Positions 1-64,000 of a DNA stretch of 64,000 bases are shown in pieces (positions within the stretch are counted from its first letter, which is position 1; each line of letters opens with the position of its first letter). Source of the DNA: Methanothrix thermoacetophila PT (GTDB taxonomy: Archaea > Halobacteriota > Methanosarcinia > Methanotrichales > Methanotrichaceae). A program made the position numbers and the translations under genes. Under the pieces are notes generated by a model. It saw only the letters and a list, made by a program, of their open reading frames with translations. It did no database searches and had not been told where the DNA came from. The stretch spans positions 1,488,001-1,552,000 of the forward strand of contig NC_008553.1 of NCBI RefSeq assembly GCF_000014945.1. The letters are read 5' to 3'.

Positions 1-2
1 GG

Positions 3-1472
<1,470 letters not shown>

Positions 1473-1475
1473 TTC

Positions 1476-3866
1476 ATGGCAGAGATAGATGTCGATGTAA
1501 CAGAGGAGATGAAATCCTCCTACATAGATTACGCGATGAGCGTGATCGTCGGGCGGGCTCTTCCCGATGTCAGGGATGGCCTGAAGCCGGTCCACAGGCG
1601 CATCCTCTACGCCATGTACGAGCAGGGCGTGACATTCGATCAGCCGTACAAGAAGTCCGCCCGCATCGTCGGTGACGTGATGGGTAAATATCACCCGCAT
1701 GGCGATGTGGCGATCTACGACACCATGGTCAGGATGGCACAGGACTTCTCGATGCGCTACACCCTTATAGATGGGCAGGGGAACTTCGGCTCGGTCGATG
1801 GAGATCCGCCAGCTGCGATGCGTTACACAGAGGTTCGGCTCTCGAAGATCGCGGGCGAGATGCTCGCAGATATCGAGAAGGATACTGTGGATTTTGTCCC
1901 GAACTACGACGGTTCCCTCAAAGAACCGACCGTGCTCCCGTCCAGGCTCCCGAACCTTCTCGTCAACGGATCCACAGGCATAGCTGTCGGAATGGCGACG
2001 AACATCCCGCCCCACAACCTCCGGGAGGTCGTGTACGCGCTCATTCACCTGATCGAGAACCCTGATGCATCTGTAACGGATCTCATGAACTTCATAAGGG
2101 GCCCGGATTTCCCCACCGGAGGATACATAGTGGGGAGAAGCGGTATAGAGAGCGCGTATTCCACAGGCAGAGGTACGATAACGATCAGAGCCAGATCCGA
2201 GATAGAGGAGGGGCGAAGGGGCTCGAGGATAATATTCACAGAGCTCCCCTATCAGGTCAACAAGGCGAAGGTCGTTGAGGATATCGCAGAGCTGGTCAAG
2301 GCCGGAAGGGTGGATGGGATCTCAGAGATCAGGGATGAATCTGACAGAGAAGGAATAAGGCTGGTCGTGGAGCTGAAGCAGGGCGTGAATCCTCAGGTGG
2401 TCCTGAACCAGCTCCACAAGCACACACAGCTCGAGACCACCTACGGGATAATAAACCTCGTCCTCGTCGATGGACAGCCCAGAACCCTGACGCTGAAGGA
2501 GACGCTGGAGCAATACATCAACTACAGGGCTGAAGTGATCGAGAGGAGGACCCGCTTCGAGCTCGAACAGGCGGAGAAAAGAGCTCATATCCTCGCGGGA
2601 ATTCTGATCGCCCTCAGAGATATAGATGAAGTCATAGCCCTGATAAGGGGCTCGCCCTCGCCCTCCGATGCCAGAAATCTGCTCATGAATAGGTTTGGTC
2701 TCAGTGAGGAGCAGGCAAGGGCGATTCTGGATATGAGGTTGCAGCGTTTGACTGGCCTGGAGCAGGAGAAGGTCGCATCCGAAGCAAGAGAACTCGAGTC
2801 CACGATCGCAAGATTGAAGGGGATACTCGCGAGCAGGACGGAGGTCCTCGATATAATTAAAAATGAACTGAGGGAGCTCGACGAGATCTACGGCGATGAT
2901 AGAAGGACGGAGATACTGGAGTCCGTGGAGTCGGTCAGACCCGAGGACCTCATCCAGGATGAGGAGGTCGCCGTAATAATAACAAACAACGGCTACATCA
3001 AACGTCAGCCACTCTCTGTGTACAGAATGCAGAGAAGAGGGGGAAAGGGGAGCATTGGGGCCGAGACGAAGAGTGAGGATTTCGTCACGGATATATTCAC
3101 GGCATCAACGCTTGATTACCTCATGATCTTCACAGACAGGGGCAAGGCCCACTGGCTGAGGGTCTATGAGATACCGATGGTCTCCAAGGTAGCCAGAGGC
3201 AGACCGATAGCCAGTCTCCTCCAGCTTGAGGAGAATGAGAGGATAACCGAGGCGATTCCTGTCGAGAGCTTCGGCACAGATGAATACATCGTGCTCGCAA
3301 CACGTAACGGAAGCATTGTGAAGACTCCGCTGAGGGCGTTCAGCAACCCGAGGAGGGGCGGGATCAAGGCAGTCAACCTCCGCGGCGACTCTCTTGTGGC
3401 TGCCAGGCTCACAGACGGCTCGCGTGAGCTGATAGTCGCCACAAAGAAGGGCAAGGCGATAAGGTTCCACGAGAGTGATGTGAGGTCGAGCGGAAGGGGA
3501 TCTATGGGTGTGAAGGCGATAAATCTCTCAGAGGGGGATGAGCTGATCTCCATGGACGTTGTGAAAGAGGGCGAGACACTCTTCACCATTACAACCCAGG
3601 GATACGGTAAGAGGACGGAGCTGAGCGAGTATCCGCTCCAGAGGCGCGGCGGCAAAGGGGTCAAGAACATAGACACACGGAGAGGGGACGTGGTGGCCGC
3701 AATCACAGTGTCAGACGACGACGGACTCCTGATAACCACAAAAGAAGGGGTTATGATAAGGATAGCTGCATCAGATGTGAGAGTGCAGGGAAGGGCAACA
3801 CAGGGCGTGAAGATCATGGACGTAAAGCCCGGAGATGAGATTTCGGATGTGGCGAGGGTCGATTAG
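1476..3866 (+). CDS. gyrA: DNA gyrase subunit A
   Basis: DNA breakage-reunion subunit of gyrase, 796 aa, close to bacterial length. The N-terminal domain has [19 protein letters not shown], and the catalytic tyrosine is Tyr117 in [11 protein letters not shown]. The C-terminal beta-pinwheel repeats include a GyrA-box-like QRRGGKG (in MQRRGGKGS and again in LQRRGGKGV), which favours a true gyrase over a topo IV ParC subunit. At the position of E. coli Ser83 the protein has Val78 ([10 protein letters not shown]), while the Asp87 equivalent is kept. The start is the ATG 3 nt after gyrB, so the genes are probably translationally coupled. Confidence 0.98.
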
Positions 3867-4067
3867 GGGCTGCGGGAATGCCGATGGCAAGTAGCAGTGC
3901 GCAAACTCCAATCTTCATATGAGATGGTCACATCCGTGGTATCCTGCTTTGACTCTGGGAAGTGAAGAGAGCGTATTTGGGATGAAAACGAAGCCTTCCC
4001 TGCCTCTGGCATGCTCGACGATAGATATTTGATGTAATAGATCGATATTATAATTCAATAAATGATA
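3867..4067. other. gyrA-tnpB intergenic spacer
   Basis: AT-rich spacer with no credible gene. At 3894-3918 it holds one copy of a short sequence (core GCGCAAACTCCAATCTTCA) that recurs after the EF-Tu-like gene near 9752 and after the RPA-partner gene near 56574. Here it could mark the left end of the decayed tnpB element. Confidence 0.4.
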
Positions 4068-4166
4068 GAGTATTCCTAAAAACCTCTGGTTTTGAGGCAA
4101 ATGTGAGCCAAATACGATATCAGCGAGAATCCGCCATTGTAAAAATAAGGGTTTATAGGAATACTC
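4068..4166 (+). mobile_element. 98-99 bp MITE, copy 1
   Basis: Non-coding element with terminal inverted repeats GAGTATTCCTAAAAACC and GGTTTATAGGAATACTC. Near-identical copies lie at 29223-29320 and, inverted, at 32902-32999. The flanks are GATA on the left and GATT on the right, an imperfect 4-bp target duplication. It sits directly before the surviving tnpB sequence and has replaced or separated its 5' part. Confidence 0.8.
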
Positions 4167-4955
4167 GATTATCATCTACAAATATCCGATTCATCAAAGC
4201 TATCAAGAGAGAAGGCAATCAGTGGTCTGCCATTGTTCAGGCAGATCGAGAGCATGAGCCATTGCCTGAGATCGGAGGTGTGTGAGGTTGGATGTCTGAA
4301 ATCATTTGTTGTGGACACAGGTAACAACTCTGTGGAGAATCCAGGGTTTGCAGAGAAGGTTAGCACTAAAGTTAAGAACATCCATAGGAGATTATCCAGA
4401 GCTGAGAAAGGCTCCAAGAATCGTCAGACACTCATAGATAAGCTGAACAAGGTAAATTATAAAATCAAGAATCAGAGAAACGATTTTCTCCACAAGCTCT
4501 CAAGACACTATGTCAACAACTATAAGATAATCTGTGTTGAAGATCTGGATGTCAAACGTATGAAGGAGAATGGCCATAACAAAAGCATGCATCGTGACAT
4601 CCATGATGCATTCTGGTCCAGGTTCATGTTCATGCTCTCGTACGAGGCTGAATGTGCTGGTCGAAGGCTGATCGAGGTGAATCCCATGAACACCACTCAA
4701 AGGTGTTCTGCCTGTAGAAGCATTGTAGAAAAAGAGTTATCGGACAGGGTTCATGAGTGTCCTCACTGTGGATTCTCATGTGATATAGACTGCAATGCTT
4801 CCATGCACATCGCAGGGATGGAACAGCCCGTAGCGCCCATGGAGTCAACTTCTACATCACATTTCTGTGATGCAAGTGTTGGCTATGATGTGGGAAGCCC
4901 TGCCCTTCAGGGTGGGGCAGTTCATACAACGTATGAGGCATACCCTGTGTGGTAG
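4167..4955 (+). pseudogene. tnpB: Decayed TnpB (IS200/IS605-type) nuclease gene
   Basis: RNA-guided nuclease/transposase accessory protein, now broken. The first part (ending around 4285, reading REGNQWSAIVQADREHEPLP) and the second part (from about 4282, reading KSFVVDTGNNSVENPGF) are in different frames, so there is a frameshift close to RuvC-I and the usual GIDVG aspartate is lost. The second part keeps RuvC-II (CVEDLDVKRM), the zinc ribbon (CSACRSIVE...CPHCGF) and a RuvC-III-like DIDCNASMHIAG. About 150 N-terminal residues are missing. The right end at 4893-4925 has the GC-rich hairpin typical of these elements (AAGCCCTGCCCTTCAGGG). No tnpA is present. Confidence 0.85.
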
Positions 4956-4958
4956 ATT

Positions 4959-5552
4959 GTGGTGATCCCGCGCATAGAACTCTACAGAAGGTACCTCAAG
5001 GCCAGCGGCGCGCTGGAGATTGCCAGGCGTCTCTTCGTTATGAACGCATTTGATGGCGTTCTGACGATCATGGGTGTGGTTCTTGGGGCATATCTATCAG
5101 GTGTCCAGGATTCTGGATTTGTGATAACCGCAGGAATGGGCGGAAGCATAGCGATGGGCATATCGGGAATGAGCGGAGCTTACATGGCGGAGAGGGCTGA
5201 AAGGATGAGGGATATCAAGAAGCTGGAATCTGCGATGCTCAGAGATCTCAATGGCACTCATGTTGTCAGGGCATTTAGAACTGCGAGCGTTGTGGTTGCG
5301 CTCGTCGACGGAATCAGCCCGGCGATCGCAGCCCTTCTCCTGATCTTGCCGTTCTTCATGGTCCCGATGATAAGCATAGGCGTTGCGGCCATGCTCTCGC
5401 TTGCTCTCGGGCTGGTGGTGCTCTTCTTCCTCGGGCTCTTCCTGGCCAGGATAAGCGAGGAGGTGGCACTGATAAGCGGTCTGAAGATGATGCTTGTCGG
5501 CGTTCTGACCATACTGATCGTGAGCCTTGCGGTCTCTCCGGATGCGCTGTGA
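4959..5552 (+). CDS. VIT1/CCC1-family membrane transporter
   Basis: 197-aa membrane protein of the VIT1/CCC1 group, members of which move iron or manganese across membranes. Conserved features are FDGVLTIMGVVLGAYLSG in the first transmembrane segment, GSIAMGISGMSGAYMAERAE, and a hydrophilic helix followed by three more hydrophobic segments. The start is GTG at 4959 (GTG at 4962 is equally possible), only 4 nt after the tnpB remnant. The transposon insertion has therefore probably replaced the native upstream region, and no clear promoter or ribosome site remains. The substrate cannot be read from the sequence. Confidence 0.8.
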   Translation: MVIPRIELYRRYLKASGALEIARRLFVMNAFDGVLTIMGVVLGAYLSGVQDSGFVITAGMGGSIAMGISGMSGAYMAERAERMRDIKKLESAMLRDLNGTHVVRAFRTASVVVALVDGISPAIAALLLILPFFMVPMISIGVAAMLSLALGLVVLFFLGLFLARISEEVALISGLKMMLVGVLTILIVSLAVSPDAL

Positions 5553-5755
5553 TGGGTCATTGAGAACGCCAGTTTTCTATGCATCATGCCAGTGGTCGAT
5601 CCCCATCAGAACCACCCACCTATTCCGGCCCACTGCCCATATGGTAGGCGATCCCGCAGAGACTGTGGTCGCCCTGGCCACCAGTGCGAGCACATGGGGG
5701 CGGCTGGATATGGGTATTATGAGAATCGGATCGCAGCCGAATGTACTTAGAACAC

Positions 5756-5763
5756 TTTATAAT
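5756..5763 (+). promoter_or_regulatory. TATA box of the DNA polymerase gene
   Basis: TTTATAAT is centred about 27 nt before the ATG at 5787. This is the expected spacing if transcription starts at the start codon, giving a leaderless mRNA, and it favours that ATG over the upstream in-frame TTG at 5763. Confidence 0.6.
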
Positions 5764-5786
5764 TGATCTGGTGTATCTCCTATACG

Positions 5787-8612
5787 ATGCACTTTCAGAT
5801 CCTGGATGCAAATTACGTCTACGACATGAGCGGCTATCCTGTGGTACAGCTGTTTGGCATCAGAGATAATGGGGATAGCATCATCTGTCGCGTCTCGGGA
5901 TTCAGGCCGTATTTTTACGCAAGCGCTCATGATATCACCAGTGCAGCGGAAGCTGTCGAATCCATGGACCTCGATGTGGAGATCGTCGAGCGATACGAGC
6001 CCATCGGGTACCAGTCGAAGCCAATAAAGATGCTGAGGATAATCGCGAAGGACCCGAAGTCTGTCAGGGAGATAAGGGACAGGGTGAGAGAGATTCCCTC
6101 TGTGAGGGCAGTCTACGAGACCGACATCCTGTTCAAGAACAGGTTTCTCATTGATACAGGTCTCGGCGGCATGGCGTGGGTTAAAGTCCTGGATGTTGAG
6201 AGAGATTCGACCTCAGCGAAGGAGTCGAGGGATGGCCTTTCGTGGTATGGGCTCGCAAATTACAGAGAGGTTGAGAGAGATTCGACCTCAGCGAAGGAGT
6301 CGAGGGTGCTCGAAGGATGCGAGATGCGCGAAAGGCGCCGGTTTATCGTTGATGTGCCTGTGGAGAAGCTGGCGCCGGAGGATCTGGAGAGCACTGCGCC
6401 CCTCAGGTTCATGTCCTTCGATATCGAATGTCTCCCACAGAATGGGGAGATGCCGAGGCCGGAGAGCTCCCCTGTGATACTGATAAGTATGGCGTTTCAT
6501 CCCCCTTACCACGGGATGAGCGATCTCGTTCTCGTGGGGAGAGAACTCGAATGTGATAGGCCGGATGTTGAGGGGTGTGCAGACGAGAGAGCCCTTATCT
6601 CCAGATTTGTGTCCGTGATCGATGATTACGATCCCGACATAATCGCGGGCTACAACTCGAACGAGTTCGACATTCCATATCTAAGAGAGCGTGCATCCAG
6701 GCTCGGCATCGAGATGAATGTGGGTCGTGACGGAAGCACGTGGCTCATCAGGAGCATGGGCAGCAACAAAAACGTCGCTGTGACAGGCCGGGTTGTTGTT
6801 GACCTGCTTCCGATCATCAGGTCCTCATTCAGCCTGAAGCAGTACACTCTGAGAAATGCTGCCATGGAGCTGATCGGGGAGGAGAAGCGAGATATGGACC
6901 CTGCCAGGATGGAATCGATCTGGCTTGGGGGAGATGGGCTGGCCGATCTAATACGCTACTCGAGGCGGGATGCTGTGCTTGTGATGCAGCTCCTCCTCCG
7001 CCTGAGGCTGATGGATAAATACATAGCGCTGGCGAGGGTGAGCGGATCGCTGCTCCAGGACATAGTCAACGGCGGCCAGAGCGGCATGGTGGAAAATCTC
7101 ATTCTCAGAAGGTTCCGATCGCATAAGAGAGTCCTCCCGCCGAAGCCAGACTCGGAGGAGTCGGGTGAGCGGTTCACGGATGCAGATGAGCTTAAGGGTG
7201 GTGCGGTGCTCCCCCCGGTGAAGGGCCTTGTGGAGAATGTGGTCATCTTGGACTACAAATCGCTCTACCCCACGATAATGATGGCCCACAACCTCTGCTA
7301 CTCAACGGTGGTCACAAAGGAAAGACCTCCAGAGGTTGTTAAATCGCCATCCGGCGGGTATTTCGCATCTCCCTCTGTCTGCAAGGGGATCGTGCCGGAG
7401 ATACTGAGGGAGCTGCTGGAGAAGAGGACGGAGACGAAGATGCTCATGAAGAGCGCAGGAGAGGACGAGCGCGCATTTCTCGATGCAAAGCAGTACGCGC
7501 TCAAGATCCTGCTGAACAGCTTCTACGGGTACTCCGGATACGCAAGGGCGAGGCTGTACAGTCTGACTCTGGCGAACGCTGTCACAAGCTTCGGGAGACA
7601 CAACATACTGAGGACAAAGGAGATGATCGAGGAGATCGGCTCAGTCTACATTGTTGACGGGAAAGCTCTGCTTCCCGAGGAGACTTCCGTCTCCTCCAAT
7701 CCGAAACCCCCCGACACAATTGAACTTAATTCCGCCGGAAGACGCTACGACCTCTCTGTTGTCTACGGTGATACAGACAGCGTCTTCGTGAGGATATCAT
7801 CAGGTTACAGCATCACCCCCGAGGATGCGGAGCTGATAGGAAGAAAGATCGCTGAGACGATCACATCGAAGCTCCCTAAGCCGATGGAGCTCGTATTCGA
7901 GGCGTTTGCCAGGCGCGCGATATTCCTGGCGAAGAAAAGGTATGCCCTTTGGCTCTTCGAAAGAGTTTCGACGCAGTCGAAACCTCTCGACGGAGTCGAG
8001 GGATCTTCGAAGACCCCATCCGAAGGAAGTGGGATCATATGGAGGGACAGGATAAAGGTCAGGGGCATGGAGACCGTGCGGCGGGACTGGTGCGACCTCA
8101 CATCAAAGACCCTGAGGAGATGCCTGGAGCTGATTCTGAAGGAAGGCAGGGTGGATGATGCAGTTCAGCACGTGAGGGACGTGATCCAGCGGCTAAGGGA
8201 TATGGACATCAGGCGGGACAGAGAGCTCCTTGATGATCTTGTGCTCACAAGGCGATTCACAAAGGATCCATCCTCATACAGGAACAAGCAGCCACACATC
8301 CAGCTAGTCGAGAAGATGAGAAGGCGCGGCGGAAGGGTCCCCGGGGTGGGAGACCGGGTCCCGTTCATAATAGTCAAGGGAGGCAAAAAGACGCTCTTCG
8401 TCGACAGGGCTGAGGATCCGGAGTATGCGGTGGAGAACAACCTTCCAATAGATACAGAATACTATATTGAGAAGCAGCTTCTTCCGCCTGTCCTCAGGCT
8501 CTTCATGCCGTTTGATGTGGACAGAGAGAGCCTTCTCCAGTGCAGATCTCAGAAGAACCTTCTCCATTTCGATCAGAAGGCTCAGAGGCAGCGAACCCTG
8601 CTGGATTTCTAG
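5787..8612 (+). CDS. polB: Family B replicative DNA polymerase
   Basis: DNA-dependent DNA polymerase with 3'-5' proofreading, 941 aa. The exonuclease site has Exo I (SFDIEC, D near 211), Exo II (IAGYNSNEFDIPY) and Exo III (YSRRDAV). The polymerase site has motif A DYKSLYPTIM (D near 489), motif B KILLNSFYGYSGY and motif C YGDTDS (near 660), followed by KKRYALW. All catalytic acids are intact. It is longer than usual because of three in-frame insertions: two identical 37-bp repeats in the N-terminal domain (each encoding VERDSTSAKESR) and a palindromic insert near residues 724-742 in the palm/thumb region. ATG 5787 is chosen because MHFQILDANYVYD matches the usual family start. Confidence 0.97.
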   Translation: MHFQILDANYVYDMSGYPVVQLFGIRDNGDSIICRVSGFRPYFYASAHDITSAAEAVESMDLDVEIVERYEPIGYQSKPIKMLRIIAKDPKSVREIRDRVREIPSVRAVYETDILFKNRFLIDTGLGGMAWVKVLDVERDSTSAKESRDGLSWYGLANYREVERDSTSAKESRVLEGCEMRERRRFIVDVPVEKLAPEDLESTAPLRFMSFDIECLPQNGEMPRPESSPVILISMAFHPPYHGMSDLVLVGRELECDRPDVEGCADERALISRFVSVIDDYDPDIIAGYNSNEFDIPYLRERASRLGIEMNVGRDGSTWLIRSMGSNKNVAVTGRVVVDLLPIIRSSFSLKQYTLRNAAMELIGEEKRDMDPARMESIWLGGDGLADLIRYSRRDAVLVMQLLLRLRLMDKYIALARVSGSLLQDIVNGGQSGMVENLILRRFRSHKRVLPPKPDSEESGERFTDADELKGGAVLPPVKGLVENVVILDYKSLYPTIMMAHNLCYSTVVTKERPPEVVKSPSGGYFASPSVCKGIVPEILRELLEKRTETKMLMKSAGEDERAFLDAKQYALKILLNSFYGYSGYARARLYSLTLANAVTSFGRHNILRTKEMIEEIGSVYIVDGKALLPEETSVSSNPKPPDTIELNSAGRRYDLSVVYGDTDSVFVRISSGYSITPEDAELIGRKIAETITSKLPKPMELVFEAFARRAIFLAKKRYALWLFERVSTQSKPLDGVEGSSKTPSEGSGIIWRDRIKVRGMETVRRDWCDLTSKTLRRCLELILKEGRVDDAVQHVRDVIQRLRDMDIRRDRELLDDLVLTRRFTKDPSSYRNKQPHIQLVEKMRRRGGRVPGVGDRVPFIIVKGGKKTLFVDRAEDPEYAVENNLPIDTEYYIEKQLLPPVLRLFMPFDVDRESLLQCRSQKNLLHFDQKAQRQRTLLDF
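6195..6306 (+). repeat. Two in-frame 37-bp repeats inside polB
   Basis: Two identical 37-bp copies at 6195-6231 and 6270-6306, 75 bp apart and therefore in the same frame, each encoding VERDSTSAKESR. Each contains TTCGACCTC...GAGTCGAGGG, an imperfect inverted repeat related to the palindromes at 7957-8013 and 56305-56390. They interrupt the N-terminal domain between GLGGMAWVK and RRRFIVDVP. Confidence 0.85.
7957..8013 (+). repeat. In-frame palindromic insert inside polB
   Basis: Contains GTTTCGAC-gca-GTCGAAAC and, directly after it, a second palindrome around CTCGACGGAGTCGAG. It encodes ERVSTQSKPLDGVEGSS between the conserved KKRYALW and DRIKVRGMETVRR blocks. The reading frame is kept open. 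Confidence 0.8.
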
Positions 8613-8778
8613 AATTGCAAACATAGCTGGCATCCATGCGTTGCTGGTCGGTTTTGAGAAACTTTACCAGCATATCTCAAATATCCCTCAAATATGTCGG
8701 TCATATCAATTGCCCATGGGCAGAGCAACTGAATGCAACCGCAATACCTATAACTCCGGTCTGGATTTCATTCAGCTC

Positions 8779-9729
8779 ATGCCAAACCTCAATGTGGCGG
8801 TGCTCGGTAAAGCAGAGTTCTCGAAGGATCTGGGCAAGAGGGGCACAGCCAGCGATATAACGTTTTACAACCTCAAGAGAGGTGGGACGACCGTGACCTT
8901 CGTCGAGCCCACCAGGTATCCGGAGCGACTGGCGCCGCTCTTCTACGTTCTGTCCATGGCTCGCAGCGCCATCCTCATCGTGGAGAAGATAGACCAGCTC
9001 TTCGGGGAGGCGGTTCTCGCCCTGGACTGCATGGGCATTCGCGATGGTTACATCGTTCTGAAAAACTACATAACAGAGGAGGAGATCGCGCCTCTTGTCA
9101 GATCAACTGCTGTCGAGAGATATACTGTGATCGATGACAATCCCATAGAGATACGCGAGAGTCTTCTTGAAGATGCAGATGCTGTGGTACACGAGGAAGA
9201 TGTCTCAGGAACGCTCCCCGTGGATCATTTCTTCAATGTTCGGGGCGTCGGGACTGTCGTCCTGGGAAATGTTGCAGAGGGGACTATCAGAAAGCACGAT
9301 CTTCTCAGGGTTCTGCCTGGCGATAAGAATGCTCAGATACGCTCCATCCAGAAGCACGACGAGGATTTCGAGAGCGCGAGCGCGGGGGAGCGCGCGGGTC
9401 TTGCGCTGAAGGGCATAGAGGTCTCTGAGCTAGATCGTGGAACTGTTCTAACCACGAATGATGCTGTAAAAACCTCCACCAGTCTCAGATCGAGAGCAGA
9501 GATCGTGAGGTACTGGCAGTCACCGCTGAGGGAAGGGATGGTACTTCATCTGGGACACTGGATGCAGTATCTCCCTGCGAGAATCGAATCTTCCTCAGGC
9601 GATCCGCGAAGCCCTGATCTCAATCTCTCGCTGGACAGGCCTCTCGTCCATCTCCCGGGAGACAGGGCGCTCATGACATACCCAGAGGGAGGAAAGCTGA
9701 GGATAGTCGGGACGATCTCGTTACCGTGA
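8779..9729 (+). CDS. EF-Tu/SelB-like protein with degenerate GTPase domain
   Basis: 316-aa protein resembling translational GTPases in its second half (DHFFNVRGVGTVVLGNVAEGTI, the EF-Tu domain 2 pattern, then a domain 3-like barrel). The N-terminal domain begins MPNLNVAVLGKAEFSKDLGKRG, where a P-loop GHVDAGKS would be expected, and no DxxG or NKxD motif is evident. GTP hydrolysis is therefore unlikely; the protein may bind tRNA or RNA or have lost factor function. ATG 8779 is chosen because the residues before it in the open frame do not resemble the family. It is a single gene. The biological role is unknown. Confidence 0.65.
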   Translation: MPNLNVAVLGKAEFSKDLGKRGTASDITFYNLKRGGTTVTFVEPTRYPERLAPLFYVLSMARSAILIVEKIDQLFGEAVLALDCMGIRDGYIVLKNYITEEEIAPLVRSTAVERYTVIDDNPIEIRESLLEDADAVVHEEDVSGTLPVDHFFNVRGVGTVVLGNVAEGTIRKHDLLRVLPGDKNAQIRSIQKHDEDFESASAGERAGLALKGIEVSELDRGTVLTTNDAVKTSTSLRSRAEIVRYWQSPLREGMVLHLGHWMQYLPARIESSSGDPRSPDLNLSLDRPLVHLPGDRALMTYPEGGKLRIVGTISLP

Positions 9730-9863
9730 GTGCAGTCTTCAGAAAGTGACTCTGAGGATTGGAGTTTGCGCCCTGCAGCTCTCAATCCGTAACCCAGGCA
9801 TGGTGTGACCAAACTGAGGCCTGAAGGACCGGAACATCCTTCCTCGCAATCCTGCAGAAACTG

Positions 9864-12017
9864 TCAGCTCTCCTGGGTCATGCTCATGCTGAAGCTGTTG
9901 GCCGCATCCAGGGCATTCACGTAGAATTTGTTTGTATACTCCTTCACCATCCTCCTCGAGGAGAACCTCGGTGCGGTGCTCTTTATCGCCTCCTTCATTA
10001 CCCTTACCCAGCCATGCGGCACTCCATCGTTGTTCTCCACTCTGTAGAAGAGAGGCACGATGTCGTTCTCCAGAAGCTCGTAGAGGCTGTGTGCGTCCCT
10101 CACATCCCGATCCGCTCCCTCGGCGCCCTCGAATGCCCAGCCGTTTCTGCCGTTGTACCCCTCTAGCCACCAGCCGTCAAGGATGCTGAGCTGTGGCACG
10201 CCATTGACCATCGCCTTCATCCCGCTGGTGCCGGATGCCTCGAGCGGCGGCTGCGGCGTGTTCAGCCACAGGTCAACACCATGGACCATATACTGGGCGA
10301 GCTGCTCATCATAATCCTCTACGAACGCGATCCTTCCCCCAAAGCTCGGATCCTTTGCCACGTTGTAGACCTTCTGAATTATCTGCTTGGCCGTATCGTC
10401 TGCAGGATGCGCCTTGCCTGCGAATATTATCTGGACCGGCATGTCCTCGTTGTTGAGAATGCTCCTGAGGCGGTTCAGATCCTGGAGTATCAGCGTGGCT
10501 CTTTTGTATGTAGCGAACCTCCGCGCGAAGCCTATTGTGAAGACAGATGGATCAAAAAGCACACCAGACGCGACTATTATCCTGGGATCTGCGCCGTCCA
10601 TGGACCACCTGAGCCTGGCGCGCTCTCTTATCGTTGTTATCAATCTCATTTTTGCCATTCGGTGTGCCATCCAGAGCTCTCTGTCAGGTATGTCGTCCAC
10701 AAGCGCCCATATCGAGGGGTCGTCGTGCTCCTCCAGCCATCCAAGCCCTAGATACCTGTTGAACAGATCCTCCATGCTGCGATCGAGCCACGTGAGTACG
10801 TGTACCCCGTTGGTGACGTGGTCGATGACAGTACCATTCGATTTGAGCTCTGATAACAGGTGACGCCACATCGACTCGGTGACCTCGAGATGCCTCCTGC
10901 TGACACAGTTCCTGTACAGTGACATCCGCATCGCGAATGCGGTCATGTTGAACCCAACCTGTGGGTTCGCTGGATCTATGCCCAGCCTGAAGAACTGATC
11001 GCGAGTTAGTCCAATCGTGGGCAGATATGAGTTGAAGTACTTCTCCATGAGATGGAATGGGAATATATCATGGCCCGCTGGAACTGGGGTGTGTGTGGTG
11101 AACACGGTCGTTCTCCTGACATAATCGATGGCTTCCCTGCAGCTCATGCCATTTCCTATGAGGTACCTGAGTCTCTCCAGGACCGCGAATGCCGGGTGGC
11201 CCTCATTGAGATGCAGCACCAGATTATTTATTCCCATGCTCTCGAGTACGCTCATACCCCCTATGCCCAGCACTATCTCCTGCCTCAGCCTCTGCTCAGC
11301 ATCTCCAATGTAAAGGCGTGATGATATCCCCCGGTTCCAGGGGTCGTTTGCCTCGATGTCTGTATCCAGAAGATACAGTGGGATCCTGCCTATCCTGAGC
11401 TTCCACACACCCACATATATCGGCGGCTCTATCACAGGAACCCTTACGAGAAGCGGTTTGCCGTTTTCGTCGAGCACCTGAGATATCGGCGCGTGACTCT
11501 TGTCCAGGATCTCGCTCTCGCTAAGCTGCCAGCCATCTGGAGATAATCTCTGCCTGAGATACCCGCCGGGATACATGAAGCCCACACCGATAACCGGAAG
11601 CCTGAGATCGCTGCACTCCTTGAGGTAATCACCCGCCAGGAATCCCAGGCCGCCGGCGTAGAACGGCATCGAGTGATGGAGGCCATACTCTGCTGAAAAG
11701 TATGCAATTGGCACATTCATCGGGTTCCTGATGTGTGATGGGAACCACCCACCTTTTCCCCTCATCTCGGACCTGAACCTGGAGATGACCGCGTCGTAGT
11801 GTCTCAGGAAATGATCGTTCTCAGCTGCCCTCTCCAGCACAGATCTGTCTATCTCGTGGAGCAGCTTCACGGGGTTATGAACGCTGAGCTGCCATGCGGC
11901 AGGATTGAGCATGTTGAATAAATCTCTGGCAGGATGGTGCCACGACCACCAGAGGTTGCACGCCAGCTCCCTCAGCCCTTCAATCCTCGCCGGTATGTCT
12001 GGAAATCTGTCTATCAT
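9864..12017 (-). CDS. glgP: Alpha-glucan phosphorylase (GT35)
   Basis: Phosphorolysis of glycogen/alpha-glucan to glucose-1-phosphate with pyridoxal phosphate. The protein is about 717 aa, the shorter alpha-glucan phosphorylase type. Motifs are AYFSAEYGLHHSMPFYAGG near the N-terminus, HLNEGHPAFAVLER, and the PLP-lysine region EASGTSGMKAMVNGVP near the C-terminus. ATG at 12017 (MIDRFPDIPARI) has a GGTGGGAG site 5 nt before it. Upstream in-frame starts at 12032 and 12083 are less likely. Methanogens of this group store glycogen, so a storage role is the simplest reading. It is a single gene on the minus strand. Confidence 0.93.
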   Translation of the reverse strand: MIDRFPDIPARIEGLRELACNLWWSWHHPARDLFNMLNPAAWQLSVHNPVKLLHEIDRSVLERAAENDHFLRHYDAVISRFRSEMRGKGGWFPSHIRNPMNVPIAYFSAEYGLHHSMPFYAGGLGFLAGDYLKECSDLRLPVIGVGFMYPGGYLRQRLSPDGWQLSESEILDKSHAPISQVLDENGKPLLVRVPVIEPPIYVGVWKLRIGRIPLYLLDTDIEANDPWNRGISSRLYIGDAEQRLRQEIVLGIGGMSVLESMGINNLVLHLNEGHPAFAVLERLRYLIGNGMSCREAIDYVRRTTVFTTHTPVPAGHDIFPFHLMEKYFNSYLPTIGLTRDQFFRLGIDPANPQVGFNMTAFAMRMSLYRNCVSRRHLEVTESMWRHLLSELKSNGTVIDHVTNGVHVLTWLDRSMEDLFNRYLGLGWLEEHDDPSIWALVDDIPDRELWMAHRMAKMRLITTIRERARLRWSMDGADPRIIVASGVLFDPSVFTIGFARRFATYKRATLILQDLNRLRSILNNEDMPVQIIFAGKAHPADDTAKQIIQKVYNVAKDPSFGGRIAFVEDYDEQLAQYMVHGVDLWLNTPQPPLEASGTSGMKAMVNGVPQLSILDGWWLEGYNGRNGWAFEGAEGADRDVRDAHSLYELLENDIVPLFYRVENNDGVPHGWVRVMKEAIKSTAPRFSSRRMVKEYTNKFYVNALDAANSFSMSMTQES

Positions 12018-12561
12018 TTCGCTCCCACCCATCAAACGCCGACTCTGACTCCCTTGCCATGCAGGGCGGCCTACTTTTTCCACTTCCCCCCGGCATCATT
12101 ATCCTCAAGCACATTGCCCATTCTCGGGGGTATCAGTCTGTTCCATTTGAATAACCTGCAATGCCCTTCTTCACCATGGTGATAGGCCGCATGGACCTGT
12201 CCAAATAAGGATAGTGTGCTTATGACAAACAAGAGCGGTATGGCTCATATTCCTGGCTCCAACCTCTTATTCGGACTCGCCGGCCGCATGGGCTCAATTG
12301 CGGGTCCATCTTAAATGACAGATATGCTGGCTCATGATTAGAGAATAAAAGGGTTGCGCATAACAGAACGTCCTCGCTCTTATCCGAACAGCGGCTTGGT
12401 TCAGGCACATGCGCGCTTATGGCATTAATCTGATCTCCGAAAGTGTGTTCAGCTATTCAATCCCACGATCAGCAGATGACAGATGAGTCTTCTGTTTTGG
12501 TTGGCAGTCACATCAGACAATCCCATAAAGTTAATAGGGGCATTGTACTGATTTTTGATGT
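12018..12561. other. Intergenic region with MITE-like element
   Basis: No credible gene. It contains the small element at 12195-12281 and a lone terminus-like CTTATCCGAACAG near 12388. An AGTTAATAG box at about 12529-12537 probably serves the gene starting at 12562. Confidence 0.5.
12195..12281 (+). mobile_element. Short TIR element, GTCCGAATAAG family, copy A
   Basis: Ends CCTGTCCAAATAAG and CTTATTCGGAC are inverted repeats. The element is flanked by a perfect 10-bp direct repeat GGCCGCATGG (12185-12194 and 12282-12291), the expected target duplication. The interior (TGTGCTTATGACAAACAAGA) is shared with the copies near 54050 and, inverted, 62297-62379. There is no coding capacity. Confidence 0.7.
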
Positions 12562-13572
12562 ATGTACAGGGACGAGCTTGTGGAGCGTGTTGCGAGGAGG
12601 ATCAACCCCAGGGAGGGCGTATGCGGCACCTGCCACGCAATTGCTGAGGAGGTTTGCGCCACAGGGGGATCGATCCTGGCATACGAGCGTCCATCAGGAA
12701 TACTCGCAAGGATAACAGACGATAAAGGAGAGGTGATCGGAGAGGGTTTTGGAATCGTCTGGTCTCCCGCAGTTCTCGCAGCGGAGCTGGATGCAGGCAT
12801 AGTGCCAGATGATCTTGAGGATCGTCTCAGAAGAGATGGAACGAGCTCCCAGGATATTGTGGATAAGGTTGCAGCGCTCTTCGGCTACGGCAGGGTCGTG
12901 ACCCCAGCAGTCATCGCGCTGAACATGGTAAAGGAGATGGGCGGGAGGACCCTGATCAGGCGAGAGGGGCTGGGCGTTGTGGCGACCTTCTTCGACTCGA
13001 AGGGAGATGTGATTGCATCATCCCCTTCATCTTACTGTCCGACATGCGCGGTCACGATCGCCGCCGCGATCACGCCGGAGATCGCAGATTACGTTAAAAA
13101 AACGCTTGAGGGGAAGCAGAACACAGGGAAGAAGAAGCTGGATCTCGGCCTTGAGAACCGGTATGAGATAGAGCACGGCCACGTCCGTGTCACCCTTGCG
13201 AGGGGAGATGAGGTTCTGGCCAACAGAGTTCTAGGATGCTGCATGGCATACGCCACTGTCAAGGCCGAGATCGTCGCAGGGCTTGTGCCGCAGGCGAGCG
13301 CGGAGCAGTTCAAGCTCTACTGCAACCTCTGCCCGTTCAAGCACTGCTGGATGGACAAGTCCATGGGCGCCACGGGGAACATCATACTCCAGAGGCTCAC
13401 AGAGATCGGCGCGGAGATCGAGGTCTCGGCTGAGGGCTACATAGTTGCAAGGCTCGCGGGAGAGGAAATCGAGGGGCGCGGCACCCTCTGCTCCCTGAGC
13501 GCACTGACCAACATGCTTCTAAAGGGTGACGCTGAGAGGATCCTGAAGCCTTCATCTGCCAGGAGATGGTGA
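12562..13572 (+). CDS. Cys-rich conserved protein upstream of ycaO-tfuA
   Basis: 336-aa protein that I do not recognise. It has several cysteine motifs: GVCGTCHAIAEEVC near residue 20, SYCPTCAV near 155, LGCCMAY near 225, and YCNLCPFKHCWMDK near 254. The last, CxxCxxxxC, resembles a metal or Fe-S site. The rest is mixed alpha/beta with no signal peptide or membrane segment. The stop overlaps the ribosome site of ycaO (2-nt gap), so it is cotranscribed with ycaO and tfuA. That suggests, but does not show, a role in the same peptide-backbone modification or in sulfur supply to it. Confidence 0.85.
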   Translation: MYRDELVERVARRINPREGVCGTCHAIAEEVCATGGSILAYERPSGILARITDDKGEVIGEGFGIVWSPAVLAAELDAGIVPDDLEDRLRRDGTSSQDIVDKVAALFGYGRVVTPAVIALNMVKEMGGRTLIRREGLGVVATFFDSKGDVIASSPSSYCPTCAVTIAAAITPEIADYVKKTLEGKQNTGKKKLDLGLENRYEIEHGHVRVTLARGDEVLANRVLGCCMAYATVKAEIVAGLVPQASAEQFKLYCNLCPFKHCWMDKSMGATGNIILQRLTEIGAEIEVSAEGYIVARLAGEEIEGRGTLCSLSALTNMLLKGDAERILKPSSARRW

Positions 13573-13573
13573 G

Positions 13574-14785
13574 TTGCGACTTAGATCCTGCCTGAAGAGG
13601 TACAAGAAGGACACACATCGTGCTCTGCCTCCGGAGGAGACGCTCGAGATAGTAGAAAAGAAGATGCCTGCAGCTGGAATAACAAGAGTCGCGGACATAA
13701 CCAACCTCGACCGGATAGGCATACCGGTCTTCACTTCCATAAGACCAACAGCGGAGAAGGGTGCGATATCTGTTTACAATGGAAAGGGCGCGACTCCAAC
13801 CGAGGCGAAGGTCTCCGCCATAATGGAGGGCATCGAGAGGTACTCTGCCGAGGTTCGGAATGCCGATCTCAGAACTGCCAGGTTCTCCGAGCTCAGGGAG
13901 AACGCGCTGAATCCGGCGGAGCTCATACTGCCGAGAGATGCCGATCCAGATGCGGTGATTCCGTGGGTGACAGGATATGATCTCATGGGGGATGAGGAGA
14001 TCCTGGTTCCGGCGAATGCTGTATTCCATCCGCTGCCCTCGAGCTACACGCGTCTGTTCAGGACAAACACCACAGGTCTCGCATCTGGGAACCAGCTGGA
14101 GGAGGCGATCTTCCATGGGCTCGCAGAGGTCGTTGAGAGGGATGCGTGGTCGATAGCAGAGCACGCCAGGAGTATGGGGCCGCTGCTCCGATACAACGGC
14201 GATGGCCTTGCAGGGGAGCTTCTTGAAATGTTCCAGCGCGCAGAGGTCCAGGTTTACGTGAGGGACATAACGAGCGATGTGGGTGTTCCAACATTCGCCG
14301 CGGTCTCGGATGATGTGAAGTTGAAGGATCCCGCGCTTCTGACAGCTGGAATGGGAACGCATACCGATCCGGAGGTGGCGCTGCTGAGAGCGCTCACAGA
14401 GGTCGCACAGAGCCGTCTCACGCAGATACACGGCGCCCGGGAGGATACTGTGAGCGCCGAATTCAGGCGCATGATGGGTTATGACAGGCTGAAGCGCCTG
14501 AACAGGCACTGGTTTGAGTACGAACGCGAGGAGGATTTCAGCTCCTTAAACTCTTACAATACCGATGATTTTCTTGATGACATAAGATACATGCTCGATC
14601 GGCTTCAGACCGCAGGATTTGAGAGGGCGATAGTTGTGGACCTCACGGCTTCTGAGATAATGGTGCCAGTGGTCAGGGTGATAGTGCCCGGGCTGGAGAT
14701 ATCGGCTGTGGATCCGGAGAGGGTCGGCAAGCGGTGCAGGGATGCCAAGAATCGTCGTGTTTCTGGGCCCAAGCATGCCTCATGA
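13574..14785 (+). CDS. ycaO: YcaO-family thioamidation enzyme
   Basis: ATP-dependent backbone-activating enzyme, 403 aa. In methanogens the YcaO homologue with TfuA installs the thioglycine of methyl-coenzyme M reductase (established for the family). Typical ATP-site helices are [20 protein letters not shown] (near 70-90) and [20 protein letters not shown] (near 178-195). The start is TTG 13574 with AGGAG at 13561-13565; no good ATG or GTG lies nearby. Its 3' end overlaps tfuA by 44 nt, giving tight coupling. Confidence 0.93.
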
Positions 14786-15401
14786 TGAGGCGCGCTCCAT
14801 ACTCGATGCAGATTATCGGCCGCCAGCAAGGCGCGGCGACGTTCTCGCCGCTGCAAGAGATGGCGCGGACCTGATATGCCTGATAGATGGCGTCTTCTTC
14901 CAGGACTCATCCGTGGCGCACAAGGAGATCCTCGAGGCGCTGCGGATGGGTGTGAGGGTCATCGGCGCCTCCAGCATGGGTGCTCTGAGGGCAGCTGAGA
15001 TGGATGTCTACGGGATGGAGGGCGTCGGCGAGATCTACAGGGCATACAGGAGCGGGGAGATAGTCGCTGATGATGAGGTCGCTCTGGTCTTCGATCCCGT
15101 CACGCTAGCGCCCCTTTCAGAGCCGCTCGTCAACATACGCCACAACCTCAGGCTTGCCGTGAGTGAAGGATGGATCGATAAGCAGACCGCTGCGGATCTG
15201 CTGGATATTGCTAGATCCAGGTACTTCCCGTCCAGGAGCTACGAGAATCTGATGAAGGATGCAGCCGGCAGGGTCCCTGAGGAGAAGCTTCTCCAGTTCA
15301 GGAGATTTCTTGAGAGCAGACGAGCGGATCTCAAGAGGGAGGACGCCATAAGGGCGCTCAGGAGGGCTGCGGAGGTTGCCAGGGAGCTGCAGCTCCAGTG
15401 A
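14742..15401 (+). CDS. tfuA: TfuA-like partner protein
   Basis: 219-aa TfuA-family protein that acts with YcaO in McrA thioglycine formation. It begins [18 protein letters not shown], with VIGASSMGALRAAEMDVYGM in the middle, the family signature, and a charged helical C-terminus. Sulfide or thiosulfate delivery has been proposed for the family. It is the last gene of the 12562-15401 operon and overlaps ycaO in another frame. Confidence 0.93.
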   Translation: MPRIVVFLGPSMPHDEARSILDADYRPPARRGDVLAAARDGADLICLIDGVFFQDSSVAHKEILEALRMGVRVIGASSMGALRAAEMDVYGMEGVGEIYRAYRSGEIVADDEVALVFDPVTLAPLSEPLVNIRHNLRLAVSEGWIDKQTAADLLDIARSRYFPSRSYENLMKDAAGRVPEEKLLQFRRFLESRRADLKREDAIRALRRAAEVARELQLQ

Positions 15402-15541
15402 ATCCAGCACTCAGGTCACTGTAAGCATTGCATGCGCCATTTCCATCCGCACCAATGAACCTGCGTCATGAGCGCTTCCCTGAGATAATGCACCAGCCCG
15501 CCCTTCGTTATCGCTGCGTTAGAGCTGCATCATGACCACAG

Positions 15542-16636
15542 TCAGAATATCCTGATCCTGCCGGATACGAACTCATCTACAAGACTTTCTGCTCTTCCCA
15601 ACCAGTCCTCCAGTATCGACTCTGCCTCGTATCCTGCACTTTCTGAGCCTGCGATGCTCAATGCCTTCATGAGCGGCTGATCGAGAGGAGAGCCGATTCT
15701 ACTCACCAGCGTTACATATGCCTCCTGGACACCATCAAGTTTTGATATATCCTCGGCTGCGCGCTGAGCTATCACATTGTATATCTTGCCGACGTGGTTC
15801 ACGGGGTTCTTGCCCGCGACCGCCTCCATGGTCATGGGTCTCATCGGAGTGATCAGTCCGTTCGCGCGGTTGCCCCTGCCTGTGGCGCCATCATCCCCCA
15901 TCTCAGCGGACGTTCCTGTCACCGTGAGGAAGATGTTGGAATCATGATCTGCAGCATTGACATCGACCTCCACATCGCAAGCGCTCTGTATCGTCTCCCT
16001 TATGCGGGATTTCATCTCGATGTAATCGTCCATGGAGAACATGTACCTCGAGATGGCGGCTGCGGCCACAACCACCTTCACTCGGTCATCAAACCTGACA
16101 GCCATGATCTTTCTGTCCTCTCCAACCCCCTTCATTCCCTCTAACATGCGGTCGATCTCCAGGACCATCGATTCGAGCGGTCGGAGGGGCGCGAACCCGG
16201 ATCCGATGGATGTATCATTGGCGCCTCTACCGATGAGGCTCCTCAGCTCTGGAGCCCCCTCCCGTGTTCTGGGCTCCACCACAAACTCGTTCAGGTGTCT
16301 TACAGCTTTTCTCAGATACGAGGACGCAGCCTCTCTTACGACATCACTCATGGAGGATCTCACAGAGGTTGCCCGGCCGCCGACCACGATGGCAGGCGGC
16401 TCAAGTATCCGGCCGCCTCCGAACTGGGGCTCTGCCCTTCCACCTATGATGAGGACCTTGTCCACGTTGTGGTGCATGATCTCCCCGAACTCCTCCATGT
16501 AGATCCTGCAGAGCTCCCTGGATATCGACTCTGAGATCCCATCTGCAAGTGTATCCGGATGCCCTGTGCACTTTCTCTCCACAACCTCAAATCGAGGAAG
16601 CTCAAAGTTTCGGAATGTGATGAGTGTATCCAACAT
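15542..16636 (-). CDS. mat: Archaeal S-adenosylmethionine synthetase
   Basis: Makes S-adenosylmethionine from methionine and ATP; archaeal-type MAT, 364 aa. Motifs are [20 protein letters not shown] (near 17-36), [15 protein letters not shown] and [18 protein letters not shown] near residue 260. ATG 16636 ([13 protein letters not shown]) is chosen because the longer open frame upstream does not match the family. Supplies SAM for the methyltransferases in this window (Trm1, ArsM, RlmH). Confidence 0.93.
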
Positions 16637-16911
16637 CAATGGTTCGTGCTCTCTGGAGTTCAATATAGTTGCTGGTCGCTCCAGGGTCGAGCTACGGGCG
16701 TCCTGCTGCAGATGGTGTTTCCCTGCCACCCACGAGCTCGCTATGTTCTAGAGTGAACAGAATGGGTCTCAAGTATGTGATATTGGCGGGCGCATCAAAC
16801 CGCTTTGAGGATGTTGATCTGCGTCGCCACTTAACGCTAACTGTATGGGGCACTCACCAAAAGGCCGATATACCTCAAACGCGTTAGCGGGCCTTGGAAA
16901 AAGGCGATACG

Positions 16912-18594
16912 ATGTTTGTAGGAATAGACGTCGGTGGAACAACAACCAACGCGGCGCTGGTGGACGGCAATAAAGTTGTTAAGACCGCCATCGGCCCGAC
17001 AGACCATCAGGAGATCCTCGGCAGCCTGCTCAGAACAATGGACAGGCTCATCGAGGGTGTTGACGTTGAGAGGATCGAGAGGGTGGTGCTCAGCACCACG
17101 CTGATCACAAACCTCATCGCGGAAGGAAAGGCGGATAAGGTCGGCCTGGTTCTGATACCCGGTCCCGGAGTCAATCCACGGGACTACAGGTTCAGGACAG
17201 AGCCTGTGATACTGGATGGTGCGATCGACTACAGGGGAAGAGAGATCGCGCCACTCAGGGACGATCAGATAAGAGCGGCTGCGCAGAGCCTCGCCGACCA
17301 GGGGTACAGAAAAGTCGCAGTCGTGGGAAAGTTCTGCCAGAGGAATCATGAGCATGAGACGCACGTCAGGGAGATATTCTCGAAGGTCGCTCCCGCGATC
17401 GAGGTCGAGATGGGACACAGGGTCTCAGGCCAGCTGAACTTCCCGCGGAGGGCTGCCACGACAATGCTGACCCTCGCGACCCGCGACCACTACAGGCGGT
17501 TCGCGGAGCAGGCAGAGCGCGCCATGCGGGATCGCGGAATAAGAGCTCCGATATACATTCTTAAAGCGGATGGCGGAACGCTCCCGCTTGACAAATCTCT
17601 GGATAAGCCTGTTGAGACGATATTCTCGGGACCGGCTGCAAGCGTCATGGGAGTGATGGCCCTGACCCCCAAGGGGCAGACATCAGTTGTAGTGGATATA
17701 GGAGGAACAACAACAGATCTCGCTCTGATTCTCTCCGGAAAACCCCTACTCTCATCGAAGGGCGCGAAGATAGAGGACATGCTGACGCATGTAAGAGCTT
17801 TCGCTGTGCGCTCCATAGGGATCGGCGGGGACAGCGTCGTCAGAGTGTCTGATGGAAAGATCACTGTGGGTCCGGATCGAGCAGGGCCTGCATTCGCGCT
17901 CGGCGGGCCGGAGCCGACGCCAACCGATGCTCTCATGGTTCTCGGTCACACGAACCTTGGGGACGTGGCCCTTGCTAGGAAGGGCATTGGCATAATAGCG
18001 AAGATCCTCAGATGCAGCACCGAGGATGCGGCCAGAATGATAGTTGATACTGTTGTGGAGAGGATAGTTGATACCGTGAACATGATGTTTCTCGAGTGGG
18101 AGCAGGAGCCAGCGTACAGGATCTGGGAGCTGCTTCAGAGGACGAAGGCCAGACCGCAGAATGTCGTCGGGGTTGGTGGAGCTTCGCCGCCGCTGGTGCC
18201 GCTGGTCGCGAAGAGGCTCAATGCGAATGCCATCATCCCGGAGCACGCACCCGTGGCAAACGCTATAGGCGCCGCGGTCGCCAGGCCCACGATGACTTTG
18301 AGCCTCAGGATAGATACCGAGAGGGGCATGTACACGGTCGAGGAGGATGGCACGCTCGGCGAGGCGAAGGGGAGGAACCTCAGCCTCGAGGGAGCGCAGG
18401 AGATGGCGAGACGGCTCCTGAGGGAGAGGGCCGAGCGCTTCGGAATCCACGAGTATGCTGACGAGGCCGAGGTGGTGGACAGTGAGATCTTCAATATGGT
18501 CAGGGGTTGGTCGACTGTTGGGAAGCTTATCGATGTCAGGATGGAGATCCCAGCAGGAATCATCACATCATGGAGGAGAGATCATGGCAGCTGA
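16912..18594 (+). CDS. Hydantoinase/oxoprolinase (HyuA) family protein
   Basis: ASKHA-fold ATPase of the hydantoinase/5-oxoprolinase A group, 561 aa. It has two phosphate-binding motifs, VGIDVGGTTTNAALVDG at the N-terminus and VVVDIGGTTTDLALIL near residue 264, with GVGGASPPLVPLVAKRL near 420 and HAPVANAIGAAVARP after it. The substrate is unknown; a HyuB partner is not next to it. ATG 16912 is preferred to TTG 16894. The last 11 nt overlap the deacetylase-like gene, giving an operon. Confidence 0.85.
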   Translation: MFVGIDVGGTTTNAALVDGNKVVKTAIGPTDHQEILGSLLRTMDRLIEGVDVERIERVVLSTTLITNLIAEGKADKVGLVLIPGPGVNPRDYRFRTEPVILDGAIDYRGREIAPLRDDQIRAAAQSLADQGYRKVAVVGKFCQRNHEHETHVREIFSKVAPAIEVEMGHRVSGQLNFPRRAATTMLTLATRDHYRRFAEQAERAMRDRGIRAPIYILKADGGTLPLDKSLDKPVETIFSGPAASVMGVMALTPKGQTSVVVDIGGTTTDLALILSGKPLLSSKGAKIEDMLTHVRAFAVRSIGIGGDSVVRVSDGKITVGPDRAGPAFALGGPEPTPTDALMVLGHTNLGDVALARKGIGIIAKILRCSTEDAARMIVDTVVERIVDTVNMMFLEWEQEPAYRIWELLQRTKARPQNVVGVGGASPPLVPLVAKRLNANAIIPEHAPVANAIGAAVARPTMTLSLRIDTERGMYTVEEDGTLGEAKGRNLSLEGAQEMARRLLRERAERFGIHEYADEAEVVDSEIFNMVRGWSTVGKLIDVRMEIPAGIITSWRRDHGS

Positions 18595-20020
18595 TGTTCA
18601 TAAGAAAGGAGAGGCTGCAGAAATGACTGAGAGGAGTGTCGAACCTCCCGTGAGGCCTGCCAGGACCTCTTCTGTGAGAAAGACCGGCCTGATATTCTTC
18701 CCGGCATTCGACTGGGCCATATCCCCCACCCATCCGGAAAGGGAGGAGAGGCTTCTCTACACAAGAGACCAGATCTTTGAAGAGGGACTTATGGACTTCC
18801 CGGAGATCGTCGAGTACAGGCCACGCCTGGCGGAGCTGAAGGATGTTGCCAGGGTCCACTTCTGCGTTCCAGATGTCCAGTCGCAGGTGACCGAGGCGCA
18901 CCTGATAGCAGCAGGCAGCACTCTGGTCCTCGCAGATGCTCTGATGAATGGAGAGATAAGAAATGGCTTCGCTCTCGTGCGCCCTCCCGGCCACCACTCG
19001 ATGAGGGTGGTCCATGGGAACAGAGGCTTCTGCAACATCAACAACGAGGCCATAATGGTCGAGTACATACGCAGGAAGTACGGCGTGAGGCGCATCGCCA
19101 TAGTCGACACAGATGTGCATCATGGAGACGGCACGCAGGACATATTCTGGCACGATCCGGATGTGCTCTTCATAAGCTTCCATCAGGATGGCAGGACGCT
19201 CTACCCCGGCTCGGGATTCACCAACGAGATGGGCGGGCCGCTCGCTTTGGGACGAACACTGAACGTGCCGCTGCCTCCTGGTACGACAGATGAGGGGATA
19301 CTGTACGTGCTGGAGAATCTTGTACTCCCTGTGCTGGATGAGTTCGATCCGCAGCTCGTCTTCAACTCAGCAGGCCAGGACAACCACTACACAGATCCTC
19401 TAGCCAACATGAGGTTCACAGCTCAGGGCTATGCCAAGCTGAACGAGGTGCTCGCCCCGGATATGGCGGTGCTCGAGGGCGGCTACGCCATTGAGAGCGC
19501 ACTGCCCTACGTCAACACCGGAATCATCCAGGCGATGGCAGGACTCGATTACTCAAACGTGAAAGAGCCGGACTATGTTCCGGACAGGTTTGTCCTGACG
19601 TCTGATATGAGGAGATCGATAGAGGCAACTGTGAACCATCTCCTCACAATCTGGGAGAGCAGGGACGATCTCGTGGCCAAGGCGAGGCAGGAGCACGGCA
19701 GGTTTTATTCCCGGAGGAAGAGGATATTCTACGATACAGACATGATAACCGAGGGTCAGGAGGAGACGTTGAGGATGTGCACGGATTGCCCTGGCTACCT
19801 CACGATCTCCACACAGGCTGCCAGGGGATACGGCCGGCTTAACACAGCCTTCTGCGTCTCCGTACCGCTCTTCGCATGCAGGAGCTGCATCGAGGATGCG
19901 CGGGAGGAGTATGAGGAGCACAAATCCGAGATGAAATATGACTATGTGTACCTCCAGGACAGGCCATCTGATAAATTCAGGGCGTACTGCACCAGAACCA
20001 GAAACGAGATCGTTCTGTGA
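18584..20020 (+). CDS. Histone deacetylase/AcuC-like hydrolase with Cys-rich C-terminus
   Basis: Zinc-dependent deacetylase superfamily, 478 aa. Active-site elements are all present: RPPGHHS (His pair), VDTDVHHGDGTQ (Zn Asp and His), AGQDNHYTDPLA (Zn Asp) and EGGYAIES (the GGY tyrosine). A C-terminal extension of about 100 residues carries CTDCPG and CRSC, which could bind a metal and is not part of the core fold. ATG 18584 has GGAGGAGAG just before it. Possible substrates are acetylated proteins such as acetyl-CoA synthetase, or small acetylated polyamines; neither can be read from sequence. Confidence 0.88.
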   Translation: MAADVHKKGEAAEMTERSVEPPVRPARTSSVRKTGLIFFPAFDWAISPTHPEREERLLYTRDQIFEEGLMDFPEIVEYRPRLAELKDVARVHFCVPDVQSQVTEAHLIAAGSTLVLADALMNGEIRNGFALVRPPGHHSMRVVHGNRGFCNINNEAIMVEYIRRKYGVRRIAIVDTDVHHGDGTQDIFWHDPDVLFISFHQDGRTLYPGSGFTNEMGGPLALGRTLNVPLPPGTTDEGILYVLENLVLPVLDEFDPQLVFNSAGQDNHYTDPLANMRFTAQGYAKLNEVLAPDMAVLEGGYAIESALPYVNTGIIQAMAGLDYSNVKEPDYVPDRFVLTSDMRRSIEATVNHLLTIWESRDDLVAKARQEHGRFYSRRKRIFYDTDMITEGQEETLRMCTDCPGYLTISTQAARGYGRLNTAFCVSVPLFACRSCIEDAREEYEEHKSEMKYDYVYLQDRPSDKFRAYCTRTRNEIVL

Positions 20021-20051
20021 GAGGGCCGCAGCCCGGATATCAAATGAATCC

Positions 20052-20579
20052 GTGCTCAAGGTGAGGGGCGCGATCAGGGCGAGGGCAGAGGAGTTCCTGA
20101 AGGTTCTGGCGGAGGTCGAGCAGAGCCTGTCGAGATGCTCTGATGAGACAACCAGGCTGGCCAGGGCGCTCGCGCTACTGGAGCTCGCCTACCTCCCCCT
20201 CAGGCCGGAGATGTGTCCCTTCTGCGTGGAGTACGCAGATGAGCGATGCTCAGAGTGTGGTTATGCAGAAACGCACGGAGGCATATGCAACAGTGATAGC
20301 TCAAGATTTGTGCAGCTCTCAGATGCCATCATGAATCTGGGGGCTGCAGTGAAGTTCTCAGATCCAGATGGTATCGCGGAGGAGAACATACAGAGTTCCA
20401 TCAGCTCAGCTCGAATGGCGACAGATGCTCTTCTCTCAGAGCTGGGCAGGCTCGATGCATCCGGGCTGATGCGCGCAAAAGCCCTGTACATAAAAGAGAT
20501 CTTGCGCGCGCTGCCAGTGCGGGGAGCGCTCGATCAGCTCAGGCAGATCTGCATAAGTAGAGCTGAGCTGTACTGGTGA
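20052..20579 (+). CDS. Small zinc-ribbon-like hypothetical protein
   Basis: About 175 aa, not recognised. The middle has CPFC...CSEC...C spaced like a zinc site (MCPFCVEYADERCSECGYAE, then HGGIC); the rest is predicted helical. The GTG at 20052, 31 nt after the deacetylase stop, is the likely start (GTG 20061 is an alternative). The reading frame extends further upstream but only inside the previous gene. Probably third in the operon after the HyuA and deacetylase genes. Confidence 0.6.
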   Translation: MLKVRGAIRARAEEFLKVLAEVEQSLSRCSDETTRLARALALLELAYLPLRPEMCPFCVEYADERCSECGYAETHGGICNSDSSRFVQLSDAIMNLGAAVKFSDPDGIAEENIQSSISSARMATDALLSELGRLDASGLMRAKALYIKEILRALPVRGALDQLRQICISRAELYW

Positions 20580-20807
20580 ACTGACTGATGTAAAGTTGCA
20601 GGTCCCATAAGTTTCGCTTCAGTGGAGTGAATTTCACTATGAGCCGACAAGGCATCTCTTGAAGTGCGCGTACTTTGCCCGAATCGTAGAGATTGGAGGT
20701 GACTCTGGTCATCTGCTCTACAATTTTTCGCGCCTCACAGGTTTCATATTTTTAACATCTGTCATCCAAAAAGCTTAAATGGATGATGTGGATATCGAAA
20801 TGAGCGG

Positions 20808-20891
20808 GCCGCCATAACTCAGTTGGTAGAGTGTCTGGCTGTTAATCCGGCAGATACCAGAATGTCACAGGTTCGAGCCCTGTTGGCGGCG
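20808..20891 (+). tRNA. tRNA-Asn(GUU) with 11-nt intron
   Basis: Acceptor stem GCCGCCA/TGGCGGC, D stem ACTC/GAGT, anticodon stem TCTGG/CCAGA and T stem ACAGG/CCTGT all pair fully once 11 nt (20845-20855) are removed from the anticodon loop between positions 37 and 38. The mature loop is CUGUUAA. The splice site folds as bulge-helix-loop: CTGT pairs with GCAG (one G-U), flanked by 3-nt bulges TAA and ATA. CCA is not encoded. A TATA-like GCTTAAAT lies about 30 nt upstream. Confidence 0.93.
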
Positions 20892-20981
20892 CTATTGCCA
20901 CTTTATTCTGAGTTCATTATGGCTCTGATTTCTTCATGGGTGATTTCTCTCATTTACCCTCAAATTGGCGTGCATATCGGG

Positions 20982-21092
20982 GACACTGTCCGGCTTTCGA
21001 TCCCGCACAGGTTTGTCTGTCGGTCGTCACGCAGGTGAAGATTGCTCCGGATGCGACACTGTCCGGCTTTCGATCCTATACAGGTTTGTCTG
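20982..21092 (+). repeat. CRISPR-like pair of 38-bp direct repeats
   Basis: Two 38-bp copies at 20982-21019 and 21055-21092, differing at three adjacent bases in the middle, separated by 35 bp of unique sequence. The lengths are those of a repeat-spacer-repeat unit. No further copies and no cas genes are visible, so this may be a relict mini-array or a simple duplication. Confidence 0.55.
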
Positions 21093-21220
21093 ATGTGTGC
21101 AATAAGCTTTTGTCAGGACCTCCCTGCGCGCAATGGCGGCCATCAGGTAGTTACTTATGATATGCCGCCGGAGCCGGAATGGAGGTGAGCGGGCGCGGGG
21201 TCGTGGCCCGCGCCCATCGT

Positions 21221-22549
21221 ATGGATCTTGAGGGCTATGCCAAGCTTGGGCTGAGGAGAAACGACCCGAATATCAGGAATAAGCTCGCAGATCACATCGT
21301 CGAGATCAAGGGCATGAGCAGGGAGAGGGCTGTGGCACTGGCAGGAGCCGTGCTCCAGGAGGCCAGAGCAACGCTCAACCCCAGAGGGGATGTCTTCGAG
21401 CTGCACAACTCCGGCGTGAGCATGGGCGAGTTCGGGGTCGGCTCGCGCGGCCTGGGTGACTTCTACATGCACACGAAGATTGCAGAGGTCATAGGAAGGA
21501 CAGGTGCAGTTGTGGACTCCTCACAGCTGGATGATTCGGGCGTGGTGAAGGCAGGCGACAAGTATCTTATTGTCACTGTTGATGGAATGCACTCCAGGCT
21601 TAGCGACTATCCGTTTCTCGCCGGATTCCATGTGACGAGGGCAGCGTTGCGCGATATCCTGGTAATGGGCGCGAGGCCTGTCGCGCTATTCTCAGATATA
21701 CACCTCGCAGACGATGGCGATGTCGCAAAGGTGCTCGACCACATAGCCGGAATCGCCACTGTCGGAGAGCTTGTGAACGTCCCGCTGATCACTGGCAGCA
21801 CGCTCAGGATTGGAGGGGACATGGTCATAGGCGACAGGCTCACGGGCTGTGTGGGCGCGGTTGGCATCGCAGAGAGAATCACTCCAAGAAAGGATGCAGC
21901 TCCTGGGGACGTCATAATCATGACAGAGGGTGCTGGTGGAGGGACGATCTGCGCTGCTGCTCTCTACTACGGGATGCATGACGTTGTGGAGGAGACGTTG
22001 AACATAAAGTTCCTGGAGGCAGCTGGCGCGCTGATCGATGAGGGCCCTGAGATACATGCGATGACCGATGTGACAAACGGCGGTATACGCGGGGATGCAA
22101 AGGAGATCTCCCACACTGCAGGAGTTAAGATGGTCTTCTTCGAGGAGCGGATGAGATCTCTGGTCAACCATAGAGTTCTGGAGATGCTTGAGAGGCTTGA
22201 GATCGACTATCTCGGGGTATCGATAGACGCTCTCCTCATAATCGCCCCGGAGAGAGAGGCCGATGTGATACTGGGTGTCATAGAAAAAGCGGGTGTCGCT
22301 GCTGATATCATCGGCAGAGTCGAGCGGGGCTCTGGCGTGGAGCTCCATACGAAAGAGGGGATTAAAGACTTCTCGCCGAGGTTCAGGGAGTCAGCGTACA
22401 CCCCCATAAAGAAGTTTGTCGGCGAGGAGGCGACGAGGGACTTCGAGGAGATGCGCGCGCTCGTGGATGCGGCTGCAGAGCGCGCGATCGAGAAGAAAAA
22501 GCGGTTCGTGGAGATGATCAGATCGAGGCAATCGGGCCGAGCAGCCTGA
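21221..22549 (+). CDS. AIR synthase-related protein (PurM/SelD/HypE superfamily)
   Basis: About 442-aa ATP-binding protein of the PurM superfamily. Conserved elements are DSGVVKAGDKYLIVTVDGM, FSDIHLADDGDVAKVLDH, and DVTNGGIRGDAKE in the C-terminal domain. The family activates a substrate with ATP; this long archaeal subgroup has no assigned reaction that I know of. The start is uncertain: ATG 21179 gives 14 extra arginine-rich residues, while ATG 21221 (MDLEGYAKLGLRR) looks like the natural N-terminus. It is a single gene, downstream of the CRISPR-like repeats. Confidence 0.82.
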   Translation: MDLEGYAKLGLRRNDPNIRNKLADHIVEIKGMSRERAVALAGAVLQEARATLNPRGDVFELHNSGVSMGEFGVGSRGLGDFYMHTKIAEVIGRTGAVVDSSQLDDSGVVKAGDKYLIVTVDGMHSRLSDYPFLAGFHVTRAALRDILVMGARPVALFSDIHLADDGDVAKVLDHIAGIATVGELVNVPLITGSTLRIGGDMVIGDRLTGCVGAVGIAERITPRKDAAPGDVIIMTEGAGGGTICAAALYYGMHDVVEETLNIKFLEAAGALIDEGPEIHAMTDVTNGGIRGDAKEISHTAGVKMVFFEERMRSLVNHRVLEMLERLEIDYLGVSIDALLIIAPEREADVILGVIEKAGVAADIIGRVERGSGVELHTKEGIKDFSPRFRESAYTPIKKFVGEEATRDFEEMRALVDAAAERAIEKKKRFVEMIRSRQSGRAA

Positions 22550-22772
22550 TTTTCTGTAACGCACAGGTTGCGGAGGATCTGATTCCGCCGAGTGCTGAAG
22601 AGCAGTGATCGCAGCAGCACGTTAAGCACCACGCATTATCTAATGAATTCGGTGAGGTCATTTGCTGTGGACGATATGAGTACACAGCTCTCCTGGTGCG
22701 ATGAAGACGCAGGAAACTCCGAGTCAGGGGGGCACGCGATGGGATTTAATACATCATCGCGTATATTGACAT

Positions 22773-23225
22773 ATGGACTGTGAGCATCACTGCAGGCACA
22801 TCTGCAACTGGATAGAAAGGATGCCGTACCACAGGAAGTATGCGCTGCCGAAGGAGTGCTGCCCTGAGTTACCTGTGTGCTTCAACGAGACGCTGATGGG
22901 AGAGATGCTCCCCGGAGCGATCAGGCAGTTCAGAGGACCGTCAGGGGCGCACGTTCATGAGTTTGATGATCACTGGCTATTCCACAGGGACATCGTGAAC
23001 GCCTCTGACGATCCTGTGGGGCATCTGATGAGAGATGCCCCTGAGTATCTAGTCTCCATGGCGATCGTCTTTCTCACAAGCCTGCTGATGGGAAGAAAGA
23101 CCAGAGATAAAAAGGTGGAGGCTGCAATAGCAGGCGGCCTGTCAGGCCTCTTCGCGCTGCTCCTCGGCAAGCTCGTGAAGTCCATCGACGAGGAGCGTGG
23201 AATGGAGGAGGTCAGGGAAATATAA
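22773..23225 (+). CDS. Cys-rich membrane-associated hypothetical protein
   Basis: 150 aa, not recognised. The N-terminus is rich in Cys and His (MDCEHHCRHICNWIERM... ECCPELPVC), and the C-terminal half has two hydrophobic stretches (LVSMAIVFLTSLLMG and AAIAGGLSGLFALLLG) separated by a basic loop. A TATA-like TTTAATAC lies 25 nt before the ATG, so a leaderless transcript is likely. The N-terminal Cys/His cluster could hold a metal. Confidence 0.65.
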   Translation: MDCEHHCRHICNWIERMPYHRKYALPKECCPELPVCFNETLMGEMLPGAIRQFRGPSGAHVHEFDDHWLFHRDIVNASDDPVGHLMRDAPEYLVSMAIVFLTSLLMGRKTRDKKVEAAIAGGLSGLFALLLGKLVKSIDEERGMEEVREI

Positions 23226-23306
23226 CCCAGGAGGCCCGGCAGACCGGTATTTGTATGGGCCGGCCACATCTTACATGCATCCGTAATGCATCCATAATTT
23301 TTGTGT

Positions 23307-23954
23307 CTACCTCTGAGCCTTAGCCGGCATCATGCTCAGAAATCTCGGGGGTATCGGATCGGAGATGACCATGCTCTCGTTCACCTTCATCATTCTCACC
23401 CCTTCACGCTGAGCTCCTGCCGCGTCAACCACGATTATCTTCGGGTTGCTCGTCCTGAATGTGCCGACCTCCCATGCCTTATCCGGAGTGGTGCTGAGGT
23501 GTACATACCTCTGTGTGGCTGACTTCAGGCCGACCTCCAGCAGCCGCTCTGCCTCCTCCTCTGCGGTCCCGTAGTAGAGTGTTGGCAGCTCGTTCTCCGG
23601 GTAGTCGAGATCCACACCGACAGAATGGCCGTATCTGGCCCTTATTCGCGTGCCGTTTATCTCATACCTCCCCTTTGGATCTGATCTTACGAGCGCCATT
23701 ACGAGATTCTCGTTTGCCCATCTATATCTGGTCCGGATGGCATCCACAAGCACCGGTATCTCCACCCACCCCTGCGGGCTCATCGCCAGCCCGAGGTCGT
23801 CAGGGAAGTGTCGCAACGCTCCTGCAAGCAGTCTCCCGAGCTTCTCGGTCCTCACACCATCGAGAACCAGCTTCCCCCTGCTCCCGCAGCTGCATACATT
23901 CCCTCTGAAAAATCCATGCTGCGGGCATCTCCTTATCGCCTGCTCTGAATCCAT
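23307..23954 (-). CDS. kptA: RNA 2'-phosphotransferase Tpt1/KptA
   Basis: NAD-dependent enzyme that removes an RNA 2'-phosphate, 215 aa. The N-terminal zinc-ribbon-like CPQHGFFRGNVCSCG (found in archaeal members) is followed by the Tpt1 core: LLAGALRHFPDDLGL, RARYGHSVGVD, TLYYGT and TQRYVHLSTT. In fungi and plants the enzyme finishes tRNA splicing. Archaeal splicing uses RtcB and leaves no 2'-phosphate, so the archaeal substrate is unclear. Monocistronic on the minus strand. Confidence 0.93.
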   Translation of the reverse strand: MDSEQAIRRCPQHGFFRGNVCSCGSRGKLVLDGVRTEKLGRLLAGALRHFPDDLGLAMSPQGWVEIPVLVDAIRTRYRWANENLVMALVRSDPKGRYEINGTRIRARYGHSVGVDLDYPENELPTLYYGTAEEEAERLLEVGLKSATQRYVHLSTTPDKAWEVGTFRTSNPKIIVVDAAGAQREGVRMMKVNESMVISDPIPPRFLSMMPAKAQR

Positions 23955-24173
23955 TGATTAACCGGACCTCCACGCCAGGGTACACTCTGCGACCTGAATA
24001 ACAGGCCGACACCATCATCTTGAGGGAGATGATGTATAGATTTATCGGTCTGCAGAGACGATATGACGTACCATCCTCTTGAAGATCTAATGAATCCGAT
24101 TTATTGGCATCCGAGAGTGAGATGCACCTGCCCGGATATCTCCCGCGCGGGATTGTTCCTAATGTCGGACAGC

Positions 24174-24869
24174 TCATGCGCCCGAAGCCATCGATATGTA
24201 GATATTCCAGGCGCCCACGCTGACAAAATCGACTGCTATCGCACCCAGGATCAGCCCAAGTATCCGCGTGAATACCATGATGCCCGTGACACCAAGTATA
24301 TCGTGGATGTGCTCTGCGGATTTGAGTATCGCATAAGTTGCACCAAAGGTGAGACATATCGCCAGAAGCACAATCATCTTCTCCGGAAGTGTATTACTCG
24401 CACCCATATGCACTATCACCGTGGTTATCGTTCCAGGGCCAGTGAGCAGCGGTATGGCCAGCGGAAATATCGAGATGTCCTCCCTGGTGGTTGCATCCTC
24501 TATCTCGGCCTGTGTGACCTTCTTGTGAGGTTTTGCGCGGAGCATGTCTATGGCCACAAGGAAGAGCAGTATACCACCTGCAACCCGAAGTGAGTCGACA
24601 GTTATTCCAAAGAATCTCAGAATCATATCGCCTGCAAGAGCAAAGACCATTGCTATGGAGAACGCCACAAGCGTTGTGCGGACGCATATCCTGTCCCTCT
24701 CAGCAGGGCTGGCATCTTGCGTCAGAGAGACGAAGACCATCGTCGCCTCGATGGGGCTCACTATTATGAACAGCGAGGTGAACACATATACGAAGTACTG
24801 AAGATATATGGCCAGATCCAGATAGGAACCCCCGATGTACCTCGCCTCCAGATTATGAGTGCATGACAC
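24174..24869 (-). CDS. MarC-family integral membrane protein
   Basis: 231 aa with six hydrophobic segments. The MarC signature IVSPIEATMVFVSLT appears near residue 37 and PLLTGPGTITTVIVHMG near 140. MarC proteins are of unknown function despite the multiple-antibiotic-resistance name. The start at 24869 is the first ATG; the first 15 residues are poorly supported. Confidence 0.88.
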   Translation of the reverse strand: MSCTHNLEARYIGGSYLDLAIYLQYFVYVFTSLFIIVSPIEATMVFVSLTQDASPAERDRICVRTTLVAFSIAMVFALAGDMILRFFGITVDSLRVAGGILLFLVAIDMLRAKPHKKVTQAEIEDATTREDISIFPLAIPLLTGPGTITTVIVHMGASNTLPEKMIVLLAICLTFGATYAILKSAEHIHDILGVTGIMVFTRILGLILGAIAVDFVSVGAWNIYISMASGA

Positions 24870-25082
24870 ATAATCTTAATGGGGGTGCATGGCGACGGAG
24901 CCCCACATGCTGCAAAGAAACGCAATCTTGCAATCATGCAACAGTGGTATGCTGTGATCCCCAGCTGCATAGGCGCTGCAGCCATCCCCTCTTTGTGGGG
25001 GCCTCAGCCTATCGTCGATGCGGTGATACTCAGATCCCACATTTCCGCGGGTTAAAATACCATTGATGCGTTATATTAACGT

Positions 25083-26447
25083 ATGCAGGATGTAGTCGTG
25101 GTCGGTGCCGGGCCTGCAGGACTCTTCGCGGCTCTTGAGCTATCCGTCCACGGGAAGAGCGTGGTGGTTGTCGACAAGGGCAGGGACATCTCTGAGAGGA
25201 ACTGCCCCATGAAGAAGTGGGGGCACTGTCTTCACTGCGAACCCTGTCATATAATGTGCGGGATGGGCGGCGCTGGCACATACTCAGATGGCATACTCAA
25301 TCTCCATCCGGCAATAGGCGGAGATCTCACGCGCCTTACGGATGATCCATGGGCTCTTGTGGATGAGGTGGACTCGGTATTTCTGAGATATGGCGCCCCC
25401 CTTGAGACTCAGGAGCCCACGCAGAATGATGTGGAGGAGCTGAGCCGGAGGGCTGCATCAGTCGGTGCGAGATTTATACCGATAAAGCAGCGCCACATGG
25501 GATCCGATAGGACGCCTGAGATAATAAGGGAATTTAGCAATGACCTCAAAAGGCGTGGTGTCAGGTTCGTGCTGAACAGCTCGGCAGCAGACCTCATAAT
25601 AGAAAAAGATGTGTGCATGGGAGTCAGGCTATCAGATGGAGGAGAGATAAGAGCTGAGAGCACGCTCCTCGCGCCCGGCAGGATAGGCGCAGAGTGGATC
25701 GGGGAGGTGATCGAGAGATATGGCATTAAAGCACGGTATGGACCTCTCGATGTCGGGGTGCGTGTGGAGGTGCCATCGATAGTCATGGATCCTGTCACGA
25801 GGATCAACAGAGATCCGAAGTTTCACATCATAACTCACAGATACGATGATTTCATAAGGACATTCTGCACAAACCCTGGGGGGTTTGTGGTCAAGGAGGA
25901 GTACAGGGATTTCATAGCAACAAACGGACACTCAATGTCAGGGGAGCGATCTGAGAACACGAACTTCGCATTTCTTGTCAGGCTTGAGCTGACGAAGCCG
26001 ATAGAGAACACCACAGCATACGGAATATCGATAGCGAAGCTCGTGACAACTATCGGCGGGAGGAGGCCCGTGATCCAGCGGCTCGGAGATCTCCACAGGG
26101 GGAGGAGATCGACCGGGGAGCGGATCGCCAGGAACCCTGTCAGGAATACCCTGAAGGATGTGACTCCGGGCGACATATCGATGGCTCTGCCCCACAGGAT
26201 AGTCATGGATGTCATCGAGGGGCTTGAGATCCTGAATGAGATCATTCCAGGAGTAAATGCTGACTCCACGCTGCTTTACGCGCCGGAGATAAAATTCTAC
26301 GCTCGTGAGATAAGCGTCGACAAAGACCTGCAGACCAGCATACAATCACTCTACGCTGCAGGCGATGGCGCCGGTCTCTCGAGAGGCATAGTGGCGGCCG
26401 CTGCCACCGGACTGCTCGCAGCGCGCGGAATACTCAGAGGTGAGTAG
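25083..26447 (+). CDS. FAD-dependent dehydrogenase
   Basis: 454-aa flavoprotein oxidoreductase. The Rossmann FAD motif [15 protein letters not shown] is at residues 6-20, a cysteine group [20 protein letters not shown] follows near 40, and the second FAD contact [15 protein letters not shown] is near the C-terminus. It resembles the COG2509-type dehydrogenases, whose substrate is unknown. The Cys group may bind a cluster or act in thiol chemistry. A TTATATTAAC box lies too close to the ATG to be its TATA; AAAATACC about 30 nt upstream is a weak candidate. Confidence 0.85.
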
Positions 26448-26536
26448 CTGAATGTCAGCCTGTCCAACTGGCGCAATATCACAGACCGCGCCGGTTTGGG
26501 GAGCCTGAGAGCGATCGCACTCAGACAGAGAAGAGC

Positions 26537-26974
26537 ATGCACATGAGGATAATCGCTGTAGGTCGGATCAGAGAGCGGTTCTGGCAGGATGCAGCATCGT
26601 ACTATCTGAGACGCCTCTCTCCATACACCAGACTCGATGTTGTGGAGGTTCGCGAGGAGGATCCCATTAAAGAGGGAAGGGGTATACTCGCGCATCTGTG
26701 CGGAGGAGTGACAGTAGCTCTCGATGAGCATGGTGAGAGCATGAGCTCACAGGAGCTGGCGTTGTGGCTCCAGAACAGAATCGTTGAGGGATGTGGCAGC
26801 ATCAACTGGATAATCGGCGGGCCAGAGGGTCTATCTCAGGATGTTCTGAATCGCTCTGATCTCCAGCTCTCGCTCTCAAAGATGACGTTTCCGTATCAGA
26901 TGGCGAGAATTCTGCTCCTGGAGCAGCTCTACAGGGCGTTCAAGATAATAAAAAATGAGCCATACCACCGCTAA
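26537..26974 (+). CDS. rlmH: RlmH-like SPOUT methyltransferase
   Basis: 145-aa SPOUT-fold methyltransferase of the RlmH family; in bacteria it methylates pseudouridine 1915 of 23S rRNA. The trefoil-knot motifs are present: [31 protein letters not shown] and [19 protein letters not shown], ending in PYHR. ATG 26543 is an equally good start. It is convergent with acs and the two stop regions overlap by 4 nt. Confidence 0.92.
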
Positions 26975-28941
26975 ATCGCGGGTATGGCATCGATGGCATC
27001 TTTGTTTATTACAGAGGATGTATCGCCGAGAGCTGCTCCAAGTGCCTTCGCCTTGATCACTGCCCTAACAGGCTTTCCCGTTCTGTCCTTGGGTATGGCG
27101 GAGACGAAGTAAACCTCAGAGGGCATCGCTATCGGTCCCATGGTCGCCCTGACATGGTTCCTGATATCCTTCTTGAGTTCCTCGCTTGGATTGATGCCCT
27201 CTTTAAGCACAACGAAGAGAATGATGTTCTCTCCTTTGACCTTGTCCGGCCTGCCGATGACAGCTGCATCCGCGACATTCGGATGTGAGAGCGCTGCGCT
27301 CTCGACCTCTGCATTGCTTATCCTGTGGCCTGCGACCTTCAGAACATCATCTATCCTTCCGAGTATCCACCAGTAGCCGTCAGCATCCCTCCTCGCCCTG
27401 TCGCCGCTGAGGTATATACCAGGTTTGATGCTCCAGTAGTAGTCGTAATAGATCTCCCTGAGCTTCTCCGGCTCTCCGTATATACCTCTGAGCATCGTCG
27501 GCCATGGGGCTGTGAGCACGATGTTCCCACTCTCTCCAGGACCAACTGCTCTCCCGTTCACATCAAGGAGATCAACGTTGTATCCGGGAAGCGGGAATGC
27601 AGGCGAGCCCGGCTTGAGCGGGGTTATCGGCAGTGGAGCTATCACATGGCATCCTGTCTCCGACTGGAACCATGTGTCCATTATGGGAGCCCAGTCGTTG
27701 CCGACATGCTTTCTCCACCACAGGAAAGCATCGGGGTTCATGGCCTCTCCCACAGATCCCATGAGCCGGACGCTTCTCAGGTCGTACTTCCTAGGCCACT
27801 CCTCGCCCTCCTTCATGAACATCCTGATTGCGGTGGGCGCTGTGTATATCACAGAGACACCGTAATCCTCTATGATCTGGAACCATCTCCCGAAATCAGG
27901 GTAATCCGGAGAGCCCTCGTACATAACGCTCGTCGCGCCGAGGCAGAGCGGTCCGTATACTATGTATGTGTGGCCTGTGATCCACCCTATGTCAGCAGTC
28001 GACCAGTACACATCAGTATCCTTTATGTCGAAAACCCAGCTCGTCGTGTACGCAGGCCCGACGCAGAAGCCGCCGTGCGCATGGACAACACCCCTCGGCT
28101 TTCCTCCAGCTCCAGCTGTGTAGAGTATGAAGAGCGGATCCTCCGAGTCCATCTGAAGCGTCTCACACTCATCAGGCTGGTTCTTCACGAGCTCATGCCA
28201 CCAGATATCGAATCCGTCCTTCCATTCGATGCTCTGGCCAGTCCGTCTGTAAACAATCTGGCGTTCGACAGAGGGCGCGTCCTGAAGGGCCTCATCCGCT
28301 TGGGCCTTTATCGGGATAGGCTTGCCCCTTCTGTATGATCCATCACATGTTATCAGGACTCTGGCCCCAGCATCGTTAATCCTCTCGCGGAGCGCGCCTG
28401 CGCTGAATCCGGAGAAGACTACGACATGTATCGCGCCGATCTTAGCACAAGCCAGCATCGCCACCGGCAGCTCGGGGATCATCGGCAGGTAGATACCAAC
28501 CCTGTCGCCCTTCTTCACGCCAAGACTCTTCAGACCATTTGCGAGCTTATTCACATCTCTGTAGAGCTGATAGTATGTAATGGCCCTGGTATCTCCGACC
28601 GGCTCACCCACGAAGTAGTAAGCGACCTTGTTTCTTCGCCAGGATCTTGCATGCCTGTCGAGGGCGTTGTGCGCGACGTTACACTTTCCTCCGACAAACC
28701 ATCTCGCATGCGGTGGGTTCCACTCCAGGACCTTCTCGTACGGCACAAACCAATCTGCATATGTCTTTGCCATCTCGTCCCAGAACTCAACGTAGTTCTC
28801 GGAACACCAGGCCCGCAGCTCTTTCTCACTCCTGAATCCCTTTCTCTTCATCCACTGCATCACATTGGAGTTCTCCACCAGGTCGCTTGCCGGCCTGTAG
28901 ACGTTCTCCTGAGAGGATACCTCTGCTTTTTCATATACCAT
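26971..28941 (-). CDS. acs: Acetyl-CoA synthetase (AMP-forming) with atypical motifs
   Basis: Adenylate-forming acetate or acyl-CoA ligase, 656 aa. The architecture is normal: [48 protein letters not shown] and a C-terminal [11 protein letters not shown] lysine. Two motifs are unusual. The phosphate loop reads [11 protein letters not shown] where acetyl-CoA synthetases have YTSGSTGKPKG, and the pocket motif reads DTWFQSETG rather than DTWWQTETG. Acs is the acetate-activating enzyme of Methanothrix-type methanogenesis, but this copy may be a paralogue with altered activity. ATG 28941 (MVYEKAEV) has AGAAGG upstream; residues encoded before it are poorly supported. Confidence 0.88.
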
Positions 28942-28980
28942 TTCGGATCGCCTTCTGAGTTTATTCCGTTCAGCAGGCAA

Positions 28981-29042
28981 TTGCGGAATAGGCTACATGC
29001 TTATTTAGGAATAACACGATTTTTTGTAGCCTATTTCCGCAA
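28981..29042 (-). promoter_or_regulatory. Long inverted repeat in the acs leader
   Basis: TTGCGGAATAGGCTACA (28981-28997) pairs with TGTAGCCTATTTCCGCAA (29025-29042), 17 bp with one bulged base around a 27-nt loop. It starts 39 nt before the acs start codon. It could form an mRNA hairpin near the ribosome entry region, bind a regulator, or be a small insertion. Confidence 0.5.
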
Positions 29043-29222
29043 TAAAGTATTTTTAAACGGGTCGATCTACTATGAAAGTCATTTTAATTTATAAATTTGT
29101 CGCATAGGATTTATTATAACATATTTTCATGAAAACACCGATTATATGTTGCAAATGGCCCAACCAGTGCTTAACATAATGGATAGAAAAAATCTTTCAT
29201 AGGTATATAAAAATAAACCAAC

Positions 29223-29320
29223 GAGTATTCCTAAAAACCTCTGGTTTTGAGGCAAATGTGAGTCAAATACAATACAGCGAGAATCCGCCATTGTAAAAAT
29301 AAGGGTTTATAGGAATACTC
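29223..29320 (+). mobile_element. 98-bp MITE, copy 2
   Basis: Same TIRs and interior as the copy at 4068-4166. It is flanked by a perfect 4-bp duplication CAAC (29219-29222 and 29321-29324). Confidence 0.85.
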
Positions 29321-29632
29321 CAACTTGATTCAGCGGCTTAGCAGAGAGATGGAATAGACTGCACCGATCCAGAAAGGTTCAATCCAGATAGCTGGGGATC
29401 GAGCTGGCAGGAGAGAACACATCTCTAAATGGCCAGACTGGCCAGGCGATCTTGCTGGGGCGCATATATGTTCTAGGGCTTGGAGGCACTGCAGCGGAGA
29501 TGATGAAGTTTAGAAAGCTTAGATGCGAATACACGAGAACATGCGGAGATGGGTACACTTCTGGTACCGTCTGCGCAAAAACAGCACAGCAAGCCCACGT
29601 TGATGGTGCGATCCAGGAGTTTTGCTCCTGGG

Positions 29633-30040
29633 TCACGCCGTTACCTTTGTCTTTACAATGTATTTTATAAGATCCGGGCCGATCCTCGCCTTCTTTTGGA
29701 GCTCCTCTGCCATCTGCTCAAAGGAGACGCCTTTGTTGATCATCGACCTTATCTCTTCTATTGTGGTGTCGCTCACTGTGAAGTATTCGTCAAGGTCCTT
29801 CCTGTGGCCCCAGACATCACCCTCGAGCAGTTCGATGCCCTGCATCTCCAGGAACACCTGAATCGCGTTTGACATCGTCTTCTTGTACGAAGGTGGTACC
29901 TGGATCACCCTGAGCCGCGGGCACCTCTGCATAAGATTCAGGAAATCGACATTTGATGCCCTGAAGGCCAGATGCACCATTCTTTCATTCGGATTGAGCT
30001 GTGCGATCTCGCTCTTGGAGCTGACTACTCTAATTCTCAT
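29633..30040 (-). CDS. DUF1699-type methanogen protein
   Basis: 135-aa soluble protein matching, from memory, the DUF1699 family of Methanosarcinales: MRIRVVSSKSEIAQLNPNER, VHLAFRASN, QVPPSYKKTM and LLEGDVWGHRKDLDEYF. The function is unknown. A single gene with AT-rich sequence upstream. The last 40 residues form a helix-turn-helix-like region (IEEIRSMINKGVSFEQMAEE), which could bind nucleic acid, but this is only a suggestion. Confidence 0.8.
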   Translation of the reverse strand: MRIRVVSSKSEIAQLNPNERMVHLAFRASNVDFLNLMQRCPRLRVIQVPPSYKKTMSNAIQVFLEMQGIELLEGDVWGHRKDLDEYFTVSDTTIEEIRSMINKGVSFEQMAEELQKKARIGPDLIKYIVKTKVTA

Positions 30041-30274
30041 AAAGACTCACCATATCTGAGAACAATATCGTATTATTAATAGACACTTGTGGTTTATGGT
30101 AATGTATAAAAAAAGATCTATCAGTAATAATCACAATTAAAATTTTAATTATGTTTTCTGAGAATCAGTATCTATATCTGACGAGAAGATTCGGCATCAA
30201 TGGATGATGTTACGAGCTGCTGCACGGTGCTGGAAGCCCAGCCGCTCTGAAAATTCTCGGTAGGATCAGACGGA

Positions 30275-30484
30275 TCATCCGCGGATCATCACTGCCAGAA
30301 TAATAAGCAGTGGCAGTGCAAGAGTTACAAGCAGGCTCCACAGCCCAAAGCGTTCAGCAACACGACACCATGGGGCACAGAGCCGGCCGCCGGTGAGTCC
30401 GCCGCACACAAGAGAGCACCACCATCTGAAGAGAGGGCATCGCGCGACCTTCCAGTCCCTGCACCTCTCAGGTATACTGCCCAT
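30275..30484 (-). CDS. Possible small Cys-rich membrane protein
   Basis: 69-aa open frame with Cys/Trp-rich N-terminus (CRDWKVARCPLFRWWC, then LCAPWC) and one C-terminal membrane helix (LWSLLVTLALPLLIILAVMI). It starts at ATG without a clear ribosome site. The pattern looks protein-like, but I cannot name a family, and it may be spurious. Confidence 0.35.
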   Translation of the reverse strand: MGSIPERCRDWKVARCPLFRWWCSLVCGGLTGGRLCAPWCRVAERFGLWSLLVTLALPLLIILAVMIRG

Positions 30485-30870
30485 AATCGTCCATCATCCT
30501 GCTGAAATAAATTTTTAACTGCCGTTAAGCACAGCAGCCAGGCTGCATATAAAACATCCAAGCTGTTAGTGGGGTGTGGCTCGTACACTCTGAGGGATAT
30601 GGCTCCACAGGGTTGCGATCTGTTACATCAGGGAATCCCGACTCCTGAAATTCCATTCAGTGATTCTGGATAAGTACAGGCCGTGAGGGGTCATGTGCGC
30701 ACCACGAGGTCAACAGCATGCACTCCCGCTGGACTTATCTGACATCCATCCAGTGTAACCCGAGCGCCCGGGGCGATATGTTCTGTATAGCATGCGACGA
30801 CCCCGGGCTCACATCACTAACACAGGCACTCGACTGATCCCGGACGCACTGGCTAAACTGGCTTCAGGCT
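30485..30870. other. Intergenic region, no feature seen
   Basis: No gene, RNA fold or repeat that I can support was found in this stretch. Confidence 0.3.
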
Positions 30871-31161
30871 TTATCCCAGCCTGGATTCTATCTCCCTTTC
30901 CCTGAGTTTGCAGAGGTTCTCAGCACCGCGCACGTAGAACCAGTAATGCACCACCACCAGCAATCCCCACCCCACGATGGGATAGTACATCGCCCAGCCA
31001 GGGATAGTCTTTATCGTGCCCATGGCATTCAGGGCTATCCAGATTGCATTCACCACAATGTAGATCGCTATGTGAAGCTGGAACAGCTTCACCTGATCGG
31101 AGACAGTCGCCTCTCTAAAAAGTCTTTTATACTCTTCCAGAGTCTCAGCCAACAGTCCCAC
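30871..31161 (-). CDS. 2TM-domain small membrane protein
   Basis: 96 aa. A charged N-terminal helix is followed by two transmembrane helices (IAIYIVVNAIWIALNAMG and WAMYYPIVGWGLLVVVHYWFYV) and a charged tail, the layout of the 2TM-domain family. The function is unknown. The start is GTG 31161 with a G-rich GGGGGTG directly upstream. Confidence 0.7.
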   Translation of the reverse strand: MGLLAETLEEYKRLFREATVSDQVKLFQLHIAIYIVVNAIWIALNAMGTIKTIPGWAMYYPIVGWGLLVVVHYWFYVRGAENLCKLREREIESRLG

Positions 31162-32002
31162 CCCCTTATATGCGGTTCCCGACGTGAAGGACTGCCTGTC
31201 ATGGATTTATTTAAGGCAGCGTATCTCAGCGGATGGCAGCACGTGTCTCAGCGCTAAACAGTATGGAGGTGACATCCCCCACATTGGTCACAGATCCAGT
31301 TCGCACAGATGCTCATACGCCAGGAATCGTTATAGATAATTGCCATTTAACTTTATATAGATTGTTCTGGACCTGCTGTGTCGGATAACCAATAGCTCTG
31401 GAGTAGAACGTTATCGATTTCTGCCAGAATTAGTATTTGTATGAATTCAGTCTATGCTATCGGATTCTCAAACATTATTCAACCGATTCATCTCGAAACT
31501 ATTTAAGCAACGATGCGGATCTGCATCGATCCTGCGCGGAAATACAATCCGTACAAATTAATACGCCTGGGAATTTTGAGACGATTTCATGGAGTAGAGG
31601 CAATTGATGCTGGCTGTACAGAGCTCACCACTCCGATGATCCAACCTCATGGCAACCGGTTGGGAGCTTAGTGCTGCCCAGGGTGGTTGCGTACAGAGCT
31701 CACCACTTCATGAGCTGCTGGACGTGTCCGAATAAGGATTAGGTGTATATGATGTGTAGAAGAGGAGAAGATCCAGATTTCCGGCCACAGCTCTTATCCG
31801 GACAGATCCGAGCCGCCTACGATTATGTTAAAATATATGATGATGCAACCATTCTCCGCCGGGCAGCCGGCCTGTGGCGGGATCACATGATGCGAAGGAC
31901 CACAGCGGACGCGACATAAAATAAAAGGATGCTTCACGCGTTCGCGCCATGACCTTGCTGATCGATCCCCTCTCAGAATGGCAGCATCACCATAGTACTA
32001 TC
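31162..32002. other. Long gene-free region
   Basis: 841 bp without a supportable gene. It has an AT-rich part (31320-31560), two 17-bp direct repeats GTACAGAGCTCACCACT at 31616-31632 and 31691-31707, and the TIR element at 31720-31809. Confidence 0.5.
31720..31809 (+). mobile_element. Short TIR element, GTCCGAATAAG family, copy B
   Basis: Ends GTGTCCGAATAAGG and CTTATCCGGACAG are inverted repeats, with a 90-bp element between imperfect flanking repeats GAGCTGCT (31712-31719) and GAGCCGCC (31810-31817). The right end CAGCTCTTAT matches copy C. Confidence 0.55.
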
Positions 32003-32665
32003 TCATCTGGATATCTTCTTGTGGCAGAACCACCAGTCGTAGCAGTCGTACATACTCAGCCGTTCCTTTGCGCTCTTCTCATCTGAGGGTGGTGGTATGA
32101 TGACCTCATCGCCTATGAGATCGTTATTGGGCCAGTTCGCCGGAGTTGCCACCTTGTTCTTGTCAACAACCTGGAGAGCCTCCACGACCCTGAGGATCTC
32201 GTCTATATTCCTGCCAACCTCCTGAGGATAATATAGAATCAGCCTTATTATTCCGCTCGGATCCACCACGAATACAGCTCTCACAGTGTTTGAACCCTTT
32301 CCCGGATGGATCATGCCGAGCAGATCGGCAACCTCTCCTGTATCTGCTATTATCGGGAACTTTATCTCCACCCCCATCTTCTCTCTGATCCATTCGGTCC
32401 ACTTCATGTGGGAGAAGATCTGATCGACTGAGAGGCCGATGAGCTCGCAGTTGAGCTTCTTGAAGTCCTCCCTGCGCTTCTGGAACGCTATGAACTCCGT
32501 GGTGCATACGGGCGTGAAGTCTGCAGGGTGGCTGAACAGAACAAACCACTTGCCTGCGAGATCGTCTGGCAGAGTTATCGGACCGTGTGTGGTCCTCACT
32601 TCCATTCTTGGAAGCCTATCCCCAAGGAGAGGCATTCCCTCATCCATATCGGCTGTGCAGCTCAT
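32003..32665 (-). CDS. Peroxiredoxin (Prx6-type)
   Basis: Thiol peroxidase that reduces hydrogen peroxide and alkyl peroxides, 220 aa. The peroxidatic Cys54 lies in [12 protein letters not shown]. The C-terminal arm [16 protein letters not shown] and the two late cysteines (208 and 214 in YDCYDWWFC) are typical of archaeal Prx6-like enzymes that form a disulfide within the arm. Single gene on the minus strand. It fits oxidative-stress defence in an anaerobe. Confidence 0.95.
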
Positions 32666-32901
32666 ACAAGATCACCCAAACACAAACTTCTGGACTGCTC
32701 TCATGCTGCCCGGGCTTTTACGGCATGGAGCAGCAGGATGTGCGCTGCGGTCTCGCCATCTGGAGATCAACTGCTCCGCAGATGTGCAGAAGATACAGCC
32801 AGCAACAGTTCCCCCACAGATGCATATGGCACGGGCATCTGACCGCAGGTTGCAACTATATGTTTCTTTCATTCAGTAATCAATTATAAACCTTATGAGG
32901 C

Positions 32902-32999
32902 GAGTATTCCTATAAACCCTTATTTTACAATGGCGGATTCTCGCTGATATCGTATTTGGCTCACATTTGCCTCAAAACCAGAGGTTTTTAGGAATACTC
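32902..32999 (-). mobile_element. 98-bp MITE, copy 3 (inverted)
   Basis: Reverse-complement copy of the element at 4068-4166. It is flanked by a perfect 4-bp duplication AGGC (32898-32901 and 33000-33003). Confidence 0.85.
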
Positions 33000-33117
33000 A
33001 GGCGTTCTCGAGACCGATCCGAATAAAGAGCGAATGCCAGAAATATGCACTTTACTGCTTCTGGACATCTAAGGTACTTAATACTTATTCAGACATGTTC
33101 TGTTTCACATATATTAA

Positions 33118-33187
33118 TATGAAAATAATTCTCGCAAAGGTCCATTTTCATCCACATAGGTGACCTTGGGTCATGGGTGTTTATTCC
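33118..33187 (-). repeat. 70-bp IS-derived fragment
   Basis: In reverse complement it matches 53832-53900 and 58304-58374 (shared core CCCAAGGTCACC...GGACC). In the 53 kb copy this sequence lies just inside a transposon-like terminus, so it is probably the remnant of the same element. Confidence 0.6.
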
Positions 33188-33202
33188 TTTTGCGATCAGA
33201 TC

Positions 33203-33511
33203 TCACTTTGGCTTCAGCTTTCCCTCCTCTTCGAGCTGTTTTTTCACCTTCGCCCAGATATGCTCCCGCTTGTAGATCTCCCTGATGGGCTTTATATCCG
33301 GGAACGATATCGCCTCTCCCATGCAGAGATTCGCGCACGTATTGCAGCCAACTATGCATTGATTCGGCCTTGCGACCACAGGCCCATCCTCTGTCCAGTC
33401 GTAGACGTTCATGCCACAGTTCATGCACATCCCGCACTTCAGGCACTTTTCGCGATCTATGGTGGGATGCCAGGTTATCTTCTCTCTCGGATAGCCAACA
33501 AGCCATGCCAT
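33203..33511 (-). CDS. Small ferredoxin-type iron-sulfur protein
   Basis: 102-aa electron carrier with two cysteine clusters, CLKCGMCMNCG near residue 23 and CIVGCNTCANLC near 52, enough for two [4Fe-4S] clusters, although the spacing differs from classical ferredoxins. The C-terminal 30 residues are basic and helical. The start has GGTGGAAGC just upstream. It is divergent from the TauE/SafE gene, and a near-identical 25-bp site lies upstream of each, so the two may be co-regulated, perhaps by a sulfur or redox signal. Confidence 0.85.
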   Translation of the reverse strand: MAWLVGYPREKITWHPTIDREKCLKCGMCMNCGMNVYDWTEDGPVVARPNQCIVGCNTCANLCMGEAISFPDIKPIREIYKREHIWAKVKKQLEEEGKLKPK

Positions 33512-33529
33512 GCTTCCACCAAAGTTAAA

Positions 33530-33554
33530 TCGATATTTTTCGATTTAAATCTTT
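33530..33554 (-). promoter_or_regulatory. Operator-like site upstream of the ferredoxin gene
   Basis: 25-bp AT-rich site containing TCGATTTAAATCTTT and an inner inverted repeat ATCGATATTTTTCGAT. Read in reverse complement, it matches 33706-33730 at 23 of 25 bases. TTTAAAT inside it lies about 30 nt before the start codon and could be the TATA box. Confidence 0.6.
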
Positions 33555-33705
33555 CGAGGAATAAAACATATTAATTTTCATTGTTAAAAATTTTTTGTTA
33601 ACCAAACCCCCCGACCACAAAATTATCGCATCTCTGCACAGCCAAAAATGAGAGTTCGAGTAACGGTGTTAATAATAACATTGTGAATTTATACTCTTGA
33701 CATGC

Positions 33706-33730
33706 AAAGATTTAAATCGATAAAAATCGA
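33706..33730 (+). promoter_or_regulatory. Operator-like site upstream of the TauE/SafE gene
   Basis: AAAGATTTAAATCGAT followed by AAAAATCGA; the inverted partner of 33530-33554. TTTAAAT here lies about 85 nt before the ATG, leaving a leader of roughly 60 nt with a GGAGG ribosome site. Confidence 0.6.
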
Positions 33731-33799
33731 TCCATAGGAACGTGGCCTGTGAGTCACACATGGCAGTGGCCCTGACGCCACTGTCCGGAGGGATGTGAT

Positions 33800-34702
33800 A
33801 TGAATGGAAGATTCTGGCAGGTATATAGGCCGATAATCGTACTTCTGATTGTTATAGTGGCACTCGCGATCTGGTCATACCTTTCTGGAGGGGATCAGGT
33901 GAGCGGTGCGCCGCTGCTGACCCCTCTGAGAGGCATATTGCTGATCGCCGTCGGCCTGGCGGCTGGCTTCCTTGGAGGGTTGATCGGAACTGGCGGATGC
34001 AGCATAATGCTCCCAGTGATACACTTCTGGATGGGCTATTCAGCGCCCATCGCGATCGGCACGACGATCTTTGCCGTCATCTTCACCGCCATCTCCGGGG
34101 GGTACGGGCACCTCATAAGAAAGAATCTGGACAGAAGAGCGACGCTCTGGCTTGCGGGCGGTGGTATTCTCGGCGTGATCTTCGGATCATGGCTTTTCAC
34201 CATTCTGGTCGAGCACATAGATCTACTCCAGCTGATTCTCGGATTAGCATTTCTGCTGCCCGCAATAAGGATGATCTACGAGGGCATCGGCCGCTCCAAG
34301 CCCAAGCAGGAGGGCGATACAATCCCAGGCGGAAGCAGCGGCTTCGCGGTCTTTGGATTTGCGATTGGCGTTCTGACCGGAATAGTGGGACTTGGCGGCG
34401 GATATGCACTCGTCCCGGGGCTGATCTACCTCTTCGGCGCACCTGTGTACATCACCATGGGGACATCCCTGGCGGTCATGATACCAATGGCGGTTGTGGC
34501 AGGCGGCATAAAGCTCGTCCAGGGGTTTGTCGCGCTCACCACCGCGCTAATCCTCGCAGCCGGAACCATAGTGGGAGCGCAGATCGGGGCAGCGGTCATC
34601 AAGAGGTTCAGGCCGAACACGCTCAAGCTGATATTCGGCATATACTTCCTCTATGTATCGCTGAAGTTCATAGCGGCATACTTCGGAATAGCGATATGGT
34701 GA
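33800..34702 (+). CDS. TauE/SafE-family membrane transporter
   Basis: 300-aa membrane protein of the TauE/SafE group, which is linked to export of sulfite, sulfonates or related anions. After an N-terminal anchor helix there are two related halves, each with a glycine-rich turn: AGFLGGLIGTGGCSIMLPV near 55 and GVLTGIVGLGGGYALVPG near 190. About eight to nine helices. GGAGGGATGTGAT precedes the ATG. The substrate is not known. It is divergent from the ferredoxin gene, with a shared operator. Confidence 0.88.
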   Translation: MNGRFWQVYRPIIVLLIVIVALAIWSYLSGGDQVSGAPLLTPLRGILLIAVGLAAGFLGGLIGTGGCSIMLPVIHFWMGYSAPIAIGTTIFAVIFTAISGGYGHLIRKNLDRRATLWLAGGGILGVIFGSWLFTILVEHIDLLQLILGLAFLLPAIRMIYEGIGRSKPKQEGDTIPGGSSGFAVFGFAIGVLTGIVGLGGGYALVPGLIYLFGAPVYITMGTSLAVMIPMAVVAGGIKLVQGFVALTTALILAAGTIVGAQIGAAVIKRFRPNTLKLIFGIYFLYVSLKFIAAYFGIAIW

Positions 34703-34740
34703 AAAGCGAAGACGAGAAAACCGAAAAACTGAGAAAGAGT

Positions 34741-34763
34741 GGACCGCCCTTAAGGGCGGATCC
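34741..34763. terminator. Hairpin between convergent TauE/SafE and rpl12 genes
   Basis: GGACCGCCC-TTAA-GGGCGGATCC is a near-perfect palindrome 38 nt after the TauE/SafE stop and 5 nt after the rpl12 stop on the other strand. It could end transcription from either side; there is no strong T tract. Confidence 0.45.
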
Positions 34764-34767
34764 CTGC

Positions 34768-35085
34768 TTAACCGAAGAGCGCGCCCAGTCCCTCGATGCC
34801 GCTCTCCTCTGCCTCTTCCTTCTCCTCTTCTTCCTCTGCCTTGGCTGCAGGCTTCTTGGCCTCGGTCTCAGCGGCAGCCGCAGCAGGGGCTGCAGCCGCT
34901 ACCGGCATGGCGGTCGCCTGGGAGAGTATCTTATCGATATCAACACCTTCAAGCGCTGAGACCAGGGCCTTGATCCTGACCTCATCGGGCGCCACACCGG
35001 CTGCCTCTAGGACCTTCTTTATGCCATCATCGCTTACTTCCTTGCCTGAGCTATGTAGTAACAGTGCTGCATATATGTATTCCAT
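34768..35085 (-). CDS. rpl12: Ribosomal protein P1/L12
   Basis: 105-aa acidic stalk protein of the large ribosomal subunit. It begins [19 protein letters not shown], has an Ala-rich hinge and a charged [12 protein letters not shown] tail, and ends [10 protein letters not shown], which binds translation factors. ATG 35085 is used because GGTGAG lies 5 nt before it. Last gene of the operon spt5-rpl11-rpl1-rplP0-rpl12. Confidence 0.97.
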
Positions 35086-35100
35086 CAAACTCACCTTTCT

Positions 35101-36066
35101 TTAACCAAACAGAGAACCCAGCCCGGCGGCTGCGTCCTCTTCTTCCTTCTTCTCCTCTACTTCTTCAACGACCTCTTCGACCTGCCGCTGCTCCGGCGCG
35201 CTCCCCCCTGGGGACATCAGACCTGCGATCGCCTGAGCATTGGCATGTGCCTTCATTATGACAAGATCCATCATGCCGGGAACGGGTATTCCGCGCTCGG
35301 CCACCAGATACATCGCCCTTGATGCTGCACGCTGGATGATCGGAGATACGGTCTGGGGCGTCACATAGGCTATCTCGACTGCGAAGGCAAGCGCCTTTCC
35401 AGCAGCCTCAGATATATCCCTCAGAACTGCCTCCGTATCCACTGCCAGATCCTCTGCAGTGAAAACCAGCCTGTCGCTGTAAGCTGCCCGGAGCTCCAGG
35501 CCCACAAGCTTCGGATAGATCTCCATGAGCTTGAGGACCTCTGCCACCTTCGGTGTTATCACATCGCCCTGCTTTGCGAGCACCACCCTCTGGTTTATCA
35601 CAACCTTGCCACCTTTTATGGCAGCAGGTATTCCAGCGCTCTGGAGCTTCCCGACCATCGGTCCTGGTGAGAAAGACGTCTCTCCGCTCTCAACCACTAT
35701 ATCCACGGGCGCAACAGCACCGGCCTTTATGGGCATCGGGCGTTTCTCTGCGTCCAGCATCTTCTTGAGTGCAAACGGATTCGCATCTGAGAATATCAGA
35801 GCTGTCTGATCCTCAATGTAATCCACAAGCGGCCTGATGGACTCATCCGACTTCAGTATGGCCCGCCGGGCAATGTTGTTGTTGACAACCCTTACCTCAG
35901 AGATGGGCCTCAGGAGGCCGCGAAGCCTCTGGAACTCATCTGCCGGGAGCTCGCGTATACCCGCGACGCCTACGACACGGCTGCTTCTTATGCGCTCCAC
36001 CAGCTCATCCACTTCTCTCAGCTTCCATTCAGGCACACGAGCGCCGTGGCGAACATCTGCTGACAT
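35101..36066 (-). CDS. rplP0: Ribosomal protein P0/L10
   Basis: 321-aa stalk base protein that carries P1/L12 dimers. The N-terminal RNA-binding domain (REVDELVERIRSSRVVGVAG), the archaeal insertion and the C-terminal spine are followed by an acidic tail ending AAGLGSLFG, the same factor-binding end as L12. Its ATG overlaps the rpl1 stop by one base (TAATG). Confidence 0.97.
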   Translation of the reverse strand: MSADVRHGARVPEWKLREVDELVERIRSSRVVGVAGIRELPADEFQRLRGLLRPISEVRVVNNNIARRAILKSDESIRPLVDYIEDQTALIFSDANPFALKKMLDAEKRPMPIKAGAVAPVDIVVESGETSFSPGPMVGKLQSAGIPAAIKGGKVVINQRVVLAKQGDVITPKVAEVLKLMEIYPKLVGLELRAAYSDRLVFTAEDLAVDTEAVLRDISEAAGKALAFAVEIAYVTPQTVSPIIQRAASRAMYLVAERGIPVPGMMDLVIMKAHANAQAIAGLMSPGGSAPEQRQVEEVVEEVEEKKEEEDAAAGLGSLFG

Positions 36067-36704
36067 TAGATCACCCTTACCGCTGGCCCCATCGTCGTCT
36101 TGACATATACTGACTTCAGGTTGCGACGACCATCTTTCAGGGTCTGCTCCAGCTTTGTGATTACAGACTCTATGTTCTCTGCAAGCTGCCTGGCGTCCAT
36201 ATCTCTCCTGCCCACAGCTATGTGGAATGTTGGCCTGTCTCTGGACCTTATCCTGACGATGTTCTTAAGTCTCGAGATCATCTGAGCGACATCCGCATTG
36301 GGTGGAAGTGGCGTGGGCATCTTTCCCCTTTTGCCGAGAATGGGTCCGAGTGTCTTACCGATAACTGGCATGAACTGCGTCTCGGCTATGAAGAAATCGT
36401 ATTCATCCGCCAGCTTTCTTGCGTTCTTCCTGTTCTCCCCCAGAAGCTTTAGCTCTTCTGGAGATATCACATAATCGGCGCCAGCGGCCTTTGCCTTTAG
36501 CGCAGTATCTCCAGCTGCGAAAACCGCGATTCTATTAGGCCTTCCACGTCCGTGCGGAAGTATAACCTCAGTATCGACCCTGTTGCCGGGCTGTGTGAGA
36601 TCTATGTTATGGAGATTTATTGCAAGATCGACGCTCTCCTTGAAGCCCCTGGGCGGGGCCTCGGAGACCGCCTTTTTAACCGCCTCTTCGATATTCTCTT
36701 TCAT
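36066..36704 (-). CDS. rpl1: Ribosomal protein L1
   Basis: 212-aa L1-stalk protein. Recognisable blocks are FKESVDLAINLHNIDL, VILPHGRGRPNRIAVF and LGKRGKMPTPLPPNADV, ending VKTTMGPAVRVI. In methanococci L1 represses its own operon by binding its mRNA near the gene start; I did not identify such a site here with confidence. Confidence 0.97.
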   Translation of the reverse strand: MKENIEEAVKKAVSEAPPRGFKESVDLAINLHNIDLTQPGNRVDTEVILPHGRGRPNRIAVFAAGDTALKAKAAGADYVISPEELKLLGENRKNARKLADEYDFFIAETQFMPVIGKTLGPILGKRGKMPTPLPPNADVAQMISRLKNIVRIRSRDRPTFHIAVGRRDMDARQLAENIESVITKLEQTLKDGRRNLKSVYVKTTMGPAVRVI

Positions 36705-36759
36705 TCAAATCATCCGTAGTCCACGACTTTTGGTCTTCTACGGCTCCACCAATCGCGAT

Positions 36760-37239
36760 CTATGACTTTGCCTCAAAGAGGTGATCGTAGCTGCCAGACG
36801 CAAGCGCCTTCTGCACCTCTTTTGAGGTCAGACCATCAATCTTTATCCCCAAAGTGCCACATGTTCCCACGATCTCGCTGACTGCACTCTTCAGGTTGCT
36901 CGAGAGAAGATTCTTCCTCTTTATCTCTGCGACCTTTATCACCTGATCCATCGATATGTCACCAACGAAATTCTTCTTGTCGCCACTTCCCTTCTCAACA
37001 CCTGCCTCCTTCAGCAAGAGCGCCGAGGTTGGAGGTGTGCCGACCTCTATCTCGAACTCGGTCCTGCTCTTCACAATTATCTTCACAGGAACCTGCATTC
37101 CGTTCAGGTCTTTGGTCAGCTCGTTTATCTTGGCGACGACTGCTGCTACATTGACACCTAGAGGTCCAAGCGCCGGGCCAAGAGGCGGTCCAGCAGTTGC
37201 CTTACCACCTGATACCAGCGCCTCGACGACATTAGCCAA
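36760..37239 (-). CDS. rpl11: Ribosomal protein L11
   Basis: 159-aa protein of the GTPase-associated centre. The N-terminus has VSGGKATAGPPLGPALGPLG, and GTCGTLGIKIDG in the C-terminal domain binds 23S rRNA. It lies 6 nt downstream of spt5 and 55 nt upstream of rpl1 in the same operon. Confidence 0.97.
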   Translation of the reverse strand: MANVVEALVSGGKATAGPPLGPALGPLGVNVAAVVAKINELTKDLNGMQVPVKIIVKSRTEFEIEVGTPPTSALLLKEAGVEKGSGDKKNFVGDISMDQVIKVAEIKRKNLLSSNLKSAVSEIVGTCGTLGIKIDGLTSKEVQKALASGSYDHLFEAKS

Positions 37240-37245
37240 TATTGT

Positions 37246-37707
37246 TCACCTCTGAGTCTCTTCTTTGCTAAGGACTCTCACATGATCCCCTCTAACCGTT
37301 ATTGGTATGGGCACCATGGCCTCGAAGAGCTCCACGGTTATCTCCTCCTTCGCTATATCGACCCGCTTCACCCTGGCCATCTCGCCCTTGAACGGTCCCG
37401 AGATCAGCTCCACAATGGCGCCCTCGCTTATGCCAACAACTGCGGGCTTCGGCGTCAGGAAGTGCTCTATTTCTGCAAAGCTGGATGCGCCTTTTATTAC
37501 AGAGCGCGCATGTGGAACCCCCTGGATAGCCTGCTCCACTATCTCCGGGGCTGAAGCCTCCACCAATACGTATCCCTTCAGCACATCAGGAACTAGTATC
37601 GCCCGGATGTCCAGCTTCTCTTTCCTAGCCACCTGGGCGACCAGATTCGCGACCGCACGCTCCTGATTTGCTGTGGTCTTGACTACGTATATGCTGGTCT
37701 CGGACAT
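37246..37707 (-). CDS. spt5: Transcription elongation factor Spt5 (NusG)
   Basis: 153-aa archaeal Spt5/NusG with NGN domain ([19 protein letters not shown]) and KOW domain ([20 protein letters not shown]). Binds the RNA polymerase clamp for processivity and couples to the ribosome. ATG 37707 is favoured over the longer frame because a TATA box lies 28 nt upstream, making a leaderless mRNA. SecE, often directly upstream in archaea, is not here. Confidence 0.95.
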
Positions 37708-37729
37708 CCTCAGTGTAGAGGAGAAACCA

Positions 37730-37740
37730 TATATAAAAAG
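37730..37740 (-). promoter_or_regulatory. TATA box of the spt5-rpl operon
   Basis: CTTTTTATATA on the minus strand is centred about 28 nt before the spt5 start codon. This supports a leaderless operon transcript. Confidence 0.65.
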
Positions 37741-38030
37741 GTTTGTGACTGCTTTGGCACTCAAGGATGCCCAACTGCAGGATATCGTCCATGTCTGCTG
37801 CTGTCCCTATCACATCCCCTCCATGATATGCGCATAGCTTATATGCAATCGCATCTTCGCATACCTCGGAACATCGGTCGTGGGCTCGAATAACCGAATA
37901 TGCTGTTAGGAATCGGCATGTAATGCGATGGCCCACATGAAATCCATAAGGTCGCATGCATCGGAGGTCAAGTGACACGAGTTACACGGCCAGAAGCTGT
38001 TTGATTACAGGCGCGAAGGAGGTCGCAGAG

Positions 38031-38225
38031 TTGGAGGAAGACCAGAGCGTGCTCGACCAGTTCGTCCCGTTCTGCCCGAAATGCGGGAACGAGTGCCTGC
38101 CCAAGGAGCTGCGGAGGGCTCTCGATGCCCAGAGCTGGAAGAAGATCATCGTTGAAACTATATATTATTGCCCCAGATGTGATAACTACTGGAGCGAAGG
38201 TCTGGTGGAAAAGGGCTATAAATGA
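38031..38225 (+). CDS. Small zinc-ribbon protein
   Basis: 64-aa protein with two CxxC pairs, FCPKCGNEC near residue 14 and YYCPRCDNYW near 48, a one-zinc ribbon. The TTG at 38031 is 7 nt after a clear GGAGGT, which supports this start over upstream ATGs. The end overlaps the next ATG by 4 nt (ATGA), so it is coupled to the AcuC-like deacetylase. It may be an accessory protein of that enzyme. Confidence 0.75.
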   Translation: MEEDQSVLDQFVPFCPKCGNECLPKELRRALDAQSWKKIIVETIYYCPRCDNYWSEGLVEKGYK

Positions 38226-39334
38226 TCTATCTATACTATACAGATATGTTCATGGGCTACAGCTTCGGCCCTGAACACCCGCTGCAGCCTGCGCGGATCA
38301 TGCTTACCTACAGGATGATCGAGGAGTACGGTTTCTTCCTAGGATACGACACAGAGGTTCAGATGCCGTACTATGCAAGCGAGGATGACCTCCTCATGGT
38401 CCACGATCCAGGGTATATCCAGGCGGTGAAGGAAGAACGGCCAGATCCAGCGCTTGGCCTGGACGAGCCCGACACTCCAGTATTCCCAGGCATCTACGAC
38501 GCCAGCGCGTTGATCGCTGGAGCCAGCATTGAGGCCGCGAAGCGTGTTGCATCAGAGCCCTGTGTGGCGTTCAACCTCGCCGGCGGTCTCCATCACGCGT
38601 TTCCGGCCAGAGCAGCAGGATTCTGCGTTTTCAACGATTGCGCTCTCGGAATTCGCACACTGAGGAAGCGCTTCGACAGGGTTCTCTACATAGATATCGA
38701 TGCTCATCACGGCGATGGTGTGCAGTACATCTTCTATGAGGATCCATCAGTACTGACTATATCCATCCACGAGTCTGGAAAGTACCTCTTTCCCGGAACT
38801 GGATTCGTGGACGAGATCGGCAGCGGCGATGGGTATGGGTACTCCGCGAACATACCGATGCCGCTGAATGCGGATGATGAATGCTACAGGTACGCCTTCG
38901 AGTCTGTCATCCCCGCGCTGTTCAGATGGTTCAAACCTGATGCAGTCGTCGCGCAGCTCGGCGTCGATACGCATTATGCAGATCCCCTTGCGAGCCTCGA
39001 TCTGACGCTTGAAGGCTACGGCTATCTCGTTCGGAGGATAAAGGAGCTCACAGATGAGTATGCGGCCGGCAGGATGCTCGCCCTGGGCGGAGGCGGCTAC
39101 AACCTGGAGGTCGTGCCGCTTGCATGGACGCTGGCATTCCAGACTTTGAGAGGGGAGAAGATGCCAGAGGAGCTCCCGAAGTGGTGGGTTGATGCGATAA
39201 TGAAAATGATCGGAAGACCACCTATATCTCTTCCGGATCGACCAAAGAAGAAGAGCGATGTCCCAAGGGAGCTGATCGAGACCGTGGCAAACCTGAAAAG
39301 AAGGCTGACCATAATACACGGCGACATATTCTGA
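38222..39334 (+). CDS. AcuC-type zinc deacetylase
   Basis: 370-aa histone-deacetylase-superfamily hydrolase, AcuC-like. All active-site elements are visible: GGLHHAFPA (His pair), IDIDAHHGDGVQ (Zn Asp, His), GVDTHYADPLA (Zn Asp) and LGGGGYNLE (Tyr). In bacteria AcuC can remove acetyl groups from acetyl-CoA synthetase, which makes this a candidate for Acs control here, an inference only. Operon: zinc ribbon, this gene, then trm1. Confidence 0.92.
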   Translation: MIYLYYTDMFMGYSFGPEHPLQPARIMLTYRMIEEYGFFLGYDTEVQMPYYASEDDLLMVHDPGYIQAVKEERPDPALGLDEPDTPVFPGIYDASALIAGASIEAAKRVASEPCVAFNLAGGLHHAFPARAAGFCVFNDCALGIRTLRKRFDRVLYIDIDAHHGDGVQYIFYEDPSVLTISIHESGKYLFPGTGFVDEIGSGDGYGYSANIPMPLNADDECYRYAFESVIPALFRWFKPDAVVAQLGVDTHYADPLASLDLTLEGYGYLVRRIKELTDEYAAGRMLALGGGGYNLEVVPLAWTLAFQTLRGEKMPEELPKWWVDAIMKMIGRPPISLPDRPKKKSDVPRELIETVANLKRRLTIIHGDIF

Positions 39335-39349
39335 GCGTGAGGCCTGTCG

Positions 39350-40402
39350 ATGGTGGTGGAAGGCTCGGTCAGGGTGAATACAGACGGGGTCTTCTACAAT
39401 CCAAGAATGAAAACGAACAGGGACATCTGCGTCGCGATGGCATCGGAGCTCGGGGTAAATGAGTATCTGGATGCGTTCTCTGCCAGTGGCATACGCGGGA
39501 TCAGAGTCAGAAAAGAGGCGGGTGTCGAGCGCGTCGTGATGAACGACATCAGCCCTTCAGCGTGCAGGCGCATCAGGGAGAACCTTGCCCTTAATGACAT
39601 ATCGGACTGTGAGGTGACATGCGAGAGCGCCAGTGCTCTCATGAGCAGGAGACGGTTTGAGGCGATCGATCTCGATCCATTCGGCTCCCCAGCCCAGTTT
39701 CTCGCTCCTGCAGCATCCTCCGCCAGATCGTATCTCTTCATAACAGCCACGGATACCGCTCCGCTCTGCGGGGCACATCTCAAAAGTGGTGTGAGGAAGT
39801 ATCTCGCAGTTCCTCTGAATACCGAGTACCACAGGGAGATGGGTGTGCGGATCCTGATGGGAGCTGTAATACGGGAGATGGCGAGGGTGGACAGACGGGG
39901 CATACCTCTGCTCTCGTATGCCACAGAGCACTATGTTCGAGTGCATATGCGCATCAAAAAAGGTGCGCGTGAGGCTGATGAGGCACTTGAGTCTATGGGA
40001 TACGTCGAGCACTGTTTCGGTTGTGGCGGCTGGAGTCTGAGAATGGGCATGGGCTGCAGATCCTCCGGCACATGCAGCTTCTGCGGGGGGAGAACGTGCA
40101 CCGCAGGGCCTCTCTGGCTCGGCCCGCTGCATGATAAAGATCTGCTAAGAGCATCTCTGAAAAGGCTTGATCCTGAGAGCAGGGCCCACAGATTAGTATT
40201 ACTATGCTCTGAGGAGATTGATGTGCCGTTCTACTATGATCATCATAAGATATGCAGGAGGCTGAGAATCACGCCTTCCAAGGTTGAAAAAGTCATATCG
40301 GATCTGCTTGAGCATGGCTACAGAGCTTCCAGGACTCACTTCAATGGAGTTGGTATAAAGACCGATGCCCCTATGGGGGATCTGATTTCTCTACTCGCCT
40401 GA
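39350..40402 (+). CDS. trm1: tRNA guanine-26 N2-dimethyltransferase
   Basis: 350-aa SAM-dependent enzyme that makes m2,2G26 in tRNA. The N-terminal methyltransferase domain has DAFSASGIRGIRVR (SAM loop) and the active motif IDLDPFGSP. The C-terminal domain has a zinc-binding cysteine group (CFGCGGW...CSFCGGRTC). The ATG lies 15 nt after the deacetylase stop. Standard archaeal enzyme. Confidence 0.95.
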   Translation: MVVEGSVRVNTDGVFYNPRMKTNRDICVAMASELGVNEYLDAFSASGIRGIRVRKEAGVERVVMNDISPSACRRIRENLALNDISDCEVTCESASALMSRRRFEAIDLDPFGSPAQFLAPAASSARSYLFITATDTAPLCGAHLKSGVRKYLAVPLNTEYHREMGVRILMGAVIREMARVDRRGIPLLSYATEHYVRVHMRIKKGAREADEALESMGYVEHCFGCGGWSLRMGMGCRSSGTCSFCGGRTCTAGPLWLGPLHDKDLLRASLKRLDPESRAHRLVLLCSEEIDVPFYYDHHKICRRLRITPSKVEKVISDLLEHGYRASRTHFNGVGIKTDAPMGDLISLLA

Positions 40403-40668
40403 TGAGATGTTTGAGAATATGAAACTAGGTATTTCGTGATAATCTGCCAGATCCTCTCCGGAAACCATGAAATCTGGCAGGAAGATCTTCAGCCTATAAT
40501 TGAGAACCTAAAAGTTAATAAGGAAGAAGGTATATGATAATGATAACTGTAGTGCTCCAAAGAGCATTGCAGGCAGATGTATATGTGGCACGAGGTCGCG
40601 TTTAACTACCCCCTTCATTGCTACTCCCTTTCGCATCTCGTGCCATCCCTTCTTCTTAAAGAGGTTGC

Positions 40669-40998
40669 ATGCGTCTGCTGATATACTTCTTGCTTGGTGG
40701 GATCATCACAGCGCTCGTCGTCCATCTCGGCAGCTCGGGCCGCGGGACGCTCTCAGCGTTCATCGCCACGTTTCCAGTGCTCACAGCCCTCACATTCATA
40801 CTGATATCCATGGAGGGAAGCAGCGCTGATTTCTGCGAGTATGCGAGAGGCCTTCTTATTTTCACGCCTGCCTGGATCGCATATGTACTGACTGTGCTGA
40901 TCACCTTTGAACGCATTGGCGTTTGGCTATCAATAGCATTGGGTATGGTGGTATATGCAGTGGCGTCGTGGCTTCTGAGGGTTGCCATCATCCACTAA
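40669..40998 (+). CDS. Small four-helix membrane protein (GlpM-like)
   Basis: 109 aa, almost wholly hydrophobic, four helices: LLIYFLLGGIITALVVHLG, FIATFPVLTALTFILISM, GLLIFTPAWIAYVLTVLIT and IALGMVVYAVASWLLRVAI. The layout resembles the GlpM family; no function is known. Single gene. Confidence 0.6.
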   Translation: MRLLIYFLLGGIITALVVHLGSSGRGTLSAFIATFPVLTALTFILISMEGSSADFCEYARGLLIFTPAWIAYVLTVLITFERIGVWLSIALGMVVYAVASWLLRVAIIH

Positions 40999-41119
40999 TA
41001 TTTATACTAATATTATATTTTGTTACTATTATTCTTTGCTTGTCACATTACTATCATCATTAATACCAACTTTCTTTTTCAGAAAAGAATAAATATCATG
41101 TATATGCAGCCTGTAGCCC

Positions 41120-41782
41120 ATGAGGGTTGCTCTTGTCGGTGGTACAGGGGATATCGGTAATGGATTTGCGGTTCGCTGGGCCCCACATTATGATGTGATC
41201 ATCGGGTCCAGAAAGGCGGAGCGGGCTCAGGAGAGCGCTGCTGAGCTCAGCAGATACATGAGGTCTCTGGGTATTGATGCGATGATGCATGGAACAGATA
41301 ATGCAAACGCGATCATGGATGCAGAGGTAGTCGTTCTATGTGTTCCTCCAGAGAGCCTGGGCATGGTGACATTTGACTTAAAGGATTGCTACTCAAACCA
41401 GATCGTGATCTCGCCCGTTGTCCCCATGGCCCGCACGAACCACTTCGAGTACAGGCCGCCTCCTGAGGGATGTGCAGCGTTTTTTGTAAAGAGAGCACTG
41501 CCGGAGAGCGTGAGGATCGTCTCTGCATTTCACACGATACCGGCCAGATCTCTAATGGATGTGGAGAAGATTCTCCGGTTTGATGTGCCGATTTGTGGCG
41601 ATGATAAAGCTGCAAAAGACGTTGTGGCGGAGATGTGCAGGAAGATCCGCGATCTCAGGCCACTTGATGCTGGCCCGCTGAGCGTATCTCATCAGGTAGA
41701 GGGGCTTACGCCGCTTCTGCTCAACATCGCGCGCCTGAACAAAATGCGACGCGTCGGCATACAGTTCGTCCAGGAGGAGTAA
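41120..41782 (+). CDS. npdG: F420-dependent NADP reductase-like protein
   Basis: 220-aa NADPH:F420 oxidoreductase family protein that passes hydride between reduced F420 and NADP. The N-terminal Rossmann motif is VALVGGTGDIGNGFAVRW, followed by IIGSRKAERA (NADP-phosphate contact), then VVLCVPPES and SAFHTIPAR. Single gene close to a divergent-strand arsM. Length and motifs fit the family. Confidence 0.93.
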   Translation: MRVALVGGTGDIGNGFAVRWAPHYDVIIGSRKAERAQESAAELSRYMRSLGIDAMMHGTDNANAIMDAEVVVLCVPPESLGMVTFDLKDCYSNQIVISPVVPMARTNHFEYRPPPEGCAAFFVKRALPESVRIVSAFHTIPARSLMDVEKILRFDVPICGDDKAAKDVVAEMCRKIRDLRPLDAGPLSVSHQVEGLTPLLLNIARLNKMRRVGIQFVQEE

Positions 41783-41883
41783 CATCAGCAGACGTAGCCG
41801 GGGGAGCTTGGTCAGATGCATTTTTGCAATCCCCTCAACAAATCTGTTGGTGCACTCGTAGTGGCGACGCCTTCTGCAATCTC

Positions 41884-42672
41884 TCAAGCTGGTTTCCTCG
41901 CAGATATCCTCATGCTGCACACCGACTCTGAGAGATCGACTTTGGTGATGTTTGCGGGCAGGCACTCGACCGGGAAGGGTGACTCTCCGAGTATCGAGAT
42001 TTCCTCAAACCCAGCGGATCGCATCGCATCGATGTACTCCTCCACAGTCACCGCACCTGCCAGGCATCCTACGTAGGCCTCTTTAGATCTCCTCACAGCC
42101 TCGGGGATCTCTCTTTTAAGGACAATATCTGATATGATCAGCCTGCCTCCAGGCTTCAGTACCCTGAAGGCCTCCCTGAAAACCCTGCGCTTGTCCGGAA
42201 CGAGATTTATCACGCAGTTGGACATGATAACATCGACATAGTTGTCGGCAACCGGCAGGTTCTCCAGTTCTCCCTGCCTGAAGTCCACGTTCCTGTATCC
42301 GCCCTTTCGTGCGTTCTCCCTTGCCCTATCCACCATCTCGCTGGTCATGTCCACCCCTATGACCATCCCTTCGGGACCAACGGCTCTCGCCGCCAGGAAG
42401 CAGTCGAATCCAGCGCCTGATCCCATGTCAAGCACGTATTCTCCCCTCTTCAGGGATGCGATGGCCACAGGGTTCCCGCATCCCAGGCCCAGGTTCGATT
42501 CCGGAGGTGCTGAGAGCATCTCCTCATCTGTGTATCCGATTCTCCTGCTTATCTCAGCTGCAGATCCTGTTCCGCAGCATGATCCAGAGCAGCACGTTGC
42601 CTGCATTGCGATCCGCGAGTACCCGTCCCTCACAGCCTTCTTGATCTCTCTTTCTCCGAGCATGTCAAACAT
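41884..42672 (-). CDS. arsM: Arsenite methyltransferase-like protein
   Basis: 262-aa SAM-dependent methyltransferase. The N-terminal CCSGSCCG cysteines, the SAM loop [16 protein letters not shown], the arsM-type [20 protein letters not shown] and Cys in VGCLAGAV (near 200) are the usual arsenic-binding set. It volatilises or methylates arsenite for detoxification. Monocistronic, between npdG and hisF. Confidence 0.92.
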
Positions 42673-42788
42673 CTTCCGACCTTCAGTCTTTTATCCCTTT
42701 CTTTCCGGATTGCTCAAGATTCGCCCTGCGCTCCTTGCAGATGCTCCCCACATCGCTCCCAACAAATGGCGATCCTGCCTGGCAAGGC

Positions 42789-42796
42789 TTTTATCT
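42789..42796 (+). promoter_or_regulatory. TATA box of hisF
   Basis: TTTTATCT is centred about 27 nt before ATG 42820. This supports that start and a leaderless mRNA. Confidence 0.5.
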
Positions 42797-42819
42797 CCGG
42801 CGATCCGCTTCTAACAGCC

Positions 42820-43635
42820 ATGAGAGATTATGCCAAGATCGTTCCATGCCTCGATGTCAAGGTCGTGGACGGTGTCCCTTCTGTTGTCAAGGGTGTGAAG
42901 TTCGTGGATCTGAAGCATCAGGGCGACCCGGTTGCATTCGCACGGCGCTACCAGGAGCAGGGCGCCGACGAGCTTGTTTTTCTGGACATCACCGCCTCCC
43001 ATGAGGGGAGAAAGACGATGGTCGATGTGGCCAGGAGGGTTGCGGATGCTGTTGATATCCCCTTTACTGTGGGAGGCGGAATCAGCAGCATTCAGGGTAT
43101 AAAAGAGATACTCGATGCGGGCGCGGACAGGGTTGGGATCAACACAGCCGCGGTGAGGAATCCTGATCTAGTCAGGAGCGCAGCCCAGGCGTTCGGATCT
43201 GAGAGGATCACGGTCGCGGTTGACGCCAGGAGAAACGCTGAGATCATCCCGGGCGTGAACGTCTACGAGCTGGAGGACGGCAGCCGCGCATGGTTCGAGG
43301 TTGTGATCTATGGAGGGAGAGAGCCGACAGGAATAGATGCCATAGAGTGGTGTAGGAGGGTGGAGCGGCTCGGAGCAGGCGAGATACTGCCTACAAGCAT
43401 GGACAGGGATGGCACGAACATCGGATACGATCTGCCGCTCACGAAGGCGATATGCGACGCGGTCGATGTTCCCGTCACTGCCAGCGGAGGAGCCTCCACG
43501 CCCCAGCATATACTGGAGGCGTTCACGGTAGGAGGCGCGGACAAGGCCCTCGCTGCAGGCATGTTCCACCGCGGGGAGTACACCGTTGGCCAGGTCAAGG
43601 ACTACCTTAGAGCGAATGGACTACGTGTAGTATAG
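42820..43635 (+). CDS. hisF: Imidazole glycerol phosphate synthase, HisF subunit
   Basis: Cyclase of histidine biosynthesis that uses ammonia from HisH, 271 aa, TIM barrel. Catalytic aspartates appear in [13 protein letters not shown] (Asp11-equivalent) and [15 protein letters not shown] (Asp130-equivalent); phosphate loops are VGGGI and ASGGAS. ATG 42820 ([13 protein letters not shown]) matches family starts and lies downstream of a TATA box. No other his gene is nearby. Confidence 0.96.
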
Positions 43636-43915
43636 CTAAAACATCGAGATATGCTGGGTGATCGAGCAGCTGAATAAGGCCAGCAGAATTACAAAAGTCA
43701 TTAAAGATATGCTGGGCCGCGGTCTCCGGCTTCCAGGCGAAAGAGGAAGCATCCGGATCACTCCAGCAGGCATTTTTCATCGAATGCACATTTTCATCGC
43801 ATGCACAGTCGCCTGCCCCGGAAAATGCACAAAAATATATGACTACCAGCAAAAAAACAGAGACTGCGTGGTTCACAGAACCAGCAAACTCCTTGTGCAA
43901 AAGCTAAAGGTTTCT

Positions 43916-44170
43916 TCAGACCTTGTGGCCAATCGCGAAGCGGCGCATCACACGGTCGATCTGTATCCTTACCTGGTCCCCAACCTGGGTCTCCGGGACA
44001 AAGATAACGAAGCCTTCAACCCTTGCGATACCGTCCCCTTCACGGGCGATATCCTCGATCTTCACGTTGTACTCGCTGCCAACAGCCACTGGGGCAGAAG
44101 GAGCAGAGCCACGAGAAAATCCTTCCTCACTTCTAAACAATTCTTCACCGTCCTTAGCGAAAAACCACAC
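43916..44170 (-). CDS. TRAM-domain RNA-binding protein
   Basis: 84 aa. The C-terminal two thirds are a TRAM domain (YNVKIEDIAREGDGIARVEG, then FVIFVPETQVGDQVRIQI). Stand-alone TRAM proteins of methanogens bind RNA and have been proposed as cold-shock-like chaperones. The start is GTG 44170; a TTTTAATACC box lies about 30 nt upstream. Confidence 0.88.
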   Translation of the reverse strand: MWFFAKDGEELFRSEEGFSRGSAPSAPVAVGSEYNVKIEDIAREGDGIARVEGFVIFVPETQVGDQVRIQIDRVMRRFAIGHKV

Positions 44171-44264
44171 AGAGTTTTTGCGCGTTCATAACTCTGAAAC
44201 ACTGGTATTAAAACCTTTTGCCTTGCTTGCTACGATCTGGATGTCACGATCTTCGCAAAATAAG

Positions 44265-44362
44265 TGCCGGGGGCGGGATTCGAGCCCGCGACTTCCAGAT
44301 GACCCAGGCGCCTGTGGCTTACCCTATGAGTCTGGCGCCCTAACCAGCTAGGCCACCCCGGC
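44265..44362 (-). tRNA. tRNA-Met(CAU), elongator, with 24-nt intron
   Basis: Acceptor GCCGGGG/CCCCGGC, T stem GCGGG/CCCGC and anticodon stem CCAGA/TCTGG pair fully when 24 nt (44301-44324) are removed between positions 37 and 38. The mature loop is CUCAUAA. The exon-intron junctions form a standard bulge-helix-bulge: CTCA with TGGG, flanked by TAG and TCA bulges. Identity as elongator Met rather than Ile2 rests on the acceptor and loop sequence. CCA is not encoded. Confidence 0.93.
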
Positions 44363-44694
44363 CCGGAGAGAGCCCTCGTTCGAGATCTTAGATAAGGTTT
44401 GTGCTCAATGGATCACCACGATCCCAGTCGCTCGAATGAAGAACAAATAGCCGACATCGAGAATGTATGGCAGCGCACTTGAATCGCTGTATGGAATTTC
44501 AGGAATCAGATTTCAGTGTCACAACAGATCACGAATCCTGAGAGGCCAAACGCAGATCGGTTCGATGATGCAAGCAACAGAATGTTTCGATATATCTGTG
44601 AAGCATGCAAGGGCTGAGCGCTGCGGATCTCTGTGATTCCTGCGCATGATATACCTGGGATAAATTTTTCTCGATGAACTCAGAGCATCACGTG
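44363..44694. other. Intergenic region upstream of coaBC
   Basis: No gene seen. It contains an 80-bp dispersed repeat fragment (about 44470-44548) matching 61837-61922, and TAAATTTTT at about 44661-44669, the likely TATA box of coaBC. Confidence 0.45.
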
Positions 44695-45912
44695 ATGGAG
44701 CTTAGCATCTCTGGAACTGTCAGCGATACCCTTGCGGGAAGGACGGTGGCTCTGGGCGTCACCGGGAGCATCGCGGCCGTGAGGGTTGTCGACCTTGTGC
44801 GCGACCTCATCAGGCGCGGCGCAGATGTGCACTGCGTGATGTCTGAGGCGGCACAGAGGATACTGCATCCATATGCTCTTGAATATGCCAGTGGCAATCC
44901 GGTGATCACTGAGATAACCGGCCGTGTCGAGCACGTGGAGCTCTGTGGAGTTGAGGGTCGCGCGGATATGCTTCTAATAGCCCCTGCCACCGCGAACACG
45001 ATAGGAAAGATCGCATGCGGCATAGATGATACGCCTGTCACGACCTTCGCCACCACCGCGATAGGGAGCGGAAAGCCGGTCGCTGTGGTGCCTGCGATGC
45101 ACGAGGCGATGTACCGCCACCATGCTGTCGTCGAGAACCTGAATAGGCTCAGATCGATGGGAGTTGTGTGCATAGACCCCAGGATCGAGGAGTCTAAGGC
45201 GAAGATCGCTGAAAACTCACGGATAGTGGCTGAGGTTGAGCGGATTCTGGGACCGAGGGATCTCAGATCGAGGCGCATTCTTGTGACCAGCGGCGCAACC
45301 GCTGAGAGCATAGATCCGATCAGGATAATAACAAACCGTGCCTCAGGAAGAACCGGCGTGGAGATAGCGCGCGAGGCCTACAGGCGCGGCGCGGATGTGA
45401 CGATCATCCACAGGGCCAGGCTGGGGCTGCCATTTAAGGAAATATACGTCGAAAGCGCTCAGGATACGCTTGACGCTGTTATGAAAGAGCTCTCAGGCGG
45501 GTACGATGCCCTCATAGGTGCAGCAGCCGTCGGCGACTTCACCGTGGACACAGAGCAGAGAAAGATCAAATCGAAGGAGGAGCTTGTTCTGAGACTCAAA
45601 CCTGCCCCAAAGATACTGAGGTCTGTGCGCTCAATGTATCCAGATCTCACCATCATCGGGTTCAAGGCCGAGACATTCGTGAGCGATGAGGATCTGCTCA
45701 GGAGCGCTCGCGAATCCATGGACGCATCGCGCCTGGATCTCGTGATCGCGAATGATGTGGGTGCAGGTGGAATGGGAACTGACGATAACAGGGTTCTGAT
45801 TTTGAGATATGATGGCTCGCACGCAGAGGTCTCTGGAAAGAAGACCATCATCGCGAGAAGGGTGATCGACGAGCTTGTGAGGATCCTGAATGGTAAAGAT
45901 AAGGGATGCTGA
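44695..45912 (+). CDS. coaBC: Bifunctional phosphopantothenoylcysteine synthetase/decarboxylase
   Basis: CoaBC makes 4'-phosphopantetheine for CoA; about 405 aa. The N-terminal flavoprotein decarboxylase domain has TVALGVTGSIAAVRVV and VVPAMHEAMYRH. The C-terminal synthetase has LVTSGATAESIDPIRIITNRASG and GAAAVGDF, followed by ANDVGAGGMGTDDNRV. ATG 44695 is preferred to ATG 44674 because the TATA box is 30 nt upstream of it. It overlaps pok by 23 nt. First gene of an archaeal CoA operon. Confidence 0.95.
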   Translation: MELSISGTVSDTLAGRTVALGVTGSIAAVRVVDLVRDLIRRGADVHCVMSEAAQRILHPYALEYASGNPVITEITGRVEHVELCGVEGRADMLLIAPATANTIGKIACGIDDTPVTTFATTAIGSGKPVAVVPAMHEAMYRHHAVVENLNRLRSMGVVCIDPRIEESKAKIAENSRIVAEVERILGPRDLRSRRILVTSGATAESIDPIRIITNRASGRTGVEIAREAYRRGADVTIIHRARLGLPFKEIYVESAQDTLDAVMKELSGGYDALIGAAAVGDFTVDTEQRKIKSKEELVLRLKPAPKILRSVRSMYPDLTIIGFKAETFVSDEDLLRSARESMDASRLDLVIANDVGAGGMGTDDNRVLILRYDGSHAEVSGKKTIIARRVIDELVRILNGKDKGC

Positions 45913-46807
45913 AAAGAGCAAAGACGGCAGTAGCAGTCGAGCTGACCAGGAGAAGGTTGCTGATGTGGCGAGGGCCACGGTTCCTGGACATGTGACAGGA
46001 TTCTTCGCGGCAAGGCGCGAGGAGGACCCTCTTGCAGCTGGCTCCATTGGCTGCGGATTCACACTCGGGCTTTTCGCACGGACCACTGTGAGCGCAGCAG
46101 ATTCAACCCAGATAATCATCAGCGGCCAGCCATCAGATGCGCCTGTGAGCAGACACGTCGTTGATTCGATGGCGCCATCGCCTGTCAGGGTCGAGACGGA
46201 GCTGGATATGATCATGGGCGCAGGCTTCGGAGCGAGCGGCGCAGGAGCGCTGAGCTGCGCATACGCGCTGAACCAGCTATTCAATCTCGCTCTGACATCA
46301 AACCAGGTTGCTGCGATAGCGCATCGCGCCGAGGTCATTAACGGCACAGGCCTCGGAGATGTCATAGCGCAGAACACTGGCGGGCTTGTCATTCGTATAG
46401 CGCATGGCGCTCCTGGGCGGGGTGTGGTCGACAGGATACCCGTGCCAAGAACAAAGGTATATGTGGTCGTGAGAGGGCCTATCTCGACCGGAGATGTGCT
46501 GAGGGATGCAAGTATTATGAAGAGAGTCAATGCAGCGGGAGAGAGGGCGGTCAGGGAGATCCTGCGCAGGCCGACTATGGGAGAGTTCATGCGCCTGTCG
46601 AAGAGGTTCACATGTGAGACAGAGCTGGCAAGCTCCTGGGCGATGGATGCAATAGAGGCAGTCGAGTCTTCAGGTGGAATGGCGAGCATGATAATGCTTG
46701 GCGACTCTGTCTTCGCGGTGGGTGGGGAGGAGTGCAGAGAGGCGCTTCGGCATTTCGGAGATGTAATCGAGACTGAGATCGTTCAGAGGGGGCCTATGAT
46801 TGACTGA
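45890..46807 (+). CDS. pok: Pantoate kinase
   Basis: Archaeal GHMP-fold kinase that phosphorylates pantoate, the archaeal route to phosphopantothenate; 305 aa. The GHMP motif is MGAGFGASGAGALSCAYALN near residue 110. The first 30 residues are charged and variable. Overlaps coaBC at the start and pps at the end, so translation is coupled. Confidence 0.92.
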   Translation: MVKIRDAEKSKDGSSSRADQEKVADVARATVPGHVTGFFAARREEDPLAAGSIGCGFTLGLFARTTVSAADSTQIIISGQPSDAPVSRHVVDSMAPSPVRVETELDMIMGAGFGASGAGALSCAYALNQLFNLALTSNQVAAIAHRAEVINGTGLGDVIAQNTGGLVIRIAHGAPGRGVVDRIPVPRTKVYVVVRGPISTGDVLRDASIMKRVNAAGERAVREILRRPTMGEFMRLSKRFTCETELASSWAMDAIEAVESSGGMASMIMLGDSVFAVGGEECREALRHFGDVIETEIVQRGPMID

Positions 46808-47585
46808 TATACCGAAGTCGCATCCGAGATACGCGTCTCTGATGGCACGCGAGAGGATAGCAGATGGTGTGAGAAACGGGATAACAAGCGCCCAGGGGAT
46901 GATCGCGCAGGGCAGAGGCGAGACATTCGATTACATTCTCGGAGAGAGGACGATGAGATCTGCGGACAGGGCCACACTAGCAGCAGCTGCAGCTCTTCTC
47001 CTCGCGGAGAGGCCGGCACTCAGTGTGAACGGGAATGTTGCGGCTCTCGTCCCCGCGGAGATGGTAGAGCTCGCATCTCTCCTGAATGCGCCTCTCGAGG
47101 TGAACCTGTTTCACAGGAGCGAGGATCGGGTGAGAAAGATCGCAGATCTCCTCAGATCTCACGGCGCACGCATGGTGCTTGGAGAGAGCCCGGATTGCAG
47201 GGTGCCGGGACTAGAGCACAGCCGTGCTCTTGCCACGAGGGGTGGCATATATGATGCTGATGTTGTGCTGATACCCCTCGAGGACGGCGACAGGTGCGAG
47301 GCGCTTGTGAGGATGGGAAAGACTGTGATAGCCATAGATCTCAATCCCCTCTCAAGGACGTCCATGAAGGCCAGCATATCAATTGTGGATAACATAATGA
47401 GAGCGGTGCCAAATCTCATTGGGAAGATAAGATCTCTCTCAGGATCTCCCAGAGAGGATCTTCAGGCTATACTGCGGGATTACAGCAACAGGAACACATT
47501 GAGCGATGCTCTGCTCGAGATGCAGGAGTACATCACTGCAAGGATGCGTGAGCTTGATACTGCAGGGCGCTCAGCCGGTAGGTAA
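46800..47585 (+). CDS. 4-phosphopantoate-beta-alanine ligase
   Basis: Archaeal phosphopantothenate synthetase (PPS), 261 aa; joins 4-phosphopantoate with beta-alanine. Family landmarks are HPRYASLMARERI near the start, LSVNGNVAALVPAEMVELA and VIAIDLNPLSRTSMKASISIVDNI near 185. The start is TTG 46800, with a G-rich site before it and an 8-nt overlap with pok. Together with coaBC and pok it completes three steps to CoA. Confidence 0.94.
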   Translation: MTDIPKSHPRYASLMARERIADGVRNGITSAQGMIAQGRGETFDYILGERTMRSADRATLAAAAALLLAERPALSVNGNVAALVPAEMVELASLLNAPLEVNLFHRSEDRVRKIADLLRSHGARMVLGESPDCRVPGLEHSRALATRGGIYDADVVLIPLEDGDRCEALVRMGKTVIAIDLNPLSRTSMKASISIVDNIMRAVPNLIGKIRSLSGSPREDLQAILRDYSNRNTLSDALLEMQEYITARMRELDTAGRSAGR

Positions 47586-47783
47586 GTCCGTGAGTCGATG
47601 TGAGGTGGTGGCGGTCTCGGAAAATTGAGCATTCTGCCGGGAGATGGATATCTGGCTGCACAACACTCTCGCAAATACATATAATTCGCACACCATCTAC
47701 GGGCACACGACCTCAAAAGAGTGCTGAATCAGATCTCTGAGCGTCCGCAAACAATATCTCTGAGATGATCTTGTGATCACATC

Positions 47784-47975
47784 ATGGATAGAAAGCAGCT
47801 GGAGATAGTAACGAGCACGGGCATGGTTCTGGCGCTGATAGTTATGTTGCTCGCAATACAGCTTGTGCTCCCTGAGAATATGAGGCCCCTCGGTTTCGTC
47901 GGAGCTGTGACTCTTTACATAATCATGATGTCGCTGATCGGTCTCAGGCTTGCCAGTGCAGGCCAGCAGGCCTAA
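47784..47975 (+). CDS. Small two-helix membrane protein
   Basis: 63 aa with two helices (MVLALIVMLLAIQLVLP and LGFVGAVTLYIIMMSLIGL) joined by a short loop. The function is unknown. It lies just upstream of sepF and may share its function in envelope or division, but that is only context. Confidence 0.55.
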   Translation: MDRKQLEIVTSTGMVLALIVMLLAIQLVLPENMRPLGFVGAVTLYIIMMSLIGLRLASAGQQA

Positions 47976-48011
47976 ATATAATAATAATAATCACATCCTT
48001 GAGGGTTTAAG

Positions 48012-48371
48012 ATGGTGAAGTTCCTTGAAAGACTGATGGGTAGGCCACCCACAGATGAATACGTGGAGGTGGACCTTGGCCAGTTCGAGGATGAGCCTGA
48101 GCGGCCGAGGGCTTATCTCAGAGTGGCCGAGCTCACGTCCCTCGATGTGCTGCCGGAGATAAAGCAGGAGATTCGATCCCAGAATATACTGCTGATTGAT
48201 ATAGCGCCCATGAAGAGAGACAAGGCATCTCTGGACAGGGCGATAGGTGAGCTTAGGAAGATCGTCGAGGATATGGCCGGGGATATAGCTGGAGTTGGAG
48301 ATGATCTGGTCATAATAGTTCCGAGTGGTATAAGAATCGACAGGGAGAAGGTTGTGGGAGGAAAAGATTGA
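48012..48371 (+). CDS. sepF: Archaeal SepF cell-division protein
   Basis: 119 aa. An N-terminal amphipathic helix (MVKFLERLMG) for membrane binding is followed by the SepF fold (YLRVAELTSLDVLPEIKQEI, LLIDIAPMKRDK, DDLVIIVPSGIRI). Archaeal SepF anchors FtsZ at the division site. It overlaps zpr1 by 4 nt (TTGA). An AT-rich stretch with TAAATATAA lies about 40 nt upstream. Confidence 0.92.
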   Translation: MVKFLERLMGRPPTDEYVEVDLGQFEDEPERPRAYLRVAELTSLDVLPEIKQEIRSQNILLIDIAPMKRDKASLDRAIGELRKIVEDMAGDIAGVGDDLVIIVPSGIRIDREKVVGGKD

Positions 48372-48943
48372 AGCTCAAGACGAAAGCGAGCTGCCCCATG
48401 TGCGGGGCGACGATGGAGTTCAACTGGGAGACGACAGAACTGCCGTACTTCGGTGACGCCCTCATCATCGGAGGGGTATGCGAGTGCGGCTTCAGGCACA
48501 GCGATACGATGCTTCTGAGCCAGCGCGAGCCGTACAGGCACACTCTTGTTGTTAGGGAGATTGAGGACCTGAATGCCAGGGTTCTCAGATCATCCAGCGG
48601 CACGATCCACATACCCGAGATCGGCGTGGACATCGAGCCCGGATACGCATCTGAGGCGTATATAACAAACATCGAGGGCGTTCTTGTCAGGGTAAAGAAC
48701 ATCGTCGAGTTCGCAACGAACGCCGCGAGACAGGCCCGGGATGTGGAGAGGACCGCAAAGGGCGAGGAGATACTCTCAAAGATAGAGATGGCGCTAAGGG
48801 GCGAGTTCAGCCTAACGGTGATCCTGGAGGATCCATTCGGAAACAGCGCCATAATATCAGAGCACGTTGTGGCAACGCCTCTATCCATAGAGGAGGCCAG
48901 CAATCTGAAGACGGGCATGATAGTTCTTGACCTCTCCGAGTGA
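48368..48943 (+). CDS. ZPR1-type zinc-finger protein
   Basis: 191-aa archaeal ZPR1 homologue. The N-terminal zinc finger is CPMCGATME...CECGF, and the rest is the ZPR1 beta-rich domain (VVREIEDLNARVLRSSSGTI, LTVILEDPFGNSAI). Eukaryotic ZPR1 helps fold elongation factor 1A; an archaeal role is likely but unproved. The start is TTG, coupled to sepF; the end overlaps the GTG just before the cofD start. Confidence 0.92.
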   Translation: MKLKTKASCPMCGATMEFNWETTELPYFGDALIIGGVCECGFRHSDTMLLSQREPYRHTLVVREIEDLNARVLRSSSGTIHIPEIGVDIEPGYASEAYITNIEGVLVRVKNIVEFATNAARQARDVERTAKGEEILSKIEMALRGEFSLTVILEDPFGNSAIISEHVVATPLSIEEASNLKTGMIVLDLSE

Positions 48944-48945
48944 GC

Positions 48946-49833
48946 ATGCTGATACTCAGTGGAGGCACAGGCACACCAAAGCTGCTTCGCGGCTTGGTGA
49001 GGGTCCTCGATCCGGATGAGATCACAATTGTAGTCAACACAGCCGAAGACCTCTGGGTCTCCGGAAATCTGGTATCCCCCGATATTGATACAGTCATCTA
49101 CACACTCGCGGGGTTGATAGACGATGAGAGATGGTGGGGGATCAGGGGAGACAGCTTCATCACCCACACCCGTCTGCGAGAGATGGGGGTGAAGGAGATG
49201 CTCGCGATAGGCGATGCCGACAGGGCATTTCATATTCTCAGATCGGATATCATTCGTAGAGGGGGCACGCTCAGCGATGCCACCGAGATGATGAGGGCAG
49301 CGCTGGGGATCAGGTCTAGGGTGTTCCCGATGAGCGACGAGAGCGTATCCACGATCATAGCCACGCCTCTGGGCGAGATGCACTTTCAGGAGTTCTGGGT
49401 CGAGAGGCGGGGTGAGCCTGAGGTCCTGGGCGTTCGCTTTGATGGTATCGATGATGCGAGACCCAGCAAGGGATTTCTCGATGCTCTCCGGAGGGAAAAC
49501 ACAGTCGTAATCGGACCCAGCAATCCGGTGACGAGCATCAGCCCGATTCTCTCGCTGAAGGGCGTGAGGGGTGCGATGGCCGGCAAGACAGTTGTGGCGG
49601 TGAGCCCTCTCGATGGAGACAGGCCGTTCAGTGGGCCTGCGGCGAGGTTCATGAAGGCAGCGGGGTTTGAGCCGAACGATGAGGGAGTCATCTCGATTCT
49701 GGGAGATGTGGACCATTTCATAGTATCGAGGAGCAGCAGCTATCCCGGAAGATGCATACGCATGGACACGCGCATAGATAGCATTGAGGATAGCATGAGG
49801 CTCGCGAAGGAGATATTGAGGCTTGCAGGATGA
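48946..49833 (+). CDS. cofD: 2-phospho-L-lactate transferase
   Basis: Transfers the phospholactyl group from lactyl-2-diphospho-5'-guanosine to Fo in coenzyme F420 synthesis; 295 aa. The nucleotide site has LILSGGTGTPKLLRG at residues 2-16, then NTAEDLWVSGNLVSPDIDTV and AIGDADRAFHILRSD. GTG 48940 is an alternative start. Third gene of the overlapping sepF-zpr1-cofD set. Confidence 0.95.
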   Translation: MLILSGGTGTPKLLRGLVRVLDPDEITIVVNTAEDLWVSGNLVSPDIDTVIYTLAGLIDDERWWGIRGDSFITHTRLREMGVKEMLAIGDADRAFHILRSDIIRRGGTLSDATEMMRAALGIRSRVFPMSDESVSTIIATPLGEMHFQEFWVERRGEPEVLGVRFDGIDDARPSKGFLDALRRENTVVIGPSNPVTSISPILSLKGVRGAMAGKTVVAVSPLDGDRPFSGPAARFMKAAGFEPNDEGVISILGDVDHFIVSRSSSYPGRCIRMDTRIDSIEDSMRLAKEILRLAG

Positions 49834-49959
49834 AGGCGACATTTTCATGTCAGATTCCTCAGTACAGGGCTGTGCGCCGAAATCTAGGATTTTGTGGGAG
49901 GTCACAGGTCTGCAGAGAAAATCCCGTTGTGGAGATTCGTGGCACAGGAAGGAGGGCAC

Positions 49960-50901
49960 ATGTTCATAGGCGTCGACCACGGGACGAGGGCGGTAAGGTT
50001 CGCGAACAATAACGGAGATGGCATCGCAATACTCAGATCTGAGGCCGGGGCACTCAGGCCGGAGGAGATTCTGGAAAGGATAGAGGATCACTTTCATGTT
50101 GAATCGTTCGACCTGGTGGCGCTCTGCTACTCGATGGGCGACGGCATAACGCGCATAACCAGAATAGAGGATGCTGAGAACAGAGGTCTCGCAAGGCTCA
50201 GCGGCGCTGGTATCGAGGTCGGTGGCGGGACCAGGGTCTACGAGGCTATGGCGATCTCCGGCTGGCCGGTGGTCTTGCTCCCCGGTATACACAGAGACTC
50301 CAGCATAGATGTCAGGATGAAGATCTTTTCACATGGAGCAAGCCCTGAGAAGGTCGGCCTTGGGTACTACGTGGTGCGCAGGGGCGTGGAGAACGCTGTG
50401 ATAGCGGATGCGAGCTCCAACACCGTAACAATCGGCATAAGTGATGGGAGGATAGCAGGCGCGATAGATGCGCCGATATTCGCTCCTGGCCTGCTCCAGG
50501 GGCCTTTGGATGTAGATGCGATAAGAGCCGTGGATGACGGAAGGATGACAGCAAACGAGGCCTTCTCGCGTGGCGGCATACTCAGAAAGATGAAGATATC
50601 AGATGAGTGCGACGATCTTGCGCTGGAGACTCTGGCCCTTTTCGCAGCGATGGAGATGAGCGCGATGTCCATTCTTCTCAAAGATCTCGGCGCTGGATCT
50701 CCTGATATGTTTCTCGCAGGAGACCCTGCTGCACGTATAGCTGAACGCGTCTCTGAGCTCCTGGGCACTGATGTCGTACCGCTGCCATCATTTGCTTCAG
50801 CCACAGGCTGCGCCTGGATCGCAGAGGATATATTCGCAGGGATGAGATCCATCATGGGGATAGATGTTGACGAGCGGGTTTTCAGGTACCAAAGAGGATG
50901 A
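49960..50901 (+). CDS. Methanogenesis marker protein 12 (UPF0285-type)
   Basis: 313-aa ASKHA-like protein found only in methanogens (family knowledge). It begins MFIGVDHGTRAVRFA, a phosphate-binding turn as in sugar kinases, and has GDGITRITRIEDAENRG, GYYVVRRGVENAVIADASSN and FLAGDPAARIAERV. Its substrate is unknown. ATG 49960 has AGGAAGGAGG 4 nt before it. It lies downstream of cofD. Confidence 0.9.
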   Translation: MFIGVDHGTRAVRFANNNGDGIAILRSEAGALRPEEILERIEDHFHVESFDLVALCYSMGDGITRITRIEDAENRGLARLSGAGIEVGGGTRVYEAMAISGWPVVLLPGIHRDSSIDVRMKIFSHGASPEKVGLGYYVVRRGVENAVIADASSNTVTIGISDGRIAGAIDAPIFAPGLLQGPLDVDAIRAVDDGRMTANEAFSRGGILRKMKISDECDDLALETLALFAAMEMSAMSILLKDLGAGSPDMFLAGDPAARIAERVSELLGTDVVPLPSFASATGCAWIAEDIFAGMRSIMGIDVDERVFRYQRG

Positions 50902-51130
50902 GTGGCTGGAGGTACTGAGCGAGATTGAGGAGATTGCGAGGTCCTCTGAGAGCAGCGTGGCTGCACATGCCCTTCTGCATCGGGTGGAGGCGCTTGCAAA
51001 ACGTGAAGACGTGCCGCCTGAGCTTGAGGACAGGCTTGACATGCTGCTGATTGAGCTGACAGAGGCAGCGAGAGATGCATGCACAAATACGAAGTGCCCG
51101 CATTACGGAAAAAGATGCAAAATGCGATAA
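50864..51130 (+). CDS. Small protein with C-terminal Cys cluster
   Basis: 88 aa. An acidic helical body (EWLEVLSEIEEIARSSESSV) is followed by CTNTKCPHYGKRCKMR at the C-terminus, where three cysteines and one histidine could hold a metal or cluster. It overlaps the end of marker 12 by 38 nt, so coexpression is likely. Not recognised; the start could be later than 50864. Confidence 0.6.
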   Translation: MLTSGFSGTKEDEWLEVLSEIEEIARSSESSVAAHALLHRVEALAKREDVPPELEDRLDMLLIELTEAARDACTNTKCPHYGKRCKMR

Positions 51131-51173
51131 ATACAGACGCGGGCAGCAATCCCGCGGGGTTGAGTTACAGGAT

Positions 51174-51281
51174 TTACCTGACGCCCGACCTGCTGTCGGA
51201 CCACTTGTTCGATAGCCATGGCAGCGCAACTACCAGAACTCCGAATATCACAACAACAAGCACATGATCCATGATGCTCAT
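51174..51281 (-). CDS. 35-aa single-helix membrane protein
   Basis: Very small open frame: ATG 51281, 35 codons, TAA. A perfect AGGAGGTGA lies 5 nt before the ATG (51287-51295), the strongest ribosome site in the window. The protein begins MSIMDHVLVVVIFGVLVVAL, one membrane helix, then PWLSNKW and a basic polar tail. GGTTTAAG about 40 nt further upstream may be the TATA box. The function is unknown; it may be a regulator or subunit of a membrane complex. Confidence 0.72.
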   Translation of the reverse strand: MSIMDHVLVVVIFGVLVVALPWLSNKWSDSRSGVR

Positions 51282-51823
51282 CAATGTCACCTCCTGAGAG
51301 ACAGAGCTGTATCCCCTGCGATCCACTAGAACTTAAACCTTTTGACATGATTGATAACTTCTTCAGAGATCGTTTAACACAAAAGGGACAATTTATAATC
51401 ATTAATCATGATTTTGATAGCTAGTTGCTAGAAAGGATGAACCGACCGCCGGCACACATCCTCTGACGAGATGTTCTATGAAGCGAACTACCCTGAGGGG
51501 CAGGGCTTTCCACTTCATAGATTCCGAGTTCTACGCACCTTTCTTTGGATTCTTTCAGCTCTTGGAGAAGTTTATTATCCATCTACAAGCATCCAGCGCT
51601 TCAGCTAACTTTTGCTGTGTCGCCTTATCGGAAATATTGGATACTTGTAGCTGATAATCATTATTTCTCCATCTGAGACTCTACATACTGCATCAGAACT
51701 AAATAGTTATCTTTGAGCATGTCAGAAGCAGGGAGGGCTTCGCTCTCATCCGAGGACTTCCCGCTGCGCCCTCTCCTTTCCCAAGAGTTAAAAGTTGTGT
51801 GGTTATCTCTAGAAGGGGGGTCG
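51282..51823. other. Intergenic region with IS605-type relict
   Basis: Apart from the ribosome site and promoter of the 35-aa gene, and the relict at 51478-51518, I see no gene. GTTAAAAG near 51788, followed by AGAAGGGGGG, serves the RecJ-like gene. Confidence 0.4.
51478..51518 (-). mobile_element. Solo right end of a TnpB-type element
   Basis: In reverse complement it reads GAAAGCCCTGCCCCTCAGGG followed by TAGTTCG, matching the hairpin at the 3' end of the tnpB relict (4893-4925). No tnpB coding sequence remains here. Confidence 0.5.
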
Positions 51824-53233
51824 GTGAAAATAGAGAAAATCTGTACATCTCTGAGGAGGCTGGCTGAGGATGGTGCAGAGGTTATCTCCAGATCAGAGGA
51901 CGTCCTGGTCGTGTCGCACATCGATGCTGATGGACTGACTGCAGCTGGTGTGATATGTACAGCCCTCTCAAGAAAGGGCATAGATTACACACCTCTATTC
52001 TTCAAGCAACTTGATAGTAGAGCAATTGAGCGCATTGCAGATGCGGGTTCGGATCTGGTGATCTTCACCGATCTTGGAAGCGGCATGATCCAGGAGATAT
52101 CATCTTTTGGCATCAGAGCTGTTATCGCGGACCATCACCGTCCCGGGAGCGCTGAGATCTATAGAGGAATTGTGCACATCAATCCTCATCTCCTTGGCGG
52201 GGATGGTGCAACCCATATAAGCGGCAGCGGGACTGCATTCATCCTCGCGAATGCTATGGGGAGGAACGAGGATCTCTCTGCTCTCGCAGTTGTCGGCGCT
52301 GTCGGCGATCTCCAGGATCTATCGTCGGGCAGGCTGGTCGGGCTCAACCGCAGGATAATCGAGGTGGGATCAAGAGCGGGCGTCCTGTCGTTCGGTCCGG
52401 ATCTAAAGCTCTTCGGAAAACAGACGCGGCCTGTCTTCAAGATGCTTGAATACTCAACAGATCCATATATTCCAGGGCTATCTGGAGACGAGGAGGCGTG
52501 CATATCCTTCCTCAAGGAGATCGGCATACGGCTCGGCGGGGAGCGATGGAGGAGGTGGATAGATCTGGATCAGGATGAGCGCGCCAGGATCGTCTCCGCA
52601 CTGATCCGTCATGGTTTGCGTTCTGGCATCCCCGGGTTCAGGCTTGAGCGTCTCGTCGGGGAGGTATACACACTCTCACGTGAGAGGGAGGGCACCGAGC
52701 TCAGGGACGCGAGCGAGTTCTCCACTCTGCTGAACGCCACAGCCAGATATGGCCATTCCAGGATCGGTTTGGATGTATGCCTCGGCGACAGGGACAGGGC
52801 TCTGGAGGAGGCGAGGCTTCTTCTGAGCCAGCACAGGCAGAACCTTCTCAACGGCATAAAGCTGGTGAAGGAGAGAGGTCTTGTACAGCTCTCACATATA
52901 CAGTACTTCGATGCAGGTGAGGAGATCCTTGATACCATAGTGGGCATCGTCGCAGGGATGGTCTTTCAGATCGCAGATAGATCCAAGCCAATTCTTGCAT
53001 TTGCAGCCACTCCCGACGGCATGCTCAAGGTCTCGGCGCGTGGTACGCAGGATCTCGTGAGAGCAGGCCTGGATCTCTCGCGTGCCGTATCCGCATCAGC
53101 TAACGAGGTCGGTGGCGTCGGAGGGGGGCACAGCATTGCAGCTGGCGCCACGATACCCCCACAGAGCAGGGATGAGTTTCTTTCGATAATTGACAGGGTC
53201 ATCGGGGAGCAGATGAAGTCGAGGGGCAGCTGA
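51824..53233 (+). CDS. RecJ-like DHH-family phosphoesterase
   Basis: 469-aa archaeal RecJ/GAN-like protein. DHH motifs: LVVSHIDADGLTAAG, FTDLGSG, VIADHHRPG, HISGSGTAF; DHHA1 domain: EVGGVGGGHSIAAGATIP. Archaeal relatives are single-strand exonucleases or replisome (Cdc45-like) parts bound to GINS. The intact DHH and GGGH motifs suggest it is catalytic. GTG 51824 with AGAAGGGGGG upstream is preferred to ATG 51713; the residues before it are not family-like. Confidence 0.9.
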   Translation: MKIEKICTSLRRLAEDGAEVISRSEDVLVVSHIDADGLTAAGVICTALSRKGIDYTPLFFKQLDSRAIERIADAGSDLVIFTDLGSGMIQEISSFGIRAVIADHHRPGSAEIYRGIVHINPHLLGGDGATHISGSGTAFILANAMGRNEDLSALAVVGAVGDLQDLSSGRLVGLNRRIIEVGSRAGVLSFGPDLKLFGKQTRPVFKMLEYSTDPYIPGLSGDEEACISFLKEIGIRLGGERWRRWIDLDQDERARIVSALIRHGLRSGIPGFRLERLVGEVYTLSREREGTELRDASEFSTLLNATARYGHSRIGLDVCLGDRDRALEEARLLLSQHRQNLLNGIKLVKERGLVQLSHIQYFDAGEEILDTIVGIVAGMVFQIADRSKPILAFAATPDGMLKVSARGTQDLVRAGLDLSRAVSASANEVGGVGGGHSIAAGATIPPQSRDEFLSIIDRVIGEQMKSRGS

Positions 53234-53324
53234 ATGCAGTTGAAGCTGCATGGAGATATCCAAATAAGAATGTGTACGGGCTCAGGACCAAGCTTGCGGA
53301 TGCAGGCCCGATGCAGCTCAAATC

Positions 53325-53765
53325 CTATACAGGAGGCAGGTATCCGGCCTCCACAGCATGGTTCTTTGCAACCAGCAGCCGCTCATCCATGCTGAAGTTT
53401 CCTATGAACATGTGGGTGATTGTCGACTGCTCCTCCCTCGGATGCTCTCGCTCTTCATCGTATACAACATAGCCCATCCTGCCTATGCCGCTGAAGTTCG
53501 CATTTATGACCAGCTCGGTCCAGCTTGGAAACATCCTGAGATCCATGCGCGATGAAAGCCTGCTGCAGTCCTCGAACTCCTTCTCACCAATCATGCTCAG
53601 ATTGTAGTTCATGAAGCGCGTGCTCTCCCTGAACTTCTGGTCATAAGTGAAGAGATGGGCTTCAGGATCGGTCTTCGATCCTATGCGAATCATCGGCTGA
53701 GACTGGGCGATGCCAAGAACCACCAGTATCAAAGCTATCACCAGCAGCCTCCTACATCTGAGCAT
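53325..53765 (-). CDS. Putative exported protein
   Basis: About 146 aa with an N-terminal signal peptide or anchor (MLRCRRLLVIALILVVLGIAQSQP, cleavage possible after the Q/S segment) and an otherwise soluble body with two cysteines at most. Not recognised. TTATAACACTATACC upstream supplies a TATA box. It is convergent with the RecJ-like gene. Confidence 0.6.
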   Translation of the reverse strand: MLRCRRLLVIALILVVLGIAQSQPMIRIGSKTDPEAHLFTYDQKFRESTRFMNYNLSMIGEKEFEDCSRLSSRMDLRMFPSWTELVINANFSGIGRMGYVVYDEEREHPREEQSTITHMFIGNFSMDERLLVAKNHAVEAGYLPPV

Positions 53766-54345
53766 CACAGTAAGAGTGGTGGTATAGTGTTATAATCTTT
53801 CCGCATTGCTTTACGGGCCTGTCCGAATAAGGAAAAAACACCCATGCCCCAAGGTCACCCATGTGAATGAACATGGACCTTGCGAGAACCATTTTCATAC
53901 CAAGTATTCGCTCATATGTGCGTGGTAACTTGTAGGGCATGCGATGTGGTTGATGATAGCACTTATTCATTCGACACGAACGCATAGCATGACCGCTGCT
54001 CCTTCGGGCAAGTCATCAAATGGATAAGAGCGAAAGTATTATGACAAACAAAAGCAGCAAGCCACAGAGTTCTGAAGGTCTTGCTTTACGGACATGACCT
54101 TGCGTGCTGGGTTGAAAGGGCTGTACAGTCGAATGCCATCGATTTTTACCAGAATCAACGTTGCAGGATTCGACATCTGCTTCAGATCCTCAGAGATCAT
54201 CCAGCACATCGGTAATCAGCACAACGCATCAGCATAACGCTTTGCGCACCCGTCTGGATATTACTTTCGCCTCGGATGGCATGAGTTTATCTATGATGCT
54301 CTCTCATATCCAACTACCTCTCAAAGAAAACTAGAGGCTGGTTGA
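53766..54345. other. Intergenic region filled by an IS remnant
   Basis: The remnant at 53817-54080 occupies the first part. From 54092 to 54345 I see no gene; the promoter of rpa should lie here. Confidence 0.5.
53817..54080 (+). mobile_element. 264-bp IS remnant with 11-bp target duplication
   Basis: Flanked by perfect 11-bp direct repeats TTGCTTTACGG (53806-53816 and 54081-54091). The left end GCCTGTCCGAATAAGG is the TIR of the GTCCGAATAAG family; the right end (TTCTGAAGGTC) is degenerate. The interior holds the 70-bp fragment (53832-53900) and ATTATGACAAACAAAAGC, shared with the short element at 12195. It is probably an internally deleted insertion sequence; no transposase frame remains. 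Confidence 0.75.
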
Positions 54346-55563
54346 ATGGAAGATATTGAGCAGATCATATCCAGGCTCAGCGAGCTTGGGGTCGATGTCA
54401 ACATCGAGGATGTGGAGAATAGGTACCGTCTTCTTGTCGACAAGTTTCAGGTCCCTCCTCGGGAGGCGCAGAGAAGCGTTCTGAATTTTTATTTGAAAGA
54501 GAAAGGCATCGCGCTCCCCTCCAGAAAGAGCGAGCAGGTGAAGATAAACCAGATCCGCGAGCCTGGAAGGTGGGTGGACCTTGAGGCGAAGGTTCTGAGC
54601 CTCTTCGAATCACCCAGCCCGGCTATCTCCCAGGCAGGGATCCTGGGAGATGACACAGGAAACATACGGTTCGTCAAGTGGGCGAAGTCCGGGCAGCCAG
54701 ACCTTGTCGAGGGAAAGAGCTATCTCCTAAAGAATCTCGTAACTGACGAGTTCCAGGGAAGGTTCAGCGTCAAGATAAACAGAAGCACCGAGATCGCGGA
54801 GCTCGACAGAGAGATCGAGTCTGTTGTGCTTCCACAGAGCTCCGCAGATTACAGGGTTGTGGACATCAGCGGGCCAGGGCAGTGGATCAACCTCCGGGCC
54901 AAGGTCGTCCAGCTCTGGGAGCCCTCAAGCGAGTCGATCCAGCAGCAGGGCCTGCTCGGAGATGAGACCGGAGTCGTTAGGTTCGTCAAGTGGGCGAAGT
55001 CCGGGCAGCCAGACCTTGTCGAGGGAAAGAGCTACCTCCTAAAGAATCTCGTAACTGATGAGTTCCAGGGAAGGTTCAGCGTCAAGATAAACAGAAGCAC
55101 GGTCATAGAGGAGACCGACGAGCCCATAGAGGTATCTCTAAACAGAAGGATCACAGGTGCCATAGTGGATATACAGAAAGGCTCTGGACTGATCAAGAGG
55201 TGCCCGACATGCAGGAGGCCGCTCTCCAAAGGTATGTGCACAGATCACGGGAAGGTTGAGGGCGTATACGATCTCAGAGTGAAGGCTGTAATAGACGATG
55301 GCCTCGTCGCTCAAGACATACTGATAAACCGCGAGCGCGTTGAGGAACTCATCGGCCTCACCATGGAGCAGGCGAAGGAGATGGCCATAGAGGCGCTGGA
55401 TCACGAGGTCGTCCTCGCGCTCATCGAGGAGAAGCTGATAGGAAGGTACTTCGAGGTCACCGGGCCAGTTAGGGACAGGTATCTGCTCGTGGACAGCATA
55501 AATGAGATGACCTTCAGCGATGATGATGTCTCCCTGCTCGTGAGCAGGGCGGAGGGACTATGA
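54346..55563 (+). CDS. rpa: Replication protein A (single-strand DNA-binding, multi-OB)
   Basis: 405-aa archaeal RPA that covers single-stranded DNA in replication and repair. After a helical N-terminus there are two OB folds (from about 70 and 175), an additional OB-like region and a zinc finger CPTCRRPLSKGMCTDHG near 285. The two OB folds share an almost identical 40-residue block (RFVKWAKSGQPDLVEGKSYL and the 20 residues after it). It overlaps the partner gene by 4 nt (ATGA-type). Confidence 0.93.
   Translation: MEDIEQIISRLSELGVDVNIEDVENRYRLLVDKFQVPPREAQRSVLNFYLKEKGIALPSRKSEQVKINQIREPGRWVDLEAKVLSLFESPSPAISQAGILGDDTGNIRFVKWAKSGQPDLVEGKSYLLKNLVTDEFQGRFSVKINRSTEIAELDREIESVVLPQSSADYRVVDISGPGQWINLRAKVVQLWEPSSESIQQQGLLGDETGVVRFVKWAKSGQPDLVEGKSYLLKNLVTDEFQGRFSVKINRSTVIEETDEPIEVSLNRRITGAIVDIQKGSGLIKRCPTCRRPLSKGMCTDHGKVEGVYDLRVKAVIDDGLVAQDILINRERVEELIGLTMEQAKEMAIEALDHEVVLALIEEKLIGRYFEVTGPVRDRYLLVDSINEMTFSDDDVSLLVSRAEGL
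54668..55100 (+). repeat. 121-bp internal duplication in rpa
   Basis: 54668-54788 and 54980-55100 agree at 119 of 121 bases, 312 bp apart. The two differences are synonymous third-position T/C changes, while the sequences around them have diverged. Confidence 0.9.
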
Positions 55564-56558
55564 TGTACTCCAGAGAGGTTGCCAGAAGGGTATTTCTGGA
55601 GGAGCTCAGAAGATCTGATCTCTCTTTCCGAGAAGGAGATGACTCGCAGTATGCACCGCAGTATCTCCTGACGCCGACAGGCGCCAGATGCAATCGGGTT
55701 TTTGTCGTTGGGACGCTGATAGACAGGGATGACATCGGCGAGGAGGTCGAGTACTGGCGCGGGAGGCTGGCGGATCCGACTGGCAGTATTCTGATCTACG
55801 CAGGACAGTACCAGCCAGAGGCGTCGAGGGTGCTTGCTGAGATTGAGATCCCAGCATTCGTGGCTGTCGTCGGCAAACCCTCAGTCTATGAGACTGAGGA
55901 CGGGAAGAAGATCACATCGATAAGGGCAGAGGCCATACAGAAGGTGGATCTCGACACACGTAACAAGTGGATAATGGAGGCAGCGCGCCGGACGCTCGAG
56001 AGGCTGGAGCTCATGCGCAGCATCGATGTACCACATAACACAGACTTCCAGCCCGGAACCATGTACCACCCTGAGGCAACCACACTCGAGGACTGCAAAA
56101 AGGCCATGGGCCACTACTCCACAAAGATAGAGGAGTACAGGCAGATGGTCCTCACAGCCCTGAACGCCATCAGGAAGGAGCAGGAGATCGAAGAGGTGAC
56201 CCCTGCCATGGCGCCTGTTGAAACTGAGGTGCCTGCGGATGCCGGCAAACCTCTTGGCGAAGAGGAGATGCTGGACTCTCAACTGGCCCCGACTGCGCCA
56301 AGGGGTTCCGACTCTCGACTAAGTCAAGAGGTTTCGACGGAGTCGAAGCTAGTCGAAGCACGTCGAGATGTTTCGAGGGGGTCGATGCACCACCCGGCTC
56401 GCGGAAAGACACCCGTAGAATATGAAAAGGATACCGAAACCGAATTACACCGACCATACACCAGACCGCAGCCCAGCAGGAGAAAACAAACGGGATCTAA
56501 ACGCATAAGCAGCCTGATCGACCTAGATGACGATGATGTCGAGGAGATAGATATCTGA
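55560..56558 (+). CDS. RPA-associated OB-fold protein (COG3390-like)
   Basis: 332-aa partner of RPA encoded next to it in many euryarchaea. The N-terminal OB fold (NRVFVVGTLIDRDDIGEEVE, DPTGSILIYAGQYQPEA) is followed by helices and a long, probably disordered C-terminal tail (from about 215). The tail contains in-frame palindromic repeats and ends in an acidic IDLDDDDVEEIDI. Operon with rpa; the proteins probably form a complex on single-stranded DNA. Confidence 0.9.
   Translation: MMYSREVARRVFLEELRRSDLSFREGDDSQYAPQYLLTPTGARCNRVFVVGTLIDRDDIGEEVEYWRGRLADPTGSILIYAGQYQPEASRVLAEIEIPAFVAVVGKPSVYETEDGKKITSIRAEAIQKVDLDTRNKWIMEAARRTLERLELMRSIDVPHNTDFQPGTMYHPEATTLEDCKKAMGHYSTKIEEYRQMVLTALNAIRKEQEIEEVTPAMAPVETEVPADAGKPLGEEEMLDSQLAPTAPRGSDSRLSQEVSTESKLVEARRDVSRGSMHHPARGKTPVEYEKDTETELHRPYTRPQPSRRKQTGSKRISSLIDLDDDDVEEIDI
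56305..56390 (+). repeat. In-frame palindromic repeats in RPA partner gene
   Basis: Contains TTCGACGGAGTCGAA plus related GACTCTCGACTAAGTC and AGTCGAAGCACGTCGAGA. The core is the palindrome also inserted in polB (7957-8013). It encodes SDSRLSQEVSTESKLVEARR in the disordered tail. Confidence 0.75.
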
Positions 56559-56730
56559 GAATCGTCTCGTGTAGCAGGGCGCAAATTCCGGTCTTCAGGT
56601 AGGGGGTGGTTGACAGCCCGTTCCTTGTGCCGGGCTGTTTGGGGGGTTCAGCAGCTCATCTCATTGCTTTGGGGAGGCCAGGGACACACCCTCCCGGGTA
56701 TGTGTCCGGGCCTCTCACCAATCCCTCCTC

Positions 56731-57915
56731 TCACCCAGATCTTCTCCTGAGCAGCCTGGCCTGGAATCCGTGGTACTTTGCGAAGCCCTCGGCGTCCCGC
56801 TGGCTCAGAGTCTGGGAGTCGAATGATACCATCTCCTGAGAGTAGAGCGCATCAGGAGATCTCCTGCCCACAGGCATCGCATTGCCGCAGAAGAGCTTCA
56901 TGCGAACGACCCCATTGACCCTTGAGTTGGCCTGATCGATGAACGCATTCAGATCTGCAAAAAGCGGATCGTCCAGAAGTCCCATGTAGGCCATCTCCGC
57001 CCACGCCTCATCGACGCTGGCCTTGAACCTGAGCTCTGCTCTCGAGAGCACAAGCTGTTCGAGATCTCTGTGCGCCGTCAGGAGAACAGTCGCTGCTGGA
57101 TGCTCATAGTTCTCCCTGGCCTTGAGACCAAGAACGCGATCCTCTATCATATCAGTGCGTCCGATCCCGTGCTTCCCTGCGATGAGATTCAACCGCCTGA
57201 TCAGCTCGACGCCGTCGAGGCGCTCGTTGTTTAGCGACACGGGCACGCCTCGCTCGAACTCGATCTCAACAATCTCAGGAGGTACACTTCCATCCGGGGT
57301 TCTGGTCCAGGCGTAGATCTCCTCTGGCGGCTCGAAGAATGGGTCCTCAAGCATCCCACCCTCGATCGATCTCGACCACAGGTTCTCGTCGATGGACCAG
57401 GGGCGCTTTTTCGATACCTGGACGTCTATGCCATGCTCCCTCGCATAGTCGATCTCCCACTCCCTTGAGAGGTCAAGGTCTCTCATGGGCGCAATGACCC
57501 TCATTCCGGTGGCCCTGAAGACCGCCTCGAACCTGAGCTGGTCGTTGCCCCTCCCTGTGCAGCCATGGGCAAGCGCATTTATCCCAAGCTTTCTTGCAAC
57601 ATCAACGACCTTTCTTGCAATCAAAGGCCTCGCTATGGCGGTTCCGAGGACGTAGCCCTCGTACGAGCCATTGGCCTTGATGAGCGGGAATATGTAGTCC
57701 CTGACGAACTCGTCCTTCGCATCTATGATGTAATGCTCATCGCTCAGCTTCTCAGCCCGCCTGTTACCCCGCTCGATATCCTCTGGCGGCTGGCCGACAT
57801 CAACAAGCACTGTGACAACGCGCTTCATGCCGTAACGCTCACGCAGAAGCGGAATGCAAACAGATGTGTCAAGCCCGCCGGAATAAGCAAGAGCAACCTC
57901 AGCTTTATCTGTCAT
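56731..57915 (-). CDS. argG: Argininosuccinate synthase
   Basis: Joins citrulline and aspartate in arginine synthesis; 394 aa. The ATP loop is AYSGGLDTS at residues 9-17; [17 protein letters not shown] and [21 protein letters not shown] are the substrate-site blocks. ATG 57915 ([14 protein letters not shown]) is the family start; the longer open frame is unrelated. A GC-rich hairpin region (56612-56700) lies just after it on this strand and may end transcription. Confidence 0.96.
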
Positions 57916-58100
57916 GCTGGTAACCGGAAGGGAGCAAGTTATTTCAATTTTATGAGTGGCCAGGTGACCTTCCCATACAAGGTGCTCTGCTGAAAAATAT
58001 TTGAGAATTCGATAGCAGAAACCGAATTCATACAAATTCTGATTCCAGCAAAATCGATCGCATTCGACATCAGAGCTATTAATTATCCAACACAACAGTA

Positions 58101-58219
58101 GGACGTGTCCGAATAAGTATTGAGGATCCTGCTTTTGGACGGAGGAGATCCTCAATATCCTCCATCCAAAAGCAGCAATCCACACATTTCCAAATTCAGC
58201 TCTTATTCGGACAGGTCCC
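58101..58219 (+). mobile_element. Short TIR element, GTCCGAATAAG family, copy C
   Basis: 119 bp with ends GTCCGAATAAG and CTTATTCGGAC, flanked by AACAGTA (58094-58100 and 58220-58226). The interior has a 17-bp inverted repeat (TGCTTTTGGACGGAGGA and TCCTCCATCCAAAAGCA), so the RNA or single strand would form a strong hairpin. Confidence 0.7.
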
Positions 58220-58303
58220 AACAGTACAAGGACAAAGTAATTACGACGAAAAATGAGATGCAGGAAATCGATTCCGGCAGTCTAAGAACTTGAACGAGAT
58301 AGC

Positions 58304-58374
58304 AGAAAAAAAACAACATGACCCAAGGTCACCCATGTGGAGGAAAATGGACCATTGCGAGAACCATTTCCATA
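58304..58374 (+). repeat. 70-bp IS-derived fragment
   Basis: Matches 53832-53900 and, inverted, 33118-33187. It lacks the TIR that precedes it in the 53 kb copy, so it is a broken fragment. Confidence 0.6.
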
Positions 58375-58477
58375 CCAGAAGAGCTAGCGTAAAGCAAAGG
58401 CTGCCACGCTGGAGCGCTCTAAATAGAAGAACCACAGCTTCATGGCGCCGGGCAGGCGCAGGGATCCCAGCTCAAGA

Positions 58478-58485
58478 TTTAAATA
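58478..58485 (+). promoter_or_regulatory. TATA box of the HTH regulator gene
   Basis: TTTAAATA about 30 nt before ATG 58511. This supports that start and a leaderless transcript. Confidence 0.55.
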
Positions 58486-58510
58486 TCTGCTATTCAGATT
58501 TAATACAGCG

Positions 58511-59446
58511 ATGGAGAAGGAGCTTCTGACCCGCAGCGTGATCAATGTGCTGAGAGAGGCAGGCTTCCTGGTATCGTCCATGTGCGATATCAGACCAAGG
58601 AGCTTTGATCTTGCAGCCAGGCGAGAGGAGCTGCTCCTACTGCTCAAGATTCTCTCGAATATAGATGGGTTGAACGAGCGCACAGCCCGCGAGATCACCA
58701 GACTTGCTGGCCATCTGCTTGGACAGCCGCTGATTGTGGGTGAGAAGACAAGAGATCAGATGCTTGAGAGGGGTGCGGTCTACTACAGGTATGGAGTTCC
58801 GACAGTGAGCCTGCCGACACTTGCCGATTACCTGCTTGGTGGTATCCCTCCCCTGGTATACGCAGCACATGGCGGTCTTTATGTCAAAATCGATGGGGAG
58901 ATGCTCCAGCGGCTCAGAATAGAGCGCGGGATCTCGATCGGCGAGCTGGCAGCGGAGCTCGGCGTTTCGAGACGCACCGTGAGCAAGTATGAGAGCGAGT
59001 CGATGGACACATCGATAGATATAGCCCTGAAGCTCGAGGAGATCTTCCAGGAGGAGCTGATCCAGGCAGTGGATATATTCAGGCAGCGTTTCGTGGAGGA
59101 GGCCACCACAGAGGTCAAGGACAGCATTCTGCGTAGACTCGTGGAAATCGGGCTTCGCGTATTCCCTATATCCCAGGCGCCCTTCAATGCGATAACGAGA
59201 GATGAGGACATGGTGGTCCTCACAGGCGTGAGCAGGCTCACCACAGGCATGATCAAACGTGCGAGGCTAATGAGCAGCCTCTCATCTGTCACACTCACAC
59301 ACTCCGCGCTCATTGTCGATGGTGAGACGAAGATAGACAGGATAGAGAGGACTGCGGTCATAGGTCGGAAGGAGATAGAAAAAATCGATAGCAGAAAAGA
59401 TTTCGCGGATCTCCTGATGACCAGGCGAGAGAGCTCAGCTTATTAG
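58511..59446 (+). CDS. HTH-type transcriptional regulator (archaeal)
   Basis: 311-aa putative regulator of a family common in euryarchaea. An N-terminal helical domain is followed by an Xre-like helix-turn-helix at about 130-165 (RLRIERGISIGELAAELGVS, then RRTVSKYES) and a C-terminal domain of unknown role (DEDMVVLTGVSRLTTGMIKR). The DNA target is not known. It lies upstream of, and could affect, the phosphoribulokinase gene, but I see no direct evidence. Confidence 0.85.
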   Translation: MEKELLTRSVINVLREAGFLVSSMCDIRPRSFDLAARREELLLLLKILSNIDGLNERTAREITRLAGHLLGQPLIVGEKTRDQMLERGAVYYRYGVPTVSLPTLADYLLGGIPPLVYAAHGGLYVKIDGEMLQRLRIERGISIGELAAELGVSRRTVSKYESESMDTSIDIALKLEEIFQEELIQAVDIFRQRFVEEATTEVKDSILRRLVEIGLRVFPISQAPFNAITRDEDMVVLTGVSRLTTGMIKRARLMSSLSSVTLTHSALIVDGETKIDRIERTAVIGRKEIEKIDSRKDFADLLMTRRESSAY

Positions 59447-59493
59447 ATCACACTGAGCGTTATTTTATTAAATATTCGGCAGGACCTGGATCT

Positions 59494-60471
59494 ATGCGAC
59501 TTCTCGAGAAGATCCGTGAATCTGGCAGAGTGTTTGTTGTTGCGGTTGCCGGCGACAGCGGATCCGGCAAGACGACGTTCACAAGAGGCATCCGCCGGCT
59601 GCTGGGCGAGGACGTGGTCAGCACCTTCTCCATGGACGACTATCACAGTCTTGATCGGAGACAGCGAAAAACCCTCGGGATAACGCCTTTGAGGCCAGAG
59701 GCAAACAGGTTCGACCTGCTGGCCGAGCATCTGGCGATGCTCAGGAGAGGACTTGCGATAGAAAAGCCCGTCTACGATCACACAACTGGAGAGATCAGAG
59801 GGCCGGTTATATTCAAGCCCTCCCCTGTGATCATTGTCGAGGGGCTCCATCCATTCTACACAGAGGAGCTGAGAAAGCTCTCGGACTTCAAGATCTTTGT
59901 AGATCCAAGCAGAGCTGTGAAGAGGAGATGGAAGCTCAGGAGGGATGTGGGAGAGAGGGGCTATGCCCCGGAGGATGTGATGAGGGAGATTCTGGAGAGG
60001 GAGCCGGACTACAAGCTCTATGTGGATGTGCAGAAGGTTTATGCTGAGATGGTGATAAAGATCCAGGACTCGAGGATACCGCCGGAGTGGACGGAGATCG
60101 CGAGAGGCTCTGCTCGGGAGAAATACTCGGTGCGAATCATACAGCAGATTCTGGATCATCCCCTGGACGAGGTCGATCTCACGATAGACCTGAGCAGGAT
60201 AATGCGGCTCACAGAGCGTGAGTTCTCGATAGAGTTCCAGAGGGACGACTACTACGGGAAGAGAGTTGGGGTCATGACCCTCGATGGCGAGTTTCCACTT
60301 ACCATGATAAAAGATCTGGAGAGGAAGCTCTGCGACTTTCTAGGCAGAGATGTTCCCTCTGTAACGGAAGGATGTCAGGAGGATCACGGATCCTATGTCA
60401 ATGCGACCGAGATGACACAGCTCATCCTGATCTGGAGGTTCCTGGAGAAGATCGCGAATCTCGCCTGGTGA
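59494..60471 (+). CDS. prk: Phosphoribulokinase-type kinase
   Basis: 325 aa with P-loop AVAGDSGSGKTTFTRGI, SMDDYHSLDRRQRKTLGITP (the PRK-type Asp and loop), KPVYDHTTGEI and IIVEGLHPFY. The length and the extended C-terminal domain are those of archaeal phosphoribulokinases rather than short uridine kinases. In methanogens a PRK with form III RuBisCO has been reported to run a reductive hexulose-phosphate pathway. RuBisCO is not in this window, so the role remains inferred. Confidence 0.85.
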   Translation: MRLLEKIRESGRVFVVAVAGDSGSGKTTFTRGIRRLLGEDVVSTFSMDDYHSLDRRQRKTLGITPLRPEANRFDLLAEHLAMLRRGLAIEKPVYDHTTGEIRGPVIFKPSPVIIVEGLHPFYTEELRKLSDFKIFVDPSRAVKRRWKLRRDVGERGYAPEDVMREILEREPDYKLYVDVQKVYAEMVIKIQDSRIPPEWTEIARGSAREKYSVRIIQQILDHPLDEVDLTIDLSRIMRLTEREFSIEFQRDDYYGKRVGVMTLDGEFPLTMIKDLERKLCDFLGRDVPSVTEGCQEDHGSYVNATEMTQLILIWRFLEKIANLAW

Positions 60472-60512
60472 CCTCCTCTCCGTTCTCGAAGTTTGCGCAC
60501 TGCTGCTCTATA

Positions 60513-61025
60513 TCAGCACCATCTCTCGTAGCAGACGATCTCCTCAACAGGTTTTCTCGGCCTGGGCTCGGGATCCTCCGCAGGGTATCCGAGGGGGAGA
60601 AGCGCGACAACGCGAATGTTCTCCGGGACATCCAGAATCTTCTTGACCCTGTCCTCGTAGAAGGCGCCGATCCAGCATGTCCCGAGACCGAGCTCGGTCG
60701 CCTCCAATGTCATGTGGTCGACCGCTATCGACACATCTATGGTGTATGTGTGCTGACCGCATGTCATCACATATTTAGTCTCTGTCCCACAGGCCACTAT
60801 GACCACAGGCGCCTCTGCGATGAACCACTGGTTCTTTGCAGCTTCAGCGAGCCTCTTGCGCCTCTCTTTGTCTCTCACAACTACGAACTTCCAGTCCTGG
60901 AGGTTCTTTGCAGATGGAGCGAGCCTTCCAGCCTCAAGTATACGATTGAGCTTCTCCTCCTCTACAGGCCTCTCCTGATACTTCCTTATGCTCCTTCTCT
61001 TTCTTATGGCCTCGATCACGTCCAT
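60513..61025 (-). CDS. Nitroreductase-family flavoprotein
   Basis: 170-aa FMN enzyme: the N-terminal [35 protein letters not shown] and a C-terminal [20 protein letters not shown] are typical. Reduces nitro or quinone-like compounds with a nicotinamide or other donor; the true substrate is unknown. Lies 18 nt after a small winged-helix gene transcribed the same way, which may regulate it. Confidence 0.92.
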
Positions 61026-61043
61026 TAGCTCTGCCTCCCCACT

Positions 61044-61286
61044 CTAAGATCTCCTCTTGAGCTCTCGCTCGAGCTCAACACCCCTCTCTGTAAGACGCCA
61101 TGCGCCATCCAACTCCTCGATCAGGCCCCGCTCGTCCAGATCCTGAAGCACTTTTCTTATAGCGGGCGGCGTTATCCTCTCGATCTTCGCGATCTTGTCC
61201 GCACTCATCGGGCCCTTCGATCCCAAAACCTCTATCACGCGCCCCCTGTGTTTATTTCCCAGAACGAACCCTATCAGATCATCCAT
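61044..61286 (-). CDS. Small winged-helix DNA-binding protein
   Basis: 80 aa, one winged-helix domain: LGSKGPMSADKIAKIERITP, PAIRKVLQDLDERGLIEELD, then WRLTERGVELEREL. It looks like an archaeal MarR/ArsR-type regulator. It precedes the nitroreductase gene in the same direction, suggesting joint expression. Confidence 0.8.
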   Translation of the reverse strand: MDDLIGFVLGNKHRGRVIEVLGSKGPMSADKIAKIERITPPAIRKVLQDLDERGLIEELDGAWRLTERGVELERELKRRS

Positions 61287-61336
61287 TCTGCATACCTCTA
61301 CGATAGTTTTATTGCTTCCAATATCCTAATAGATTG

Positions 61337-61652
61337 TGGCGGGTTAGTCCGGGTGGTTCGGCGTCACCTGTAACCCGAAATCGCCGATATGCGGGGGACA
61401 AAGCTGGTGGGCGACTTTATGCGCCGTGTATTCAGCCCATCTGCGTACAATGATTCTCCGTTCTGTAGGGACGGCATCGGTCAGGGAGTCAGCCGGAGGG
61501 CGGGCTCGCTGGCCCTAACTGCAGGCACCGGTTCAGGCCCGGAAGGGAGCAGACCCACTGCGGGTAACCGTCGCTTACAGGATCGCGGGGAGGAGAAAGC
61601 AGATGGATCAACTGGTACGCGGTGCTTCTGGCAACCTCCAGCGCACCCGCCA
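61337..61652 (+). ncRNA. Signal recognition particle 7S RNA
   Basis: About 316 nt. The 5' and 3' ends pair (TGGCGGGT with ACCCGCCA). The Alu-like 5' domain has GGTGGTTCGGCGTCACCTGT and CGCCGATATGCGGG. The SRP54/SRP19-binding helix 8 has GGCCCGGAAGGGAGCAG (near 61536-61552) followed by CCCACTGCGGGTAACCG. AGTTTTATTG at about 61307-61316 is the likely TATA box. Confidence 0.93.
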
Positions 61653-61836
61653 AAAATGATCTGCCATTTCCGCGAACCGTCTCCGGTCCGGTTATCGATC
61701 GGCAGCGAGATCTCCAGGGATCCGGTCGTGTGTATTTATGAGACCTGCAGCATCCGCTCACTGGACTTACGCAGTGCTATGTGATTGCTGATTTTTTGAC
61801 GACCCACTCAGTTATTCGGTCCCACAACATGACACA

Positions 61837-61922
61837 TGGCAGTGAGATTGAATCGCTGAATGGAACTCCAGAAATCCGCATCCACTGGCACAACAGATAC
61901 AACAGATCACAACTCCCGGAAA
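61837..61922 (+). repeat. Dispersed 80-bp repeat fragment
   Basis: Aligns with 44470-44548 (shared TTGAATCGCTG, CACAACAGAT and spacing). Both copies are degenerate and non-coding, and both lie near an RNA gene. Confidence 0.5.
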
Positions 61923-62296
61923 GCAATATGCTTTTGCCGTGAAAGCACGACACTCAGGGTTAACCTCTTGTAGCGACACGTTTTGGGAAACTGACCATCA
62001 CCACGGATGAATTCATCTTCTAGCATGCCTTTTCATTGCATGCGGGGTTTCAGTGAGCATGCTCGATATGTTGAGGTAAATCGCCCTCCCGGCAGATTTC
62101 TGGTTGAACCCCGATGATAGCAGCCTCACTGATCAGTAACTCAAGCACTCTCACCGAGCAGATACGTTTCAATGATCTGAGTAACACCACCTTACAGACT
62201 AAGAGGACAATTGGCTCCGAACTCACCACAGACATGGGCCAGCAGAGAATTCGTTGCGCCCTTCATGGGTACTGGAAGAGGAACTGCAGGATCGCT

Positions 62297-62379
62297 GGAC
62301 CTCTCCGAGTAAGAGGCTGGAGCCATAAATACGAACCTTACAGCTATTGGTTGTCATAAGCACATATTCAGACGGACCC
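62297..62379 (-). mobile_element. Short TIR element, GTCCGAATAAG family, copy E
   Basis: In reverse complement it matches the 12195-12281 copy (TGTGCTTATGACAA, then GGCTCCAGCCTCTTAC). It is flanked by GATCGCTGG (62290-62298) and GATCGCCGG (62381-62389), an 8-of-9 target duplication. Confidence 0.65.
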
Positions 62380-62455
62380 AGATCGCCGGTCGCATTGTTT
62401 ATGCGGTTCCGAGATGAGTCCAATAGCGTAACTTGATGGTTGCAGAGGAGATACC

Positions 62456-63016
62456 ATGATCTGGATGGAGATTGCCAGGTTCGGGAAAAAGCTTGTTGAG
62501 CAGGGTCTGACCGGCTCGCGCTTCGGCAACATCTCGGTGCTGACTGAAGATGGGATAATTATAACATGCACCGGCTCCATGCTCGACGATATCGACGAGA
62601 GACAGGTGGTGCTTGTTGAGAGAGACGGAGAGTGTGCCGATGACAGCCTCGCGAGCTGTGAGACCCCGGTTCACAGAGCCATATACCGCAGCACAGATGC
62701 CAGAGCAGTGATACACACCCATTCCCCTTACGCTGTGGCGCTATCGCTCCTGGAAGATGTTGTGATGCCAATCGACAGCGAGGGGATTGCATTTCTGGGC
62801 GAGATGCCTGTGGTCGACGGCCAGTTCGGCAGCGAGAAGCTCGCCTCCGCCGTATCCGATGCTCTCATGGACCACAGGGCATGCATCGCGCGCGGCCACG
62901 GAGTCTTCGCCAAAGGAGGAGACCTGAGAGATGCGTATATCACAGCATCAATGGCTGAGCACAGCTCCAAAATAAGATATCTGGTTAGATGGGGGAGGGT
63001 TGCGCCCAAAGACTGA
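62456..63016 (+). CDS. Class II aldolase/adducin-family protein
   Basis: 186-aa zinc aldolase related to L-fuculose-1-phosphate aldolase. SRFGNISVLTEDGIIITCTG (phosphate and substrate loop), metal ligands in VIHTHSPYAV (HxH) and RGHGVFAKG. Archaeal members make or cleave phospho-hydroxyaldehydes such as lactaldehyde used in F420 synthesis, one possible role here. ATG 62456; no clear ribosome site. Confidence 0.88.
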   Translation: MIWMEIARFGKKLVEQGLTGSRFGNISVLTEDGIIITCTGSMLDDIDERQVVLVERDGECADDSLASCETPVHRAIYRSTDARAVIHTHSPYAVALSLLEDVVMPIDSEGIAFLGEMPVVDGQFGSEKLASAVSDALMDHRACIARGHGVFAKGGDLRDAYITASMAEHSSKIRYLVRWGRVAPKD

Positions 63017-63323
63017 ACCGAAGGCTGTGCGTTTACCTTGGGCTCATGGGGTCAAATCGCCAGAGAGGGAACTCTGACGAGCCAACCAGCGGCATTCGTC
63101 CTCTACCATTTCTTCTATATACTGCTCGCCAGCGGGGATTAACCATCTCCTGAGTTACAAGATACACACTGCAGATGGTGAACTCGTCTCAAAAATATCT
63201 GCTATCGATACATCACCTTGAGTAATGAGAACTCCTGGGGACTGCTGATCAACACAACCAGGCTCTGGGCCAGATTTTCGAAGCAATTTTGAGACGACCA
63301 CGCTGATAGAGAGCGTGGTCAGA
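63017..63323. other. Intergenic region, no feature seen
   Basis: I found no gene, RNA or repeat that I can support between the aldolase and TPR genes. Confidence 0.3.
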
Positions 63324-63989
63324 TCATGACAATTCTATCCTCCTTGCCATCTCAAGTGACTCCTCCGCCTCCTCGTGTCTGCCCAGGGACTTCAGGCACC
63401 CACCCCTGTTCATCCAGGCGGTCCAGTAGCCGGGGTAGATCTTTATGGCCTTCTCGAAGCAGAGCAGCGCATCGTCATATCTCTTGAGAGCAACAAGCGA
63501 GACCCCCTTGTTGTTCCAGGCATATGCATCAAATGGCTCGAGCATGATCGCCTCATCATACGATCTGAGAGCGTCCTCATGCCGCCCGAGGTTATCGAGA
63601 GCAGCACCACGGTTGTTCCAGGCCCTTCTCGCATCCTGCCCCATCGGATCGAGCTCGATTGCCCTGTCATAGCTCTTTACCGCCTCCTCGTACTCCCCCA
63701 GGCTATGGTGAGCAAAACCCTTGACGATCCAACTTCTGGAATTGAACGGATCGAGCTCTAGCGCGCGCTTGCAAGCCTCTAGCGCCTCAGAGTAGCGATC
63801 GAGGTTGTTCAGAGCTGCAGCCTTTCCCCTCCAGGCTCTGGCATGTGATGGATCGAGCTCGATCGCCCTCTCAAACGCATCCAGCGCATCTGAGTATCTC
63901 CCAAGAGCCTTCATGAGGTATCTGCCACGTGCGACCCAAAGATCCGCATTCATCAAATCGGTCTCAAAAAAACTCTGGTCGCAGGGCAT
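63324..63989 (-). CDS. TPR-repeat protein, possibly running past the window edge
   Basis: 221 aa composed of about six tetratricopeptide repeats of 34 residues, each with the pattern of W/A-x2-L/G-Y-x3-A-(F/Y) and ending ELDP (for example YSDALDAFERAIELDP, YEEAVKSYDRAIELDP). Such helical superhelices bind proteins. ATG 63989 is the first available start, but no stop is seen between it and the window edge, so the gene may begin outside. Confidence 0.88.
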   Translation of the reverse strand: MPCDQSFFETDLMNADLWVARGRYLMKALGRYSDALDAFERAIELDPSHARAWRGKAAALNNLDRYSEALEACKRALELDPFNSRSWIVKGFAHHSLGEYEEAVKSYDRAIELDPMGQDARRAWNNRGAALDNLGRHEDALRSYDEAIMLEPFDAYAWNNKGVSLVALKRYDDALLCFEKAIKIYPGYWTAWMNRGGCLKSLGRHEEAEESLEMARRIELS

Positions 63990-64000
63990 ATCCGGCGCTG

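Follow-up and report, generated by a model that had tools for sequence, protein, structure and literature searches.

Two near-identical sites located between the divergent genes of a small ferredoxin and a TauE/SafE exporter in Methanothrix are very probably operators of an ArsR-family repressor controlling an arsenite/soft-metal detoxification regulon, with the ArsR of an arsR-rhodanese-acr3 operon in the same genome as the most likely regulator. The window, i.e., the whole stretch of 64,000 nucleotides analyzed here, covers positions 1488001-1552000 of the 1,879,471-bp genome (G000). At the level of sequence comparison, the reading is carried by an operator shared between promoters, its fixed place after the TATA box, its conservation, a spacing bias upstream of arsR and, in other genomes, linkage between TauE and arsR or arsP.

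Paired sites at the divergent promoters

Within the window, positions 33203..33511 (minus strand) encode a ferredoxin-like protein of 102 aa with 4Fe-4S cysteine motifs (Pfam Fer4_9, E=1.4e-5, slightly under the curated cut-off), and positions 33800..34702 (plus strand) a TauE/SafE family membrane exporter of 300 aa (PF01925, E=1.2e-45). The left site, upstream of ferredoxin, reads TCGATATTTTTCGATTTAAATCTTT on the plus strand (33530-33554), and the right site, upstream of TauE, reads TCGATTTTTATCGATTTAAATCTTT on the minus strand (33730-33706). As described at these coordinates in an earlier, sequence-only reading of this DNA, the two sites are identical in 23 of 25 positions and both overlap BRE/TATA-like elements. 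A 26-mer, AAAGATTTAAATCGAWAAAWATCGAT, is present in both promoters, in each case reading in the direction of its own gene.

Both sites consist of a BRE/TATA-like element running directly into a 16-bp dyad, ATCGA-N6-TCGAT, and TATA plus dyad is a better description of the common unit than an arbitrary 25-mer. In the ferredoxin promoter, the element CGAAAGATTTAAA (33544..33556, minus strand) is composed of CGAAAG-ATTTAAAT, with CGAAA and TTTAAA kept in all congeners, and the predicted operator ATCGAAAAATATCGAT (33529..33544, minus strand), of the form ATCRA-N6-TYGAT, is found directly 3' of this TATA box. The TauE promoter carries the corresponding element CAAAGATTTAAA (33705..33716, plus strand), composed of GCAAAG-ATTTAAAT in the same orientation relative to its own gene, directly followed by the predicted operator ATCGATAAAAATCGAT (33716..33731, plus strand). 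Both operator predictions draw on the unique 26-mer, a position weight matrix (PWM) and conservation, that of ferredoxin also on the sequence of the element itself. In archaeal promoters the TATA box is centred ~26-27 bp before the transcription start; the dyad would thus fall between TATA box and transcription start, which is a usual place for an archaeal repressor.

A core 16-bp PWM trained only on other promoters ranked the two sites first and second of the entire 64 kb with 21.3 and 19.5 bits (the ferredoxin dyad being second), followed by 15.9 bits at third place. The strict dyad had no further occurrence in the window, and for this reason the nearby peroxiredoxin gene (32003-32665) was placed outside the regulon set. 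Searching the window for the core 15-mer TCGATTTAAATCTTT alone, allowing 3 mismatches, gave 2 matches vs 0.98 expected, which is not significant. Repeated GTCGA/TTTCGACGGAGTCGA-like motifs form short clusters at 7960-8020 and 56330-56400 of the window.

Conservation of the predicted operators

The ferredoxin/TauE pair is present in four of five congeners, with identities of 90-95% for ferredoxin and 94-96% for TauE, the exception being G043, which is devoid of close orthologues of both. According to the sequence-only reading, a single regulator serves both genes, a proposal that would fall if the sites were missing at the orthologous pair. The dyads are retained in all four pair-bearing congeners and the TauE dyad also in another genus, lending the proposal strong support. 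In a comparison of five genomes, GCAAAGATTTAAATCGA-NAAANATYGAT at TauE hardly varies, its GCAAAGATTTAAATCGA portion not at all, and TATA and dyad are both preserved at the ferredoxin site, where the core shows few changes; a large part of the sequence separating the two promoters has diverged. Among congeners, C/T variation affects the distal half of the ferredoxin dyad, and G045 has one degenerate half-site. The ferredoxin gene of this genome (L081:8663-8963) is split into two frames with a break at residue 69-70, due to either a frameshift or an assembly error.

On the TauE side the dyad is kept in seven of seven close orthologues, with one base being degenerate in the two from another genus (G016 and G019, 81% identity). 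In these two genomes, ATCAG-N6-TTGAT stands immediately after the TATA box, the neighboring genes differ and the ferredoxin gene is located elsewhere, so the site follows the gene and not its neighborhood. Tandem repeats occupy the TauE promoter region in both genomes: in G016 (L069, about 7440-7560) a 22-bp unit with CAATTGTTAAT is present five times, and in G019 (L084:4120-4215) a 28-bp unit that contains a half-site and TATA is present three times. TauE orthologues outside Methanotrichaceae have promoters without the dyad, though arsR or arsP is adjacent in several of them, which indicates that the operator sequence is family-specific.

A second conserved element, the tandem TAACGGTGTTA / TAACATTGTGA at 33661..33686 (plus strand), occurs upstream of the TauE TATA box only. 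Its conservation in five genomes is about equal to that of the dyad, with the rest of the inter-promoter DNA not being conserved, and it may be the site of a second factor. Written as one block, this element reads TAACANTGTTAATGATAACAGTGTGA. Within the TauE leader, hairpins showed almost no covariation, and no Rfam family was matched at gathering score.

A probable scattered regulon and its candidate repressor

A relaxed genome search returned a match immediately upstream of the best ArsR-family gene. In G000, TATA followed by ATCRA-N6-TYGAT was found at three further promoters, namely in front of an arsR-rhodanese-acr3-HTH/4Fe-4S operon (G000:1394926-1398193, L149), of an operon encoding a 96-aa small protein and an ArsP_1 permease, and of a gene for the uncharacterised DUF169 (COG2043; L107:1999 / G000:1326479). 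The latter is unlinked to the pair in G000 and adjoins the ferredoxin gene in G019 and G032. The full 26-mer had no third copy in the genome with up to 3 mismatches allowed, the control also being zero. At the three further promoters the sites are conserved in congeners, with differing spacers and with C/T or A/G at the degenerate positions. A 24-site sequence model, whose training set includes the five G000 sites, gave exactly five strong matches in this genome (E 2e-7 to 3e-5; next E=0.2), and it found the permease-operon sites of G046 and G042, both of which were outside the training set. A full TATA plus dyad model trained without the ferredoxin and TauE sites recognized the former weakly (E=0.79 genome-wide) and missed the latter, because their TATA boxes are ~2 bp closer to the dyad. 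A weaker conserved dyad was seen ~100 bp upstream of the gene for a 190-aa exported protein in five congeners (L133, L134, L135, L139, L178), with weak model matches (E 0.005-0.06 where listed); this protein is a possible sixth regulon member.

The arsR promoter carries the dyad in all six genus genomes, including G043 without TauE and ferredoxin. To evaluate its specificity, other spacer lengths were used as controls, since a reversed-pattern control was too lenient (nearly always 0). The six genomes contain 109 dyads with a 6-bp spacer vs 43 with a 7-bp spacer. In 141 kb around ferredoxin/TauE orthologues of other genera, the strict dyad was counted 11 times at spacer 6 and 0-4 times at other spacers. 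Upstream of 24 arsR orthologues from other genera (27 kb), 16 strict dyads were detected at spacing 6 and 0-2 at any one of the other spacings between 2 and 13; many of the dyads stand directly after TTATAT. This concentration ties the operator to this ArsR. Counting one-base relaxed forms, 14 of the 24 distant loci have at least one site; the remaining 10 showed no dyad in the upstream stretch examined (up to 1.2 kb). ArsRs with dyad-bearing promoters share the same recognition-helix stretch, TSHHLSIL, from which the other strong ArsR of G000 deviates; the latter has no dyad at its own locus. Counting against this assignment, several arsR paralogues in other genera and several other HTH genes exist.

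The repressor candidate (G000:1397801-1398193) belongs to the ArsR/SmtB HTH family (PF01022, E=7e-18; NF033788, 98.7 bits vs a cut-off of 55). As expected for an ArsR regulon, inverted-repeat operators overlap the core promoter at five promoters, among them the regulator's own, and putative metal(loid)-binding cysteines are in place, with CVC being invariant and the DPC cysteine occurring in all orthologues. The third gene of the operon supplies an arsenite efflux pump, ACR3; its full frame has 354 aa, of which a 129-aa piece matches TIGR00832 (E=1e-51, under the full-length cut-off). Among the best PDB matches of the ArsR are CadC, a cadmium efflux accessory protein, and Lmo1102. The CVC motif is similar to the alpha3 site of R773 ArsR, where As(III) is bound by Cys32/34/37 (PMC12607644). 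ACR3 in the operon favours arsenite as inducer, and rhodanese and TauE leave room for reactive sulfur. CVC-type ArsR proteins sense Cd, Pb, and Zn too, so arsenite is not proven as the inducer. Also encoded in the operon is a 269-aa protein that combines an HTH with a 4Fe-4S motif of the CxxC type and may be a second, redox-type regulator.

Gene neighborhoods provide a further line of evidence. Outside the genus, ferredoxin (72-86% identity) and TauE are not paired. In several genomes of other genera, the ferredoxin is encoded near rhodanese, DGC, DUF169, ArsR, ArsP-like permease, and LMW-phosphatase genes. TauE orthologues of Methanoculleus and Methanospirillaceae (65-68%) are found within ~3 kb of arsR, arsP, SaoT-like or DGC genes; the thioredoxin genes near TauE or ferredoxin in relatives are those which we take to be SaoT-like. 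In a Bathyarchaeota locus, TauE has a ferredoxin homologue and a protein related to the HTH/4Fe-4S protein as neighbors. Shared operator and gene neighborhood, being two independent lines, thus place TauE with arsR/arsP.

From these patterns we infer a mechanism of repression rather than activation. An ArsR dimer would bind the 16-bp ATCRA-N6-TYGAT dyad abutting the downstream edge of the BRE/TATA element, thereby obstructing TFB/RNA polymerase at the two divergent promoters. The putative inducer, arsenite or a comparable thiophilic toxicant, would bind the ArsR cysteines (CVC and the conserved DPC), causing the protein to leave the DNA. Its release would turn on ferredoxin, TauE, arsR-rhodanese-acr3, the ArsP_1 permease operon and DUF169 together. 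The presumed roles and substrates of the first two genes are a more tentative matter: TauE and ferredoxin might constitute an undescribed branch of arsenic/soft-metal detoxification in methanogens under a new type of archaeal ArsR operator, e.g., exporting thioarsenic or thiol/sulfur species with electrons supplied by the ferredoxin.

Alternatives and comparison with known systems

The sequence-only reading had considered a sulfur or redox regulon. The genes behind the other operator promoters (arsR-rhodanese-acr3, ArsP_1, DUF169) point to an ArsR-type metalloid/soft-metal regulon instead, and a sulfur component is retained in rhodanese and TauE. Rhodanese in the arsR operon together with TauE in the regulon resembles sulfide-detoxification operons, and the ArsR-family protein could accordingly be a persulfide or sulfite sensor like BigR or SqrR, with the regulon handling reactive sulfur and not arsenic. 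In Acinetobacter, the sulfide response involves both TauE and BigR, an ArsR-family repressor, which are encoded in separate operons (PMC7315123). BigR is indeed a weak family match of our regulator, but its 43.9 bits vs a cut-off of 155 place it outside the BigR family, and its alpha3-type CVC motif, like that of the As(III)-binding R773 ArsR (PMC12607644), as well as ACR3 in the operon and the ArsP_1 permease in the regulon, count against a sulfur sensor, which we regard as unlikely. Still less probable is a different regulator on the dyad, e.g., the 269-aa HTH/4Fe-4S protein (CRECGEQSC) as a redox switch. It is encoded in the arsR operon across the genus and has a homologue adjoining TauE in a Bathyarchaeota genome, but the dyad follows arsR across genera, and G031 (an incomplete assembly) has arsR with a perfect TATA-dyad and no close copy of the protein. 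Two sites that overlap AT-rich, alike BRE/TATA elements and share an exact 26-mer unique to the pair could also stem from a strong core promoter of a common type, or from an inverted duplication of promoter DNA in the past, with no dedicated regulator. This is hardly credible, as the dyad lies mostly outside the TATA box, has a spacer of strictly 6 bp, is found again at unlinked promoters whose TATA boxes and spacers differ, and survives where the flanks do not.

In Methanothrix, which is a major acetate-consuming methanogen, control by the ArsR of the arsR-rhodanese-acr3 operon, as proposed here, comprises one regulator, one defined 16-bp operator and five promoters and is ready for experiment. 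With it, two vaguely annotated genes, those of the small ferredoxin and the TauE/SafE exporter, would be assigned to metalloid/soft-metal stress. If true, TauE/SafE export would be connected with the handling of arsenic in habitats that are anaerobic and sulfidic, and a concrete example would be available of an archaeal ArsR repressor that acts from a TATA-proximal position. In the literature searched, nothing relevant was found on ArsR with TauE in methanogens, on ArsR in Methanothrix, or on ATCAA/TTGAT half-sites.

MsvR, the methanogen redox regulator, is likewise a distant ArsR-type HTH protein of a methanogen, but only its HTH part matches, and with 36.2 bits vs a cut-off of 220 the regulator was rejected as an MsvR. 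Selenocysteine-assisted organometal (SAO) gene sets of anaerobes share a related permease (SaoE, E=3e-28), a TsoR-like ArsR match, and SaoT-like thioredoxin and DGC genes near TauE or ferredoxin in relatives; the family scores were, however, under curated cut-offs where tested. Sulfide/persulfide regulons of the BigR/SqrR and CstR type resemble the present set in having a dedicated repressor (ArsR-family in BigR and SqrR), a TauE-like exporter and rhodanese, whereas here no persulfide dioxygenase or SQR was seen and ACR3 is found instead. With ArsR/SmtB ars operons (arsR-acr3 and relatives), the set has in common a CVC ArsR, an operator at the regulator's own promoter, ACR3 in the operon and an ArsP-type permease in the regulon. 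It differs in its operator: ATCRA-N6-TYGAT directly follows an archaeal TATA box and is not matched by TATATAACGATTTGCTTATATA, the AseR site of B. subtilis (PMC12607644). The set would be a further ArsR regulon, with an archaeal operator and unusual members. It is also scattered over the genome, and we found no described ars regulon that includes a TauE/SafE exporter, a ferredoxin or DUF169.
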